Shown: piece by piece, positions 1 to 50,260 of the stretch
Layout: every line of letters begins with the position of its first letter
Position numbering within the stretch: the first letter of the stretch is position 1
Virus record (IMG/VR): IMGVR_UViG_3300050821_005877
Span: 1-50,260 of that record
Direction: 5' to 3' (one strand)
Length of the DNA stretch: 50,260 nucleotides
From: a virus
The notes under the pieces: model-generated
Database searches by the model: none
Told to the model about the DNA's origin: nothing
What the model saw: only the letters and a program-made list of their open reading frames with translations
Program-made: the position numbers and the translations under genes

Positions 1-19
1 CCATCGCTCGATATTTACA
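1..19. repeat. Left copy of 19-bp terminal identity
   Basis: The first 19 bases (ccatcgctcgatatttaca) are identical to bases 50242-50260. An exact end overlap of this size is what an assembler leaves on a closed circular contig, so the window most likely represents a circular molecule or a phage genome circularised through joined ends or permuted reads. It is too short for a typical terminal redundancy of a headful phage. Confidence 0.9.
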
Positions 20-76
20 CAGCGCGAAACGCTCTGACCTGCGGTTATGCCGTTTGCGCTGGCCTGGAGCCCGGGG

Positions 77-85
77 TTGTCCACA
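77..85 (+). promoter_or_regulatory. Single actinobacterial DnaA-box-like site
   Basis: TTGTCCACA, the consensus DnaA box of high-GC actinobacteria, lies in the noncoding junction just before the terminase small subunit gene. A single box may be chance. It is recorded because three further perfect boxes of the TTATCCACA form occur at 36939-36947 and in the candidate origin. Confidence 0.35.
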
Positions 86-98
86 GGCCGCGCCGCCG

Positions 99-392
99 AT
101 GGTCACCTTCTGTGACGGGAATCGGGGACGGTTGCGGACCACGAACCATGGCCAGCTGGAGCAGACGCTGAAGGAACTGCGCCGTCTGGGCCGGATCGAG
201 CGGATCGACGCCGCGGCGGTGCAGTCCCTGCACTCGATGGCGTTCGCGCTGGACGATAACCCGCAGAATGCGGCGTTGTGGCGGCAGTACCGGGAGGCGT
301 TGCGGGAGCTGACGGCGGATGACGATAACGGCTCCGCCGATACGGCACTTGCTGAGTTGTTCTCCGAAGTACGCGACGCGCCGCCGTCCTGA
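99..392 (+). CDS. Putative terminase small subunit
   Basis: A 97-residue, charged, mostly helical protein with no membrane segment. It lies directly before the large terminase and after an HNH gene, the standard position of the small packaging subunit that recognises phage DNA. The central part (about residues 15-70) has the RGRL...L..L...G.I...DAA.VQ...MA.ALD pattern common to small actinophage terminase subunits. The ATG at 99 was chosen. A TTG at 54 would extend the frame by 15 residues across the DnaA-like site, and a TTG near 132 behind a GGGGACGG is another possibility. The 3' end overlaps the large subunit by 74 bases, suggesting coupled translation. Family assignment rests on position and general resemblance. 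Confidence 0.6.
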   Translation: MVTFCDGNRGRLRTTNHGQLEQTLKELRRLGRIERIDAAAVQSLHSMAFALDDNPQNAALWRQYREALRELTADDDNGSADTALAELFSEVRDAPPS

Positions 393-1872
393 GCGGAAGT
401 CGTTCGGCGGTGACCTGGCGCGGATCGCGGCGGGGCTGAACCAGCCGTTCATGCCGTGGCAGCGCGATGCGGCCATGGTGGGCTGCGAGATCGACGGGGA
501 TACGGGCCTCCCGGCGTACCGCGAGGTGATTACCACCGTCCCGCGGCAGCAGGGGAAGACGACGCTGTACCTGTCGTGGCAGCTTGACCGGTGCCTGTCG
601 CCGCGGTGGGTGCAGCCGCAGCGGTCGGCGTTCACGGCGCAGTCGGGGAAGGACGCGCGGGATAAGTGGCTGGACGAACTGTTCCCGCTGATCCGCCAGT
701 CGAAGGCCCTGAAGCCGCTGGTGCGGCGGATTTATGAGGGCATGGGGAACGAGTACATCAAGTTCACGAACGGGTCGCTGATCCGGCTGCTGTCCACGTC
801 CACCTCGTCGGGGCACTCGAAGTCGCTGCACCAGGCGGTGCTGGACGAGATCTGGCACGACCAGGACTCCCGCCGGGAGCAGGGCCTGCGCCCGGCGATG
901 ATCACGGTCGCCGACGCGCAACTGCTGATCTGCTCGACGGCCGGGACCGCCCTGTCGGTGGTGCTGGACCGGAAAATTGAGCAGGGCCGCGCCGCTGTCA
1001 CTGCCGATTCGGGTCACGGCATCGCCTACCTGGAGTATTCGGCGCCGGACGGCTGGGATCCGGAGGATGAGGATTCCTACTTCGGGTTCATGCCGGCATT
1101 GTGCCCGGACCCCCCGTGCCGCTGTGGTGCCGGGGCGTGGCGGCACACGATCACCCTGGACGCTATTCGCAGTGAGCGGGCGTCGATGGAGGCCCCTGAG
1201 TTCGCGCGGGCGTACGGGAACGTGCCGGACCGGTCGGGGATGCGCGCGGGTGCGGGTTTCGCCGCGGCGTGGGCGGAGCTGGCGGACCCGGGGTCGCGGA
1301 TCGCGGGGCCGGTGGCGCTGGCGTTCGCGGTGGCGCCGGATGAGTCGCCGTGGGCGGGTTCGTGGTCGGTTGCGGTGGCGGGGCGCCGCCCGGATGGCCT
1401 GGGCCACGGTGAGCTGACGGAGCCGCCGCATGATGGCACGGCGGGGCTGGTTGCCCGGTTGTGTGAGCTGGCGGGGCGGCATGACCCGTGTGTGCTGGTG
1501 ATGAACCCGGCCGGGGCGGCGGGGGCGTTCGGCAAGGAACTGCTGGAGCGCGGCTTCGCCGTCGTAGCGCCGGGGAAGGATTTGCCGCCGGGGAAGCGGT
1601 GGCGGCTGCAGATGACGGGGATGGCCGAGTACGCGCAGGCGTGCGGGGCGCTGGCGGCCGACGTGGCGAACGGCCGGTGGCGGCACCTGGGCCAGGAGCC
1701 GGCAGACAAGGCGGCGGCCGGGGTGAAGACCCGGGCGCTGGCGGATGCGTGGGCGTGGTCGTGGAAGGGCGCGGCAGCCGATCCCGGCCCGCTTGAGGCA
1801 ATCACGCTGGCCCGCCATGGCTTTATGACGCACGGCGTCAATCCGGCGTCGTTTTTCGGAGGCTGGCGGTAG
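319..1872 (+). CDS. terL: Terminase large subunit
   Basis: ATP-driven DNA packaging motor and nuclease, 517 residues, the usual length. The N-terminal ATPase has a Walker-A-like loop VPRQQGKT (about residues 74-81) and a Walker B LDEIWHD (about 174-180), followed by the ICSTAGT coupling motif. The C-terminal half (from about residue 320) holds the RNase-H-like nuclease region with acidic patches and the typical DAWAWSWKG end. The ATG at 319 lies inside the small subunit gene, and a start some 10-15 residues later is possible. The product acts at the portal vertex of the procapsid. The stop overlaps the start of the next gene (GTG at 1872). Confidence 0.95.
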   Translation: MTITAPPIRHLLSCSPKYATRRRPERKSFGGDLARIAAGLNQPFMPWQRDAAMVGCEIDGDTGLPAYREVITTVPRQQGKTTLYLSWQLDRCLSPRWVQPQRSAFTAQSGKDARDKWLDELFPLIRQSKALKPLVRRIYEGMGNEYIKFTNGSLIRLLSTSTSSGHSKSLHQAVLDEIWHDQDSRREQGLRPAMITVADAQLLICSTAGTALSVVLDRKIEQGRAAVTADSGHGIAYLEYSAPDGWDPEDEDSYFGFMPALCPDPPCRCGAGAWRHTITLDAIRSERASMEAPEFARAYGNVPDRSGMRAGAGFAAAWAELADPGSRIAGPVALAFAVAPDESPWAGSWSVAVAGRRPDGLGHGELTEPPHDGTAGLVARLCELAGRHDPCVLVMNPAGAAGAFGKELLERGFAVVAPGKDLPPGKRWRLQMTGMAEYAQACGALAADVANGRWRHLGQEPADKAAAGVKTRALADAWAWSWKGAAADPGPLEAITLARHGFMTHGVNPASFFGGWR

Positions 1873-2099
1873 TGACGACTGTTGTAGACCGCATACCGCT
1901 GGACCGCATCGAGCAGCGGGCCCGCGCAGCGCACCCCGGCCGCGCAGCACTGACAGTGATCGCCACCGCCCTGTTCGCCCTCGGCTGGGTCGTGTACAAG
2001 GCCCTGGCGGTGGCGTGGTTCGCGGCGGCGTGGTGCGGTTCCGCGGTGGCCGAGGGCTGGGTCACGGCACGGGACGCCAAGCGTGCGGGAGCACCTTAA
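1872..2099 (+). CDS. Small single-span membrane protein
   Basis: A 75-residue protein starting at a GTG that overlaps the terL stop. Residues about 24-50 are a hydrophobic segment (AALTVIATALFALGWVVYKA, then Ala/Trp-rich sequence), long enough for one or two membrane passes, with charged ends. No family recognised. Its place between terminase and portal and the overlapping start support it as a real gene of the late operon. Confidence 0.65.
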   Translation: MTTVVDRIPLDRIEQRARAAHPGRAALTVIATALFALGWVVYKALAVAWFAAAWCGSAVAEGWVTARDAKRAGAP

Positions 2100-2119
2100 C
2101 CGGTCTAGGAGGCCAGTGA

Positions 2120-3835
2120 ATGGGCGTCCTTGACCGGGTCAACCGCCGCGCTGGGCGCCGTCCCGCCGAGCAGCGGTCGTCGATCGACCAGTGGATCACC
2201 GAGTACCTGCTGCCCAGCGGGATGGTGAACCAGTTCACCTTCGGCGGCCACGTGTACGGCATGGGGCAGCCGAACCTGACTTACGGGGCGAACAAGGCCC
2301 GCGAGTTCTCCAGCGACCTGCCGGGGCACACGGCGGCGGTGAAGGCGTGCCCGCCGGCGTTCGCCGCGGAGATGGTCCGGGCGCTGGTGCTGTCGCAGGC
2401 GCGGTTCACCTTGCGGAACCGGCCGTGGACGAAGACACCGCGGCGGACGTTCGGCACCTCGGCGCTGGGGCTGCTGGAGCGGCCGTGGCCGAACGGGACC
2501 ACCGGTGACCTGATCCGCAAGATGGAATGGCACGCGGGCCTCGCCGGGAACTCGTTCGTGACGAACTGGCAGCAGAACGGCCGGCTGCGGGTGCTGCGCC
2601 CCGACTGGTGCGCGGTCGTCTACGGGTCGCAGCAGGAACCGGACGACCCGACGGGTGCGCTGGACGGGGAGATCCTGGGGTACGTCTACCAGAACGGCGG
2701 CATCGGCCCGTTCAACCAGAACGAGCTGCGGACGCTGCCGGTGTCGTCGGTGGCGCACTGGTACCCGCTGCCGGACCCGGAGAACGCCGGGCTGGGCATG
2801 TCGTGGATCACTCCGGCGATCCGGGACATCCAGGGCGACATGCTTGCCGCCCAGCACAAGGTGACGTACTTCAGCAACGGGGCGACGCCGAACCTGGTGG
2901 TGAAGGGCATCCCGGCGGTCACCAAGGACCAGTTCAACGACATCGTTGACATGATCGACGACCGGCACACCGGGGTCGTGAACGCATACCGCACCCTGTA
3001 CCTGACCGCTGGCGCCGACGCTTCTGTCGTAGGCGCGAACCTGGCGGAGATCGACTTCCGCGCGGTGCAGGCCGGCGGGGAGACCCGGGTGTCGTTCCTG
3101 TCCCGGGTGCCCGCTCCGCTGCTCGGCATCGGCGAGGGCCTGCAGGGCTCCAGCCTGAACGCGGGGAACTTCGCGGCGAGCAGGCGGATGTTCGCCGACT
3201 CGTGGATCTACCCGGTGCTGCAGGACCTGGCGGCCACCCTGGCGCCGCTGGTGAGCGTGCCGGCGGACGCGGAGCTGTGGACCGACACCGCGGACATGCC
3301 GATCCTCCGCGAGGACGCCAAGGACGCCGCCGACATCGAGCAGGTGAAGGCGAACACGATCACCGCGCTGGTGAAGGACGGGTTCTCGCCGGAGTCGGCG
3401 ATCATCGCGGTGACCAGCCAGGACATGACGCAGCTGGTGCACACGGGGCTGGTGTCGGTGCAGTTGCAGCCGCCGCGGACCGAGCTGCAGAAGGCGCAGA
3501 CGATCCAGCTGCAGTCCCTGGCGGCGGAGTTGCTGGTCCGCGCCGGGTACACGACGGACTCCTCCCGGGACGCGGTCACCGCGCAGGACATGAGCCTGCT
3601 GAAGGTGGGCCCGCTGACGTCCCGGTACCTGATCGTGAACCCGCTGGAGGCGGGTGCGGAGCCGGGGGTGCCGAACGGGTTCCCCAACGGCCCGGCGATC
3701 GGCCTGCCAGCCCCTCCCGGCCTTCCGGCCGCAGCCCCGGCTGCGGCTGCGGCCGGGGAGGAAACGGAACCGGCGGAACCCGCTGGCGGTACCCCGGGGT
3801 TCGGCGGGGGTGCGCCGTCGGGATGGGACGACTGA
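2120..3835 (+). CDS. Portal protein, HK97/SPP1-type
   Basis: A 571-residue portal subunit forming the dodecameric ring through which DNA enters the head and to which the tail attaches. It follows terL and precedes the prohead protease, the standard order. Recognisable parts are the N-terminal wing (about residues 60-150), the aromatic-rich WHAGLAGNSFV stretch near residue 138, and the segment around LLGIGEGLQGSSLNAGNF (about residues 335-352), typical of phage portal proteins (clip/stem region). The C-terminal 60 residues are a low-complexity Ala/Pro/Gly tail. A good ribosome site (ctaggagg) precedes the ATG. Confidence 0.92.
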   Translation: MGVLDRVNRRAGRRPAEQRSSIDQWITEYLLPSGMVNQFTFGGHVYGMGQPNLTYGANKAREFSSDLPGHTAAVKACPPAFAAEMVRALVLSQARFTLRNRPWTKTPRRTFGTSALGLLERPWPNGTTGDLIRKMEWHAGLAGNSFVTNWQQNGRLRVLRPDWCAVVYGSQQEPDDPTGALDGEILGYVYQNGGIGPFNQNELRTLPVSSVAHWYPLPDPENAGLGMSWITPAIRDIQGDMLAAQHKVTYFSNGATPNLVVKGIPAVTKDQFNDIVDMIDDRHTGVVNAYRTLYLTAGADASVVGANLAEIDFRAVQAGGETRVSFLSRVPAPLLGIGEGLQGSSLNAGNFAASRRMFADSWIYPVLQDLAATLAPLVSVPADAELWTDTADMPILREDAKDAADIEQVKANTITALVKDGFSPESAIIAVTSQDMTQLVHTGLVSVQLQPPRTELQKAQTIQLQSLAAELLVRAGYTTDSSRDAVTAQDMSLLKVGPLTSRYLIVNPLEAGAEPGVPNGFPNGPAIGLPAPPGLPAAAPAAAAAGEETEPAEPAGGTPGFGGGAPSGWDD

Positions 3836-3851
3836 GGCCGGGAGGCATGTG

Positions 3852-4763
3852 ATGGCAGACAGCAAGCCCTACGGCTCGGTTGAGTACGCCGACCCGAAGA
3901 ACGGCAAGTACCCGATCGACACGAAGGCGCACGCCAAAGCGGCCCTTGCATATATCTCGATGCCGAAGAACGCGGCCAAGTACCCGCTGAACGGCGTCAC
4001 GCTCTCCTCGGTGAAGGGCCGCATCATGGCCGCTTGCAAGAAGTTCGGCATCGACACCAGCGGCAGCAACAGCGCCCCCGCGGACGGGGAGTACCGCACG
4101 GTCCCGTTCGAGGTGTCCTCGGCGCAGGCCAACGGCGACGGGCTCACCTTCGAGGGCTACGCGGCGGTGTACGACACCCCGACGCGGATCGCGGGCTGGG
4201 ATGAGGACTTCGACGAGCAGATCGCGATGGGCGCGTTCCGCGCTGTCGCCGAGGGCGCGTACCCGGTGCTGATGTTCGAGCACGGCCGGCACCCGCTGCT
4301 CGGCACGATGCCGCTGGGGAAGATCACCGACGCCCGCGAGGACGCGAAGGGGCTGTGGATCGAGGCGCGGCTGACGGACAACTGGCTGATCCAGCCGGTC
4401 CGGGACGCGGTCCGCGACCAGGCCCTCGACGGCATGTCGTTCCGGTTCACCGTCGACGGCGACGATGGCGAGACGTGGATGGACCGCGAGGGTGACGTGC
4501 CGCTGCGGACCCTGCTGCGGCTGAAGACCCCCGAGCTCGGCCCGGTGGTGTTCCCGGCGTACGAGCCAACGACCGCGAGCGTACGGTCGGTGCTTGACAA
4601 GCTTCCGGTCATCGGGCGGCCCCCGGCGGGTGCCAGGGCGGCGACAGACCGGGGAAGCGGCACGCCAGAGCGCGAGCCGCTGGTCCCCCTATCGGAGCGT
4701 TACCGCGGCGACGGCGAGGCACTCGCCCTCCGCGGCATCAAAGGAGTAAGAATCCATGCCTGA
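3852..4763 (+). CDS. Prohead protease with N-terminal DUF6582-like domain
   Basis: A 303-residue maturation protease that processes the capsid. Residues about 1-70 form a small charged domain (YADPKNGKYPIDTKAHAKAA and VKGRIMAACKKFGI) of the DUF6582 type often fused to phage proteins. Residues about 80-245 are the HK97-type (U35/S78) protease, with the expected His in LMFEHG and Ser in DGMSFRF. The frame stays open upstream, but the ATG at 3852 has a ggaggcatgtg ribosome site. It overlaps the capsid gene by 8 bases. Confidence 0.92.
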   Translation: MADSKPYGSVEYADPKNGKYPIDTKAHAKAALAYISMPKNAAKYPLNGVTLSSVKGRIMAACKKFGIDTSGSNSAPADGEYRTVPFEVSSAQANGDGLTFEGYAAVYDTPTRIAGWDEDFDEQIAMGAFRAVAEGAYPVLMFEHGRHPLLGTMPLGKITDAREDAKGLWIEARLTDNWLIQPVRDAVRDQALDGMSFRFTVDGDDGETWMDREGDVPLRTLLRLKTPELGPVVFPAYEPTTASVRSVLDKLPVIGRPPAGARAATDRGSGTPEREPLVPLSERYRGDGEALALRGIKGVRIHA

Positions 4764-6276
4764 CGAAACTGGCACCCTGGAAATCCTCCCCGAACTTCGG
4801 GACAAGGACCCGGGCAGCATCACCGAAGCGTCCGGGTACCCCGCGGAACTGCGCGGCAAGACGCCGGAGGAACTGGAGAAGTTCCTGTCCGTCCTCGACG
4901 CGCACCTGCGGTCCATCCACCAGACCGACGAGGGCGAACTGCGGGACAAGACCCCCGCCGAGTCCAAGGCGTTCGCGTACGGGCTGAAGCTCCGCGACCT
5001 GGCGATTACCCGCATCGAGGAGGACCGCGCCGTCCGCGAGGTGTTCTCCCGCCGCCCGAAGGCCGTGCAGGCCGCCATCGCCGCGAACGCCTACGACCAG
5101 CCGGGTGACCCGTTCGGCGCGGTGCGGCGCATGTCCGTCCCCGAAGCCCGCGACGCCGCGCTGCGGGTCCTGGATGACCGGGGCGCGTCCGCGCACCTGC
5201 GCAGCGACCAGAAGGACGTGGTGGAGCGGCAGGTCCGCAAGAACACCGACATCGCCCGCCGCATCCTGGTGACGGAGAACGACGCGTACCGGTCGGCGTG
5301 GATGAAGATGGTCACCGACCCGCAGGCCGCCGCGACCCTCACCGACGACGAGCGCACCGCCATGCAGGCGCACGGCGAGTACCGGGCCCTGTCGGAGGGC
5401 ACGACCACCGCTGGCGGCTTCGGCATCCCGGTGTTCATCGACCCGTCGATCATCATGACGGCGCAGGGCACGGATAACCCGTTCCTGCAGCTGGCCCGCC
5501 AGGTCGACGTGAACACGAACCAGTGGAAGGGCGTCTCGTCCGCTGGTGTGTCGTGGCACTTCAACTACGCGGAAGGTTCCGCGGTGTCGGACGACTCGCC
5601 GACCCTGGCGCAGCCGGTCGTGCCGATCTACATGGCCCGCGGGTTCCTCCCGTACTCCATCGAGGTCGGGCAGGACTACCCGGCGTTCGCCGACGAGATG
5701 GCCACCCTCCTCGCCGCCGGTTACGACGAGTTGCTGGTGGACAAGTTCACCCGCGGCGCGGGCGGCTCCAACCTGGAGCCCACCGGCATCCTCACCTCAC
5801 TGTCGGCGAACACGAACGTCCGGGTGGCGCTGACCACCGGCGGCACGGTCGGCGCACCGGACCCGTACAAGGTGTGGCAGGCGCTCCCGCAGCGGTTCCG
5901 CAGGAACGCCGCATGGCTGATGTCGGTGGCGACGAACAACGCGATCCGCCAGCTGGGCACGGCGAACGTGTACCACGCGTACACGGTGAACCTGCCGGAC
6001 GACTGGGCGGACACCCTGTTCCGCCGGGCCGTCCACGAGTCCCCGTACATGCCGGACAACACCACCAACACCACGTCCACGATCGGCATCGCCGTGGTCG
6101 GGGACTTCTCCAACTACCTGATCGCCCGCAGGGGCGGCATGTCGGTGGAGCTGGTGCCCATGCTGTTCGACGTGACCAACAACAGGCCCACCGCGCAGCG
6201 CGGCTGGTTCGCGTACAGCCGCATCGGCGGCGGCAGCGTGAACGACCTGGGCTTCCGCCTCCTCACGAACAGCTGA
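4756..6276 (+). CDS. Major capsid protein, HK97 fold, with scaffold-like N-terminus
   Basis: 506 residues. The first about 205 are highly charged and helical (repeated PEEL.KFL, AITRIEEDRAVR) and resemble the delta/scaffold domain removed by the adjacent protease. From about residue 210 (TTTAGGFGIPVFIDPSI) the HK97 capsid fold begins and runs to the end, with typical RFRRNAAWLMS and RGWFAYSRIGGGSVN segments. No separate scaffold gene is present, which fits a fused scaffold. The start overlaps the protease gene and has a ribosome site (aaaggagtaag). Confidence 0.93.
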   Translation: MPDETGTLEILPELRDKDPGSITEASGYPAELRGKTPEELEKFLSVLDAHLRSIHQTDEGELRDKTPAESKAFAYGLKLRDLAITRIEEDRAVREVFSRRPKAVQAAIAANAYDQPGDPFGAVRRMSVPEARDAALRVLDDRGASAHLRSDQKDVVERQVRKNTDIARRILVTENDAYRSAWMKMVTDPQAAATLTDDERTAMQAHGEYRALSEGTTTAGGFGIPVFIDPSIIMTAQGTDNPFLQLARQVDVNTNQWKGVSSAGVSWHFNYAEGSAVSDDSPTLAQPVVPIYMARGFLPYSIEVGQDYPAFADEMATLLAAGYDELLVDKFTRGAGGSNLEPTGILTSLSANTNVRVALTTGGTVGAPDPYKVWQALPQRFRRNAAWLMSVATNNAIRQLGTANVYHAYTVNLPDDWADTLFRRAVHESPYMPDNTTNTTSTIGIAVVGDFSNYLIARRGGMSVELVPMLFDVTNNRPTAQRGWFAYSRIGGGSVNDLGFRLLTNS

Positions 6277-6304
6277 AACCAGCTCCTGGCGGACGGTGCC
6301 CAGG

Positions 6305-6601
6305 ATGGGCAGCCTGCTGCACATCCTGGGCATCGACACGGCCACGGGCCCCTGGTACGCGTTCTGGTCCGGCATCGGCGCGGACCTGGGCGAGCTGGCG
6401 GTCATCGGCGGCCTGATCGCGCTGTACCGGCGGCACAACTGCCATGTGCAGGGCTGCTGGCACATCGGCCACCTCCCGGTGGAGGGCACGCCGTGGGTGG
6501 TGTGCCGGTGGCATTCCCCGGGCGGTAAGCCCACCCATGCGGACATCCTGGCCGCGCACCGCAGGCACCGCAGTGACGAGAAGGGACGACTTGATGGCTG
6601 A
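6305..6601 (+). CDS. Small membrane protein with Cys/His-rich tail
   Basis: 98 residues. An N-terminal hydrophobic helix (about residues 10-37, WYAFWSGIGADLGELAVIGGL) is followed by RRHNCHVQGCWHIGHLPV and VCRWHSP, a Cys/His pattern that could bind a metal. Similar small proteins with a WYAFWSG.G.D..E start occur beside capsid genes of actinophages; their role is unknown. A GTG at 6296 is an alternative start three codons upstream. The end overlaps the next gene by 8 bases. Confidence 0.75.
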   Translation: MGSLLHILGIDTATGPWYAFWSGIGADLGELAVIGGLIALYRRHNCHVQGCWHIGHLPVEGTPWVVCRWHSPGGKPTHADILAAHRRHRSDEKGRLDG

Positions 6602-6839
6602 CCAGAAGAAGCCGGTGGAGGCCGCGTCGGCGGCGCCGGGTGAGCAGCGGGCGGCGTCGCGGCCGAAGCGGGCGAAGGCCAGCGAGTCGGGTGACCCGGC
6701 GGTGCACAAGGCGATGGGTGACATGGAGACGGCGCGGCTGAACCTGGCCGCCGCCGGGCGCGAGGGGAAGCCGGACCCGGAGTCGGAGCAGTCGGCGGCG
6801 GACGCGCGGGCGGCGCTGGAAGATCTGGGGTTCGAGTAG
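6594..6839 (+). CDS. Small hydrophilic protein, unknown function
   Basis: 81 residues rich in Ala, Lys and Glu, without hydrophobic segments and probably partly disordered in the first 40 residues, then helical (MGDMETARLNLAA...ADARAALEDLGFE). The start is an ATG behind a gaagggacg ribosome site inside the previous gene, and the stop overlaps the next GTG. No family recognised. Confidence 0.65.
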   Translation: MADQKKPVEAASAAPGEQRAASRPKRAKASESGDPAVHKAMGDMETARLNLAAAGREGKPDPESEQSAADARAALEDLGFE

Positions 6840-7108
6840 TGGACCTGCCGCACGTGTTCGCGAAGTCGACGACCGTGGTGAACGACCTGGGCGCGCCTGT
6901 CACGGTGCAGGGCGGCACGCACTGGCTCGCTGACGATGACCTGGTGAGGGCGCGCCCGGACCTGTTCACGGCGGATTGCCGGTATGGGCTGGCGTGGTCG
7001 GGTGAGCCGCCGGCGGTGCTGATGATCCCGCCGGGTGAGGAGGACCCGGTGATGACGGCGAAGGTGCGTTCCCGGTCGCAGGCTGAACGTTCCCGGGTGG
7101 CTGGGTGA
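6839..7108 (+). CDS. Small structural-region protein, unknown function
   Basis: 89 residues beginning at a GTG that shares a base with the preceding stop. It has a compact beta-type N-terminal half (VVNDLGAPVTVQGGTHWLADDDLVRARPDLFT), a pattern seen in small head-region proteins of actinophages, and a basic tail. It overlaps the sugar-transfer gene by 4 bases, so the two are probably co-translated. No function can be assigned. Confidence 0.6.
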   Translation: MDLPHVFAKSTTVVNDLGAPVTVQGGTHWLADDDLVRARPDLFTADCRYGLAWSGEPPAVLMIPPGEEDPVMTAKVRSRSQAERSRVAG

Positions 7109-9201
7109 GCGTTCCCCGGGCCGATGCGCCGGTAAGGGCAGGCAGCACACCGTTTGACAGCAGACCGGAGCGCATGGACGGCCCTGCTGCCCGGGAACCT
7201 GTGCCATCGCCCGGTGATGCGGTGACAGTCGCGTACGTCCACTCCGACGAGGTCGCCTACTCGTGGCATCACTCCATGGTGGAGATGATCGGGTTCGACA
7301 TGGCCCGGGAGGGGCGGATCATCCGCGGCGGGTACATCGCGATGCGGTGCGGCGCGACGGGCCTGGTGGAGGCCCGCAACGACACGGTGAAGGAGTTCCT
7401 GGCGTCCCGGGACGCGGACTGGCTGCTGTGGCTGGACACCGACATGGGTTTCCCCGCCGACACGTGCGAGCGGCTCCTCGCCGCCGCCGACCCGCTTGAG
7501 CGCCCCGTCGTCGGCGCCCTGTGCTTCTCGCAGCGGGAGTCTGAGCCGGACGGGATGGGCGGCTGGCATTGCCGGGCGGTCCCGACGATCTTCGACTGGA
7601 TGCGGCTGGACAACGGGCAGGAAGGGTTCGCGGTCCGGTGGGACTACCCGCGGGACACCGTCACCCGGTGCGCGGGCACCGGCAGCGCGTGCGTGCTGGT
7701 GCACCGGTCGGTGTTCGAGCGGGTCGCGGCCAAGTACGGGCGCAAGTGGTATGACATGGCGCCGAACCCGACGACGGGGCAGCTGATCGGGGAGGATCTG
7801 TCGTTCTGCGCCCGCGCGGGCGCAGTGGGCGCCCCGGTGCATGTGCATACGGGCGTGCAGGCGTCGCACATGAAGCGGGTGTGGCTGGGCGAGGGTGAGT
7901 ATTTCGCGCAGGCCGCCGCGGCGCGTGCCCCGGAGGTCCCGCCGGCGGAACTGGAGACGGCGGTGATCGTCCCGGTGCTGGCCCGGCCGGGCAACGCGGC
8001 GCCGTTCATGGAGTCGCTCCAGAAGTCCGGGGCACCGCTGGCCAGGGTGTACGCGGTCGCCGACGCCGCCGACGTGGAGACCTCCACCGCATGGCTGGAA
8101 GCGGGCGCGGTGGTGGTCAGTTACGGCGGCGACGGGCCGGGGACGTTCGCGGAGAAGGTGAACCACGGGTACGGCGCCACCGATGAGCCGTGGCTGTTCC
8201 TCGTCGGTGATGATGTCAGGTTCCTGCCGGGGTGGCTGGACCAGGCGCAGCATGCCGCCCGCGGCGGCGCTTCGGTGATCGGGACCAATGACCTGCACAA
8301 CCCGCGGGTGACCTCGGGTGAGCACGCGACGCACCTGCTGGTCCGCCGCTCCTACGCCGACGAGGCCGGCGCGTCGTGGGACGGGCCGAAGGTGGTCGCG
8401 CACGAGGGGTACCGGCACTGGTTCGTCGACGACGAGATCGTGACGGCGGCGAAGCAGCGCGGCACGTGGGCGATGGCGGTGCACTCGAGGGTGGAGCACC
8501 TGCACCCGCTGTTCGGCGGCGCGCCCGACGATGACACCTACCGGCTGGGCCAGTCGTTCCAGGAGCGGGACCGGGACCTGTTCGAGGCCCGGCTGGCCCA
8601 GTACGCAGGCGGAGGCGGCGTGATCATCCCTGACATCCCGTCGGCGGTCACCCGCGAGGAAGCCACCGCCCTGGCCGCCCTGGCGCAGGGGCACAAGGTG
8701 CTGGAGTTGGGCGCGTACCAGGGGTTCACCACCGTGGTCCTCGCGTCGGCGGCGGAGCATGTGTGGTCCGTGGACTGGCACAAGGGCGACGAGCATTCCG
8801 GGACGTACGACTCGGAGGCCGCGTACCGGGCGAACCTGGCCGTGCACGGGGTCGCGGGCAAGGTAACGCCATGTGTGGGCCGCTTCGCTGATGAGGTCGC
8901 GAGGCTGGCCGCCGAAGGCGTCACGGTGGACGGGGCGTTCATCGACGGGCAGCACGACGAGGCGTCGGTCCGCGCGGACCTGGCCCTCGCGCTCACGATC
9001 GTGAAGCCGGGCGGGTGGATCGCGTTCCACGACTACGGCCGCGGTGAGGCGACGGGTCACCCTGGGTTCGCGGTGACCGGGGTGGCGGATGAGTTCGGCG
9101 TGGCCGGTTTCGCCGGGCACCTGGCGTGGGGCATCGTCCCGGGCGGGAGCGGGGATGCACGAGTCGGTGCTGGAGTTCACCGCGCGGGTCATCACCGCTG
9201 A
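7105..9201 (+). CDS. Three-domain fusion: two glycosyltransferases plus a SAM methyltransferase
   Basis: A 698-residue protein. Residues about 30-265 form a GT-A-fold glycosyltransferase (LVEARND near the start, DTDMGFP as the metal-binding DxD, GEDLSFC near the end). Residues about 285-475 form a second, GT2-like domain (AVIVPVLARPGNAAPF, VGDDVRFLPGW as DxD-like, DDEIVTAAKQRGTW). Residues about 500-675 are a class I methyltransferase (VLELGAYQGFTT motif I, DGAFIDGQHDEASV, KPGGWIAFHDY). Expected activity is transfer of sugar to a virion protein or another acceptor, with methylation of the glycan. Placement after the capsid gene favours virion decoration. The last about 15 residues overlap the next gene and look unstructured. 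Acceptor and sugar are not visible in the sequence. Confidence 0.85.
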   Translation: MSVPRADAPVRAGSTPFDSRPERMDGPAAREPVPSPGDAVTVAYVHSDEVAYSWHHSMVEMIGFDMAREGRIIRGGYIAMRCGATGLVEARNDTVKEFLASRDADWLLWLDTDMGFPADTCERLLAAADPLERPVVGALCFSQRESEPDGMGGWHCRAVPTIFDWMRLDNGQEGFAVRWDYPRDTVTRCAGTGSACVLVHRSVFERVAAKYGRKWYDMAPNPTTGQLIGEDLSFCARAGAVGAPVHVHTGVQASHMKRVWLGEGEYFAQAAAARAPEVPPAELETAVIVPVLARPGNAAPFMESLQKSGAPLARVYAVADAADVETSTAWLEAGAVVVSYGGDGPGTFAEKVNHGYGATDEPWLFLVGDDVRFLPGWLDQAQHAARGGASVIGTNDLHNPRVTSGEHATHLLVRRSYADEAGASWDGPKVVAHEGYRHWFVDDEIVTAAKQRGTWAMAVHSRVEHLHPLFGGAPDDDTYRLGQSFQERDRDLFEARLAQYAGGGGVIIPDIPSAVTREEATALAALAQGHKVLELGAYQGFTTVVLASAAEHVWSVDWHKGDEHSGTYDSEAAYRANLAVHGVAGKVTPCVGRFADEVARLAAEGVTVDGAFIDGQHDEASVRADLALALTIVKPGGWIAFHDYGRGEATGHPGFAVTGVADEFGVAGFAGHLAWGIVPGGSGDARVGAGVHRAGHHR

Positions 9202-9694
9202 GGACGTCACCGGGCAGCATGTGATCGAGGCCGGGTCGGCGAACGTGAACGGCTCAGTCCGCCCGCAGATCATGGCCATGGGCCCTGCGTCGTACACGGG
9301 CATCGACCTGGCGCCCGGGCCCGGGGTGGACGTGGTGATGGACGCGGCGGACCTGCAAGGGCCGGCTGGCCTGGTGGTGTCCACGTCGATGCTGGAGCAT
9401 TCCCCCGACTGGCAGGCCGCACTCCGCGGCGTGGTGGGTGCGGTGGCACCCGGTGGCGTGCTGGTGCTGACGGTGCCGTCGGCGGGGTTCGCGTACCACA
9501 ACGCCCCGGATCACTGGCGGTTCTCTGCGGAAACCATGGGCCAGGTCATCGGGGGCGCGGGCCTGGAGGTGCTGGTTTTGGAGGAAGACCCGCAGGCGCC
9601 GGGGGCGTTCCTGAAGGCCCGCAAGCCGGACGGGTGGTCGTGGCCGGACGACGCCGCGGTGTGCTGGGCGCGTGCGGAGGTGACGAAGCCGTGA
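9155..9694 (+). CDS. Class I SAM-dependent methyltransferase
   Basis: 179 residues of the Methyltransf_11 type: VIEAGSANVNGSVRP (motif I region, about residues 23-37), YTGIDLAPGPGVDVVMDA (acidic SAM ribose contact), VVSTSMLEHSPDWQAALR, and PGGVLVLTVPS. Motif I is EAGSAN rather than the usual E/D-x-G-x-G-x-G, as in several sugar-pathway methyltransferases. The ATG at 9155 lies inside the end of the three-domain gene, giving a 47-base overlap. It probably methylates a sugar placed by its neighbour. Confidence 0.85.
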   Translation: MHESVLEFTARVITAEDVTGQHVIEAGSANVNGSVRPQIMAMGPASYTGIDLAPGPGVDVVMDAADLQGPAGLVVSTSMLEHSPDWQAALRGVVGAVAPGGVLVLTVPSAGFAYHNAPDHWRFSAETMGQVIGGAGLEVLVLEEDPQAPGAFLKARKPDGWSWPDDAAVCWARAEVTKP

Positions 9695-9891
9695 TGCACC
9701 TGCTGAAGCTGACCGCTCCGCCGGAGCCGGCGTGGGAGCCGGACCAGGGGTGGCGGGTGCTGGACGCGGACGGCCACGTGGTGTCCGCGGGCGGCCGGAC
9801 GATCATTCACGTGACGCTGGATCTCGGGCAGCTGCTCGGGATCGATGAGGATCAGGTGCCGTTGCTTGACGGCAGCAGGGAGCGGGGCTAA
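9694..9891 (+). CDS. Small protein, unknown function
   Basis: 65 residues. The ATG shares its A with the stop of the methyltransferase. It contains PEPAWEPDQGWRVLDADGHVV and a hydrophobic strand TIIHVTLDLGQLLG; no family recognised. Its 3' end meets the oppositely oriented gene at 9888 with a 4-base overlap. Confidence 0.55.
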   Translation: MHLLKLTAPPEPAWEPDQGWRVLDADGHVVSAGGRTIIHVTLDLGQLLGIDEDQVPLLDGSRERG

Positions 9892-10082
9892 TCCTCCGCT
9901 AGTTCCTCTGCCTCGAAATGCACGGTGCCGTACCGCAGATCCAGGTACCCGGTGTACGTGCCGTCCTGCACGATCGCCAGGTTGCCGACCTGGTTCTTGA
10001 CCAGCACGGCATCTGGGACTCGCTCGAAGACCTCGGTGGCACCGGCAAGCAGTTGCGCGGGGGTCATATCCGGCAGTGGCAT
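9888..10082 (-). CDS. Small reverse-strand protein in the head operon
   Basis: 64 residues on the - strand inside an otherwise + strand operon. It starts MPLPDMTPAQLLAGATEVFERV, then beta-type sequence with aromatic positions (GTYTGYLDLRYGTVHFEAEEL). The composition is ordinary coding, unlike the Arg/Pro-rich antisense shadows nearby. The adjoining + genes leave exactly this gap, which supports it as a gene. TAAAT lies 8 bases before the ATG, so a leaderless transcript is possible. Function unknown; a gene expressed in the prophage is one option. Confidence 0.6.
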   Translation of the reverse strand: MPLPDMTPAQLLAGATEVFERVPDAVLVKNQVGNLAIVQDGTYTGYLDLRYGTVHFEAEELAED

Positions 10083-10110
10083 GCCTGCAATTTACGACTA
10101 GGAGCGGTAA

Positions 10111-10578
10111 ATGGCAGCGATTGACCAGGCGCTGGTGTCCATCCTGTTGAACGGGCTGCTGCCGACGGGCGCGGCGGGTATCCCGGGGACGGCGATCGGC
10201 ACGCCGGTGGGGACGACGGCGATGCGGATCCGGCTGAACTCGACCGCCAGCACGGCGGCGGCGGCGGGGACGGAGATCCCGACGCAGACGTCCGGGTACA
10301 CCACGGCGGTGAACGGCGGGTGGCTGCTCGCCGGCGCGTCGACGGCGTCTTCGGCGGGGTCGGCGGTGGGGGTGCCTTTGACGACCCAGTCGCTGGTGTC
10401 GATCGGCGGGGTGGTGGGCAGCCCGGGGATCGTGTCGCTGGACATTGTCGGCAACGCCGGCCAGCGGGGGTTCTTCGGGAACTTCAACGGCCAGCCCATA
10501 GCTGTGGCCAGCGGAAACACGTTCCAAGTCACTGGAGGTTCGGGTGGCGCGGCTGGCATCCAGGTGTCGCTGACCTGA
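10111..10578 (+). CDS. Probable structural protein, tail-fibre-family-like
   Basis: 155 residues rich in Ala, Gly, Ser and Thr, with no charged clusters. The arrangement (N-terminal helix ALVSILLNGLLP, then MRIRLNSTAST...AGTEIPTQTSGYTTAVN and a C-terminal beta-rich part) matches the short phage tail-fibre/decoration family in which an AGTE...G.Y motif follows the first strands. A ribosome site (ctaggagcgg) precedes the ATG. It could be a capsid decoration protein or a small fibre; the position between capsid and connectors does not decide. Confidence 0.65.
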   Translation: MAAIDQALVSILLNGLLPTGAAGIPGTAIGTPVGTTAMRIRLNSTASTAAAAGTEIPTQTSGYTTAVNGGWLLAGASTASSAGSAVGVPLTTQSLVSIGGVVGSPGIVSLDIVGNAGQRGFFGNFNGQPIAVASGNTFQVTGGSGGAAGIQVSLT

Positions 10579-10580
10579 CA

Positions 10581-10596
10581 GGGGCGGGGGCGCCCC
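10581..10596 (+). terminator. GC hairpin after 10578
   Basis: GGGGCG, a 4-base G loop, and CGCCCC form a short perfect hairpin directly after the stop at 10578. There is no T-run, so it may only attenuate transcription or protect the upstream message. Confidence 0.35.
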
Positions 10597-10669
10597 GGCC
10601 CCAGGCCAGGGAGGGAACAAGTCTCGCCAAACCCGGGGCCGAAGCTGAGCCCAGCATACGCAAAGGGGC

Positions 10670-11263
10670 GTGGTTCCCATCTCGTTCTTGACCGGCACCC
10701 AGACGGAGCTGCTGTACGCCTATTACGGCGCGTCGACGAACCTGGCCACGTTCACCACCGAAGACAACCTGATGAAGACGTACCCGTCGTGCGTGCTTCC
10801 CGGGTCGCTGTTCAGCAAGGTGGGCCCGCAGTCGTCGTCGTTCGAGCTGGTCGCCGCCGGGCAGATCGGCACGACCGCGACGCCGACGTTCACGTTCACG
10901 ATCCGGCTGATCTCCGGCGCGTCGGTGGCGTGGTCGGCGGGCGGGATCATCCTGGGCGCGTCGAACGCGATAACCGCCGCGTCCACGGTGACGCTGTCGC
11001 CGTTCCGCCTCCGTGCCCATATCGGGGTGCGGTCGATCGCGGCGGCCGGGTCGGCGACGACGGGGGTTGTGTGCCAGGGCAATATCGACGGGCCGGCGTT
11101 CACGGCCGCTGAGGGCAGCATCCCGGCGCCGGGGTCCTCGCCGCTGGTGTCCACCATCGACGTCGGCGCGACCTACTCGCTGTTCATCTCGGCGGCGTGC
11201 GGAACGTCGAACGCGCTGAACCTGGTTAACCTGCAATGCGTCAAGCTGTACGGCGAAAATTAG
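10670..11263 (+). CDS. Probable structural protein, unknown
   Basis: 197 residues, beta-rich and nearly free of charged residues in the centre: alternating FTFTIRLISG, AASTVTLSPFRLRAHIGV and LVSTIDVGATYSLFISAACG. This profile fits a virion surface or decoration protein. It starts at a GTG (10670) after gcaaagggg. Two Cys flank the C-terminal strands. No family recognised. It lies between the fibre-like protein and the AGAGAV-repeat protein. Confidence 0.65.
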   Translation: MVPISFLTGTQTELLYAYYGASTNLATFTTEDNLMKTYPSCVLPGSLFSKVGPQSSSFELVAAGQIGTTATPTFTFTIRLISGASVAWSAGGIILGASNAITAASTVTLSPFRLRAHIGVRSIAAAGSATTGVVCQGNIDGPAFTAAEGSIPAPGSSPLVSTIDVGATYSLFISAACGTSNALNLVNLQCVKLYGEN

Positions 11264-11312
11264 GCGGGAGGCCAGGGCTTTCGCGGGTTATCCCTGCTGA
11301 GAGGCGGTAGCG

Positions 11313-14174
11313 GTGGCCGCAACCGTCCGGTCCGCTTCCACGTACGCTTCGACGGTCACCGAGGCCGCGTTCTCGGTGCCGTTGCCGGCGGGGTTCGCCG
11401 CCGGGGATGTCTGTTACCTGTTCGCGGAGGGCCGCGCGTCCGCGGGCTCGTTCGGCACCACCCCCTCCGGGTGGACTGCCGTAGCGGCGTCGTTCGCTTC
11501 GGGTGCGTCCACGTCAAGCTTCATGGTCTGTTACCGCAAGGTGATGACCGGGGCTGAGGGCAGCCCGGCGCTGGCGGGCACGTCCGGCCGGTATTCCGCC
11601 GTCTGCGTGGCGGTGCAGGGCGCGGACGGCACCACGCCCGAGGACGTGGCGGTCGTCACCGACAACGGCGGCGTCAGCGCGATCACCACGATCACGTCCC
11701 CGGGGCTGACCCCGGCCGCGTCTAATGACCTGCTGCTCATCGGGTTCGGCTGCGGGACCCCCGCGTCGGCGCAGGTCATCACGTACTCGACGCCGTCGGG
11801 GATGACCCTGGCAGCGTCCACGTCGACGACGGTGGCGGCGGTCACCGAGTCCGGGATGATGGCCGCCAGCCTGGCGCTGGCCTCCAGCGCGGCGACCGGC
11901 ACCGAGGTCACGACGATCACCCCGTCCGCGATCGACGGGCAGACGGTCACAATCGCGGTCCGCGCGGCGGCCGTGGTGGTGGTGGCCGGGGCCGCGCAGG
12001 CGCAGCCGGGGCGGACGTGGCTGCGCCGGTTCCACCACCGGCAGCAGCAGCTTCCGGCCGCAGGCGCGGTCACCATCACGGCCACCGCGAACATCGCGGC
12101 CGCCGGCGCGGTCACTGCCCTGGTCACGCAGGACGCGGGCACCAGCACTGCCATCGTCGGCGCGGGCGCGGTCACCGCCCTGGTGACGCAGGACGCGGGC
12201 ACGTCCACGTCCCTGGCCGGTGCGGGCGCCGTCACCGCGGTGGGCGGTACTCCCGGTGGCGTGGCCGTCTACAACCTCTGCAACAACGGGTCAACGGCCA
12301 GCGTCTCCACGGTGGCAGCCACCGCAGGCACCACCGGCACCGGAACCCTCCAGGGCGCGGCTGCCGGGGACCTGATCGTCGTCATCTGCGCGAACACCCC
12401 CGGCGCTGGCACGACGATCAACGCCCCCACCGACACCCAGGGCAACACGTACAGCCTGGTCACGTCGGTGAATACGTCCGGGAGCCCGTGCCTGGCCGTT
12501 TACGCCTGCCTGACGACGGCCGCGCTGGTCGCCGGCACGGACGTGATCACCGGGCACTGGGCGAACACGGCCGCCCTGGGCAAGGCGATGATCGTCAAGG
12601 GCTGCAACGGTGTCTCGTCCGCTACGGCGGACAAGGCGGTCCTCGCAACCGGCTCTTCCACGGCACCGTCGTCGGGTACCTCGGGCACCCTGACGCAGGC
12701 CAGCGAAGTGGTGTTCGGCGCGTTCTACGACAGTTCCGGCGGCGGGGTTCCGGCCTCGCCATCGTTCGGAACCGTCCTGTCTCGTAACTTCAACGCTTTT
12801 TTCTCGGAGATAGACGAGGTAGTTTCGGCTACCACCGCCCAGACCGCCAGTGTCACCACCTCATCTGCGAACTGGGTCGCAGCGGTCACCACGTTCCTGC
12901 TGTCCACGGCCGCTACGGGCACCGCGAACATCGCCGGCGCTGGTGCGGTCACCGCGGTCACTGTCCAGGCTGTGACAGCGGCTCCCGCCGGCGCCGGGGC
13001 TGCCGCTGCGGTGGTCACCCAGGCTGCTGGCGCGTCCCTGGCGGGCGCGGGGTCGGTCACCGCGAAGGCCACGGTGATCCCCGGCACTACGACGATCGCG
13101 GGGGCCGGGGCGGTCGCCGCCCTGGTCACTGAGGCTGCCGTCGCTGCTTCCGCTGGTGCGGGCGCTGTGACGGGCGCTGTCACCGAGATCGCAGGCACTA
13201 CGACGATCGCGGGTGCCGGCGCGGTCACCGGCGCCGTGACCCAGATCGCCCCAGCCGCCGCCGCAGGTGCGGGCGCCGTCGCTGACGTTGTCACCCAGGC
13301 GGTCACCGCGGGCCTGGCGGGCGCTGGTGCGGTCACGGCTAACGCGACGGTGTCGGGGCTGTCCGTCGCCACCGCCACGATCGCCGGGGCGGGCGCGGTC
13401 AGCGCCCTGGTAACCGAGACCGTCACGGCGGCTCCCGCTGGCGCGGGGTCGGTGACCGCGGTTGTCACCGAAGCCGCCACGGCCACGGCCGCTGGTGCCA
13501 GCACGGTCACCGCGAAGACCGTCCAGGGCGTCACCGCGTCCCTGGCGGGCGCTGGCACCGTCACCCCGGTCGTCACTGAGGCGGTCACCGCTGCGCTGGC
13601 CGGTGCGGGCGCGGTCGCTGACGCGGCCGTCCAGGCGGTCACCGCGTCCCTGGCGGGCGCCGGGGCGGTCACCGCTGCGCCGACCGTCCCGGGTGCCCCG
13701 GCCACGGCATCGCTCGCTGGTGCCGGTGCGGTGTCCGCAGTGGCCACGGTGGCAGCTCCCGCCACGGCCGCGGGTGCCGGGGCGGTCACCGCCGCAGTCA
13801 CGCAGGCGGCGAAGGCCACGGCTGCCGGCGCGGGCGCCGTTAACGCGTCCGGGCAGATCACCGGGACGGCGAACCTGGCCGGGGCCGGTGCGGTCGCGGC
13901 GAGCGTCACACAGGCCGCTGGCGCCACGGCAGCTGGTGCCGGCGCCCTGGCCGCGCTCGCCGCGCAGGCCGCCACGGCATCCCTCGCGGGCGCGGGGTCA
14001 GTCACCGCCGCGGGGGGCATCCAGGTCGCGTTCACCGTCGGCGCGCTGAGCGCCACTGTGGCGCCTTCGGCCGTCCTGGCAGTCACGGGCGGGCCCAGCA
14101 GCGCGCTGAGCGCCAGCACGGCGCCGTCCAGCACCCTCACAGCCACCACAGCCCGGACGGGAGGACCGAGTTGA
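11313..14174 (+). CDS. Large AGAGAV-repeat virion protein with two beta-sandwich domains
   Basis: 953 residues starting at a GTG behind gagaggcggtag. Residues about 1-215 and 318-530 are two related beta-rich domains (each with an AAGD[VL] strand, W or F positions and a final VT.A/TTFL strand), similar to the N-terminus of the tail hub at 21934. Between them (about 249-309) are 4, and after them (about 540-905) 20, copies of an about 18-residue unit of the form AGAGAVTAxVTQAxxAxL. The protein has very few charged residues over 360 positions. The C-terminal 45 residues carry a second short repeat (GALSA..APS). A fibre, spike or decoration role is inferred. The stop overlaps the TTG start of the connector. 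Confidence 0.75.
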   Translation: MAATVRSASTYASTVTEAAFSVPLPAGFAAGDVCYLFAEGRASAGSFGTTPSGWTAVAASFASGASTSSFMVCYRKVMTGAEGSPALAGTSGRYSAVCVAVQGADGTTPEDVAVVTDNGGVSAITTITSPGLTPAASNDLLLIGFGCGTPASAQVITYSTPSGMTLAASTSTTVAAVTESGMMAASLALASSAATGTEVTTITPSAIDGQTVTIAVRAAAVVVVAGAAQAQPGRTWLRRFHHRQQQLPAAGAVTITATANIAAAGAVTALVTQDAGTSTAIVGAGAVTALVTQDAGTSTSLAGAGAVTAVGGTPGGVAVYNLCNNGSTASVSTVAATAGTTGTGTLQGAAAGDLIVVICANTPGAGTTINAPTDTQGNTYSLVTSVNTSGSPCLAVYACLTTAALVAGTDVITGHWANTAALGKAMIVKGCNGVSSATADKAVLATGSSTAPSSGTSGTLTQASEVVFGAFYDSSGGGVPASPSFGTVLSRNFNAFFSEIDEVVSATTAQTASVTTSSANWVAAVTTFLLSTAATGTANIAGAGAVTAVTVQAVTAAPAGAGAAAAVVTQAAGASLAGAGSVTAKATVIPGTTTIAGAGAVAALVTEAAVAASAGAGAVTGAVTEIAGTTTIAGAGAVTGAVTQIAPAAAAGAGAVADVVTQAVTAGLAGAGAVTANATVSGLSVATATIAGAGAVSALVTETVTAAPAGAGSVTAVVTEAATATAAGASTVTAKTVQGVTASLAGAGTVTPVVTEAVTAALAGAGAVADAAVQAVTASLAGAGAVTAAPTVPGAPATASLAGAGAVSAVATVAAPATAAGAGAVTAAVTQAAKATAAGAGAVNASGQITGTANLAGAGAVAASVTQAAGATAAGAGALAALAAQAATASLAGAGSVTAAGGIQVAFTVGALSATVAPSAVLAVTGGPSSALSASTAPSSTLTATTARTGGPS
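12061..12243 (+). repeat. Four N-terminal AGAGAV coding repeats
   Basis: Four successive units of about 18 codons (AAGAVTITATANI, AAAGAVTALVTQDA, VGAGAVTALVTQDA, AGAGAVTAVGG) precede the second beta domain. Two of them share the DNA string gcggtcac(c/t)gccctggt(c/g)acgcaggacgcgggcac almost exactly, pointing to recent local duplication. Confidence 0.8.
12934..14028 (+). repeat. Twenty C-terminal AGAGAV coding repeats
   Basis: About 1.1 kb of tandem, diverged coding repeats, period near 54 bp. The first half of each unit (AGAGAV) is almost fixed; the second half alternates VVTQA, VVTEA or VATV types. One unit reads AGASTV and one AGAGAA. Codon variation between copies shows the repeats are old and kept by selection at protein level. 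Confidence 0.85.
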
Positions 14175-15106
14175 GATTCCCCCTCGGCCAGCCCGCCAGG
14201 ATCGGCACCACCGTCCACCAGGCGAACCCTGACGGCACCCAGGGCCCGCTGGTGGACGCCGGGGCGCTGACGTTGCTGGTGAAGCTCGTGAACGCCGACG
14301 GGACGATGACCACCACCGGCACCTATACCACTCCGTCGCATGATTCCACTGGTACCTACCATCAGGACATCCCGGTGACCGACCTGGCCGCCCTCGGCAA
14401 CTACCGGTTCACCTGGACGGCCACCGGCACGGGCGCCGGCGTCTCACTCGGCGACTTCGACGTCTACGACCCGTTCGAGCTCACCACCGCCGACCTGAAC
14501 TACTGCACCCCCGAGGAACTGAAGGCGCGGCTGCAGATCACCAGCACTACAGATGACGACCAGATAGACCTCGCCGTCGGTGCCGCGTCCCGGGCCGTCG
14601 ACGGGTTCTGCGGCCGGTACTTCTACCACGCCACCGCGACCCGCACCTACGTCCCGCAGGATCTGTACCGGTGCAAGGTCAACGACCTGGTGTCCGTCAC
14701 CACCCTGGCCACCGACCCCGCCGGCACCACCGCGCAGGGCGGCACGTTCCCCGTCACCTGGCCCGCTGCAGCGTTCCAGCTGCTGCCGTACAACCCCGGG
14801 CAGGTCGGCGAGCCGTGGCCGTACACGTCGGTCAAGGCGGTCGGCGGCCTGACGTTCCCGTGGGTGACCCCGCTGCTGCTGATGCGGATGGACCGGGTGC
14901 AGGTCACCGGCGTGTTCGGCTGGCCGTCGATCCCGCAAGTGATCCGCACCGTCACCCTGGCCGTCGCCGCGGAGGTGTTCCGCATGAAAGACGTCCCCGG
15001 CGGCAGCTCCGTCCCGGGCGAGTTCGCGGTCGCGGTGATCGAGGCGACCCCGCTGCTGCGCGAAGCGCTCGGCACCTACCGGCGCTACCCGTTCATGGCC
15101 GCATGA
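14171..15106 (+). CDS. Head-tail connector (gp6-like) with N-terminal Ig-like domain
   Basis: 311 residues from a TTG that overlaps the preceding stop. Residues about 105-311 resemble gp6/gp15-type connectors: YCTPEELKARLQI followed by DDQIDLAVGAASRAVDGFCGRYFY, and helices near the end (TVTLAVAAEVFRMKD). These form the ring below the portal. Residues about 10-100 (LTLLVKLVNADGTMTT...GNYRFTWTATGTGAG) are an Ig-like beta-sandwich, which in many actinophages is a separate small gene. The fusion may place a decoration on the neck. Confidence 0.75.
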   Translation: MRFPLGQPARIGTTVHQANPDGTQGPLVDAGALTLLVKLVNADGTMTTTGTYTTPSHDSTGTYHQDIPVTDLAALGNYRFTWTATGTGAGVSLGDFDVYDPFELTTADLNYCTPEELKARLQITSTTDDDQIDLAVGAASRAVDGFCGRYFYHATATRTYVPQDLYRCKVNDLVSVTTLATDPAGTTAQGGTFPVTWPAAAFQLLPYNPGQVGEPWPYTSVKAVGGLTFPWVTPLLLMRMDRVQVTGVFGWPSIPQVIRTVTLAVAAEVFRMKDVPGGSSVPGEFAVAVIEATPLLREALGTYRRYPFMAA

Positions 15107-15603
15107 GCACCACCAGCAGCAGCCGCGTCCCGGCGGCGATCGACTACCTGGTCACCCTGTTCCAGGGCGCGGCCACCCTCGGCGCGGCCGTGCCGCCGGT
15201 GAACGTCATCGACGGGCCGAAGGTCACCGCCGACCCCGGGCCGCTGGCCCTGTGGGTGGGGGTGGATGACATCACCAGCCCGGCACCCGCCGCCGCGGAC
15301 GACACGCAGCAGTGGGCCGCGCTCGGCCGCATGGCCCGCAACGAGCAACTGGTTATCTACTGCACCGCGCAGGCGAAGTCAGGCAGCGACGACCCCCGGT
15401 CCATGCGGGTGGCCTGTGCCGCGATCGTCGCCGCCGCCGAGGACCTGGTCCGCGGTGACGCGTCCCTCGGCGGGGTTGTGTCCACCCCGGGGAACGCGGC
15501 CGTGACCGCCATCCGGTGGCAGCAGGGACCGGGGCTGACCGGCGGCGGCACCGCGGCCCGGGCCGTATTCGAGATCACCGCGCAAGCCCGCATCGGAGGG
15601 TGA
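15103..15603 (+). CDS. Putative tail terminator / head-tail joining protein
   Basis: 166 residues, ATG overlapping the connector stop. The pattern (helix AIDYLVTLFQGA, VNVIDGP, LALWVGVDD, NEQLVIYCTAQA, helix VACAAIVAAAEDLV, then AVTAIRWQQG and AARAVFEITAQAR) is that of tail terminator-like proteins that cap the tail tube next to the connector. The order connector - terminator - tube agrees with other long-tailed phages. Identification is by position and overall pattern. Confidence 0.7.
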   Translation: MSTTSSSRVPAAIDYLVTLFQGAATLGAAVPPVNVIDGPKVTADPGPLALWVGVDDITSPAPAAADDTQQWAALGRMARNEQLVIYCTAQAKSGSDDPRSMRVACAAIVAAAEDLVRGDASLGGVVSTPGNAAVTAIRWQQGPGLTGGGTAARAVFEITAQARIGG

Positions 15604-15606
15604 CCT

Positions 15607-15816
15607 GTGTCAACCGTGAAGAACATCAGCGGCGGCCCGCTGGACGTGCCGCTGCTCGACCGGGTGGTGGAGGCGGACGAGGTCGTGGAGGTCCCTGACG
15701 TCCAGGCCGACGGCGAGTCCCCGATCGTGTGGCCGGGCAACCGCTGGGAGCCGGTCACCAAGGCAGCAGCGAAAGCCGCCGCAGCGGCTGACACGACCAC
15801 GAAGGCGGACGGGTAG
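15607..15816 (+). CDS. Small joining-region protein
   Basis: 69 residues from a GTG. It begins STVKNISGGPLDVPLLDRVVEADEVVEVPD, a beta-type core met in small proteins next to tail genes of actinophages, and ends in a Lys/Ala/Thr-rich tail. Function unknown. It is followed at once by the convergent HNH gene, whose stop abuts its own. Confidence 0.65.
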   Translation: MSTVKNISGGPLDVPLLDRVVEADEVVEVPDVQADGESPIVWPGNRWEPVTKAAAKAAAAADTTTKADG

Positions 15817-16599
15817 CTACTTGTGCGGGTGCTTGTTGTGCCACGCCTTGTGCTCATTCCTCGTCATCGGCTGAAGGTTCTCGATGACGTTGTGATCCTT
15901 GACCTCGTCCATGTGGTGAACGATGAACTCCGGCCGCAGGTAAAGCTGACCGCCTAGCCGGACAAGGTAAGAACTTCCTGGCTGGGTGGCCCGCAGGAAG
16001 CGCTCCATCACTAGCCGGTGCTCGGGCACGTAGCCGCGGTTCGCCAGCGGGTGATCTGGCGACAAGACGAAGACGTAACCGTCGACACGCTTGTACCAGC
16101 CCTTCTGGTATGCCCGCGCAAGGTCGGCAGTCTCGCCGCGGATGTTGTGGCCGTTGATGTACCTGCGGCCGGGACCGGCACTCTGGCCACACCCGCAGCC
16201 GCAGGGCACTGACGGCGGTTTCGGTTTAGCGTTCGCCGCCGGCCTCCCGAACATCGGATTCAGCTCACCGCGGTGGTTCTCGCTGAGCCGCTGCCGGGCC
16301 TCGGCTGACAGCCGCCGCCCCCGGCTGCTGTGGCCGCTTATGTAGCGCTTGCCAGAAGCGGCCAGTTCGCCACAGCCGCACGCGCATGGCTCGCGCGGAA
16401 CTGGCTCCTGCTTCGGGTTCGGATTGTCGATCCGCGAGTTGTGCCCGAGCAGGTACGCCGGGACGCCGAGGTTGAAATGCACCGGCTGAAGCGGGATCGG
16501 CTGGCCGCAGCCACAGCCGCAGAAATGCTGCCCCTGATTCTCGGCAACCCACGCAGCGCGCGTTCCGCGCTTGACCCGTAGCCCACGGCTTTTAGTCAT
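15817..16599 (-). CDS. HNH endonuclease with three Cys-rich CGCG-type repeats, reverse strand
   Basis: 260 residues on the - strand between tail genes. Residues about 27-170 carry three spaced copies of a C-G-C-G-C-G-x motif, each followed about 20 residues later by GH(N/S)xR: FCGCGCGQPI...LLGHNSR, PCACGCGELA...YISGHSSRG, PCGCGCGQSA...YINGHNIRG, probably small zinc modules that bind DNA. The C-terminal 80 residues are an HNH nuclease (PEHRLVMERFL, FIVHHMDEVKDHNVIENLQPMTRNEHKAWH). The frame stays open upstream, but the ATG at 16599 fits the domain start. Placement against the tail operon and the stand-alone nuclease domain suggest a homing endonuclease. It avoids the flanking genes by a few bases. 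Confidence 0.85.
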   Translation of the reverse strand: MTKSRGLRVKRGTRAAWVAENQGQHFCGCGCGQPIPLQPVHFNLGVPAYLLGHNSRIDNPNPKQEPVPREPCACGCGELAASGKRYISGHSSRGRRLSAEARQRLSENHRGELNPMFGRPAANAKPKPPSVPCGCGCGQSAGPGRRYINGHNIRGETADLARAYQKGWYKRVDGYVFVLSPDHPLANRGYVPEHRLVMERFLRATQPGSSYLVRLGGQLYLRPEFIVHHMDEVKDHNVIENLQPMTRNEHKAWHNKHPHK

Positions 16600-16626
16600 A
16601 CCGTAAATACTATCACGAGGTGAGAC

Positions 16627-17724
16627 ATGCCGGTCTATGCCAGCGGGCTTTCGGGACAGGTCGGGGCCGTCGCTGAGACGACCTACGGCACCCCGGTCAC
16701 CGTGACTCATTTCTACGAGTTCCTGTCGGAGAACTTCGTGTTCAACCCGGCCTGGCTCGACGGCATGGGGCTGAAAGCCGGCCAGGCGTACAACCGGGCC
16801 AGCAGGACCGTCGTGTCGCAGGCTGACGTGAACGGCGACCTGACCATGGAGCACACCTCCGGCGAGGCCGCGAACGCCGTCGCCGACTCGATGGGGTTCT
16901 GGTGGAAGTGGGCTCTCGGGTCGGCGCTGGTCACCCCCACGGTGGTCGTCGGCACCGCCTTCAAGCAGGTCCACACCAACGGCAGTAAGGCGGGCCAGTT
17001 CCTCACCTGCCAGGTCGGCCGCCCGCAGATCTCCGGCGTGACGGTTCAGCCCTTCACCTACACGGGGGTGAAGGTCACCGACTGGGAGTTCTCGTGCAAC
17101 GACAACCAGATAGCCCAGCTCAAGGTCACCTGTGACGGGCAGACGGAGCTGACCTCCACCGGCCTCGCCGCCGCGTCCTACCCCACCCCGAACGGCCTGT
17201 TCTCGTTCGCTAACGCGACGGTGATGACCATCGGCGGCACGGCCTCCACGTCGGCGGGCGAGACCACCATCGCCGCCGGGGTGTCGCTCGGTTCCCGGGT
17301 CAACGGCATCGTCATCACCGGCAGCACGCCGATGAAGGTGGACCGGTACGGGCTGGGGAACGCCGGCCTGAAGGGGGAGCCGATCGAGAACGCGATCCCC
17401 ACCATCACCGGGACGCTCTCGACGGAATTCTTCTCCCGCACCGAGTTGTACGACGTGTTCAAGACAGCGGGTACCGTCCCGCTGCAGGTCGATTTCACCA
17501 AGTTTGATGCCGCGGGCAACGACGCGAACGGCGCCGCCGCCGGGGCGAACCCGTACCGGCTGTCGTTCATCCTGCCGGCGGTCAAGTTCAAGACTGGCTC
17601 GGTGAACATCGGGGGCCCGGACGTGATTCCCCAGAGCATCGGCTTCCAGGCGTACGACGACGGCTCGGGTACCAACCCGGTCATTCAGGTCAAGCTGGTG
17701 TCCAAGGAGTCCAGCGCGATCTGA
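16627..17724 (+). CDS. Major tail tube protein
   Basis: 365 residues with the long beta-rich profile of siphovirus tube proteins: VGAVAETTYGTPVTVTHFYEFLSENF at the start, repeated strand pairs (GVTVQPFTYTGVKVTDWEFSC), and a C-terminal VPLQVDFTKFD...YRLSFILPAVKFKTGS. It polymerises into hexamer rings around the tape measure. Its start is behind tcacgaggtgag. Gene order (terminator, tube, then chaperones and tape measure) supports the call. It is a candidate acceptor for the phage glycosyltransferases. Confidence 0.88.
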   Translation: MPVYASGLSGQVGAVAETTYGTPVTVTHFYEFLSENFVFNPAWLDGMGLKAGQAYNRASRTVVSQADVNGDLTMEHTSGEAANAVADSMGFWWKWALGSALVTPTVVVGTAFKQVHTNGSKAGQFLTCQVGRPQISGVTVQPFTYTGVKVTDWEFSCNDNQIAQLKVTCDGQTELTSTGLAAASYPTPNGLFSFANATVMTIGGTASTSAGETTIAAGVSLGSRVNGIVITGSTPMKVDRYGLGNAGLKGEPIENAIPTITGTLSTEFFSRTELYDVFKTAGTVPLQVDFTKFDAAGNDANGAAAGANPYRLSFILPAVKFKTGSVNIGGPDVIPQSIGFQAYDDGSGTNPVIQVKLVSKESSAI

Positions 17725-18215
17725 TGGCGAAGCTGCGGATCGAGGCGAGCCTGCGCCCCTCCGGCGCGTCGCTGCGCACCATCGGCCGCGAACTGCGCGA
17801 TATGGACTCCCGGAAGGTGACCGGGATCTTCCGTGATGCCCTGGAGCCCGCCGCGGCGCCGTTCGTGCGGGCGGTGAAGGCGTCGGCGCTGGCGATCCCG
17901 GTCGCCGGCACCAAGCAGACGGGGCTGCGGGCCAGGATCGCCGCGTGCGCGGAGACGGCGACGTGGGGGACGGGCCGGACGGTGAACGTGGCGGTGCAGA
18001 TGAACCCGCAGCGGATGCCGCGGGGGGAGATGGCGCTGCCGCTGGGCATGGAAGGCGCGAAGCGGTGGCGTCACCCGGTCTACGGGGACCGGGAGGTGTG
18101 GGTCACGCAGGCACCGCACCCGTATTTCCATCAGGCGGCGGACGGGTTCGGCCGCGCTGGGGGGGAAGCGCTGAAGGCGTCCCTGGACGACATCACCCGG
18201 CAGCTCAATGGCTGA
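17724..18215 (+). CDS. Tail completion / HK97-gp10-like protein
   Basis: 163 residues, ATG overlapping the tube-gene stop. Features: MAKLRIEASLRPSGASLRTIGRELRDM, a helical centre, basic loop RMPRGEMALPLGMEGAKRWRHPVYG, and HPYFHQAADGFGRAGGEALKASLDDI at the end, matching HK97-gp10-type tail-joining proteins, including the RHPVYG motif. Such genes normally lie before the tube gene; here it follows. The last 11 bases overlap the end of the reverse-strand lipoprotein gene. Confidence 0.7.
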   Translation: MAKLRIEASLRPSGASLRTIGRELRDMDSRKVTGIFRDALEPAAAPFVRAVKASALAIPVAGTKQTGLRARIAACAETATWGTGRTVNVAVQMNPQRMPRGEMALPLGMEGAKRWRHPVYGDREVWVTQAPHPYFHQAADGFGRAGGEALKASLDDITRQLNG

Positions 18216-18729
18216 GCGCTGAGGGGACGGTGTGCTGCAGTTCGGTGCCGAGCCTGCCGATCAGGGTCTCGGCTTTCTGCGCGGGGGCCATGGCGGTCAT
18301 GAGCGCGCCAATGCCGGCGCCGGCATTGGCGTTGTCGGCGGCGGCGCGGACTTCGGTGAGGGCCTGATGCCAGTACCGGGCCGGGTCGGCGCAGGCGGGC
18401 ATCGGGTGCTGCTGCAGGGCAGCGGCGTCAGCGCCGGCGCGTTTCAGGGCGGCGGCGAGCTGGGGGATGTCCTGGACGCCTGCGGCGGTGTTGGTTTTCT
18501 GCAGGTCGGTGACGAATGTGAGGGCTTCGCCGCGGGCGGCGCTGTGCTGCCACGCCTTGTACTGGGTGAGGCATGACGCAGGCTTGGCGCCGGCGTTGGT
18601 GCTGCCGCAGCCGGTGAGCAGGATCTCGGCGGCGGTGATGGCTGCGAGGACGGCGAGGAGCGGCACGGAGCAGCCGAGGCAGCCGAGGTGGCCGCGCAGG
18701 TACAGCCGCAGCCGGTGGTGGCGGATCAT
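18205..18729 (-). CDS. Predicted lipoprotein on the reverse strand of the tail operon
   Basis: 174 residues. After a basic start (MIRHHRLRLYLRG) comes a hydrophobic segment and a lipobox LLTGC (Cys about residue 41), so the mature protein should be a lipoprotein on the outer face of the host membrane. The mature part is mainly helical and Ala-rich with three further Cys. The gene overlaps the RHH gene by ATGA, has a strong AAGGAG ribosome site and is read against the tail genes, so it is probably made in the lysogen. Phage lipoproteins of other systems block DNA entry of related phages; that role here is inference. Confidence 0.8.
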   Translation of the reverse strand: MIRHHRLRLYLRGHLGCLGCSVPLLAVLAAITAAEILLTGCGSTNAGAKPASCLTQYKAWQHSAARGEALTFVTDLQKTNTAAGVQDIPQLAAALKRAGADAAALQQHPMPACADPARYWHQALTEVRAAADNANAGAGIGALMTAMAPAQKAETLIGRLGTELQHTVPSALSH

Positions 18730-18893
18730 GGTTTCTCCTTTGCCGCAGCCAGTGCGCTGGCGCGGATGAACTCTGAGAGGCTGCTGATTTTCCGGGCGCG
18801 GGCGGCTGCCTCCAGGACGGCCCGTTCCTCTGGGAGCAGCCGCAGTGCGATGAGCACCGTGCGCTGCCGCGACTCGGAATGCTTACGGGGCAT
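18726..18893 (-). CDS. Ribbon-helix-helix regulator (CopG/MobC-like), 55 aa
   Basis: Starts MPRKHSESRQRTVLIALRLL, then PEERAVLEAAARARKISSLSEFIRASALAAAKEK. This is the RHH plan: a beta strand (TVLIALRL), helix A (PEERAVLEAAARAR) and helix B (LSEFIRASALAA). Proteins of this kind bind short direct repeats or palindromes as dimers and often repress their own promoter. Two such sites lie in the promoter at 19135-19175. It is the first gene of a two-gene unit with the lipoprotein. The start has no good ribosome site. Confidence 0.75.
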   Translation of the reverse strand: MPRKHSESRQRTVLIALRLLPEERAVLEAAARARKISSLSEFIRASALAAAKEKP

Positions 18894-19134
18894 CGGTCAC
18901 CAAGGGCGGTCTCGGGAGAAAGTGCCCGGATGGGGCCGTACGTGCGGCACGTGGGATACCCAGGTGGCCTACCTGGGAGCTAGCAACCTGTTGGTGTCTC
19001 TCCCCACCGTGAAACTGCTGACCAGGTCCGGAGGGTTCCTTCGGCGAGCGAATCGCCGCGGCTGATCCTTGGTTCCGGGTTGTTCTGGTCACCGCACGCA
19101 CGCCCTCAACCGGGCGCTTCCCCTGTTCTGTTGT

Positions 19135-19168
19135 GGTTATACCGTCACCGTACCGCGCGGTTATACCG
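19135..19168. promoter_or_regulatory. Tandem operator candidates GGTTATACCG
   Basis: GGTTATACCG occurs at 19135-19144 and 19159-19168, 24 bp apart (about two helix turns, same face). The second is extended to the quasi-palindrome GCGGTTATACCGC. Their position over the promoter suggests they bind the RHH protein encoded just downstream. Confidence 0.55.
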
Positions 19169-19175
19169 CTGTCAA
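19147..19175 (-). promoter_or_regulatory. Sigma-70-type promoter of the RHH-lipoprotein unit
   Basis: On the - strand: TTGACA (19175-19170), 17-base spacer, TACGGT (19152-19147). The -35 box is perfect and the spacing ideal for an actinobacterial housekeeping promoter. One GGTTATACCG repeat sits inside the spacer and the other just downstream of the -10, as expected of repressor sites. Confidence 0.65.
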
Positions 19176-19187
19176 CTGGAGATCCCA

Positions 19188-19619
19188 TTGCGCTTGTCCA
19201 AGGACGACATCCTCAAGGCTGCTGATAACGCCCCCGAAGAGGTGGAGTGCCCCGAGTGGGGCGGTTCGGTTCTCGTGCGCGGGATGACGGGCCGGGAGCG
19301 GGACGCGTTCGAGGTGTCGATGATGACCTCCGGCCGGGGTGGCCGCCGTGAGGTGAACCCGGTGAACGTCCGCGCGAAGCTGGTCGCCCGGTGCGTGGTG
19401 GATGACGACGGGAACCGGCTGTTCACCGACGCGGACGCCAACGAGCTGGGGGCCAAGTCGGCGGCGGCGGTAGACCGGGTGTACGCGGTCGCCGCTCGCC
19501 TGTCGGGGATGGGCGACGACGACCAGGAGGACATGACGCGGGATTTCGCGCTGGCGGATGGCGAAGGTTCGTCTTCGAGCTCGCCGCCCGCCTCGGCAAG
19601 ACGGCCGAGGGGCTCCTGA
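19188..19619 (+). CDS. Tail assembly chaperone (G-type)
   Basis: 143 residues. It starts at TTG 19188 (LSKDDILKAADNAPEEVECPEWGGSVLVRGMTGRERDAFEVSM), a signature of siphovirus tail assembly chaperones, with ctGGAG 7 bases upstream. The same frame is open for 36 codons upstream, but these look noncoding. The protein ends in a Ser/Pro/Arg tail; a second chaperone segment lies in the -1 frame near its end, so programmed frameshifting probably makes a longer G-T fusion. Confidence 0.85.
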   Translation: MRLSKDDILKAADNAPEEVECPEWGGSVLVRGMTGRERDAFEVSMMTSGRGGRREVNPVNVRAKLVARCVVDDDGNRLFTDADANELGAKSAAAVDRVYAVAARLSGMGDDDQEDMTRDFALADGEGSSSSSPPASARRPRGS

Positions 19620-19726
19620 GCGAGGTGTCCAGCGCCGAGCTGACCGCGTGGGCGGCGCTGTACCAGGCGGAAGCGGCCGAGCGCGCGGAAGCTGACGCCC
19701 GGTCGCGGCGCCCGGAGGTGACCTGA
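19565..19726 (+). CDS. Tail assembly chaperone extension (T-type, -1 frame)
   Basis: In the -1 frame relative to the preceding gene, from about 19565 to the stop at 19724-19726, reads RFVFELAARLGKTAEGLLSE, then VSSAELTAWAALYQAEAAER and a charged tail. RFVFELA.RLG.T...LL...SS.ELT.W.A.. is the typical T-segment of actinophage tail chaperones. It has no start of its own, so it should be translated by -1 frameshifting. No textbook slippery heptamer is visible. The best partial candidate is GGATTTC near 19541-19547, where TTC can re-pair as TTT. The stop shares its A with the tape measure ATG. Confidence 0.75.
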   Translation, partial: RFVFELAARLGKTAEGLLSEVSSAELTAWAALYQAEAAERAEADARSRRPEVT

Positions 19727-21933
19727 TGGCCTCGATCCAGTACGTCGTCACGGCCACGGACGCCGCGTCGGCCGTGTTCGCGAAGATCGGCGCGTCGGCG
19801 GACGGGCTCGACAAGCAGCTGGAGGATCTGAGCAAGCGCGTCGCCACCCCTGAAATCGATCTCAAAGACGCTAAGTTCACGGCGGGCATGATCGCCGCAG
19901 CGAAGCGGCTGGACAAACTGTCGGCGCAGATGGCCGAGCCGGGCGTCAACCTGGAGGACGGCAAGTTCCAGGCGGAGATCATCAAGATCAACGCGCAACT
20001 GGACCGGCTCGACGCCAAGCGCGTTGAGGTGTCCGTCGGCGTGGACCGCAGTGCACTGTCCCGGCTAGGCGGCCTGTTCGGCGGGGGTGCCGCGGGGGGT
20101 GCCGCAGGCGGCGCCGGGGGCGCGGGAGGGGTGGCATCAAGGTTCGGCAACCTCTCGGGGGCGTTCGCCGCGCTGCCCGCACCGGCGATAATCGCCGCTA
20201 TCGGCGCCGCGCTAGCCGCGCTGCCGTTCATCGCCCAGGCCGCCGGAGCCGGAATCGTCGCCGGGCTCGGCGCCGGGCTGGCGGGCATCGCCATTCTCGG
20301 GGCGTCGAAAACCAAGGCGGTCAAGGACTCGTTCGCCGACCTGAAAAAGTCCGCGAACGCGGACCTGGTGAAGATCGGCGCCCCGTTCGTCCCGGTGCTG
20401 ACGTCGATCATGCGCACGGCAGGGACGGTCCTGAACGCCCTGACCCCGGTGTTCAAGTCGGCCGCGCAGATCATGGCCGGCCCGTTCAAGCTGTTCGCCG
20501 ACACGCTACTGAAAGCGTTCGGCCAGCCTGCCGTGGCCACCTCCATCAAGGACGTGGCGAAAGCGTTCGGCGACATCCTCAAGGCCCTCGCCCCGCAACT
20601 GCCCGGCGACATCAAGGACATCGCCATCGGCATCGAGCGGATCGCGAACGCCATCAGCAAGAACCCGGGTGCGTTCGCCGCCATGATCAGTTTCCTGTTC
20701 AAGGCCACCGGGTTCGCCCTGTCGATGGTCGCCGCGCTCACCAGCGTGGCGAACTACATCGAGAAGCACTTCATCCCAGCGCTCGGGGACATCCGCAAAG
20801 CGTGGGACGACGCCCGGCACCAGACCGCGGTGATCCTCGACGGCATGCGCCACGACAGCGCCCACACCTGGGACCAGATCTTCTCCAACACCATGGGCAC
20901 GGTGATCCGGCTCACCCACAATGTGGAGACCTGGTTCAACTCGGGGCGCCACGAGACCGCGGTGATCTTCGACGGGCAGCGGCACGACATCTCGCATGCA
21001 TGGGACCAGATCTGGTCTACCACCCTCAGCCAGGTGCGGAACGGCGTCAACGGGGTGCTGATCTGGTTCAACGGGATGCCCGGGCGCATCCTGCACGCCC
21101 TCTTCGGCCTCGGCCACCAGCTGTACGCGTTCGCCCGCGCGGCGCTGAACGAGTTCTGGTCCGGGCTAAAGTCCGTCGCCGGGTCGGTCTTCGGCTGGGT
21201 GAAGAACTTCGTCTCCACCATCTGGGACACGGTCAAGAAGTTCTTCGGCATCAACTCCCCGTCATCGCTGTTCTACTCCGCCGGGAAAAACCTGATGCTC
21301 GGCCTGGAGAACGGGATCAAGGACCACGCGCACAAGGCCGTCGCCGCAGCGCGGACTGTGTCGCGGCAGGTGGGGAACGTGGGGTCCGGGGTGCAGCGGT
21401 GGGCGCCGCTGGTCCGCCAGGCGCTGGCCATGGAGGGCCTGTCCCCGATGCTCGCCGGGAACGTGCTGTACCAGATGCAGACCGAGTCCGGCGGCAATCC
21501 CAACGCCATTAACTTGACCGACTCCAACGCCGCCGCCGGTGACCCGTCCCGCGGGCTGATGCAGACGATCATGTCCACGTTCCAGGCGTACCACTGGCCC
21601 GGCACCAGCGGCAACATCTACGACCCCCTGGCCAACATCGCAGCGGCGCTCAACTACGCGCGGCACGTGTACGGCCCGTCGCTGATGTCCGGCGGCATGG
21701 GCATCGGCTCCGGCCACGGATACGACACCGGCGGCTGGCTGCCCACCGGGCTGTCCCTGGCGTGGAACAACACCGGGCAGCCGGAACGGGTCCTCGGCCC
21801 GGGCCAGGGCGGCAACACCTACAACATCAACGTCCACGTGCCCGTGTCGGCGAACAAGGCCGAAACGGGCCGGCAGGTCGTCGAGGCGATCAAGCTGTTC
21901 GAGCGGAACTCCGGCGCGGGGTGGAGGTCGTAG
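19726..21933 (+). CDS. Tape measure protein with lytic transglycosylase domain
   Basis: 735 residues. The N-terminal about 110 are helical and charged; residues about 118-145 are Gly/Ala-rich, then hydrophobic helices (about 150-200) and long amphipathic regions. There are two WDQI.S.T repeats with a H.TAVI.DG..HD motif around residues 365-430. Residues about 560-650 are an SLT-type muramidase domain with the Glu of QMQTESGGNPNAI and the GDPSRGLMQTI strand, probably opening the cell wall during DNA entry. At about 0.15 nm per residue the length predicts a tail near 110 nm. Confidence 0.9.
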   Translation: MASIQYVVTATDAASAVFAKIGASADGLDKQLEDLSKRVATPEIDLKDAKFTAGMIAAAKRLDKLSAQMAEPGVNLEDGKFQAEIIKINAQLDRLDAKRVEVSVGVDRSALSRLGGLFGGGAAGGAAGGAGGAGGVASRFGNLSGAFAALPAPAIIAAIGAALAALPFIAQAAGAGIVAGLGAGLAGIAILGASKTKAVKDSFADLKKSANADLVKIGAPFVPVLTSIMRTAGTVLNALTPVFKSAAQIMAGPFKLFADTLLKAFGQPAVATSIKDVAKAFGDILKALAPQLPGDIKDIAIGIERIANAISKNPGAFAAMISFLFKATGFALSMVAALTSVANYIEKHFIPALGDIRKAWDDARHQTAVILDGMRHDSAHTWDQIFSNTMGTVIRLTHNVETWFNSGRHETAVIFDGQRHDISHAWDQIWSTTLSQVRNGVNGVLIWFNGMPGRILHALFGLGHQLYAFARAALNEFWSGLKSVAGSVFGWVKNFVSTIWDTVKKFFGINSPSSLFYSAGKNLMLGLENGIKDHAHKAVAAARTVSRQVGNVGSGVQRWAPLVRQALAMEGLSPMLAGNVLYQMQTESGGNPNAINLTDSNAAAGDPSRGLMQTIMSTFQAYHWPGTSGNIYDPLANIAAALNYARHVYGPSLMSGGMGIGSGHGYDTGGWLPTGLSLAWNNTGQPERVLGPGQGGNTYNINVHVPVSANKAETGRQVVEAIKLFERNSGAGWRS

Positions 21934-24900
21934 ATGGCGTTCACCAGCGTGCAGATCGGCGTCGCCGTCAACGGCACCGGCACCGTCGCGACGACGCTGC
22001 CCGCCGGGTCGACGGCGGGGACGCTGCTGGTCGCGTGCCTGTTCAACACGTCCGGGTCCGCGTTCACCCCGCCGGCGGGGTGGGTGTTCGCCGCCGGGGG
22101 CACCCTCTCCTTCACCAGCGTCTGGTATTACCCGAACAACCCCGGCGGGATCACCACGGCCACGTTCACCTCGACCGGGAACTGCCGCGGGTGCATGTCC
22201 GAGTTCTCCACCGCCGCGGGCACCGTCCAGTCCGTGGACAACGCCACCCTCGGCAGCGGCAGCCCGCCCAGCACGTCATTCCCGATCACCGCCAGCGGGT
22301 CCACGGCGGTGGGGGACCTGGGTATCGCCGCGTTCGAGGACGTGTTCACCACCGCCACCGCCGGCGCCACGTGGACGCCCCCGACCGGGTACACGGCGCT
22401 GCGCACCATCGCCAACCAGCTCAACACCTTCTCCGCGTCGTACAAGACGGGCTTGGCGGCCGGGGTGCAGTCGGTCACCGCGTCGTACTCGTCGTCGCTG
22501 CATCAGGGCGCCTGGGCCGGCGCCCTGGTCATTTTCAAGGAGACGGCGGCGTCCGGCCTGTCGGTGACCACCACCTCGCCGATGCCCGGCGGCTCCGTGG
22601 GGCTCCCCTACAACCAGACCCTGACCGCCGCCGGTGGCACCCCCCCGTACTCGTGGGCGATCACCGTGGGCTCCCTGCCAGCGGGCACGTCCCTGGCCAC
22701 CACCGGCGGGCGCGGGGGGCTGTCCGGGATCACCGTGGCGTCCGGCGACAAGCCGTCGCCGACCCTCGTGACCGCCGCGTGGGAGACGCTCACCGGGATC
22801 AACTGCACCGGCCGCAAATGCTACTTCCAGGTCAACCCGGACGGGTCCGGGATCTTCCCCACCACCGCCGCCGACAACACGATCCAGGACTGCCTCAACA
22901 ACAACCTGGTTTTGTACCTGTGCGTCAAGCCGGCGCTGAACCCGCCTACTACCCACGATTACAACGGGCTGCAGGCGTCGGTGACGGCGATGCAGAACCT
23001 GGGGCTGACCGTCAAGGTCATCATCTGGCAGGAAGTGGAGGACCAGGTCGCCAGCCCGGTCCTGTACAAGGCGGGGCTCGTGTTCTACGCCGGGGCGGTG
23101 CACACCCCCGGTGCCCTGCTGGTCCACGACTCGGCCGGGTCGAAGCACCTGCTGTGGTCGTCCTTCTTCCCCTCCGGCGCGTCGGCCGCGGTCGTCGACG
23201 AGTACATGATCGACTTCTACGCGAATACCTACAACTCCGGCACCCGGATCGACCCGTTCATGGCGATGGCCGCCGCCACCGGCAAACGCGTCGGCGTCGG
23301 GGAGATGGGGTCCTCCCTCGGAAACTCCGCCGTCCCGCCGGACACCGGCCCGGGCAGCGTCACCGAGTACCTGAACTACGTCAACGGGTTCGCTGCCGCG
23401 CTGCCCCCCGGCCTGTACGCGTGGTATCAGCAGCAGAACAAGAACGTCAACAACATCATCACCGACCCCGCCGACTTCCGCATCCCGCTGCTGCAGCAGA
23501 TCGACGCCACCATCGCCGGCGGGACCGTAGGCGGCGGCGCCATCACCGGCACCCCCACCGCCGCGGCGACAAGCTCGTTCACCGCCAAGGCCACCGACAC
23601 CAACGCGGTCACCGCCACCGCCGCCCTGTCGATCACCATCACCGGCAGCGCCGGGCCCCCGGTGATCACCACCACATCGCTGCCCGCCGCCACCGTGGGT
23701 GTTGCCTACCCGAACACCGCGCTGACCGAAACCGGCGGCACCGCCCCGTTCGCCTGGACAGTCACCAGCGGGTCCGTGCCTGACGGGCTCACCCTCGGCC
23801 CGCTGGGGTTCATCTTCGGCACCCCCCTGGCGGACGCGGCCACCTCCCCCTTCACCGTCACCATCACCGACGCGAACAACCTCACCGCGACGGCGGCCCT
23901 GGTCATCACCGTCGTCGCGTCCCTCACCCCGCCGCCGAACCCCATGACCCCCAGGGCCGGGTACCCGCAGGTGGTCATCGAAGCCGGGCTCACCGCCGCC
24001 GCGCCGCAGGTCCCCGCCGGCACGTTCATCCTCGACGACCCCGTGTACGGGCAACTGTCCGAAGGGAACATGCTCGCCGACTCCACCACCTGGACAGACA
24101 TCGCCGGCCTGTTCATCAACGGCTCCATCAGCCGGCCCTCCACCCGCGTGCAGGGGCCGCTGATCACCTACCAGGGCGGCACCGCCACCGGCACGTTCGA
24201 CAACTCCAGCGGCAACCTCGACCCGGACAACCCGTCCAGCGTGTACTTCGGGTCGCTGCGGCCGATGGTGCCGTTCCGGGTCCGCGCCGTCTACGGGTCC
24301 GTCAGCTACCCGATGTGGGCCGGGTTCACGTCGTCGTTCGCCGGTGCGGACCTCACCTACGACATGGGCTACGACGAGGTCACCATCACCGCCGACGACG
24401 GGTTCAAAGTCCTCGCCGGGATCACCATCCCCGCCAGCGGCGGCGGCGGGGGCGGGGTTGGCGACGGCGACGGGGAAGACTCCGGCGCCCGGGTCACCCG
24501 CATCCTCGACGCCGCCGCCTGGTACACCGACCACCGCCGCATCTCCGTGGGCGACTCCCCCGTGCAGGGCACCACGTGGGGCGACACCGCATTGAAGCTG
24601 CTGCAGCTCACCACCGACTCGGAGATCGGCGCGCTGTACATGGACGGCGGCGGGTTCGTGGTGTTCCGCAACCGGCAGGCCATCCTCGAGGACGCCCGGT
24701 CCGCGCAGGTGCAGGCCGTGTTCGGCGACCTGCCCGGCACCATCCACGGGGCGTTCACCGAGCTGGCGTGCATCCCGCACCGCCGCGCCACCGACGACAC
24801 CACCCTCGCCAACGACATCCAGGCCACCAGCGTAGGCGGCACCCTCCAGGAGGCGGAGTCCGCCGCGTCGGAGCGGACGTACCTGTTCCCCCGCACCTAC

Positions 24901-25275
24901 GCGCGGAGTGACCTGATCCTCAACGACGACCCCACGACCCTGGAATGGGCGCAGTGGGTCCTCGCGGTGTCCCTGGCCGGCGATGACCGGTTCGACGCCA
25001 TCACCCTCGACCCCGTCGCCGACCCCGCGGGCCTGTTCCCCCAGGTGCTCGCGAGGGAGATCGGCGACCGGATCCAGGTGTACCGGCGGCCGCAGAACAG
25101 TGGCACCACCATCGTCCAGGACTGCTTCATCCGCGGCATCCAGCACGACCTCGACGCCGTCGCCGGGACCTGGTCCACCACCTGGACCCTCCAGTCGGCG
25201 CTGCGTTACACCGGGTTCCTCATCCTTGACGACCCCGTCTTCGGGCTGCTGAACACCGGCAAGCTCGCATTCTGA
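21934..25275 (+). CDS. Tail hub/receptor protein with glycosidase nested in an Ig-like domain
   Basis: 1113 residues. Residues about 1-208 are a beta-sandwich like those of the 11313 protein. From about 210 a He_PIG-type Ig domain begins (LPYNQTLTAAGGTPPYSWAI, SLPAGTSL) but is interrupted near residue 257. It resumes near 530 with GAITGTPTAAATSSFTAKAT. The insert (about 258-528) looks like a TIM-barrel glycoside hydrolase, with a candidate acid Glu in IIWQEVED and nucleophile Glu in VGVGEMGSS. A second He_PIG domain spans about 573-665. The rest (FILDDPVYGQLSEGN..., ending FLILDDPVFGLLNTGKL) is the actinophage minor tail/hub domain that attaches below the tape measure. It probably binds and cuts a surface glycan. 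Confidence 0.85.
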   Translation: MAFTSVQIGVAVNGTGTVATTLPAGSTAGTLLVACLFNTSGSAFTPPAGWVFAAGGTLSFTSVWYYPNNPGGITTATFTSTGNCRGCMSEFSTAAGTVQSVDNATLGSGSPPSTSFPITASGSTAVGDLGIAAFEDVFTTATAGATWTPPTGYTALRTIANQLNTFSASYKTGLAAGVQSVTASYSSSLHQGAWAGALVIFKETAASGLSVTTTSPMPGGSVGLPYNQTLTAAGGTPPYSWAITVGSLPAGTSLATTGGRGGLSGITVASGDKPSPTLVTAAWETLTGINCTGRKCYFQVNPDGSGIFPTTAADNTIQDCLNNNLVLYLCVKPALNPPTTHDYNGLQASVTAMQNLGLTVKVIIWQEVEDQVASPVLYKAGLVFYAGAVHTPGALLVHDSAGSKHLLWSSFFPSGASAAVVDEYMIDFYANTYNSGTRIDPFMAMAAATGKRVGVGEMGSSLGNSAVPPDTGPGSVTEYLNYVNGFAAALPPGLYAWYQQQNKNVNNIITDPADFRIPLLQQIDATIAGGTVGGGAITGTPTAAATSSFTAKATDTNAVTATAALSITITGSAGPPVITTTSLPAATVGVAYPNTALTETGGTAPFAWTVTSGSVPDGLTLGPLGFIFGTPLADAATSPFTVTITDANNLTATAALVITVVASLTPPPNPMTPRAGYPQVVIEAGLTAAAPQVPAGTFILDDPVYGQLSEGNMLADSTTWTDIAGLFINGSISRPSTRVQGPLITYQGGTATGTFDNSSGNLDPDNPSSVYFGSLRPMVPFRVRAVYGSVSYPMWAGFTSSFAGADLTYDMGYDEVTITADDGFKVLAGITIPASGGGGGGVGDGDGEDSGARVTRILDAAAWYTDHRRISVGDSPVQGTTWGDTALKLLQLTTDSEIGALYMDGGGFVVFRNRQAILEDARSAQVQAVFGDLPGTIHGAFTELACIPHRRATDDTTLANDIQATSVGGTLQEAESAASERTYLFPRTYARSDLILNDDPTTLEWAQWVLAVSLAGDDRFDAITLDPVADPAGLFPQVLAREIGDRIQVYRRPQNSGTTIVQDCFIRGIQHDLDAVAGTWSTTWTLQSALRYTGFLILDDPVFGLLNTGKLAF

Positions 25276-25291
25276 CCCAGGAGGTACGCCA

Positions 25292-25789
25292 GTGACGGCC
25301 AAAGTGTGGAACGTCGGCGACGTGCTCACCGCGAGCGATATCAATGTGTTCCTGGTGGCGCTGTCCGGGGTGAAGTCCGCCAACCAGATCATCAGTTCGC
25401 AGACCACGCTGGTCAACGATGCGGACATGCGGTTCCCCGTCGCCGCGAACTCGATCTACGAGTTCCATGTGTACCTGCGGTACGCCTCCCCCACCGGCGG
25501 TGACTGGAAGTCGTCGTTCACCGTCCCCGCCGGGGCCACGGCGATCTTCCAGCGGTTCGGCACCGACGCGTCCGGGATCCTGGTCGGCACCGGGGAGAAC
25601 CTCGACACCAACAGCGTCACCAGCCAGGGCCAGGGCGCGTCCACCCACCAGAACGCCCAGTTCTGGGGCACCATCGTCACCGCCAGCACCGCCGGGAACC
25701 TGATCTTCCAGTGGGCACAAAATACCTCAAATGCGGGCAATACGACCTTGTTCGCGAACTCGTACCTGACCGGCCGCAGGATCGGCTGA
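25292..25789 (+). CDS. Minor tail protein
   Basis: 165 residues from a GTG behind ccaggaggtac. It begins KVWNVGDVLTASDINVFLVAL, the usual start of small tip proteins in actinophages (V...G..LTASD.N), followed by a beta-sandwich with IYEFHVYLRYASP and AQFWGTIVTASTAGNLIFQWAQ, resembling the C-terminal head domain of fibres. It lies directly after the hub, so it is probably a tip or fibre-head component. Confidence 0.8.
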   Translation: MTAKVWNVGDVLTASDINVFLVALSGVKSANQIISSQTTLVNDADMRFPVAANSIYEFHVYLRYASPTGGDWKSSFTVPAGATAIFQRFGTDASGILVGTGENLDTNSVTSQGQGASTHQNAQFWGTIVTASTAGNLIFQWAQNTSNAGNTTLFANSYLTGRRIG

Positions 25790-25790
25790 C

Positions 25791-26084
25791 ATGACCCCCG
25801 CCCGCGCCCCGGTAGAGGCGAAAACGCAGGCTGCCGGGCTCGCCGGGGTCGTCTCCGGCGCCGCCATCTGGCTGCTGCAAACGTACGTGTTCAAGGGGAA
25901 CATCGACCCGGGACTGGTGTCGCTGATCTACGCCGCCGTCCCCGGCATCCTCGCGTTCGCCGCCGCGTACCTCGCCCCGCACCAGGTGCGCCCCGGTGAC
26001 CCGGTGCCCCCGGTGCTGCCGCCCGTGGTGAGCATGACCCCGGTGCCGCCGCCCATGCCACCACCCACCGGAGGCCAGATATGA
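25791..26084 (+). CDS. Probable holin
   Basis: 97 residues with two hydrophobic helices (about residues 15-31, AAGLAGVVSGAAIWLLQTYVF, and 41-61, LVSLIYAAVPGILAFAAAYLA) joined by a short loop, then a Pro-rich tail (PPVLPPVVSMTPVPPP). It sits between the tail genes and lysin-like genes, the usual place. Two-helix holins of this size are common in actinophages. The stop overlaps the next ATG. Confidence 0.75.
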   Translation: MTPARAPVEAKTQAAGLAGVVSGAAIWLLQTYVFKGNIDPGLVSLIYAAVPGILAFAAAYLAPHQVRPGDPVPPVLPPVVSMTPVPPPMPPPTGGQI

Positions 26085-26227
26085 CCCGGGCGGCCGACTA
26101 TTACGAAACGCGCTGCACCTACTGCGAGGCACCTCTGCGCAGGGACGGCAGTTGCTGCATGTGGCTCGGGGAACCTCATGATCTGCCCTACCGGGACCGG
26201 AAGACGGCCACAGGGAGCCAGAAATGA
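26081..26227 (+). CDS. 48-aa Cys-rich protein
   Basis: Starts MTRAADYYETRCTYCEAPLR and continues with DGSCCMWLGEPHDLPYR. CTYC and a CC pair suggest a small zinc-binding fold. It has ATGA overlaps on both sides (holin and lysin), so it is probably a translated link in the lysis operon. Function unknown. Confidence 0.6.
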   Translation: MTRAADYYETRCTYCEAPLRRDGSCCMWLGEPHDLPYRDRKTATGSQK

Positions 26228-26718
26228 CCCGCATCATGCGCGACTCCACCACCCCGGGAGACATCCCGACCCACGGGCTTGACATTGTCGCGGGGTACGT
26301 GAATGGGTCGTTCGCCTGGAAGCCCGCGGACTTCGACCGGTTCCGCCACGCCGCGCACGCCCGCATCGACGTCAACGGAACCGCAGCCGCCGGCGCCGGC
26401 ATCCTCGACGTCGAAACCGGCGACGCCACCCCCGCCACCGCCGTCACCTGGGTCAAAGCCCGGCACAAGGCCCTCCCCGGCGCGTACGCGGTCATCTACT
26501 GCAACCGCGCCACCCTCACCCCCCTGTTCAACGCCATGAACGCCGCCGGGCTGCACGTCGTCACCGACTTCCACCTGTGGATCGCCACCCTCGACGGCAC
26601 CAAAACCGTCCACGACATGACCGGCGTCGTCGCCGTCCAGTACGCCGGCGAAGCGCAAACCGGCGGCCACTACGACGAGTCACTCGTTTTCGACGACGAG
26701 TGGCATCCCAGCGCGTGA
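26224..26718 (+). CDS. GH25/DUF1906-like cell-wall hydrolase
   Basis: 164 residues. A TIM-barrel-like glycosidase with GLDIVAGYVNGSFAW, RIDVNGTAAAGAGILDVETGDATP (the D-x-E pair typical of GH25 muramidases), AYAVIYCNRATLTPLF and DFHLWIATLDGT, ending VAVQYAGEAQTGGHYDESL. Adjacent to the holin, it is a likely endolysin component. It is shorter than full GH25 lysins (about 190 residues) and has no wall-binding domain. Confidence 0.75.
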   Translation: MTRIMRDSTTPGDIPTHGLDIVAGYVNGSFAWKPADFDRFRHAAHARIDVNGTAAAGAGILDVETGDATPATAVTWVKARHKALPGAYAVIYCNRATLTPLFNAMNAAGLHVVTDFHLWIATLDGTKTVHDMTGVVAVQYAGEAQTGGHYDESLVFDDEWHPSA

Positions 26719-26722
26719 GTTC

Positions 26723-26950
26723 TCAGGTCGCCTGCGGGTCCTGGCCGGCCAGGATATCCAGGCAGCACTGAAGCCCCTCGTCGTGGGCGTTGCACATGAA
26801 GAAACCATCGGGATCGGCACCGTGGCCGAGGCGGTTCAGTTCCGCCTTGATCTCAGGTGGCAGACGGCGGGACAGGCCGCGCAACTGCTCCATGCGGGCG
26901 CGCAGTTTCGCCGCGCCCGCTTCCAGCGCAACGACCTCATCTGGCGTCAT
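26723..26950 (-). CDS. Small reverse-strand coiled-coil protein in lysis cassette
   Basis: 75 residues including the start (MTPDEVVALEAGAAKLRARM), a heptad-like helix to about residue 43 (EQLRGLSRRLPPEIKAELNRL), then FFMCNAHDEGLQCCLDILAG with three Cys. It is convergent with the lysin and divergent from the papain-like gene. The amino-acid use is ordinary, unlike antisense shadows. Function unknown; expression independent of the lysis genes is implied by strand. Confidence 0.6.
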   Translation of the reverse strand: MTPDEVVALEAGAAKLRARMEQLRGLSRRLPPEIKAELNRLGHGADPDGFFMCNAHDEGLQCCLDILAGQDPQAT

Positions 26951-26976
26951 GACTGCACCATACTCAGGGAGGCGCT

Positions 26977-27534
26977 GTGACCGCTGAACCGCTGCTGCGG
27001 CTCATCACCGCGCCGCCGCAGCCCGGCGACGTCCTCGTTACCGCCGGCACCTCGGACACCGCCAAGCTCATCGAACTCGGCGCCGTCCTCGCCGGCGAAC
27101 CCGCCGCCTCCCACGTCGCCGTCATGCACCACCTGGACGCCGCCGGGGTGCCATGGGCCATCGAGGCGAGACCGGGAGGCGTGGGGTGGGCGGATGCTAG
27201 GGCCTACCTGAACGACCCGCGCACCATCGCCAACAGCACCCAGCCCAAGACGGCCCAGCAGCGGGCGCAGGTGTGCTACCTCGCCGTCAAGCTCCTGGGT
27301 ACTGCCTACGACTGGGAGGGCGGCATCGCCGAAGACGCGTTCAACGCGCTCGGCCTCGGCGCGCTGTGGGCCGAGAAGGACCCCGCCACCGGGCTCGTGC
27401 CAGGGCACGTTGTGTGTTCGTCCCTTGCTGCTTGGGTGTACGACAAGGTCGGGCTGGCCGCACCGCACCCGAACGACTGGCGGCACGTTACGCCAGGGGC
27501 GTGGGCGGAATTTGTGACCGCCGCGGCCTGGTAA
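26977..27534 (+). CDS. Permuted papain-like (NlpC/P60 superfamily) hydrolase
   Basis: 185 residues from a GTG. Motif order is His first (PAASHVAVMHH, about residue 46), Cys later (HVVCSSLAAWVYDKVGL, about residue 147), the circularly permuted arrangement of YiiX/NlpC-P60 relatives, followed by an RHVTPGAWAEFV end. Members cleave amide bonds in cell-wall peptides or lipids. Next to the holin and muramidase it could be the second lytic activity. No signal peptide is visible. Confidence 0.7.
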   Translation: MTAEPLLRLITAPPQPGDVLVTAGTSDTAKLIELGAVLAGEPAASHVAVMHHLDAAGVPWAIEARPGGVGWADARAYLNDPRTIANSTQPKTAQQRAQVCYLAVKLLGTAYDWEGGIAEDAFNALGLGALWAEKDPATGLVPGHVVCSSLAAWVYDKVGLAAPHPNDWRHVTPGAWAEFVTAAAW

Positions 27535-27568
27535 CAGCAGCAACAGCACGGACCGTTGGGGGGCCACA

Positions 27569-28501
27569 GTGGCTAACGGCGGTGAGCCGATGGAAGACGA
27601 AGCCGCCGCCGCGAACGCGGCCTCCCGGCAGTACGACTGGAGACCGCGGCCTGATCCAACAGTTTTGACTACGGCTCAGCTCCGCGAAACCGAAGCCGCG
27701 GTCCTGCGGACCCTCGCCGAACGGATCGCCGGGCTCCGGGAACTGATCGAGCAGCGTCTCGACGGGATGGACCAGGCCACCATCCTGCTCGCCGAGCGGA
27801 TCGGCAAGATCGACCCCGAACTGGCGCAGGGCCGCACCGCGCTCCGGGCGGAAACCGCCTCGGCCATCGTCAACCTGCGGGAACTCCTCGAATCCCGCAT
27901 CGACGCCATCGACCGGGCCACCAGGCTCCTCGCCGCCACCCAGGACAAAATCCCCTCCGAGGTGGACAAGGCCGTCAGCGGCCTCCGCGAACTGCTCGGC
28001 GCCCGGATCGACGGGATGGACGTCGCCACCAAGGTGCTGGCCGACTCGGTGGCGAAGTTCCCCACTGACATTGACCGGGCCGTCACCTCCGCCAAAGACC
28101 TCATCCAGTCGCAGCTCCGCAACGTCCAGGACACGTCCCTGGAAAAGTTCAGCGCGATCGACGGGACGTTCGCCTCTAACGCCCTGGCCCTGACCGCGGC
28201 CCTCGCCGCGCAGAAGGAAGCGGCGGCGGAACAGAACAAGTCGAACACCCTGGCGATCACCAAGTCCGAGCAGGCCACCAAGGAAACCATCGGGGCCAAC
28301 GCGGCGCAGACCACTGCGGGGCTGGCCTCGCAGGCGGCCACCATCTCCGACCTGAAGGAACGAGTGGTGCGCATCGAGTCCATGGGCGTCGGCGCGGCCG
28401 GGCAGCGCACGGAACGGCGCCTCGACTACGGGACGCTCATCGCCGCCGTGGCGATCCTGGTGTCCCTCGCCACCGTCCTCGTCGTCGCGTTCAAGCCCTA
28501 G
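27569..28501 (+). CDS. Coiled-coil protein with C-terminal membrane anchor
   Basis: 310 residues from GTG 27569. Residues about 38-190 are built of repeats of the form LREL(I/L)E.R(L/I)D.(M/I)D.AT.LLA..., about 40-50 residues apart (three copies), predicted as long helices. Residues about 200-280 are more Ala/Thr-rich helix, and 287-308 (YGTLIAAVAILVSLATVLVVA) form a single membrane span at the very end. Similar proteins end the late operon of many actinophages, beside lysis genes, with unknown role; a part in membrane disruption is plausible but unproven. Confidence 0.8.
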   Translation: MANGGEPMEDEAAAANAASRQYDWRPRPDPTVLTTAQLRETEAAVLRTLAERIAGLRELIEQRLDGMDQATILLAERIGKIDPELAQGRTALRAETASAIVNLRELLESRIDAIDRATRLLAATQDKIPSEVDKAVSGLRELLGARIDGMDVATKVLADSVAKFPTDIDRAVTSAKDLIQSQLRNVQDTSLEKFSAIDGTFASNALALTAALAAQKEAAAEQNKSNTLAITKSEQATKETIGANAAQTTAGLASQAATISDLKERVVRIESMGVGAAGQRTERRLDYGTLIAAVAILVSLATVLVVAFKP

Positions 28502-28504
28502 GCA

Positions 28505-28552
28505 ACCCCCGCCCCCTCCCGGGTACCAGCACAGCCGGGAGGGGGCGGGGGT
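28505..28552 (+). terminator. Perfect 18-bp stem terminator of the late operon
   Basis: ACCCCCGCCCCCTCCCGG (28505-28522), a 12-base loop and the exact reverse complement (28535-28552). It lies just past the stop at 28501, where the late operon meets the reverse-strand module. No T-run follows, but the stem is unusually strong and symmetric, so it could stop transcription from both sides. Confidence 0.85.
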
Positions 28553-28728
28553 CACTTTGCGTTAGGGGGGTCCGGCGGGCCGGGCAGCTGCGGCCACGGG
28601 TCGGCCAGTTCCACCAGGGTGACCTTGTACGGGGTGTCCCGGTTCACCGCGTCCGCCGCCGCCGCCATCACCGCTGACGGGCGGCTGTCATCGGGGACCT
28701 CAATCCGCATCCTGACGAACACAATCAC
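28552..28728 (-). CDS. 58-aa protein, unknown
   Basis: From a GTG: MIVFVRMRIEVPDDSRPSAV, a helix AAAADAVNRDTPYKVTLVEL, then ADPWPQLPGPPDPPN. It has a beta-alpha-beta look. It is the last gene of the reverse module; its stop touches the terminator stem, and its start overlaps the stop of the previous gene by GTGA. No family recognised. Confidence 0.6.
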   Translation of the reverse strand: MIVFVRMRIEVPDDSRPSAVMAAAADAVNRDTPYKVTLVELADPWPQLPGPPDPPNAK

Positions 28729-28895
28729 GACGCGACCTCCAGGACGGGCTCAGCGTCGCCCTGGTCGCGGCAGCATTCGCGCCGGGCGGGGCACTTCTCG
28801 TCGTGGGCCCGCTGGTCCAGGTGCGCCACCGTGCACCAGCACTGCTTGCAGGTGGTCAGCGTGGTCAGCAGCGGCGACAGCGGCTGGTACGGCAC
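28725..28895 (-). CDS. 56-aa zinc-type protein
   Basis: A GTG at 28895 behind GGGAGG starts a protein with CKQCWCTVAHLDQRAHDEKCPARRECC, a Cys/His set suited to zinc. An ATG at 28931 would add 12 residues but has no ribosome site. It overlaps the 3' third of the membrane gene at 28750 in another frame; this frame has the more protein-like composition there. Confidence 0.6.
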   Translation of the reverse strand: MPYQPLSPLLTTLTTCKQCWCTVAHLDQRAHDEKCPARRECCRDQGDAEPVLEVAS

Positions 28896-29178
28896 GTGCG
28901 TCCCTCCCGTAACTCCGAACGTCCAGGGCAATTGTGGCAGCCTCCAGCGCCCTGCGATCCCGGGCCAGGGACACCAGTGCGGCCACTCCCATCAGCATCA
29001 GCCACCCGGCCAGCAGCAGCCACGCGCCATACCCCGCGATGATCACCCACGCGATGCCCGCGGCGAGCACGACCGCCGCCACCCATTTCACGGCGGGGTC
29101 TGCGCCGCGGCCGACTGCGCTGCGGCCGGGGTCATGCGGGCAGGAACACATCGGCGGCATGTTACTAGGCGTGCACAT
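28750..29178 (-). CDS. Small membrane protein of the transfer module
   Basis: 142 residues from an ATG behind GGAG. It has a Cys-containing start (MCTPSNMPPMCSCPHDP), then two hydrophobic helices (VKWVAAVVLAAGIAWVIIAG; WLLLAGWLMLMGVAALVSLA) and a charged helix. The last about 48 residues overlap the gene at 28725 and look like read-through, so either the tail is not functional or a frameshift lies near 28900. Resembles small membrane proteins found beside TraB-like genes. Confidence 0.55.
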   Translation of the reverse strand: MCTPSNMPPMCSCPHDPGRSAVGRGADPAVKWVAAVVLAAGIAWVIIAGYGAWLLLAGWLMLMGVAALVSLARDRRALEAATIALDVRSYGRDARAVPAAVAAADHADHLQAVLVHGGAPGPAGPRREVPRPARMLPRPGRR

Positions 29179-29412
29179 CTACTTCTCCTTCAGATCGGGG
29201 CGCACGAGCCGCGCGCCTCTTCTCAGCTGGCGGGGCTTCTTGCCGCCGTCACACCACCGGCAGTCGTCGTAGAACTTCTCGCCGGACAGCCTGCTCTTGC
29301 CCGTCCCCTTGCACGCCCAGCACTTCTTCCACGGCCGGAACGCCAGGTCGACTGCCCGCCACACCCCGGCGGCGAGGACCACGGCCACGGCCAGCCACCC
29401 CCCCACCGTCAC
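29179..29412 (-). CDS. Membrane-anchored zinc-ribbon protein
   Basis: 77 residues: an N-terminal membrane span (MTVGGWLAVAVVLAAGVWRAV), then WKKCWACKGTGKSRLSG and DCRWCDGGKK, two C-x2-C knuckles with the C-x2-C-x-G-x-G spacing of DnaJ-like zinc ribbons. Proteins with this plan are frequent next to TraB/SpdB genes in Streptomyces integrative elements (recalled, not searched). The GTG start overlaps the stop of the ORF at 29409. Confidence 0.7.
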   Translation of the reverse strand: MTVGGWLAVAVVLAAGVWRAVDLAFRPWKKCWACKGTGKSRLSGEKFYDDCRWCDGGKKPRQLRRGARLVRPDLKEK

Positions 29413-29597
29413 ACACCGTCACCGATTACAGGGTGCCACCACCACCAGGGGCCCCGGACAGTGTCACTCTCCGTGTAGGACACGGGCTGTGACACTGTCC
29501 CACGTTGTCCCAGGCCACAGGCGAAACAGCGCGGCGAAGCCGCGCCCAGCGGGCGGGCGTTTCGCCCCTGTATTCTCGGGGGCCCCAAATCGGTCAC
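29409..29597 (-). CDS. Possible 62-aa coupled ORF across a hairpin
   Basis: MTDLGPPRIQGRNARPLGAA, a CFAC pair, then SYTESDTVRGPWWWWHPV. It fits the gap between two genes exactly, with ATGA and GTGA overlaps at its ends, which favours translation. However, the middle is dictated by the inverted repeat at 29456-29500 and the composition is unusual, so it may only be spacing around a DNA or RNA element. Confidence 0.3.
   Translation of the reverse strand: MTDLGPPRIQGRNARPLGAASPRCFACGLGQRGTVSQPVSYTESDTVRGPWWWWHPVIGDGV
29456..29500. repeat. 45-bp nested perfect inverted repeat
   Basis: GGACAGTGTCAC (29456-29467) pairs perfectly with GTGACACTGTCC (29489-29500). Inside, CCGTGT and ACACGG pair around a 3-base loop, separated by symmetric 3-base bulges. 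The result is an 18-bp hairpin with one internal loop. It lies within the reverse transfer module between the HNH-like and membrane zinc-ribbon genes. It could be a transfer or replication origin structure, operator or RNA element. Confidence 0.8.
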
Positions 29598-30334
29598 TGT
29601 GCGTCACTATTCCGGCGGGACGCTTCCCGGCGATTTATCACCCTGCGTAGCCATGACCCTGTGTGACCAGCGGCGCGGGCTGCGGCGTTCAGCTCCTCCT
29701 CCACGACGACCAGGCGCGGGCACGGGCCGGCGTGCACGTGCAGGCCACCCTTGGTCACCGCCAGCCGGTACACCCCGGCCGGCGGGTAATCCAGGTCATC
29801 CGCCACCTGGTCGAGCATCTTCCCCCCCGCCAGTTCCCCCGCCGCCGCGACGCCCATCGCCGTCATGCAGTCGGGGCAGTTCCGTGCCCGGCCGCGGTGG
29901 CCCATGCCGCACCGGGGGCACGTCCTCTCCGGCCTTGGGGGCCGCGCCGCGGCCATGTCCGCCAGGTTGCGCCCGCGGGTTCCCCACTGGATGTTCTCCG
30001 GCCACCGGTTGTCCTGCGGCCCTCCCGGGCCGTGGCAGCACTCCTCCCACGCCTCCGGGTCGCGGTCATGGGACCGCAGGACCCCCGAGTGCATGGTGAC
30101 CGTCTTCTTAGTGCCGTCATCCAGGCGGATGTCCACCAGGACGTACCCCTGGTTGTTCAGCCTCGTCGCCAGCTCCTTGCCGGGGTAGAACTTGCCGCCG
30201 ATCGTCCGGTCCACCGACCGGGCCTTCCCGCGGTGGGAGAACTCGTAGTACCCCGCGCCCGGGTACGGCATCCACTCCTGGCCGGGGGGCGGGTTGTCCG
30301 GCGGCCTGCCTGTCAGGGTGTCACTGTCTGTCAT
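29594..30334 (-). CDS. NUMOD4-HNH-like nuclease with zinc and C-terminal helical region
   Basis: 246 residues from ATG 30334 (ATGA overlap with the translocase stop). Residues about 20-60 (EWMPYPGAGYYEFSHRGKARSVDR) match the NUMOD4 DNA-binding motif. About 60-125 (VTMHSGVLRSH, WEECCHGPGGPQDNRWPENIQWGTRGRNL) match an HNH_3 nuclease: His, Asn and the W/GT.R.N end. A zinc pair follows (CPRCGMGHRGRARNCPDC), then a GVYRLAVTKGG part. It is probably a site-specific endonuclease, either homing type or serving DNA transfer. Confidence 0.75.
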   Translation of the reverse strand: MTDSDTLTGRPPDNPPPGQEWMPYPGAGYYEFSHRGKARSVDRTIGGKFYPGKELATRLNNQGYVLVDIRLDDGTKKTVTMHSGVLRSHDRDPEAWEECCHGPGGPQDNRWPENIQWGTRGRNLADMAAARPPRPERTCPRCGMGHRGRARNCPDCMTAMGVAAAGELAGGKMLDQVADDLDYPPAGVYRLAVTKGGLHVHAGPCPRLVVVEEELNAAARAAGHTGSWLRRVINRREASRRNSDAQ

Positions 30335-32085
30335 CGGAGCACCTTCTCCTTCTCCCACGCGTCCAGGTCGCTCGGCCGGTACCGCTTGGCGACACCGGAA
30401 CCGTCCTCCGGGTTCAGCGGCACCGGGAATCCCGGGCGCTGCGCTTCCTTCCGCGCCGACTCCAGGCTGCGGCGCAGCACACTCTCAGCGATGGCCTGCG
30501 CGAGGGTCATTCCTAGGACATTCGGCTGGTCAGGGCTCATATGGATGGCGTCAGGAGCTGGGACAGGCAGTTCCGCGGGGGACGCGGCACCGGGCATATC
30601 CAGGGGGCAGCCGGTGACGGTGCCGCCGACCGCCAGCTCACGCACCTGCTCCAGGTCCATCAGCGGCACCTGGGTTTCGCTGACCCCGCCGGACGCGATG
30701 CACTGAACCCTGCCGGGCACAGACGGTGACGGCGGCATGGGCACGTCACCCGCCTGCATCTTCCACGAGTTCTGCGTGTACCGGGCCAGGCACCGCACCC
30801 CGATGTTCTCCCGCACCGACCCGCCACCGAGCGTCTCCGCGGTCAGCTGCTGCCCGATGACGATCAGGTGCATCTTCACCGCCCGGCCAGCGAACGCCAC
30901 CCCCCCGAACGCGGTCAGCGCCGGGGACTTCTTCACGTCCTCCTTGTCCCGGACGTCAGCCCAGTGCTGCTTCAGCAGCGGGGTGGCCAGGTTCATCTCC
31001 TCCGCCACGATCCACAACCGGGGGCCGACATCCTTGAGCAGGTCACCTTTCGCATTGATGACGCGCTCCGCGGCGAGGGTGCGGGACGACAGTTCCCGGC
31101 CCAGCCACAGCATCGCCTCATGCAGGTCCGGTATCCACCGGGCATACCGGACGTTCGGCAGCAGCCCGTACTCGGCGTCCATGTCCTTGAATGCCCACGG
31201 ATGACTGAAATGCTTGGCGTCCAGAATCAGGGCGATGTCACCCTGCCGCAACCGCTGCACCAGCCAGAACGCCGCCAGGTTCGACTTCCCCGCGCCCGTG
31301 CCCATGCTGATCCCGAAGTGCGGCGAGTCGGTTTCCACCGACACCTTGATGACCTCGCTGTGCTTCCCGATGCCGGTGACCAGTTCATGCGCCGCTTTGG
31401 CGGCGACCTTCGGGGCGATCTGATCCCAGGTGACCAGCGTCGGCGGCGGGTCGCTGTGCTTCACGATGATCCGCGGCTTATGCCCGGCCAGGGCGCCGAA
31501 GTCGAAGTCGGGTGCCTCCAGCTCGGGGAGCGCCACGGCCACGGCCCGCTGAACGTCGTCCCGGTTCCGGTCGCTGGCAGTGAAATCCCGCGGCGGGTAC
31601 AGCACCACCTCGGCATCCCGGTTGGTGGCGTAGTCCGGGGGGATGGCCAGCCAGTCGCCCGGCTTGGTGCTCGGCGGGAGCGCCAGCAGCGGGGCCAGCT
31701 TCCAGTGCAGCGGGCGCACCCGGGACCGGTAATGCCCCCACTCCGGCCACCACAAGGCAGCGCGGATCAGCGCGCACCCAAGGAGAACGCCCGCAACGAC
31801 GGCCATCACGCGCTCCGTGCCGCCGCGGTGGAACAGCAGCGCCCACCCTGCCGCGCCCGGCACCCAGAACATGACCACCGCGCGTTTCCACCCCGCGAGG
31901 CGCGGCCACCACGGGTTCCGGGACCAGTGGTGCGGTTCGGCTTCCGTCCCGTCGTGCCAGATCGTGGCGTCGCTGCGCCGGTGGCCGTCGAGGTGCTGCC
32001 CGGTGGCGGCCCGGACGGTGAGCTTCAGCAGCACCCACAGCGCGGCGCCGAGGGAGTCCAGGAACCCTTGGGGCTTACCCGCCAT
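30331..32085 (-). CDS. FtsK/SpoIIIE-type DNA translocase, TraB-like
   Basis: 584 residues. Membrane segments lie near residues 68-110 (AVVMFWVPGAAGWALLF, VMAVVAGVLLGCALIRAALWW). The ATPase core has Walker A GTGAGKSN (about residue 262), Walker B LWIVAEEMN (about 360) and an IVIGQQLTAETLGG region (about 410). The size and plan are those of TraB-like septal DNA translocators used by actinomycete plasmids and integrative elements to move double-stranded DNA between cells. The C-terminal 130 residues are variable and could carry a DNA-recognition helix (YRPSDLDAWEKEKVL). Some actinophages carry FtsK-like genes, so packaging or segregation roles are alternatives. Confidence 0.85.
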   Translation of the reverse strand: MAGKPQGFLDSLGAALWVLLKLTVRAATGQHLDGHRRSDATIWHDGTEAEPHHWSRNPWWPRLAGWKRAVVMFWVPGAAGWALLFHRGGTERVMAVVAGVLLGCALIRAALWWPEWGHYRSRVRPLHWKLAPLLALPPSTKPGDWLAIPPDYATNRDAEVVLYPPRDFTASDRNRDDVQRAVAVALPELEAPDFDFGALAGHKPRIIVKHSDPPPTLVTWDQIAPKVAAKAAHELVTGIGKHSEVIKVSVETDSPHFGISMGTGAGKSNLAAFWLVQRLRQGDIALILDAKHFSHPWAFKDMDAEYGLLPNVRYARWIPDLHEAMLWLGRELSSRTLAAERVINAKGDLLKDVGPRLWIVAEEMNLATPLLKQHWADVRDKEDVKKSPALTAFGGVAFAGRAVKMHLIVIGQQLTAETLGGGSVRENIGVRCLARYTQNSWKMQAGDVPMPPSPSVPGRVQCIASGGVSETQVPLMDLEQVRELAVGGTVTGCPLDMPGAASPAELPVPAPDAIHMSPDQPNVLGMTLAQAIAESVLRRSLESARKEAQRPGFPVPLNPEDGSGVAKRYRPSDLDAWEKEKVLR

Positions 32086-32806
32086 GGGTGGCGTACCCGT
32101 TGAGGTGAGTCCCGGCCGGGGCCGGGGGCATGGCGGCGTCAGCCACCCCGGCCGGGACGTGAGCAGCCGGGACGGTCCTGGAATGGTCCCGCTGGGATGA
32201 ACCGCCCCGGCTGGTCTCTTGGGTGACCTGGCCGCGCGCTTTCGCCGCCTCGCTGCGGGTCAGGCCAAAGTCTGCACGCGCCTCATTGTCGCTGTACCGG
32301 AAACGATGGTCCGCAGCCTCCCGCATGCGCGCTTTCGCCGCCTCGAAAGACGACGACGGAACCGTGCCGGGCGAAGCGGCCGGGGCGGTGCCTAGGGCGT
32401 CTAGGACGGGACCGCCCCGGCCACGCCTAACATGCCACAGCACAACCTCGGCGGCGACGAAAAACGCCACCGGCACCAGGCCGTCCATCACCGCGTCCAG
32501 CACCGAATGCGCGATCCCCGCGCCCGCGTTCATCGCCAGGGTCATCGCCACCCCCAGCAGCACCGCGCCCGTCGCCCACCTCGACCGGGGGATGTCACGG
32601 CGGGCCGCCTCCAGCAGGGCCAGGAGGCCCACCACGATCAGGCCATCCGGGAGGAACGGGTACAGGAACGCCTGCCGGTCGTGGTTCCCCGCCAGCCGGG
32701 CCACGAACAGGCCGTCGTTGTAGGAGATGACGGCGGCGATCGACGCGATGAACAACCCGGCCAGGGCGTACTGCCAGCCAGCGCGGTTGCCTGTACGGTT
32801 CGTCAT
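32075..32806 (-). CDS. DUF2637 (SpdB-like) membrane protein
   Basis: 243 residues: four hydrophobic segments between about 12 and 125 (ALAGLFIASIAAVISYNDGLF, FLPDGLIVVGLLALLEAA, ATGAVLLGVAMTLAMNAGAG, GLVPVAFFVAAEVVLWHV), then a hydrophilic tail with an HTH-like element (RYSDNEARADFGLTRSEAAKARG). This is the DUF2637 plan, known from plasmid spread (Spd) proteins of Streptomyces that act with TraB. It overlaps the translocase gene by 11 bases, which couples the two. Confidence 0.85.
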   Translation of the reverse strand: MTNRTGNRAGWQYALAGLFIASIAAVISYNDGLFVARLAGNHDRQAFLYPFLPDGLIVVGLLALLEAARRDIPRSRWATGAVLLGVAMTLAMNAGAGIAHSVLDAVMDGLVPVAFFVAAEVVLWHVRRGRGGPVLDALGTAPAASPGTVPSSSFEAAKARMREAADHRFRYSDNEARADFGLTRSEAAKARGQVTQETSRGGSSQRDHSRTVPAAHVPAGVADAAMPPAPAGTHLNGYATHGG

Positions 32807-32866
32807 GGTCCCTCCTAGCGGGGCCGGGCCCCGGGCGCACGCGGAAGCGTCCCGGGGCCACTGTCG

Positions 32867-33046
32867 TCAGGTCTTGGCGGCCTGCTGGCGGCGCACGATC
32901 TCGTCCCGGGCACGGGCCTCTTTGGTGGTACCGCGGCGGTGACACCGGCACTCGCACACGATGCCGTCCCGGATCAGGCCGCCCCCGCAGGACTCGCAGC
33001 GGCCCACGGCGCAGGCCAGCCTGGATTTGCGCAGTTCGGTACTCAT
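32867..33046 (-). CDS. 59-aa zinc-ribbon protein
   Basis: Starts MSTELRKSRLACAVGRCESC and continues GGGLIRDGIVCECRCH, then a basic helix. It has a C-x2-C ... C-x-C-x-C cluster. The ATG overlaps the stop of the DUF397 gene (ATGA). Bases 32807-32866 between it and the SpdB-like gene contain only a ribosome site and GC-rich hairpin potential. Confidence 0.65.
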   Translation of the reverse strand: MSTELRKSRLACAVGRCESCGGGLIRDGIVCECRCHRRGTTKEARARDEIVRRQQAAKT

Positions 33047-33288
33047 CCCGGCATCCTCCCGTCCTTCACCCCGGCCACGAACACGGCCCATGCCTCCGGG
33101 GCGAACGCCAGCACCGGGCCAGCCGGGTCCTTCGAGTCGCGCACGGCCACCACGTCACCCGGGGCCACCTCCACGCAGTGACCGTTGACCCCGCTGTACG
33201 ACGACTTGTGGAACTCAGGCTCAGGCACGTCAACCTCCACGCAGTTCCCCGAAGGGTTCGAGTACGACGACTTGCGCCACCCGGTCAC
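33043..33288 (-). CDS. DUF397 protein with duplicated KSSYS motif
   Basis: 81 residues from GTG 33288. DUF397 is an actinomycete-specific small domain, usually encoded next to XRE regulators, with W(R)KSSYS...G.CVEV...VAVRDSKDP.GPVL.F. Here the first half is present twice: WRKSSYSNPSGNCVEV and FHKSSYSGVNGHCVEVAP, then VAVRDSKDPAGPVLAFAPEAW. It forms a coupled chain with its neighbours (GTGA and ATGA overlaps). Function in phages is unknown; a regulatory partner role is inferred from the family. Confidence 0.85.
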   Translation of the reverse strand: MTGWRKSSYSNPSGNCVEVDVPEPEFHKSSYSGVNGHCVEVAPGDVVAVRDSKDPAGPVLAFAPEAWAVFVAGVKDGRMPG

Positions 33289-33635
33289 TTCTTCTCCCCC
33301 CACCCCTCGGGCCAGTTTGACGGGCCGCTGTTCATCCCGACACCTAGCGGCGGGATGTTCGCCGCGTCGGTGTACCGGTCCCGGTGCTCCGCCGCGCGGG
33401 TGATCCAGCCGACGACCACGGCCACCGTCGCCGGGGCAGCCGTCCCGGCCAGCCACAGCGCGATCGCGTGATCATAGGCGGCCAGTTCCACCCCCGCCGC
33501 GCGCAGCGTGTCCTCGATCAGCCGGTGATTCCCGTCCGTCACCGCCGCCGGCGGTGAGGCGAGGATGTGCGCCACCGCGCCCTCCGCCTCGGCCAGCGTC
33601 TCGTACGGCCCCGGGGCCGCGTGGTGCTCCGTCAT
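33285..33635 (-). CDS. Hypothetical protein of the transfer module
   Basis: 116 residues from MTEHHAAPGPYETLAEAEGA. Helical, with LIEDTLRAAGVELAAYDHAIALWLA and VAVVVGWITRAAEHRD, and a polar end (GMNSGPSNWPEGWGEK). Similar proteins accompany DUF397 and SpdB genes in actinomycete mobile elements (recalled). The frame is open for 17 more codons upstream, without a ribosome site. Confidence 0.65.
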   Translation of the reverse strand: MTEHHAAPGPYETLAEAEGAVAHILASPPAAVTDGNHRLIEDTLRAAGVELAAYDHAIALWLAGTAAPATVAVVVGWITRAAEHRDRYTDAANIPPLGVGMNSGPSNWPEGWGEKK

Positions 33636-33685
33636 CGTTCCCCCTCCTGGCCGCCCGTACGTCAGCGGCGGATCGAGCAGCTTCA

Positions 33686-33844
33686 TTACCCGTGCAGGTG
33701 CATGTCCGGGGCGCTCGTGCCGCTGCCGTCAGCGGACGGGGGCCCGTGCAGGTGCATGTCCGGGGCGCTCACCCCGGCGGCGACAGCGGCGGCGACCGCG
33801 AGGGCACCGAGGACGGCGAGAGCGCGCTTGGCGATGACTGGCAT
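33686..33844 (-). CDS. Tiny exported peptide with duplicated SAPDMHLHG motif
   Basis: 52 residues with an excellent AGGAGG ribosome site. Residues 1-27 are a signal-peptide-like stretch (MPVIAKRALAVLGALAVAAA ending AGVSA). The remaining 25 residues are SAPDMHLHG, a linker, and SAPDMHLHG again as the exact C-terminus. His and Met pairs could bind copper or another metal, or serve as an extracellular signal. It is the first gene of the reverse module. No family known to me. Confidence 0.75.
   Translation of the reverse strand: MPVIAKRALAVLGALAVAAAVAAGVSAPDMHLHGPPSADGSGTSAPDMHLHG
33689..33716. repeat. 28-bp direct repeat, copy 1 (peptide gene)
   Basis: A 28-bp string beginning cccgtgcaggtgcatgtccg is repeated exactly at 33743-33770. 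It encodes the C-terminal SAPDMHLHG copy. Perfect identity at DNA level points to a recent duplication. Confidence 0.9.
33743..33770. repeat. 28-bp direct repeat, copy 2 (peptide gene)
   Basis: Exact second copy of the string at 33689-33716, encoding the first SAPDMHLHG after the signal segment. Confidence 0.9.
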
Positions 33845-33976
33845 GGTTCCTCCTAGCGGAGACGGTAGTGGCCTACACGTTACGGAATCACGATAGATCA
33901 TGCTAGTAGTATCTAGGCAATCCTGCCGTACCTTAGCTAGCGTGATAGATCATGTTCCGATAGAGACGAGAGGGCT
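33845..33976. promoter_or_regulatory. Divergent promoter region with two GATAGATCATG repeats
   Basis: This 132-base AT-richer gap separates the reverse transfer module from the GntR gene. GATAGATCATG occurs at 33892-33902 and 33944-33954, 52 bp apart (about five helix turns). A shorter gatagaga follows at about 33959. On the - strand a TTGCCT could be a -35 box with the first repeat over the -10. The GntR protein encoded alongside is the obvious candidate ligand. Confidence 0.5.
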
Positions 33977-34243
33977 ATGCCAGTACAGACTTGGCGTGTG
34001 GAACTCGACCGCGACAGCGACGTGCCCCTCTACCAGCAGATCGCGAACCTGCTGCGCGCCGACATCGAAGCTGGCACCTACCCTCCCGGGGCCGTGATCC
34101 CGTCAGTCAAGAGCATCGAGCAGATGACCGGCTGCACCCACGTCACCGTCCGCAAGGGCATCGACATCCTGGAAGACGAGGGCCTCGTCATCGTCCGACC
34201 CGGCAAGGGCACCTACGTCGCGCGGCGGGAGAACGGCCAGTGA
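33977..34243 (+). CDS. GntR-family regulator (KorSA-like plan)
   Basis: 88 residues, essentially only the GntR winged helix: PLYQQIANLLRADIEAGTYPPGAVIPSVKSIEQMTGCTHVTVRKGIDILEDEGLVIVRPGKGTYVA. There is no effector domain. Such minimal GntR repressors (KorSA in pSAM2) control transfer and excision in Streptomyces integrative elements. It is divergent from the transfer-like module, and repeats lie in the shared promoter, so it probably represses that module and itself. Confidence 0.85.
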   Translation: MPVQTWRVELDRDSDVPLYQQIANLLRADIEAGTYPPGAVIPSVKSIEQMTGCTHVTVRKGIDILEDEGLVIVRPGKGTYVARRENGQ

Positions 34244-34380
34244 GTAAAGAGCGTGGGTTCCGCAAGTACTGGGAGACGGCCAAGTTCCTCGGGCGCCTCC
34301 TCGTGAACAGGCAGGACACGGGACCGGAGCTAGAGCGGGAGGTATCCCGGCTCCGGGTCATGTGGGGCCGGACGCCATGA
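34240..34380 (+). CDS. 46-aa basic protein
   Basis: Starts MSKERGFRKYWETAKFLGRL and ends REVSRLRVMWGRTP. GTG at 34240 overlaps the GntR stop (GTGA), and the stop overlaps the next ATG. Helical and basic; no family recognised. Confidence 0.55.
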   Translation: MSKERGFRKYWETAKFLGRLLVNRQDTGPELEREVSRLRVMWGRTP

Positions 34381-34559
34381 ACCGCCCGCGGCTAGGCGTC
34401 ATCGCCGTCGCTGCCGTCTGCATTGCCGCCGTAGCGTTGCTTCCCGCTCCGATGGCAGTGCGCCTCGCTGCCATCGGATTCCTCGTAGTCGCTGCCGCCT
34501 GGGCGCTCTGGGCCATAACCGACATGCTGCGCAGGCACAGAGGGAGCCACGGTGCCTGA
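34377..34559 (+). CDS. 60-aa membrane protein
   Basis: ATG at 34377 overlaps the preceding stop. There are two hydrophobic segments, GVIAVAAVCIAAVALLPAPM and LAAIGFLVVAAAWALWAITD, with a basic tail (MLRRHRGSH). Part of the GntR-led operon. Function unknown. Confidence 0.6.
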   Translation: MNRPRLGVIAVAAVCIAAVALLPAPMAVRLAAIGFLVVAAAWALWAITDMLRRHRGSHGA

Positions 34560-34773
34560 GCGCTGGCGCAGCAGCGCCGCCCGCGAACTTGCCGCCGCGA
34601 TCCGCGGCGCCGGGGGCACCGTCGAGCGCGTCGGGCGCGGACGGCTGAGGGTCACCGGCCCGGCCGGCACGGTCACCATCCAGGAGCCAGCGGATGAGTC
34701 ACGGCGCGACCTTCGCCGCAGTTCCGCGGGCCGGAAGATCACCGAAGAGACCGGGCTGAACCTCGGTCAGTGA
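34552..34773 (+). CDS. 73-aa protein, weakly HicA-like fold
   Basis: GTG 34552. ELAAAIRGAGGTVERVGRGRLRVTGPAGTVTI is an alpha-beta-beta pattern reminiscent of the dsRBD-like HicA toxin fold, but the catalytic His of HicA is absent; an RGR replaces it. The rest is charged. It is convergent with the gene at 34767. Resemblance is weak and no partner antitoxin is seen. Confidence 0.55.
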   Translation: MPERWRSSAARELAAAIRGAGGTVERVGRGRLRVTGPAGTVTIQEPADESRRDLRRSSAGRKITEETGLNLGQ

Positions 34774-34949
34774 CCGGCTTCCCATTGGCGCTCGATCTCG
34801 TGCATCCTGCGCACCGCCTCGATCCGGTTAAAGAAGCGCAATTCAAGATCATCGGGCTCCGCGAGATATGCCGCGTGGGCCTTTTGCCATTCCGGCAGGT
34901 CACGGTAACTTTTCGATATGGGGTGTTCGGGAGACATGGGACCTTCCAT
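34767..34949 (-). CDS. Small reverse-strand protein next to integrase
   Basis: 60 residues from ATG 34949 (or 56 from ATG 34937, which has GGAAGG before it). It contains HPISKSYRDLPEWQKAHAAY and a helical charged end (RFFNRIEAVRRMHEIERQW). TACAAT, a good -10 box, lies 6 bases before the ATG at 34949, so a leaderless message is likely. Divergent from the integrase, the place where recombination directionality factors may be found; that role is only a possibility. Confidence 0.6.
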   Translation of the reverse strand: MEGPMSPEHPISKSYRDLPEWQKAHAAYLAEPDDLELRFFNRIEAVRRMHEIERQWEAGH

Positions 34950-35041
34950 GTTAGAATTGTACCCGCATTCACCCTGCGTTACCACAAAAGGCAATCCCAG
35001 GCCCATTAATTCACGCACGCCACGCCAGTAACAGGGCATTT

Positions 35042-36412
35042 ATGAAAGCCGCTGACCCTCCCCGCGCCGGGATCTACACCCGCATATCCCTCGCCGCGCT
35101 CGGTGACACCACCAAGGTCGACGACCAGGAGCGCATCTGCCGCGACCTCGCCGGGCGGCTCGGCTGGGAGGTCGTGGACGTCTACTGCGACCACTCAAAG
35201 TCCGCGTGGCAGAAGAACCGCAAGCGCAAGCAGTGGGACCGGATGCTCGGTGACGTTGACACCGGCCGCATCAACGCCATCGTCGTCTATCACGGTGACC
35301 GCCTCGTCCGGCGCCCCCAGGATCTCAGTAAGCTGCTCGACCTGGCCGACAATAAAGGCGTCAAGCTCGCCAGCCCCACTGGCACCTACGACCTGGATAA
35401 GAACCGGCTCGAACTATGGATACGCGCCGCATTCGCGGAAGAGGAATCGCAGCGCACCAGTGAACGCCGCCAGGATCAGTACAAGCGCTGGCGCCGCGAA
35501 GGCCGCACGAGGCCCGGCGGCAGGGGCGGCAGGGCTTACGGGTTCGCCACCGACGGCATTAACCAGATCCCCGCTGAGGTCGTCATCGTCCAGGAAGCCG
35601 CCCGGCGCGTCCTCGGCGGGGAAGCCACGCTCGCCATCGCCCGGGACCTGACCGCCCGCGGGCACACGGTGCCGACCGGCGGCCCGTTCACCCACGGCGC
35701 GCTGCGCAAGATGCTCGCCCGGCCCCGGTACGCCGGGCTCATGCCCGACGGCGTCCACCCGGGCGCCTGGCAGGCGATCCTGGAACGCGAGACCTGGGAA
35801 GCGGTGCGCGCCGTCCTCGACGCCAAAGCGGCCGGGTTCGGCTACACCACTAACGCGCGCAAGTACCTGCTGTCCGGCATCGCCCGGTGCGGCGCATGCG
35901 GCTCACCGCTGATGATCAAGACGGAGAACCGGCCGGGCAAAACGGCCGGCTACCGCTGCATCAAGCCCGGATGCCGCAAAGTGCAGCGGTCCATGGCACT
36001 CCTCGATGAGTACGTCATTACCCGCACGATCGCCCGGCTCGGCCACGAGGCCAACCCGCCGCCGCGGCCGGTCACCGCGGCCACTGCGGGGGAGTTCCGG
36101 GCGCTGGCCATGCAGCGCGCTGAGGCCGAGGCCCTGGCCGCCGACCCCGCTAAGGGCGGCCACCTGCCGCTGCTGCTGCGCCGTATCGAATCGATCGACC
36201 GGCGCCTCGCCCAGCTCCGCGAGCTGGCCGCCGGGGACGCGCAGGCGAGACTCCGCGGCACCCACACCAGCATCACCCGCGAAGAGTTCGACGCCCTGAC
36301 GCTCGCTGCCCGCCGGGCCCTCGTCGCCGCGTGCTTCACCGTCACCGTCCTCCCGGCCAGCAAGCGCGGCCCGGGGTTCAACACCGAAGACGTGCGGCTA
36401 GGGATGCCCTAG
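35042..36412 (+). CDS. int: Large serine integrase
   Basis: 456 residues. N-terminal resolvase catalytic domain (about 8-150) with the nucleophile Ser in GIYTRIS (about residue 16), DDQERICRDLA, and VVYHGDRLVRRPQDL. Recombinase domain (about 160-260: AYGFATDGINQIPAEVVIVQEAA...LTARGHTVPTGGPFTHGALRKML). Zinc ribbon (CGACGSPLMIKTE...YRCIKPGCRK, about 282-315) and a coiled-coil region (about 340-410). It catalyses integration between attP and attB. Length matches R4/TG1-type integrases. A weak ribosome site (cagggcattt) precedes the ATG. Confidence 0.95.
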   Translation: MKAADPPRAGIYTRISLAALGDTTKVDDQERICRDLAGRLGWEVVDVYCDHSKSAWQKNRKRKQWDRMLGDVDTGRINAIVVYHGDRLVRRPQDLSKLLDLADNKGVKLASPTGTYDLDKNRLELWIRAAFAEEESQRTSERRQDQYKRWRREGRTRPGGRGGRAYGFATDGINQIPAEVVIVQEAARRVLGGEATLAIARDLTARGHTVPTGGPFTHGALRKMLARPRYAGLMPDGVHPGAWQAILERETWEAVRAVLDAKAAGFGYTTNARKYLLSGIARCGACGSPLMIKTENRPGKTAGYRCIKPGCRKVQRSMALLDEYVITRTIARLGHEANPPPRPVTAATAGEFRALAMQRAEAEALAADPAKGGHLPLLLRRIESIDRRLAQLRELAAGDAQARLRGTHTSITREEFDALTLAARRALVAACFTVTVLPASKRGPGFNTEDVRLGMP

Positions 36413-36925
36413 ATCATGACGGATCATGATAAGCCGGTCAGTGACGCGGGCGTGCACATGGTGCTGCACTAAAGGCTGCGGGCCGCCCTCACCGTCGCCG
36501 CACCGGGACGCGCACACCACCGCGGACGTGTCCCGCACATCGGCGGCCGTAGGCGCCGCGACCGCCCCGGCGAGACCGAACGCCAGCGCGGCCACCGCCC
36601 ACCGCGGCCACGCCCGCCGGCCCAGGAACACATGTCCCGCCGCCGGGAGGAACCCGGCCGCGCCGTGACCCGGCATGGGCACCAGCGCCGCCATCCCCCC
36701 CGGGATCACCCGCAGCCAGTCCGGCCGCTCCCGGTGCTTCGGCGCCGCGTGACGCGGACCGGGCGGCTGGCCGGCGGTGGCCAGGATCTCCTCGATCCGG
36801 TCCCGGCGCTCTGCCCGGTCCCGCGCCGCCTCGATCGCCGCCACCCTCGCGGCGAGATCGGCCACGAACTCCCTCAGTTGCCCCGCTTGCACGTCCAGTG
36901 ACCGCGATGAAGCGTCGTCACCCAC
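36398..36925 (-). CDS. Membrane protein with N-terminal coiled coil
   Basis: 175 residues from a GTG behind GGGAGG. Residues about 12-50 (VQAGQLREFVADLAARVAAIEAARDRAERR) form a coiled coil. Hydrophobic stretches at about 75-95 (VIPGGMAALVPMPGHGAAGFL) and 108-128 (RWAVAALAFGLAGAVAAPTAA) may span the membrane. Two Cys follow (VVCASRCGD). The 3' end overlaps the integrase by 15 bases and crosses the ATCATGA repeats. No family recognised. Confidence 0.65.
   Translation of the reverse strand: MGDDASSRSLDVQAGQLREFVADLAARVAAIEAARDRAERRDRIEEILATAGQPPGPRHAAPKHRERPDWLRVIPGGMAALVPMPGHGAAGFLPAAGHVFLGRRAWPRWAVAALAFGLAGAVAAPTAADVRDTSAVVCASRCGDGEGGPQPLVQHHVHARVTDRLIMIRHDLGHP
36410..36430. promoter_or_regulatory. 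ATCATGA-type repeats at integrase end (att or operator candidate)
   Basis: TAGATCATG (36410-36418), overlapping the integrase stop, matches the 9-mer in both GATAGATCATG repeats at 33894 and 33946. A second ATCATGAT lies at 36423-36430, giving an imperfect dyad. Serine integrase attP sites usually flank the gene and are imperfect dyads, so this is one candidate; a GntR binding site is the other. Confidence 0.35.
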
Positions 36926-36938
36926 CTGTTTCCCTCCC

Positions 36939-36947
36939 TGTGGATAA
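36939..36947. promoter_or_regulatory. Perfect DnaA box (TTATCCACA on - strand)
   Basis: TGTGGATAA lies between the GTG start at 36925 and the XRE repressor gene. It is identical to the two boxes within the candidate origin at 43799 and 43823. Confidence 0.4.
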
Positions 36948-36966
36948 ACGCGGTGGCCTAAGCCCG

Positions 36967-37287
36967 CTAGGCGATGCGGCGCCTGCGCCGCCGGTACTCC
37001 TCAACCACTTCCCATGCCTGAGCGGGGGGCATGTCCTGCACCGCCAGGTCCCACAGTTCCCGCTCACGCGGGTCCGCGGGCGGCGGCGGGGTGGTGCCGT
37101 TAGCAGCGGCCAGGCTGATGCCGAGCACGTCCTCGAGCGCGCCCTGATGGCGCGACGGGAAGAACCTGTCCTTTTCCCAGCCGAGCACTGCCGATTCGCT
37201 GACGCCGACACGCGCAGCCAGGTCCGCCTGCCGCAGCCCGAGTTGCTGCCGGCGCAACCGGATGCGCTCACCGACCGCGGATGTCAT
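36967..37287 (-). CDS. XRE-family repressor (CI-like)
   Basis: 106 residues from ATG 37287. HTH at about 5-60: RIRLRRQQLGLRQADLAARVGVSESAVLGWEKDRFFPSRHQGALEDVLGI. A Pro-rich linker leads to a short helical end (RERELWDLAVQDMPPAQAWEVVEEYRRR). It is divergent from the second XRE gene. A -35/-10 pair (TTGACT, 18 bases, CAAAAT) places the transcript start at or next to the ATG, so the message is probably leaderless, as for many actinophage repressors. Another ATG three codons upstream is less suitable. Confidence 0.85.
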   Translation of the reverse strand: MTSAVGERIRLRRQQLGLRQADLAARVGVSESAVLGWEKDRFFPSRHQGALEDVLGISLAAANGTTPPPPADPRERELWDLAVQDMPPAQAWEVVEEYRRRRRRIA

Positions 37288-37435
37288 GACAGGCATTTTG
37301 TCCTGTTAACTTTGGCTAAGTCAACATACGAGTTACCTGCGCTAACTGTTGTGACGGTTGGCACTAGTGTGACTAAACGAGAGTTTTCTGCACATCACTT
37401 GCGGAGTAAACCCGAGTTAGCTAGAGTCACTTCCC
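37288..37435. promoter_or_regulatory. Lysogeny switch: divergent promoters and dyads
   Basis: AT-rich gap between the XRE genes. Repressor promoter on the - strand: TTGACT 37324-37319, CAAAAT 37300-37295. Early promoter on the + strand: TTGCGG 37399-37404, 17 bases, TAGAGT 37422-37427, with the ATG 8 bases later (leaderless). Dyads: GTTAACTTT-GGC-TAAGTCAAC (37305-37325, 7 of 9 paired) over the repressor promoter and AGTTA-N7-TAACT (37331-37347). A related GAGTTAGCTAGAGT overlaps the + strand -10. These are operator candidates. Confidence 0.65.
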
Positions 37436-37672
37436 ATGAACCGCAAAGCCAACGGCGCGAGCATCAGCACCATCCGCAAAGCGCTCGGCATCCCCCAGAT
37501 GTCCCTCGCCGGCCGCGCGGGCATCACCAAGGCGTACATGTCGCAGATCGAAAGCGGCATACGGCAGCCCGCCCCCGACGTGCTCCGCCGCATCGCCGAC
37601 CAGCTCGGCGTCACGCTCGACGCCATCAGTTACCCGGTTCCCGAGCCCGAGCCGGAGGCGGCGGCGTCGTGA
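37436..37672 (+). CDS. XRE-family regulator (Cro-like)
   Basis: 78 residues: SISTIRKALGIPQMSLAGRAGITKAYMSQIESGIRQPAPDVLRRIADQLGVTLDAISYP is a complete XRE helix-turn-helix, followed by an acidic Pro-rich tail. It is the first gene of the early + operon, from a leaderless-type promoter, opposite the CI-like gene. The arrangement is that of a Cro/CI switch. Confidence 0.85.
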   Translation: MNRKANGASISTIRKALGIPQMSLAGRAGITKAYMSQIESGIRQPAPDVLRRIADQLGVTLDAISYPVPEPEPEAAAS

Positions 37673-37809
37673 GGCTGTTCCTCTGGCTGGGCGACCGGCG
37701 CATCGCCGCCCTCGCCGCCTACCGCACCCGGCGCATGTTCCGCCGGCACCGCCTCACCCCCGCCGCGCAGCAACGGCTCCGCGCATCAGCCAAACGGCGC
37801 ACACCATGA
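37669..37809 (+). CDS. 46-aa very basic protein
   Basis: Starts MRLFLWLGDRRIAALAAYRT and continues with R-rich helices (RRMFRRHRLTPAAQQRLRAS). The GTG overlaps the stop of the Cro-like gene (GTGA). It could bind nucleic acid or membrane; no family recognised. Confidence 0.55.
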   Translation: MRLFLWLGDRRIAALAAYRTRRMFRRHRLTPAAQQRLRASAKRRTP

Positions 37810-37904
37810 GTTGGGGCCAGCAGATCGTATCCGCGCTTGTGGGCGGTGGCCTTGTCCTCCTCGGCATGGTGATCGGCGCCTGGCTTATCGGGAGGCGGCC
37901 ATGA
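37806..37904 (+). CDS. 32-aa single-span membrane peptide
   Basis: MSWGQQIVSALVGGGLVLLG, then MVIGAWLIGRRP. One hydrophobic helix with ATGA overlaps on both sides, so it is probably translated in the early chain. Function unknown. Confidence 0.5.
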   Translation: MSWGQQIVSALVGGGLVLLGMVIGAWLIGRRP

Positions 37905-38044
37905 CTCTTTGCCGCTCCGCCGAAGAGGTCCGCGCGGCCGCGCTCGCCGACGCCAAGGACGACGAACCGCTCACCCAGGACCAGGCCGACCTCGTCGCCG
38001 CCATCCGCGCACCGCACATTGCCAGCAAGGGGGCAGCAGCATGA
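37901..38044 (+). CDS. 47-aa protein, unknown
   Basis: Starts MTLCRSAEEVRAAALADAKD and ends HIASKGAAA. Helical and acidic; SAEEVRAAA..DA resembles the start of many small phage helical proteins. Overlaps both neighbours by four bases. Confidence 0.55.
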   Translation: MTLCRSAEEVRAAALADAKDDEPLTQDQADLVAAIRAPHIASKGAAA

Positions 38045-38208
38045 CCACCACCGAAGCGCCCGGGTACCTCATCACCGCGCGCCGGGACTGGGCACCCCTC
38101 TGCACCCCCGAAGGCGCCCTCCCCGGCATCGAAATCCGGTACGTCGACATCTGGGGCACCGGGGAAGACGCCTGCGTCCGCGTCGAACTACGGCAGATGA
38201 CCCCATGA
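38041..38208 (+). CDS. 55-aa protein, unknown
   Basis: Contains PGYLITARRDWAPLCTPEG and IEIRYVDIWGTGEDACVRVEL, a beta-rich mini-domain with two Cys. Overlaps both neighbours. No family recognised. Confidence 0.55.
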   Translation: MTTTEAPGYLITARRDWAPLCTPEGALPGIEIRYVDIWGTGEDACVRVELRQMTP

Positions 38209-38861
38209 AGGCGCGGCTGCTCGACCGGTTCTGCGGGGCAGGCGGTGCCGCTGCAGGCTATGCGCGGGCCGGGTTCGTTGTGGTCGGCGTGGACATCGCG
38301 CCACAGCCGCACTATCCGTTCGAGTTCGTCCAGGGCGACGCGCTTGACGAGGACTTCATCGCCACTCTCGGCCCGTTCGACGCTCAGCACGCCAGCCCGC
38401 CATGCCAGGACCACACGCGCGGCGGCTCTCATCCCGTTCACGGGACAGGGTGGATGCTCGCCGCGACTCGGGCACGGCTCGAGGCAAGCGGTACAGCGTG
38501 GGTCATCGAGAATGTCCCCGGCGCGCCGATGCGGGCCGACTACAAGCTCTGCGGCTGCATGTTCGGCCTCGCCCTTCCAGGTGTCGGCCAACTCGTCCGC
38601 GAACGGTGGTTCGAAACGTCATGGCACGGCTTCGAGATGCGGCCACCATGCCAGCACTCAGGCCCCGCTATCAGCGTCGTCGGGCACGGCACCACTAGCT
38701 ACGCCCGGGAAAAGCTTGGCCGCAACCCAACCGCAGCCGAGTACCGGCAACTCATGGGCATCGACTGGACGAGCCGGGACGAGCTCAGCCACGCCATCCC
38801 GCCCGCATACACCGAGCACATCGGCCGGCAACTGCTCACCGTCCTGGAGGCAGCCGCATGA
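38205..38861 (+). CDS. Short C5-cytosine DNA methyltransferase
   Basis: 218 residues. Motif I LLDRFCGAGGAAAGYARAGF, motif IV with catalytic Cys in HASPPCQDHT, motif VI WVIENVPGA, and motif X-like HIGRQLLTVLEA at the end. Full-length m5C enzymes have 300 or more residues with a target-recognition region between motifs VIII and IX; here that region is small (about residues 140-190), as in several phage versions. There is no restriction enzyme beside it. It probably modifies phage DNA against host restriction. Confidence 0.88.
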   Translation: MKARLLDRFCGAGGAAAGYARAGFVVVGVDIAPQPHYPFEFVQGDALDEDFIATLGPFDAQHASPPCQDHTRGGSHPVHGTGWMLAATRARLEASGTAWVIENVPGAPMRADYKLCGCMFGLALPGVGQLVRERWFETSWHGFEMRPPCQHSGPAISVVGHGTTSYAREKLGRNPTAAEYRQLMGIDWTSRDELSHAIPPAYTEHIGRQLLTVLEAAA

Positions 38862-39025
38862 AGGCACCCACCAGCGTGTTCCAACTCGGCCGGATGCGGT
38901 ACCTCGACCTGCTGGCCCTGTACTTCCAGCTTTACCCCGCCACGGAGCGCGGCCCCGGCACCCCTGACCCGATGGACCGCGCGGGCACCAGCGCCCTCAT
39001 CCGCGCCATCCTCGCCCGCACATAA
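38858..39025 (+). CDS. 55-aa protein, unknown
   Basis: Contains VFQLGRMRYLDLLALYFQLY, then a Pro/Gly region and TSALIRAILAR. ATG overlaps the methyltransferase stop. Helical; no family recognised. Last gene before the hairpin at 39032. Confidence 0.55.
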   Translation: MKAPTSVFQLGRMRYLDLLALYFQLYPATERGPGTPDPMDRAGTSALIRAILART

Positions 39026-39031
39026 AAGGAC

Positions 39032-39066
39032 CGGGGCCCGCACCCTTCCCCCGGGCGCGGGCCCCG
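39032..39066 (+). terminator. 10-bp perfect hairpin between early genes
   Basis: CGGGGCCCGC (39032-39041), 15-base loop, GCGGGCCCCG (39057-39066), followed by an A/C-rich stretch with a ribosome site (caggagac) for the next gene. Probably a terminator or attenuator dividing the early region. Confidence 0.6.
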
Positions 39067-39098
39067 CGACAACAACCAGCAACAACAGGAGACAGTAC

Positions 39099-39329
39099 AT
39101 GACACGTCACCAGATCGTCGAGGAAGCCCGGCACACCCGCTGCGGGTACTGCGGCGCCGCACCCGGGCACCCCTGCGTGAATCCCCGCGCCGGGGCATGC
39201 CTGCGGCGCATCACCCGCGCCCACTTCATCGGGCGCGTACCCGGCAGCGACTGGGCGGACTGCATCGACGACGGCCTCACCGAACGCGGCGGCGTCGGCT
39301 TCGTCCTCGACCCCGAGGTGACCCGGTGA
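39099..39329 (+). CDS. Zinc-finger protein (CGYCGAAPGHPC type)
   Basis: 76 residues. RCGYCGAAPGHPCVNPRAG is the C-x2-C-x-A-x2-G-x2-C motif of small actinophage zinc proteins, followed by RRITRAHFIGRVP with a His that can complete the site. First gene after the hairpin; strong ribosome site. Probably DNA- or RNA-binding. Confidence 0.75.
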   Translation: MTRHQIVEEARHTRCGYCGAAPGHPCVNPRAGACLRRITRAHFIGRVPGSDWADCIDDGLTERGGVGFVLDPEVTR

Positions 39330-39592
39330 GCACCGCGCAGGAGCACTACCAGATGGCTGAGTCGCTCACGATGACCGCTGCTGGCGTCATGGACTATGAC
39401 CACGGCCTCTACGCCTCAATGGGCACCCAGGAGCGGTTGCAGCGCCGGGCTGCCCTCACGGCGGAAGCCCAGGTGCACGCCACGCTCGCCCTCGCCGCCG
39501 CCACCGCCCTCTACGACGGCGACCTCGGCAAGGGCGCCGACACCGAGTACCAGGCGTGGAAGCGCATCGCCGGCAGCGAGGTGACCCGGTGA
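39326..39592 (+). CDS. 88-aa helical protein, unknown
   Basis: GTG overlaps the previous stop. STAQEHYQMAESLTMTAAG, LTAEAQVHATLALAAATALY and EYQAWKRIAG resemble small helical proteins frequent in actinophage early regions (YQ.AE.L...A......QV.AT..LA.A.A..). Function unknown. Confidence 0.65.
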   Translation: MSTAQEHYQMAESLTMTAAGVMDYDHGLYASMGTQERLQRRAALTAEAQVHATLALAAATALYDGDLGKGADTEYQAWKRIAGSEVTR

Positions 39593-39795
39593 AAGGCGTC
39601 GGGGAGATCCGGGTCAAATACCACCTCCACGCCTGGTGCACGCACGACGGCTGCACGTTCGACCGCCGCGCCGGCCACGGCACGGCCGCCCAGGCGATCC
39701 GCGGCGACGCGCAACGGCACGCCCTCCAGCACGGCCACCGCGTCGTCGCCGACCTCCTCGACCGCACCACCTACGCACCCGAGGAGACGTCGTGA
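39589..39795 (+). CDS. 68-aa protein with Cys/His pairs
   Basis: GTG start overlapping the previous stop. HLHAWCTHDGCTFDRRAGHG holds two Cys and several His, then a helix AAQAIRGDAQRHALQHGH. A small zinc-dependent fold (C2H2-like ending H-x3-H-x2-H) is plausible. Confidence 0.6.
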   Translation: MKGVGEIRVKYHLHAWCTHDGCTFDRRAGHGTAAQAIRGDAQRHALQHGHRVVADLLDRTTYAPEETS

Positions 39796-39911
39796 GGGTC
39801 GTCATCGTGCACCCGGGGTGCCTCATCGCCGCAGGCTGCGCCCTCGCCTGCGTCGCCGGCTGGTTCACCTACATGTGCCTCACCGACGAGCCGGGAGGAC
39901 AGCGGCCATGA
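39792..39911 (+). CDS. 39-aa membrane peptide
   Basis: MRVVIVHPGCLIAAGCALAC, VAGWFTYMCLTD and a short tail: one hydrophobic span with four Cys. It overlaps both neighbours by four bases. Function unknown. Confidence 0.5.
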   Translation: MRVVIVHPGCLIAAGCALACVAGWFTYMCLTDEPGGQRP

Positions 39912-40126
39912 GATACCCGTGCGATGTGGAACTGATCGCCTTCGCCCGGCGGTGCGGGGCGGCACCAGCCCGCCCGTTCACCGCCTACTGCGCCTGCGGC
40001 CATGCGATCACCGGCTACGCCTGCGAAGCGTGCCTCCTGTGCCAGCGGCCCGGCTGCTACACGTGCTGGCGCGGCGGCGCGGGCCACGAATGCCCCGCCG
40101 AGTTCGCCGCCAGAGGTGCCGCGTGA
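39908..40126 (+). CDS. 72-aa Cys-rich zinc protein
   Basis: Nine Cys: RRCGAAPARPF, YCACGHAITGYACEACLLCQ and RPGCYTCWRGGAGHEC. Two or more knuckles are likely. In the ATGA-linked chain of tiny early genes. Function unknown. Confidence 0.6.
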   Translation: MRYPCDVELIAFARRCGAAPARPFTAYCACGHAITGYACEACLLCQRPGCYTCWRGGAGHECPAEFAARGAA

Positions 40127-40413
40127 TGGCCGCGAAGCAAACTCAGTACCCCGGCTACGAGGCCCACAAGCGGCGCATGAAAGCGCGCGCGCGGGCGCTC
40201 AAGCGGCTGACTGCCCTGCACCGCCCCGACTTCATGCGCCTGTTCCACGAGGAGCAGTGCGCCGTCGAAGCTGAAGCCGAAGCCGCCCGGCCGCCACGCC
40301 TGGCCGTCCGCGAAGCCACCGCATGGGACGACCCCGCGCTGCGGTGGGCCGGCCTGCCGTTCAGTGCGCCACTGGCATGGCTGCAGGACCGCGCATGGGA
40401 AGAGGCGTCATGA
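40126..40413 (+). CDS. 95-aa basic helical protein
   Basis: MAAKQTQYPGYEAHKRRMKA, RARALKRLTALHRPDFMRLF, then an acidic helix and WDDPALRWAGLPFSAPLAWL. H.RRM.ARARALKRL...H...F..L is typical of small actinophage proteins of unknown role. ATG shares a base with the previous stop; a GTG one codon upstream is equally possible. Confidence 0.6.
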   Translation: MAAKQTQYPGYEAHKRRMKARARALKRLTALHRPDFMRLFHEEQCAVEAEAEAARPPRLAVREATAWDDPALRWAGLPFSAPLAWLQDRAWEEAS

Positions 40414-40745
40414 CCGGCGTCATCATCGCCGCCGCGGCCGCATGGTCCGCCGTCCTGTTCGCCGCGGGATTCGTGCTCGGCACCCGCGCCGTCAAGCCCC
40501 CGGTGCCGGAGCGACACGCCCCGACGCCGCAGCCCCCCAATCCGCTGCGGCCAGCTCCGGCACCGGGCCCCGGCGACGTCCTCGAATGCGTCGTCTACCA
40601 CTACGCCAGCGGGCGCCGCGAATACTACGCCCCTGACGGGTTCCCCATCGCCATCCTGCACCGCCCCCCCGCGCCGCAGCGGCCCGACAAGTGGGACCTC
40701 TGGTACCGGGGCGTCTGCGCGGAAGCGAAACGGGAGGACCAGTGA
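40410..40745 (+). CDS. Membrane-anchored 111-aa protein
   Basis: One N-terminal span (TGVIIAAAAAWSAVLFAAGFV), a Pro-rich linker, then a small beta domain (VLECVVYHYASGRREYYAPDG). Overlaps neighbours by four bases. No family recognised. Confidence 0.6.
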   Translation: MTGVIIAAAAAWSAVLFAAGFVLGTRAVKPPVPERHAPTPQPPNPLRPAPAPGPGDVLECVVYHYASGRREYYAPDGFPIAILHRPPAPQRPDKWDLWYRGVCAEAKREDQ

Positions 40746-40879
40746 CCGCCCTGCTCGCCGACGAGGCCGAGTGGCCGTGCCCCGACTGTGAGGCCGAGCC
40801 CGGGCGCCTGTGCCACTGGTGGTGCCCCCGGTACGCCGACGTGCTCTACGACGACGAAGAGGTGCCCGATGGGCGCTGA
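40742..40879 (+). CDS. 45-aa zinc-type protein
   Basis: WPCPDCEAEPGRLCHWWCPR: C-x2-C-x5-G-x2-C-x3-C, the same plan as the finger at 39099, then an acidic tail. GTG overlaps the previous stop; the end overlaps the recombinase start. Confidence 0.55.
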   Translation: MTALLADEAEWPCPDCEAEPGRLCHWWCPRYADVLYDDEEVPDGR

Positions 40880-41774
40880 ACTCAACAAGGCGCTCGCCGG
40901 CCTCCAAGCCGAGTTGGCTCCCATCAAACGCAACGCCAAAGGCCAGACCGGCACCCGCGAGCACCGGTACGCCGACCTCGCCGCCGTCTCCGACACCGTC
41001 CTGCCGCTGCTCAGCAAGCACGACCTGGCGTTCAGTGCCCGGCCCACCCTCGGTGACGACGGCCACTTCGTCCTCGCCTACTCGCTGCTGCACGCCAGCG
41101 GCGAACGCGAAGACGGCCAGTACCCGCTCGGCACCGGCACGCCGCAGCAACTCGGGTCCGCGATCACCTACGCCCGGCGTTACTGCCTGTGCGCCGTGAC
41201 CGGCGCCACGCCGGTCGGCGAGGACGACGACGGTGCCGCTGCGGCTGACGTTCGGCAGGGCCGCCAGCCGCAGCGCCAGCGGCCCCCATCACGGCCCACG
41301 GCCCAGCCGGTGCACACCAGGACAACCGGCACCGAGCATGAGCGACTGCGGCACGGCACCGTCGAGGCCACCCCCGACGACCGGGCCGCCGAGCGCACAC
41401 GCGGTCCCGTGCCCGACGAGCAGAACCTCTGGCAGGACGTACCACCCGAGGAACTCCCCGGCTCGTACGACCCCAAAGACGTGCAGAAGATCCAGATCGC
41501 CTACGGGAAACTCGGGTTCGACTCGCGCACCGACCGCGCCCAGCTGCTCGGCATCTCCGAGCAGATCATCGGCCGGTCCCTCGGCGTCGGCCCCGGCCCC
41601 AGGTCGCACAACAACCTGTCCCATGAGGAAGCCCGGAAGCTGCGCGACACCCTGGAGGGCTTCCAGGGCGACCGGGGGGCGCTGATGGAACGGCTCACCG
41701 GCATCACCCAGGCCGTCGCCGCCGTGGGCGCCCAGGACGACGCCGAGGGCAGCCAGGAGGGCACCGATGAGTAG
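40869..41774 (+). CDS. erf: ERF-family single-strand annealing protein
   Basis: 301 residues. Residues about 1-125 match the ERF core: LNKALAGLQAELAPIKRNA, HRYADLAAVSDTVLPLLSKHDLAF, FVLAYSLLHASGE, PQQLGSAITYARRYCLCAVTG and the acidic EDDDGA end. The rest is a Gln/Arg/Pro linker and a second helical domain (DVQKIQIAYGKLGFDSRTDRAQLLGISEQIIGRSL), often seen at the end of actinophage ERF proteins. It anneals complementary strands in phage recombination and repair. No partner exonuclease is recognised nearby. Confidence 0.85.
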   Translation: MGAELNKALAGLQAELAPIKRNAKGQTGTREHRYADLAAVSDTVLPLLSKHDLAFSARPTLGDDGHFVLAYSLLHASGEREDGQYPLGTGTPQQLGSAITYARRYCLCAVTGATPVGEDDDGAAAADVRQGRQPQRQRPPSRPTAQPVHTRTTGTEHERLRHGTVEATPDDRAAERTRGPVPDEQNLWQDVPPEELPGSYDPKDVQKIQIAYGKLGFDSRTDRAQLLGISEQIIGRSLGVGPGPRSHNNLSHEEARKLRDTLEGFQGDRGALMERLTGITQAVAAVGAQDDAEGSQEGTDE

Positions 41775-41976
41775 CGCAGCACCGCTCCGTGAGGTCGGCA
41801 GCCTGTGGGCGAACGGCCGGCAGCGCCTCAAGGTTGAGGTGGACCACGGGGCCGTGATCGTTCAAGGCGTCAGCATCGCCACCGCCGCCGAGCGCGACTA
41901 CTTCAGCCGCATCTGGTTCCTGGCGTGCGCCGAGGCCGACGACTGGGCCCGCGAGCACGAGGACGTGCCGCCCTAG
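41767..41976 (+). CDS. 69-aa protein, unknown
   Basis: Contains EVGSLWANGRQRLKVEVDHG, then VIVQGVSIATAAERDYFSRI and an acidic end (CAEADDWAREHED). Mixed alpha/beta. It overlaps the recombinase gene by 8 bases and ends at a strong hairpin. Confidence 0.6.
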   Translation: MSSAAPLREVGSLWANGRQRLKVEVDHGAVIVQGVSIATAAERDYFSRIWFLACAEADDWAREHEDVPP

Positions 41977-41979
41977 AGC

Positions 41980-42009
41980 GGCGGTCCCGGCCCGACCGCC
42001 GGGACCGCC
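41980..42009 (+). terminator. 11-bp perfect hairpin after recombinase operon
   Basis: GGCGGTCCCGG (41980-41990), 8-base loop, CCGGGACCGCC (41999-42009), starting 4 bases after the stop at 41976. No T-run follows. The remaining bases to 42155 contain no recognised element apart from the ribosome site of the next gene. Confidence 0.7.
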
Positions 42010-42155
42010 TTCCAGCCCGTCACCGCCGGCCGTTTAGGGCAGCGAGGGGTGACGGTGCCGGGAAGCCGCGCCTGAACTGGGCAGGTGGCAGGCGCGGCTT
42101 CCCCGCTGAACCTGGCGCACAGAGCGCACCTCAGGGCAGTGCTGAGGGCCAGGAC

Positions 42156-42746
42156 GTGACAGAGATACAGGAACTCCTAGAAGGCCGCGTAATGCGCCCC
42201 GATGAGTGGACGCCGGAGCAGGCATCGGCGTGGGTGGTTGAGGCATGGCAAGGCGCTGTCGAGTCGATCGTAGAGACGGGGCGCCGACTCGCCGAGGCGA
42301 AGATCCGCGTGGGCCACGGCAACTGGCTGCCCACTGTCGACTTGCTGCCGTTCAGCGAGCAAACCGCCCGCTATCTAATGCAGATAGCCAAGCATCCTGA
42401 CCTTTCAAATCGCCAGCACGCTGGCGATTTGCCAGCGTCATGGTACACGCTTGCCGTTCTAGCTCAACTCCCTCCTGGTGAGATCCCTAAACGTATCGAG
42501 ACTCACGAGATAACGGCGGAGACTGACCGCGCCGCCGCGCAGCAGATGGCGAGTGTCTATCAGGCTGCTAAGCAAGAGGCTCTCAACGCCTGGAGCAGCG
42601 CCGTTGACGGCCTGACCTCGGCGTTGTCGTACGCCAAGACCTGGACGCCACCCGCTGGCATCCCCGACAGCCACGTAGACGTAAGCGAGTTCATTGAGCG
42701 CCTTACAGCCCTGCTGGAGATTGCACAGAAATGGAGTACCGAGTGA
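42156..42746 (+). CDS. DUF3102-like protein
   Basis: 196 residues from GTG 42156 (aggac before it). About 20-75, SAWVVEAWQGAVESIVETGRRLAEAKIRVGHGNWLPTVDLLPFSEQTARYLMQIAK, is the DUF3102 pattern (helix, GR.L.EAK..V.HG.W, then F...TA..YM..A). The rest is helical with an ITAETDRAAAQQMASVYQAA segment. DUF3102 proteins occur in phages and plasmids and are thought to bind DNA. The frame is open for 77 codons upstream across the terminator, which are not expected to be translated. Confidence 0.7.
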   Translation: MTEIQELLEGRVMRPDEWTPEQASAWVVEAWQGAVESIVETGRRLAEAKIRVGHGNWLPTVDLLPFSEQTARYLMQIAKHPDLSNRQHAGDLPASWYTLAVLAQLPPGEIPKRIETHEITAETDRAAAQQMASVYQAAKQEALNAWSSAVDGLTSALSYAKTWTPPAGIPDSHVDVSEFIERLTALLEIAQKWSTE

Positions 42747-43219
42747 AGACGTTTGACCGTGGAACCATCCAGGCAAGGGCACAGGAAATCACTTACAACA
42801 GTCCCGTGCCCATCGCTGTCCGCGAGGCTTGCAAGCAAGCACTCCGGGAACGGTACGGGAGTAATCCGGATGCGTTGCTCGAAGCTGCGGCAACGCTCGC
42901 GGCTGGTGCTATGTCCGGCCTACGCCAGCGCACCTACCAGTTGGCCGAGCAAGCCACCCTCATCTCAGACATCCCTGGCGTCATCGGCATCACCACCCCG
43001 GACGGTGACCTGATCATCCCGAAGGCTGAAGCCACCGCTGAGCAAGTCAGGCAGTGGAACAAGGAGGCGCTTCAGCACCACTCCACCCAGCGCCTCCGCC
43101 ACAGGCGTTTCGCCAAAGACCTGGCGATCGCCGAAGACGAGCCCGGCGAGACCCGGTGGGCCGAGATGCGCGGCGTCATCCAGGAACGCAAGCTCAAGAT
43201 GCTGGAGAGCGGTAAGTGA
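42743..43219 (+). CDS. 158-aa early protein, unknown
   Basis: GTG 42743 overlaps the preceding stop (GTGA) and has TGGAG upstream; an ATG at 42731 would add four residues. Mostly helical (ALLEAAATLAAGAMSGLRQR, AEQVRQWNKEALQHHSTQRL) with one beta hairpin DIPGVIGITTPDGDLIIPKA. No family recognised. Linked to the HNH gene that follows. Confidence 0.65.
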   Translation: MKTFDRGTIQARAQEITYNSPVPIAVREACKQALRERYGSNPDALLEAAATLAAGAMSGLRQRTYQLAEQATLISDIPGVIGITTPDGDLIIPKAEATAEQVRQWNKEALQHHSTQRLRHRRFAKDLAIAEDEPGETRWAEMRGVIQERKLKMLESGK

Positions 43220-43425
43220 GCCGCAGAATCAAGATCCCGGCGTGGCTGCTGCTTCGCATCGCTGAGCGTGACCAGTGGAAGTGCCACATCTGCCAGCAGG
43301 GCTACATCCCCGGCCAGTCCTGGCACATCGACCACGACCAGCCCCGCGCCAAGCGAGGTACCAACCACGTCAGGAACCTGCGCCTGGCGCACAGGGACTG
43401 CAATCACGCCAAGTCAGACGCGTAG
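43216..43425 (+). CDS. Small HNH endonuclease
   Basis: 69 residues. RDQWKCHICQQGYIPGQSWHIDHDQPRAKRGTNHVRNLRLAHRDCNHAK: a full HNH core with His-Asp-His (HIDHD), Asn (NLR) and terminal His, plus the zinc pair CHIC...C. Nothing else is present, so it is a minimal nicking-type domain, as in many phages. GTG overlaps the previous stop. Confidence 0.88.
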   Translation: MSRRIKIPAWLLLRIAERDQWKCHICQQGYIPGQSWHIDHDQPRAKRGTNHVRNLRLAHRDCNHAKSDA

Positions 43426-43460
43426 CCATATCCATCAACCGAGGAGACGGGAAGTAGTGA

Positions 43461-44189
43461 GTGCCCTGGTTCCTTGTGGACGACCAATTTCCCACCCATC
43501 CCGGCGTTCTGGCGACCTCGCTAGCGGCCAGGGGCCTATGGGCGACGGCAGGAGCATGGTTGAGCGCGCATCCCACAGAAGATGCCGTGCCAGATCATGT
43601 CCTCACGGCGCTCGGCAGCACCCCCAAGCTGGCAGGTGAGCTAGTGAACGCGCGGCTATGGAAGAGGGCACGCGGCGGCTACAGGTTCATCCAGGAAGGC
43701 ACGTGCAAAATCCCGTCCGCAGAGGACGTGGAAAGGGGTCGCAAAAGCAAGGCGCAACGGCAGGCCCGGTGGCGCGCAGCGAGACGCCGTGTAGACGCTG
43801 TGGATAACGCAGTTGTAGACGCTGTGGATAACTCAAACGCGAATCGGGACGAGCAAACCGGCAGGTCCCCGCCTCGCGGTAGACGGGATGTAGACGCGTC
43901 TACACGGGCGTCTCCCCTGGATCCTGATCCATCTCCTCTTCCTGTGGTTGAGGTAGATCAATCATCGAACGGTAGTAAGCGCGCGAGCCCAGAGCTGATC
44001 GATCTGATCATCGCTGAAGTTCAGAACGTCACCGGCCGGCGCCTCGACGCCGAGTGGGCGCAGCGGACCTACGCGACCATCCTCGGCGGCCGTCACCCGG
44101 CCAGCCCGGCGGCCTACATCCGCTCGGCGATCCGTAATGAGCCCGACCCGCGGACCCGGTTCCTGCCGCTGTACCCGGACCCGCCGTGA
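43461..44189 (+). CDS. Probable replication initiator (helix-turn-helix, lambda O-like role)
   Basis: 242 residues from GTG 43461. The start WFLVDDQFPTHPGVLATSLAARGLWATAGAWLS is the N-terminal winged-helix signature of phage replication proteins. Residues about 20-90 form the DNA-binding part, 95-170 are a polar linker (encoding the iterons), and 175-230 are a helical end (SPELIDLIIAEVQNVTGRRLDAEWAQRTYATIL) suited to contacting host replication proteins. It is inferred to bind the repeats inside its own gene. Confidence 0.7.
   Translation: MPWFLVDDQFPTHPGVLATSLAARGLWATAGAWLSAHPTEDAVPDHVLTALGSTPKLAGELVNARLWKRARGGYRFIQEGTCKIPSAEDVERGRKSKAQRQARWRAARRRVDAVDNAVVDAVDNSNANRDEQTGRSPPRGRRDVDASTRASPLDPDPSPLPVVEVDQSSNGSKRASPELIDLIIAEVQNVTGRRLDAEWAQRTYATILGGRHPASPAAYIRSAIRNEPDPRTRFLPLYPDPP
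43790..43904. other. Candidate replication origin inside the initiator gene
   Basis: TGTAGACGCTGTGGATAAC is repeated exactly at 43790-43808 and 43814-43832 (24 bp apart). Each copy includes the perfect DnaA box TGTGGATAA (43799-43807, 43823-43831). Further TGTAGACG elements form a perfect 16-bp palindrome at 43889-43904, and a ggtagacg lies at 43878. The next about 70 bases are relatively AT-rich for this genome, as in an unwinding element. Iterons within an initiator gene are the arrangement of lambda O. Confidence 0.65.
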
Positions 44190-44353
44190 CCAGGCGCAAG
44201 GCGGTTCCCCGGCCGCGGTGGTGCGGCGGCTGCGACGAGCGCACCCGCCTCGCCGGCGACCCGCCGTACCGCTGCCCCGTCTGCCACCCCCTGGCCGCCG
44301 GGCCCCTCGCCGCCGCGTGGCGGGCCGCCAACCCGCCGGAAGGAACGCTATGA
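44186..44353 (+). CDS. 55-aa zinc-ribbon protein
   Basis: RWCGGCDERTRLAG and YRCPVCHPLAA give two C-x2-C knuckles about 20 residues apart, a minimal zinc ribbon with a basic N-terminus. GTG overlaps the initiator stop; the stop overlaps the next ATG. Confidence 0.65.
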   Translation: MTRRKAVPRPRWCGGCDERTRLAGDPPYRCPVCHPLAAGPLAAAWRAANPPEGTL

Positions 44354-44718
44354 CCGTCGTCTGGATCCTCCTGGCCACCACCGCAGGGTGCGTCATCAAC
44401 GCGCTCGTGATCGGTGCCGCCACGACGCGGCCCATGATCGGCGTGCTGTGGTACGCCAGCGGCGCCGTGCTGGACGTCGTCGTGGCGGCGCTGGCTGCCG
44501 CAGGAGGCGTCCCGTGGTGGCTGGTGGCATGGATGGGCGTCCTCGCCGTGGTGAATGCGTGGATGGCCCGGGACTACTGGAACCGCCGCAAGCGCAAGCG
44601 CGCCGCCGCTCTCGCCGGCGCCAAGTCCCGGGCCCGCATTGCCGCCCTCGTGGCCAGGGCCCGGCAGGCTGCCCGCCCGCGGCGGGCGCTGCGGCCCCTC
44701 CCCGGCGGCGCCCCGTGA
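44350..44718 (+). CDS. 122-aa membrane protein
   Basis: Three hydrophobic segments (VWILLATTAGCVINALVIGA, VLWYASGAVLDVVVAALAAA and PWWLVAWMGVLAVVNAWMA), then a very basic helix (NRRKRKRAAALAGAKSRARI). A similar plan is seen in other small phage membrane proteins; function unknown. Confidence 0.6.
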   Translation: MTVVWILLATTAGCVINALVIGAATTRPMIGVLWYASGAVLDVVVAALAAAGGVPWWLVAWMGVLAVVNAWMARDYWNRRKRKRAAALAGAKSRARIAALVARARQAARPRRALRPLPGGAP

Positions 44719-44834
44719 CCCGTGGCGCGGGGCCGCCGTGGTGGTGGCGGCCGTGGCTGGCCCCGTGGCACGCCGCCGCCGCCTGGTGGCACCGCGAACG
44801 CCCCGTCAAGCGCAACGGAAGGAACGCCCGATGA
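44715..44834 (+). CDS. 39-aa Trp-rich peptide
   Basis: Seven Trp in 39 residues (GPPWWWRPWLAPWHAAAAWW), then a basic end. GTG overlaps the previous stop and the stop overlaps the next ATG. Composition suggests membrane-surface binding, but reality as a protein is uncertain. Confidence 0.4.
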   Translation: MTRGAGPPWWWRPWLAPWHAAAAWWHRERPVKRNGRNAR

Positions 44835-45256
44835 CGACCACCCTGGAACAGGCCGTCACCGCAGCCCGGAAAGCGTGCCCGTTCGTCAACCAGGACGCGG
44901 TGCTGCGCATCCTCACCGCTGCCGCGCCGCTGATCGCCGCCGCCGAGCGCTCCAGGCTGGCCAACCGCAGCCAGATGATCGACGAGGTCAAGAACGAACT
45001 GGACGACGCTTTCCAGTTCACGAACCTTGACGGCTCGCGCCACGGCTACGTCACCCGTGAGTGGGTTCAGGCACTCCTGGCCATTCACGCCGCGTCAGCG
45101 GGAGCCGCCCAGCAGGAAGCCGACGCCCAGCTCGCCAACCAGCACCAAGCCATGGCCTGGGACAAGCCGGGCCATGGCTGGACCAGCGCACAGCCTGGCG
45201 TGGTGCGCGTCCCGTTCGCTGACCTGCTGCGCAACCCACCGGAAAGGACCCCCTGA
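44831..45256 (+). CDS. 141-aa helical protein, unknown
   Basis: Begins TTLEQAVTAARKACPFVNQD, then AVLRILTAAAPLIAAAERSR, a central helical part, and a C-terminal WDKPGHGWTSAQPGVVRVPF. No family recognised. ATG overlaps the Trp-rich ORF; the stop overlaps the next ATG. Confidence 0.6.
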   Translation: MTTTLEQAVTAARKACPFVNQDAVLRILTAAAPLIAAAERSRLANRSQMIDEVKNELDDAFQFTNLDGSRHGYVTREWVQALLAIHAASAGAAQQEADAQLANQHQAMAWDKPGHGWTSAQPGVVRVPFADLLRNPPERTP

Positions 45257-45402
45257 TGACCTACGCCCCGGTACGCCCGTGGGGCCGCTGTGCCGTCTGC
45301 GGCCGGAAGTGGCGCCTGCGTGTCGACGGCACCATGGCCGCCCACGGCAAGCCCCTGTGCGCTGGCACGGGGAAGCCCCCGGCGCCGGAAAGGACCACCT
45401 GA
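45256..45402 (+). CDS. 48-aa zinc-finger peptide
   Basis: RCAVCGRKWRLRVDGTMAAH followed by GKPLCAGTGKPP: C-x2-C ... H-x4-C, the C-x2-C-x-(10-20)-H...C pattern of small actinophage fingers. Joined by ATGA-type overlaps to both neighbours. Confidence 0.6.
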   Translation: MTYAPVRPWGRCAVCGRKWRLRVDGTMAAHGKPLCAGTGKPPAPERTT

Positions 45403-45575
45403 TGTCGAAATCGATCACCGTTCTGCTGGTCAACGACCAAGCGCCGATCATCCGGATCCTCGACGCCGAGACAGTCCGCGTAGGTGACGACGGGCACCTG
45501 CACGTGGGCAGTGCCGCGATCTTCGCGGCCAAGATGTGGCTCGGCGCCTACGAGACCGAGAAGGGAACGCTCTGA
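45402..45575 (+). CDS. 57-aa protein, unknown
   Basis: MSKSITVLLVNDQAPIIRIL, then a beta-hairpin VRVGDDGHLHVGSAAIFAAK. Beta-rich; ATG overlaps previous stop. No family recognised. Confidence 0.55.
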   Translation: MSKSITVLLVNDQAPIIRILDAETVRVGDDGHLHVGSAAIFAAKMWLGAYETEKGTL

Positions 45576-46039
45576 TGACTGAACCGCGGACGCTCACCGG
45601 CGATGAGTTCGCCGAAGCGCAGACCGTGCTCGCCCCGGCGTTCACCAGCGCCGGCCCGGCCCCCGAGTTCGACCTGCGGGTGATCCGGGCGTGCTGGGTG
45701 TTCGCCGACGCGCTGCGCCGCCCCCCTGATCCCCGCCGCGACGAGGCCGCCAAGGACCGGGCGGCGCTGCTGCTGCTCAACGGCCCCGACGACGCGGCGG
45801 GTACCCCGTACCGGTGCACCCGGTGCCGGATGGCGTACTACTCCGGCCCGGACCCGGCGGACTGGCTGGTGGCGGGCGCCGAGACGTGGGTGTGCTGGGT
45901 ATGCGCCACGTCCCCGCCGAAGCCGGCGCCGCTGGCGATCGAGGCGCCGAAGCCGCCCCGGGCCCGCAAGGCCGCGGCGCGGAAACCGGCCGCCATCATC
46001 GCCCCGGCCGCAGACGGAGCGCCTGATGACGGTGGCTGA
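45575..46039 (+). CDS. 154-aa protein with zinc ribbon
   Basis: N-terminal half helical (LTGDEFAEAQTVLAPAF, RDEAAKDRAALLLL). Zinc ribbon at about 82-112 (YRCTRCRMAYYSG ... WVCWVCATSPP). The C-terminus is Ala/Lys/Pro-rich, histone-tail-like (PKPPRARKAAARKPAAI). The basic tail suggests nucleic-acid contact. Overlaps the next gene by 14 bases. Confidence 0.65.
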   Translation: MTEPRTLTGDEFAEAQTVLAPAFTSAGPAPEFDLRVIRACWVFADALRRPPDPRRDEAAKDRAALLLLNGPDDAAGTPYRCTRCRMAYYSGPDPADWLVAGAETWVCWVCATSPPKPAPLAIEAPKPPRARKAAARKPAAIIAPAADGAPDDGG

Positions 46040-46259
46040 CAGCGGGGGCGGTCACCGGCGCCCGTTCGGCGCGGCGTTGCCGTACCCGACGCTGTGCGGC
46101 CACCCGGAGGCCTGGCACGGGCACTGCGGGACGGACGGGTGCGGGAACAACTGGCGGTTGTGCGAGTGGCCGCAGTGCCAGCCTTCGCCACGTGTGCCCC
46201 TGTACGGCCCTGGGGGCGCCGCAGGCGAGGTTTCAGCGCCGGGAGGCACGTCAGGATGA
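46026..46259 (+). CDS. 77-aa Cys/His-rich protein
   Basis: YPTLCGHPEAWHGHCGTDGC, then NNWRLCEWPQCQP: five Cys and three His in 45 residues. No family recognised. The ribosome site and start lie within the preceding gene. Confidence 0.5.
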   Translation: MTVADSGGGHRRPFGAALPYPTLCGHPEAWHGHCGTDGCGNNWRLCEWPQCQPSPRVPLYGPGGAAGEVSAPGGTSG

Positions 46260-46471
46260 GCCCGACGGATGCAATCGTTCCAAACGCCGCGCCACATGAG
46301 CACACATGGGTGCCCTGTGACGGCTGCCCGACGCCTGACGGGCCCTGTGCTTGCGCGGGTGGCATCTGCTGCGAAGACGAGCGGCGGGAGCTTGCCACGG
46401 GCGCAGTCGACTGCGAGTTGTGCGAAGCGAACTGGCCGATCAAGTGCGTCGATCACGCGGACGCCTGGTGA
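46256..46471 (+). CDS. 71-aa Cys-rich protein
   Basis: HEHTWVPCDGCPTPDGPCAC, then AGGICCEDERRELATGAVDC and ELCEANWPIKCVDH: ten Cys, probably two zinc sites. ATGA overlap with the preceding stop; GTGA overlap with the next start. Confidence 0.6.
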   Translation: MSPTDAIVPNAAPHEHTWVPCDGCPTPDGPCACAGGICCEDERRELATGAVDCELCEANWPIKCVDHADAW

Positions 46472-47121
46472 CGGGGTTCTGCGCGGCGCCGCGCCACCAG
46501 GACCAGGACGAGCCCACCCCTGCCGAGGAAGCCGCCACCCTGTGCAGGCGCTGCCGCCTGGACCTGGCGTCGGACCTGCGGCGGCTGCCCGCGCTGCACG
46601 CGGACCTGGAGGACATCCCCGCGGCGAGGGGCGGCGACGGCACCGGGCTGCCGTTCAGCGAGCCCGCGTCGGACTGCCGCAGCCAGATCCGCCACGACGT
46701 CACGTACTGGGCGCGGTGGATCACGGACATCCGCGGTGACGACGCGCCGCCGGTGACGGGCACCGGGTGGGCTGACCGGCCTGTCACGGTCATTTGTGAC
46801 TGGCTGGAGCCGCAGGTGACGTGGTGCTCGTTCCGGGACTGGGCGCCGGACATGGCCGGGGCGATCGGCGCTGACCGGGCCAGGGCGGCGGCGTTGCTGG
46901 ACCCGTGGGTGACGAAGCGGTTCGAGATCCCGGGGCCGGACGGGGCCTGCCTGGACTGCGACAGCGGGCGCATGTGGGTGACGGTGTACGTGTACGCGGC
47001 GGACCACCGCAAGTCATTCATCGGGTGCACCGAGTGCGCGGCGCGGTGGGAGTTCGGTGGTGCGTGGCTGCCGTTTGTCCGCCAGGTGGTCCGCAGACGC
47101 GTCCTGGCGGCAGCGGGATGA
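46468..47121 (+). CDS. 217-aa protein with C-terminal zinc ribbon
   Basis: From GTG 46468. Starts TGFCAAPRHQDQDEPTPAEE with LCRRCRLDLASDLRRLPALH, a helical middle, then a ribbon-like CLDCDSGRMWVTVYVYAADH...FIGCTECAARWEF. The layout recurs in actinophage early proteins annotated only as hypothetical. It is just before the DNA methyltransferase and overlaps it by four bases. Confidence 0.65.
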   Translation: MTGFCAAPRHQDQDEPTPAEEAATLCRRCRLDLASDLRRLPALHADLEDIPAARGGDGTGLPFSEPASDCRSQIRHDVTYWARWITDIRGDDAPPVTGTGWADRPVTVICDWLEPQVTWCSFRDWAPDMAGAIGADRARAAALLDPWVTKRFEIPGPDGACLDCDSGRMWVTVYVYAADHRKSFIGCTECAARWEFGGAWLPFVRQVVRRRVLAAAG

Positions 47122-48356
47122 CCGTGGCCGTGCTCCGCGCCGATGCCCGTGAGCTGCCGCTACCTGACGCGAGTGTTGATCTCGTGGTGACCAGTCCCCC
47201 CTACTTCGGGCTCAGGTCTTACACCGACGGCGGCGCGCACTACGGCGGCCAGATCGGGTCGGAGGCGACCCCGCAGGAGTGGCTGGCGAACCTGGTGGCG
47301 TGCACGGCCGAATGGGTGCGGGTGCTGAAGCCGTCCGGGTCGATCTTCGTCAACCTGGGAGACAAGTACAGCACCGGCAACAGCGGCGAATCCGGCATGG
47401 CCAAGCTCGGCGAGAAGTGGGCTGGCGGTGGCCACTCGGACGGCAAGGCGAAGATTCGCAGCCCAGCTGTTGAGGGCATGCCGCCGAAGTCGCTGCTGGG
47501 GCTGCCCTGGCGGTACGCGATCGCGTGCACCGACCAGCTCGGGCTCATCCTGCGGCGGGACATCATCTGGGCCAAGCCCAACGGCCTCCCCGAATCCGTC
47601 ACCGACCGCTGCCGGTCCTCCCACGAATACGTGTTCCACCTGGTGAAACAGCCCCGGTACTACAGCGCCGTAGACGAGATCCGCGAGCCGCAGACGGGGC
47701 CAGAGTTCACTGGCCGGGCAGGCATCGGCACCAGCAGGCGCAGCCACGCCGTCGACCCAGGCGTCAAGGGCAGCATGACCGAACACCGGACCTACAACCC
47801 GCTGGGGAAGCTGCCCGGGTCGGTGTGGGACATACCTAGCCAGCCACTCACCGTCCCCGCGCACCTCGGCATCGACCACTTCGCCGCGTTCCCCATGGAA
47901 CTGCCGCGCCGCATCATCGCAGGCTGGTCGCCGCCAGGCATCTGCACCGCCTGCGGCGAAGGCCGCCGCCCGGTCACCAGCGTGACGAACATCGAAGACC
48001 GCAAAGGGCGCAAGCAGCGCATCGTAGACCTCGCCATGGACGGCGCCCACGGGCCCGATGGACGCGGCGGGGAACGCTGGAAGCAGACGGTAGGCATCAC
48101 CGGCTACGCCTGCGCCTGCGCGCAACCAGACGCGCCTGCCCGCCCCGCCCTCGTATTGGACCCGTTCGCCGGCACCGGCACCGCCATGCTCGTCGCCGCC
48201 GCCCTCGGCCGCACCGGCATCGGCGTCGACCGCAGCGCCGACTACTGCCGCCTCGCCGCCTGGCGCACCACCGACCCCGGTGAGCGCGCCCGCGCCATGC
48301 AAGTCCCCAAACCACCACCTGTGGTGAACGGGCAGGAAGCGCTGTTCAGCGTGTAA
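47118..48356 (+). CDS. DNA N4-cytosine / N6-adenine methyltransferase, beta class
   Basis: 412 residues. The catalytic motif DLVVTSPPYFG is near residue 20 and the SAM-binding motif DPFAGTGTAMLVAAALGRTGIGVD is near the C-terminus (about 350-372), the beta-class order. SPPY is commonest in N4-cytosine enzymes but also occurs in adenine enzymes. The middle holds the target-recognition region, including an IWAKPNGLPESVTDRCRSSHEYVFHLVK stretch typical of the family, and a Cys insert (CTACGEG...CACAQ). No cognate restriction gene, so probably self-protection. Confidence 0.9.
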   Translation: MTVAVLRADARELPLPDASVDLVVTSPPYFGLRSYTDGGAHYGGQIGSEATPQEWLANLVACTAEWVRVLKPSGSIFVNLGDKYSTGNSGESGMAKLGEKWAGGGHSDGKAKIRSPAVEGMPPKSLLGLPWRYAIACTDQLGLILRRDIIWAKPNGLPESVTDRCRSSHEYVFHLVKQPRYYSAVDEIREPQTGPEFTGRAGIGTSRRSHAVDPGVKGSMTEHRTYNPLGKLPGSVWDIPSQPLTVPAHLGIDHFAAFPMELPRRIIAGWSPPGICTACGEGRRPVTSVTNIEDRKGRKQRIVDLAMDGAHGPDGRGGERWKQTVGITGYACACAQPDAPARPALVLDPFAGTGTAMLVAAALGRTGIGVDRSADYCRLAAWRTTDPGERARAMQVPKPPPVVNGQEALFSV

Positions 48357-48377
48357 TCATGCGCAACAATTGCCCGC

Positions 48378-48578
48378 GTGGACGGATGGGCCAGCGCTCG
48401 TGATCTTGCCCGGTTGTACTCGGTCAAGGTCGGCACGATCCACGCCTGGGCCAGCCAGGACGGGTGGCGGCGCAAGGACACGTGGCCGCGCCTGTACTCC
48501 TGGGACGACGCGCAGGATTCGTGGGAACGGCGGCACCAGGGCGACCACCAGCACTACGCCGCGCGGCCGGATGAGTGA
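48378..48578 (+). CDS. Small helix-turn-helix protein
   Basis: 66 residues from a GTG. ASARDLARLYSVKVGTIHAWASQDGWRRK reads as a MerR/excisionase-like HTH (ARDLA..Y.V..GTI..WA...GW), followed by YSWDDAQDSWERRHQ. It is the last gene of the early operon. Candidate regulator of late genes or a recombination directionality factor; neither is shown. Confidence 0.7.
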   Translation: MDGWASARDLARLYSVKVGTIHAWASQDGWRRKDTWPRLYSWDDAQDSWERRHQGDHQHYAARPDE

Positions 48579-48643
48579 CGGTGGTTGCAAGCCGCTGACA
48601 TCGGTGCAAGACTCAGCCTGAATAGTCCCCCGCACTGTGCCCG

Positions 48644-48664
48644 AAGCGCCCGCTCTGGGCGCTT
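48644..48664 (+). terminator. Rho-independent-type terminator of the early operon
   Basis: AAGCGCCC - gctct - GGGCGCTT, a perfect 8-bp stem followed by tcccttgttc. Of all the hairpins in the window it is the closest to a classical terminator. It separates the early operon from the small genes leading into the packaging operon. Confidence 0.75.
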
Positions 48665-48687
48665 TCCCTTGTTCAGAGGCGGATGAC

Positions 48688-48831
48688 ATGACCTGGTCCA
48701 ACGGGAACAGCTTCAACGGCGGCAGCGGCGTCTACCTCGCCGCCGTGGATGACCCGAAGATCCGCTCCCTGCCGCTGGTGTTCCGGTACGGCATCCCCGG
48801 GTTCCAGGCCGGCTGGCGCCCGCCGTGCTGA
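48688..48831 (+). CDS. 47-aa protein, unknown
   Basis: MTWSNGNSFNGGSGVYLAAV, then DDPKIRSLPLVFRYGIPGFQ. ATG 48688 behind cagaggcgg. The sequence has no repeats or charge clusters and looks like a real small beta-protein; unknown function. Confidence 0.5.
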   Translation: MTWSNGNSFNGGSGVYLAAVDDPKIRSLPLVFRYGIPGFQAGWRPPC

Positions 48832-48893
48832 GCGGCCTGTGAGGCTCCGCAACCTGCCCGGGCGCCGTCACTGCGCGAGCGGGTCGTTACGAA

Positions 48894-48961
48894 CGGGAGA
48901 TCGCCGGGTGCGGTGCCCGGCCTCGCATCTGGGCGTGTAGCAGTAGCAGGTATGCACCCGT
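48894..48961. repeat. 68-bp direct repeat, copy 1
   Basis: A 68-bp segment beginning cgggagatcgccgggtgcgg and ending tatgcacccgt is identical at 49572-49639, 678 bp away. It can fold into two hairpins: AGAT-c-GCCGGG-loop-CCCGGC-ctcgc-ATCT and GGGCGTGTA-loop-TATGCACCC (with one mismatch and two wobbles). It ends 23 bases before the GTG of the 48985 gene. An ATG within it opens a 4-codon frame (MHPF, stop). Confidence 0.9.
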
Positions 48962-48984
48962 TCTGACCCGAAGGTGGTGACCTT

Positions 48985-49341
48985 GTGCCGATCGGCCTGG
49001 TCACCAACAAGCAGCTCCAGGTCCTCCTGCTAGCGGTCGCCGCGACTGTGGCGGCCGTCCAGCGGTCCGTGCAAGAACTCAACCAGAAAATGGACGCAAT
49101 CATGACCGCACAGGACGACATCAACGCCGCCGACGCCGCGATCGAAGGCGAGCTTGCCGACTCGGCCACCAGGGATGCGGCGATCCTCGCGGCGCAGGAG
49201 AAGCTCCTGGCCACCATCGCCGGCCTTCAGGGCGCAGGCGTGAGCACCACGCAGCTGGTCGCTGACACCGCTGCGCTGCTGCAGGCGCAGGGTGCTGACG
49301 ACGCAACCGTGGCCGCGCTGACCGCCGCCGCAGGGGCCTGA
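48985..49341 (+). CDS. 118-aa helical protein with N-terminal hydrophobic helix
   Basis: GTG behind gaaggtggtg. Residues 9-25 (KQLQVLLLAVAATVAAVQRS) could be a weak membrane anchor, then long heptad helices (VQELNQKMDAIMTAQDDINA, AILAAQEKLLATIAGLQGAG). A Gly-linked end follows. The pattern resembles small phage coiled-coil proteins made around virion or lysis genes; function unknown. Confidence 0.65.
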   Translation: MPIGLVTNKQLQVLLLAVAATVAAVQRSVQELNQKMDAIMTAQDDINAADAAIEGELADSATRDAAILAAQEKLLATIAGLQGAGVSTTQLVADTAALLQAQGADDATVAALTAAAGA

Positions 49342-49397
49342 CGTGAAGCGCCGCAACATGCGCGAAGTGCGCCGCTGCGCCAGCGGGGAGTTACCAC

Positions 49398-49562
49398 ATG
49401 TTCGGCATCGCCGCGGTTGTCGCGTTCGCCATTGCGCTGCTGATGCACCTGTTCGGCTGGGGCAGCGGCAAGGTCGACGTGGTGCTGTTCGAGCTGGCGG
49501 GGTTCCTGCTGCTGGCGCTGCACGTGGTGACCGGCTGGCAGCCGTGGCACCGCGGGGCGTGA
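49398..49562 (+). CDS. 54-aa two-span membrane protein
   Basis: MFGIAAVVAFAIALLMHLFG, a short turn (WGSGKVDVVL) and FELAGFLLLALHVVTGW. A ggggag ribosome site precedes the ATG. Small membrane proteins of this shape (hydrophobic - GxG - hydrophobic - W) are common just before actinophage packaging genes. Bases 49343-49397 before it show no convincing gene; a GTG frame at 49343 runs against this one with Arg-rich shadow composition. Confidence 0.65.
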   Translation: MFGIAAVVAFAIALLMHLFGWGSGKVDVVLFELAGFLLLALHVVTGWQPWHRGA

Positions 49563-49571
49563 AATCGTGGG

Positions 49572-49639
49572 CGGGAGATCGCCGGGTGCGGTGCCCGGCC
49601 TCGCATCTGGGCGTGTAGCAGTAGCAGGTATGCACCCGT
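49572..49639. repeat. 68-bp direct repeat, copy 2
   Basis: Exact copy of 48894-48961. Here the ATG inside the repeat (49630) is in frame with the following small gene, so the repeat may also supply its translation start. Confidence 0.9.
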
Positions 49640-49788
49640 CCCCCGGCAGGCACTTCATGCGGCGGCCGTTCCGGCTCAACCCCGACACGGGCTGGTACGT
49701 GTCGTGCTCGTGCGGGGAATGGTCGGCGACGGTCAAGGGCAAGAAGCTGCGGGCGCGGAACGCGTGGCTGGCGCACGCAGGCGGCTGA
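49630..49788 (+). CDS. 52-aa protein with CSC zinc-type motif
   Basis: From ATG 49630 (inside the 68-bp repeat) or ATG 49657 (MRRPFRLNPD). Contains WYVSCSCGEWSATVKGKKLR and ARNAWLAHAGG, the C-x-C-G-W...A...W..H pattern of small actinophage proteins, probably metal binding. It ends two bases before the HNH gene. Confidence 0.65.
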   Translation: MHPSPGRHFMRRPFRLNPDTGWYVSCSCGEWSATVKGKKLRARNAWLAHAGG

Positions 49789-49789
49789 C

Positions 49790-50137
49790 ATGGCACGCTG
49801 GCGCGGCACCACCAAGCAGCGCGGCTACTCAGGTCAGCACCCTAAGCTGCGCGCCCAGTGGGAGCCGATCGTCGATGCAGGTGCGGCGTACTGCCACGCA
49901 GCCATCTGCCTGTGGCCATCCCGCGCCATCCCAGCAGGCGCGGTCTGGGATCTTGGCCATACGCCAGACCGCACCGCGTGGACTGGGCCTGAGCACAGGC
50001 GATGCAACCGCGCCGATGGCGCGCGGAGGCGCAACCGCATGCAAGGACAGCGGCGAGCAATGGCTAAGGGACAGACGGCGGCCACCCGTGCCGTGCCGGC
50101 CAGTCCCCAACCGCTGCGCACATCGCGCGTTTGGTGA
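49790..50137 (+). CDS. Packaging-associated HNH endonuclease
   Basis: 115 residues. Basic start (RWRGTTKQRGYSGQHPKLRA), zinc Cys pair region (YCHAAICLWPSRAI), and HNH core VWDLGHTPDRTAWTGPEHRRCNRADGARR with LGH as the first His and HRRCNRADGA as the second His/Asn helix. HNH proteins of this type, encoded immediately before terminase, assist end-cutting in many cos phages. The order HNH - small terminase - large terminase across the circle junction fits. The C-terminal 35 residues are unstructured. Confidence 0.88.
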   Translation: MARWRGTTKQRGYSGQHPKLRAQWEPIVDAGAAYCHAAICLWPSRAIPAGAVWDLGHTPDRTAWTGPEHRRCNRADGARRRNRMQGQRRAMAKGQTAATRAVPASPQPLRTSRVW

Positions 50138-50260
50138 GCCTCGGCATCTGACCATCCTTTGGCCCTCCGGCCATCCGTGAAATCTAGCGGCGACCCGGGG
50201 GGGTGGGTGATGACGGGAAGTGACCACCCGCGACCCCGCAGCCATCGCTCGATATTTACA
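50138..50260. other. Noncoding junction between HNH and terminase genes (possible cos)
   Basis: With bases 1-98 this makes about 200 bases free of convincing genes. It contains a G-run (acccgggggggtgggtg), a later cacccgcgacc and the 19-bp end identity. In cos phages with an adjacent HNH gene, the cut site lies here. No exact cut position can be inferred from sequence alone. Confidence 0.4.
50242..50260. repeat. Right copy of 19-bp terminal identity
   Basis: Identical to bases 1-19; removing one copy gives a circle of 50,241 bp. Confidence 0.9.

Follow-up and report, generated by a model that had tools for sequence, protein, structure and literature searches.

The 68-bp direct repeat in the DNA analysed here (the window, that is, the whole stretch of 50,260 bases) probably represents two copies of an ultra-small dispersed, structured and probably mobile element of about 73-75 nt. 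Small dispersed structured repeats are already known from bacterial chromosomes. A 75-nt unit spreading between phages, with a covarying closing stem and no tie to a gene, would rank among the smallest known, and would offer a short testable sequence for studying the movement of such minimal elements and their mode of action, be it RNA or folded DNA.

Anatomy of the repeat

Sequence comparison within the 50,260-base record confirmed that positions 48894-48961 and 49572-49639 are identical over 68 bp at a spacing of 678 bp, as an earlier note on this DNA had reported. BLAST and a model search found only these two copies (n=2) in the whole record, and chance was excluded for the repeat (BLAST E = 3e-31). 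Both copies also carry the internal ATG that the note had described: the one at 48952 gives MHPF-stop and the one at 49630 is in frame with the following small ORF. Its statement that the copies are noncoding held for copy 1, which is intergenic, but not strictly for copy 2, since a GTG-started frame (49567-49788, 73 aa) crosses the entire element into the next gene. The two successive hairpins it proposed were about right (P2 and a weaker P3), but an outer closing stem, P1, lying beyond the 68 bp, had been missed. The 68-bp repeat is thus the conserved middle of a slightly larger unit of about 73-75 nt. On the plus strand, this unit covers 48891..48963 in copy 1 (W1, core plus a 7-bp closing stem) and 49569..49641 in copy 2 (W2, core and the stem GGGCGGG/CCCGTCC, in which one pair is G.U). 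Both were delimited by flank pairing together with a match to the model (R1); the 104 bits scored by W1 arise by construction, W1 having been included in the model.

Alignment of four copies, two from the window and two from other phages, defined a core of 59-60 nt (AGATC...GTATGCA). The core occupies 48898..48956 in copy 1 and, with identical sequence, 49576..49634 in copy 2 (59 nt, plus strand). It comprises the P2 hairpin GCCGGGTGCGGTGCCCGGC (48903..48921, plus strand, in copy 1; 49581-49599 in copy 2), the weak P3 hairpin CTCGC(ATCTGG)GCGTG (48922..48937, plus strand, in copy 1; 49600-49615 in copy 2) and a 19-nt tail, which contains the word GTAG and for which pairing was unsupported. The third pair of P2 changes from C-G to A-U in the contig L008, and the arms of P3 are invariant, with a loop that differs in length in the contig L010. 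Apart from that P3 loop and one P2 loop base (G to A in L008), all changes in the core and P1 fall in kept pairs. Folding energy of the window copies was unremarkable when compared with shuffles of the same base composition (z = -0.8 and -0.1), and the case for structure therefore rests on covariation, not on stability. An alternative long hairpin, part of the minimum-energy fold of the window copies, was rejected as it is not kept in L010.

Covariation in the closing stem

P1 reaches outside the 68-bp repeat, and its letters differ between the two window copies while the pairing is kept: GAACGGG/CCCGTTC in W1 (left arm 48891..48897, right arm 48957..48963, plus strand) and GGGCGGG/CCCGTCC in W2. 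In the other two copies (L008, L010) the arms are GTGACAGG/CCTGTCAC and GGGGCGGC/GCCGCCCC, and the arms of the window copies do not pair with those of L010. The stem is 7, 7, 8 and 8 consecutive bp long in the four copies, against a chance of 0.0017 for at least 7 and 0.0007 for at least 8 such pairs at random window positions. Two-sided compensatory change was seen in six pairs where 1.7 were expected, a count equalled in 0 of 500 shuffles, and the signal vanished when the partners were slid by 1-3 columns. P2 has one compensatory pair (the change in L008) and P3 none.

The sample behind these counts is four sequences from three genomes, two of them near-identical. Since the inner four P1 pairs of W1 and W2 are common by descent, the window copies count as little more than one case, one of the two adding only the outer three P1 pairs independently. 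On this alignment, covariation is strong for P1 and thin for P2. The consecutive closing pairs and their compensatory changes suggest that what is preserved is a folded single strand, not a motif of duplex DNA. The earlier note had named single copies in relatives, devoid of base-pair covariation, as the finding that would speak against a structured element; single copies were indeed found, but with covariation.

Copies in other phages and dispersal

The element occurs once each in two other uncultivated phage contigs, L008 and L010, at 101-104 bits, anything else scoring below 21 bits. L008 was reached through a protein search with the second of the small genes that follow the window copies, and when IMG/VR was scanned for exact patterns taken from several parts of the element, L008 and L010 were the only true members. 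L010 is part of G007, a sibling that is 39.6 kb long and colinear with the window phage, in which TerL is 73% identical at the amino acid level and matched DNA mostly 64-85%, vs about 91% for the element. The terminase of L008 is clearly different from that of the window phage, yet the element is 94% identical. Across these phages, similarity is greater in the element than in the genomes that carry it.

No further copy was present in 84 related records, many of them fragments, which comprised five contigs with relatives of the first small gene and 79 terminase relatives. The covariance models of Rfam 15 gave no match over the element in the window, L008 or L010 up to E = 5, a tRNA search found nothing, and no match to it was found in annotated phage and plasmid records. 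The best plasmid stretches, when followed up, were chance. Bacterial genomes were covered by one exact 18-base pattern only, whose matches in GTDB genomes were unrelated and had neither P1 nor AGATC. Eight of 10 viral matches to the tail pattern were unrelated sequence in AT-rich contigs. Weak model matches of 15-20 bits in relatives lacked most of the core, and one of them resembled a tRNA.

The four sites differ in context: 5' of a 118-aa gene (W1), at the 5' end of a 52-aa gene (W2), with an HNH gene on one side and the terminase region on the other (L008), and with GntR-type genes on one side and an integrase on the other (L010). Three of the four copies share a strand with the neighbouring genes, and that in L010 runs antisense to the genes flanking it. 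Flanks were dissimilar at all four sites. The element is all that G007 3500-5300 shares with the window or G006; beyond it, this stretch resembled neither the window nor any of the 37 related records at the DNA level, and in a comparison of about 20 related contigs the element stood as an isolated intergenic island. The same unit was therefore seen at non-homologous sites, and corresponding sites devoid of it were found in L003, L004 and L008. At the level of sequence comparison, the unlike flanks, the sharing of the element alone and the empty sites show dispersal as a unit of about 75 bp; its mechanism of mobility we infer. Of the other roles offered by the earlier note, a packaging site is unlikely because the L010 copy sits in an integrase/GntR region, and a recombination site is possible.

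Proposed mode of action and spread

We propose that a 59-60-nt core with P2, a probable P3 and the 19-nt tail is closed by a 7-8-bp P1, free in sequence and kept in pairing, and that the element would function as a folded single strand. It may spread independently, through recombination within the pool of phages or through a trans-supplied enzyme that recognises hairpins, and may be a parasite or confer some small benefit. Landing next to a gene would rewrite the 5' end of that gene, copy 2 supplying a likely start codon, and the two direct copies could recombine, dropping the intervening 678 bp. No transposase, HUH nuclease or RAYT was recognised among the window proteins scanned. Between action as RNA and as single-stranded DNA, we hold RNA to be slightly ahead.

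A tenable but less probable explanation is a structured RNA acting in cis, through antitermination like that of HK022 put, translation control or RNA stability, which was gained by mosaic exchange among phages and not by mobility of its own. It would account for the P2 closing U.G and the G.U in P1 of W2, which exist on the plus strand only, for the better folding of the plus strand than of the minus strand, for the prevalence of copies on their neighbours' strand and for the position of both window copies just ahead of a start codon; the size and two-hairpin form also resemble put (PMC9378689). It fits less well with the antisense copy in L010, with downstream genes that are not consistent and with the lack of an Rfam match. 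Furthermore, a scan for sites of sigma70 type found nothing promoter-like or terminator-like near the window copies, and put as described has two stem-loops but no outer closing stem.

Rather unlikely, in our estimate, is mobility in the form of folded single-stranded DNA, similar to REP or IS200/IS605 ends, the closing stem being formed with, or selected by, the target. Occurrence in both orientations, sharp edges and the GTAG in the tail agree with it, and so do the insertion ends. For copy 1, alignment to L003, where the left arm is missing from the corresponding site, favoured excision of GAACGGG together with the core, with CCCGTTC staying behind as resident, by a small margin (alternatives lay within 1-3 points). 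The left arm of L008, GTGAC, is likewise resident in both L003 and L004, and at that place L004 carries a GTGAC...GTCAC pair. Exact insertion ends are uncertain because the relatives have diverged. Against such DNA stand a GTAG that is not directly before the hairpin as in REPs (PMC8266576), the failure to recognise a TnpA and the very low copy number. Flank pairing beyond P1, which would be expected on insertion into an existing longer hairpin, was also not above chance; insertion into pre-existing dyads was thus rejected and P1 is 7-8 bp long in every copy. A bolder reading, which we put forward only tentatively and regard as doubtful, is a new class of ultra-small phage-borne mobile element, in which a near-invariant core of about 60 nt would have its closing helix completed by target sequence, so coupling insertion and folding.

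Genes next to the window copies

The earlier note had placed a structured control element, or a start-associated sequence, ahead of two small genes. Compensatory changes in the window copies and in two other phages bore out the structured part; control ahead of the two genes was not borne out, relatives of both genes being found that lack the element. The 118-aa gene after copy 1 (48985..49341, plus strand, no known family) has relatives in L003-L007 that are devoid of it, and relatives of the 52-aa gene (49630..49788, plus strand, no known family, a reading frame with its probable start codon inside copy 2) occur in L003 and L008 with no element at that gene. A gene-specific leader or start-associated sequence of the two genes is therefore very improbable, even with the element ahead of both window genes and the copy 2 ATG in frame. 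Other copies have no such gene downstream. In L008 some 300 bp separate the copy from the gene that comes next, and in L010 the copy is antisense to its neighbours. Presence of the element does not follow that of particular genes, and the 13-bp start-associated sequence (SAS) of mycobacteriophages was not above chance in the window, with no match at up to 2 mismatches and 10 at 3 mismatches vs about 20 expected.

We attribute the effects of the element on gene starts to where it lies and do not read them as evidence of regulation. About 21 nt separate the end of copy 1 from a GTG start, which has a plausible ribosome-binding site. The N-termini around the 52-aa gene are alike in the window (GRHFMRRP), L008 (AGHFMRRP) and L003 (DGHYMRRP), a likeness suggesting a gene start that lies upstream of the ATG at 49657. 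The original start of this gene was probably replaced by the ATG of the element at 49630, or by the GTG at 49567, whose frame crosses the whole element.

Between the copies lies a gene for a 54-aa membrane-type protein (49398..49562, plus strand), with a homologue in G007 at 12919-13070. The two genes share 78% DNA identity at different genome positions (12.9 kb in G007), with no element near the G007 gene.

The window phage genome

The record is a metagenome contig of an uncultivated virus, with an exact 19-bp direct repeat at its ends (1-19 and 50242-50260). In the related contig G019, the terminase comes after an HNH gene at roughly the distance that joining the two window ends would give, and the record is therefore probably a complete genome of 50,241 bp. 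Its origin might raise the suspicion of an assembly duplication, or of chance similarity, which we practically dismiss given an element with different flanks in contigs of other metagenomes and with compensatory changes, and a repeat that assembly can resolve because 68 bp is below the usual length of short reads.

The window phage encodes a terminase, portal, tape measure, serine integrase, Erf annealing protein and replication initiation protein, and its nearest isolates by terminase (about 30% identity) infect Actinobacteria. Several other features were observed. The region 29594-34243 carries FtsK/SpoIIIE-like (a weak match) and DUF2637 genes on the minus strand and a GntR regulator on the opposite one, a set that recalls the transfer modules of actinobacterial integrative elements, here in a tailed phage; the sibling G007 has a related set. 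Within it, the ORF at 29594-30358 gave a sub-threshold NUMOD4 match and possibly encodes a homing-type endonuclease. A degenerate repeat array with 54-base spacing (12920-14146) lies inside a 953-aa ORF (11313-14174). In another contig, G027 (locus L150), a near-perfect 43-bp palindrome, GACCGGTCATCAGTGACCGGTCACCGGTCACTGATGACCGGTC, lies at 10732-10774 close to an HNH-like region.

Comparison with known systems

The put RNAs of HK022 are about 70 nt long with two stem-loops, occur in two copies downstream of early promoters and suppress termination through the zinc-binding domain of the RNAP beta' subunit (PMC9378689). The element shares their length, the two predicted hairpins and the presence of two copies in a phage genome. 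Unlike put, its sites vary, one copy is antisense, an outer closing stem is present and no promoter was found in the sigma70-type scan.

In cluster K mycobacteriophages, the 13-bp SAS GGGATAGGAGCCC and ESAS with 17-bp inverted repeats are tied to gene families, with 11-19 copies near start codons (PMC3203893). The actinophage setting and a repeated sequence close to start codons are common to both, but in relatives the element is not bound to one gene family. PeSL cassettes of T4-type phages (Arbiol et al. 2010; Comeau et al. 2014; cited in PMC4503421) combine an early promoter and a terminator. Like the element, they are small intergenic stem-loop units repeated in phage genomes, with a potential use in recombination; a strong sigma70 promoter with a terminator stem-loop was not found at the element by the sigma70-type scan.

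REP/REPIN sequences are short intergenic hairpins spread non-autonomously with TnpA-REP (RAYT) (PMC3116915, PMC8266576). The element is also a short intergenic hairpin unit and contains a GTAG word; unlike REP/REPIN it has no GTAG-plus-palindrome layout, with no GTAG/GGAG at a palindrome foot (its GTAG belongs to the tail, and no supported hairpin has its foot there), no RAYT was seen among the window proteins scanned, and it is of low copy number and resides in phages. Rickettsia palindromic elements are mobile, 105-146 bp long, with terminal inverted repeats, in bacterial chromosomes (PMC2229807). They resemble the element, itself probably mobile, as palindromic mobile units, and as bacterial small mobile sequences that can be read in frame into genes.

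The element thus lacks a defining feature of SAS/ESAS, PeSL and REP/REPIN. Similar in kind are the small dispersed repeats (SDR) of Nostoc, which Elhai et al. in 2008 reportedly described as 21-27 nt long, in cyanobacterial chromosomes and with compensatory changes. Like SDR, the element is very small, dispersed in varied contexts and backed in its structure by compensatory changes, here in six pairs. It differs in size, layout and host, being about 75 nt long, with two hairpins and a closing stem, at 1-2 copies per genome in actinophage-like genomes. On this comparison we class it as a new family of a known kind, the small dispersed structured elements.
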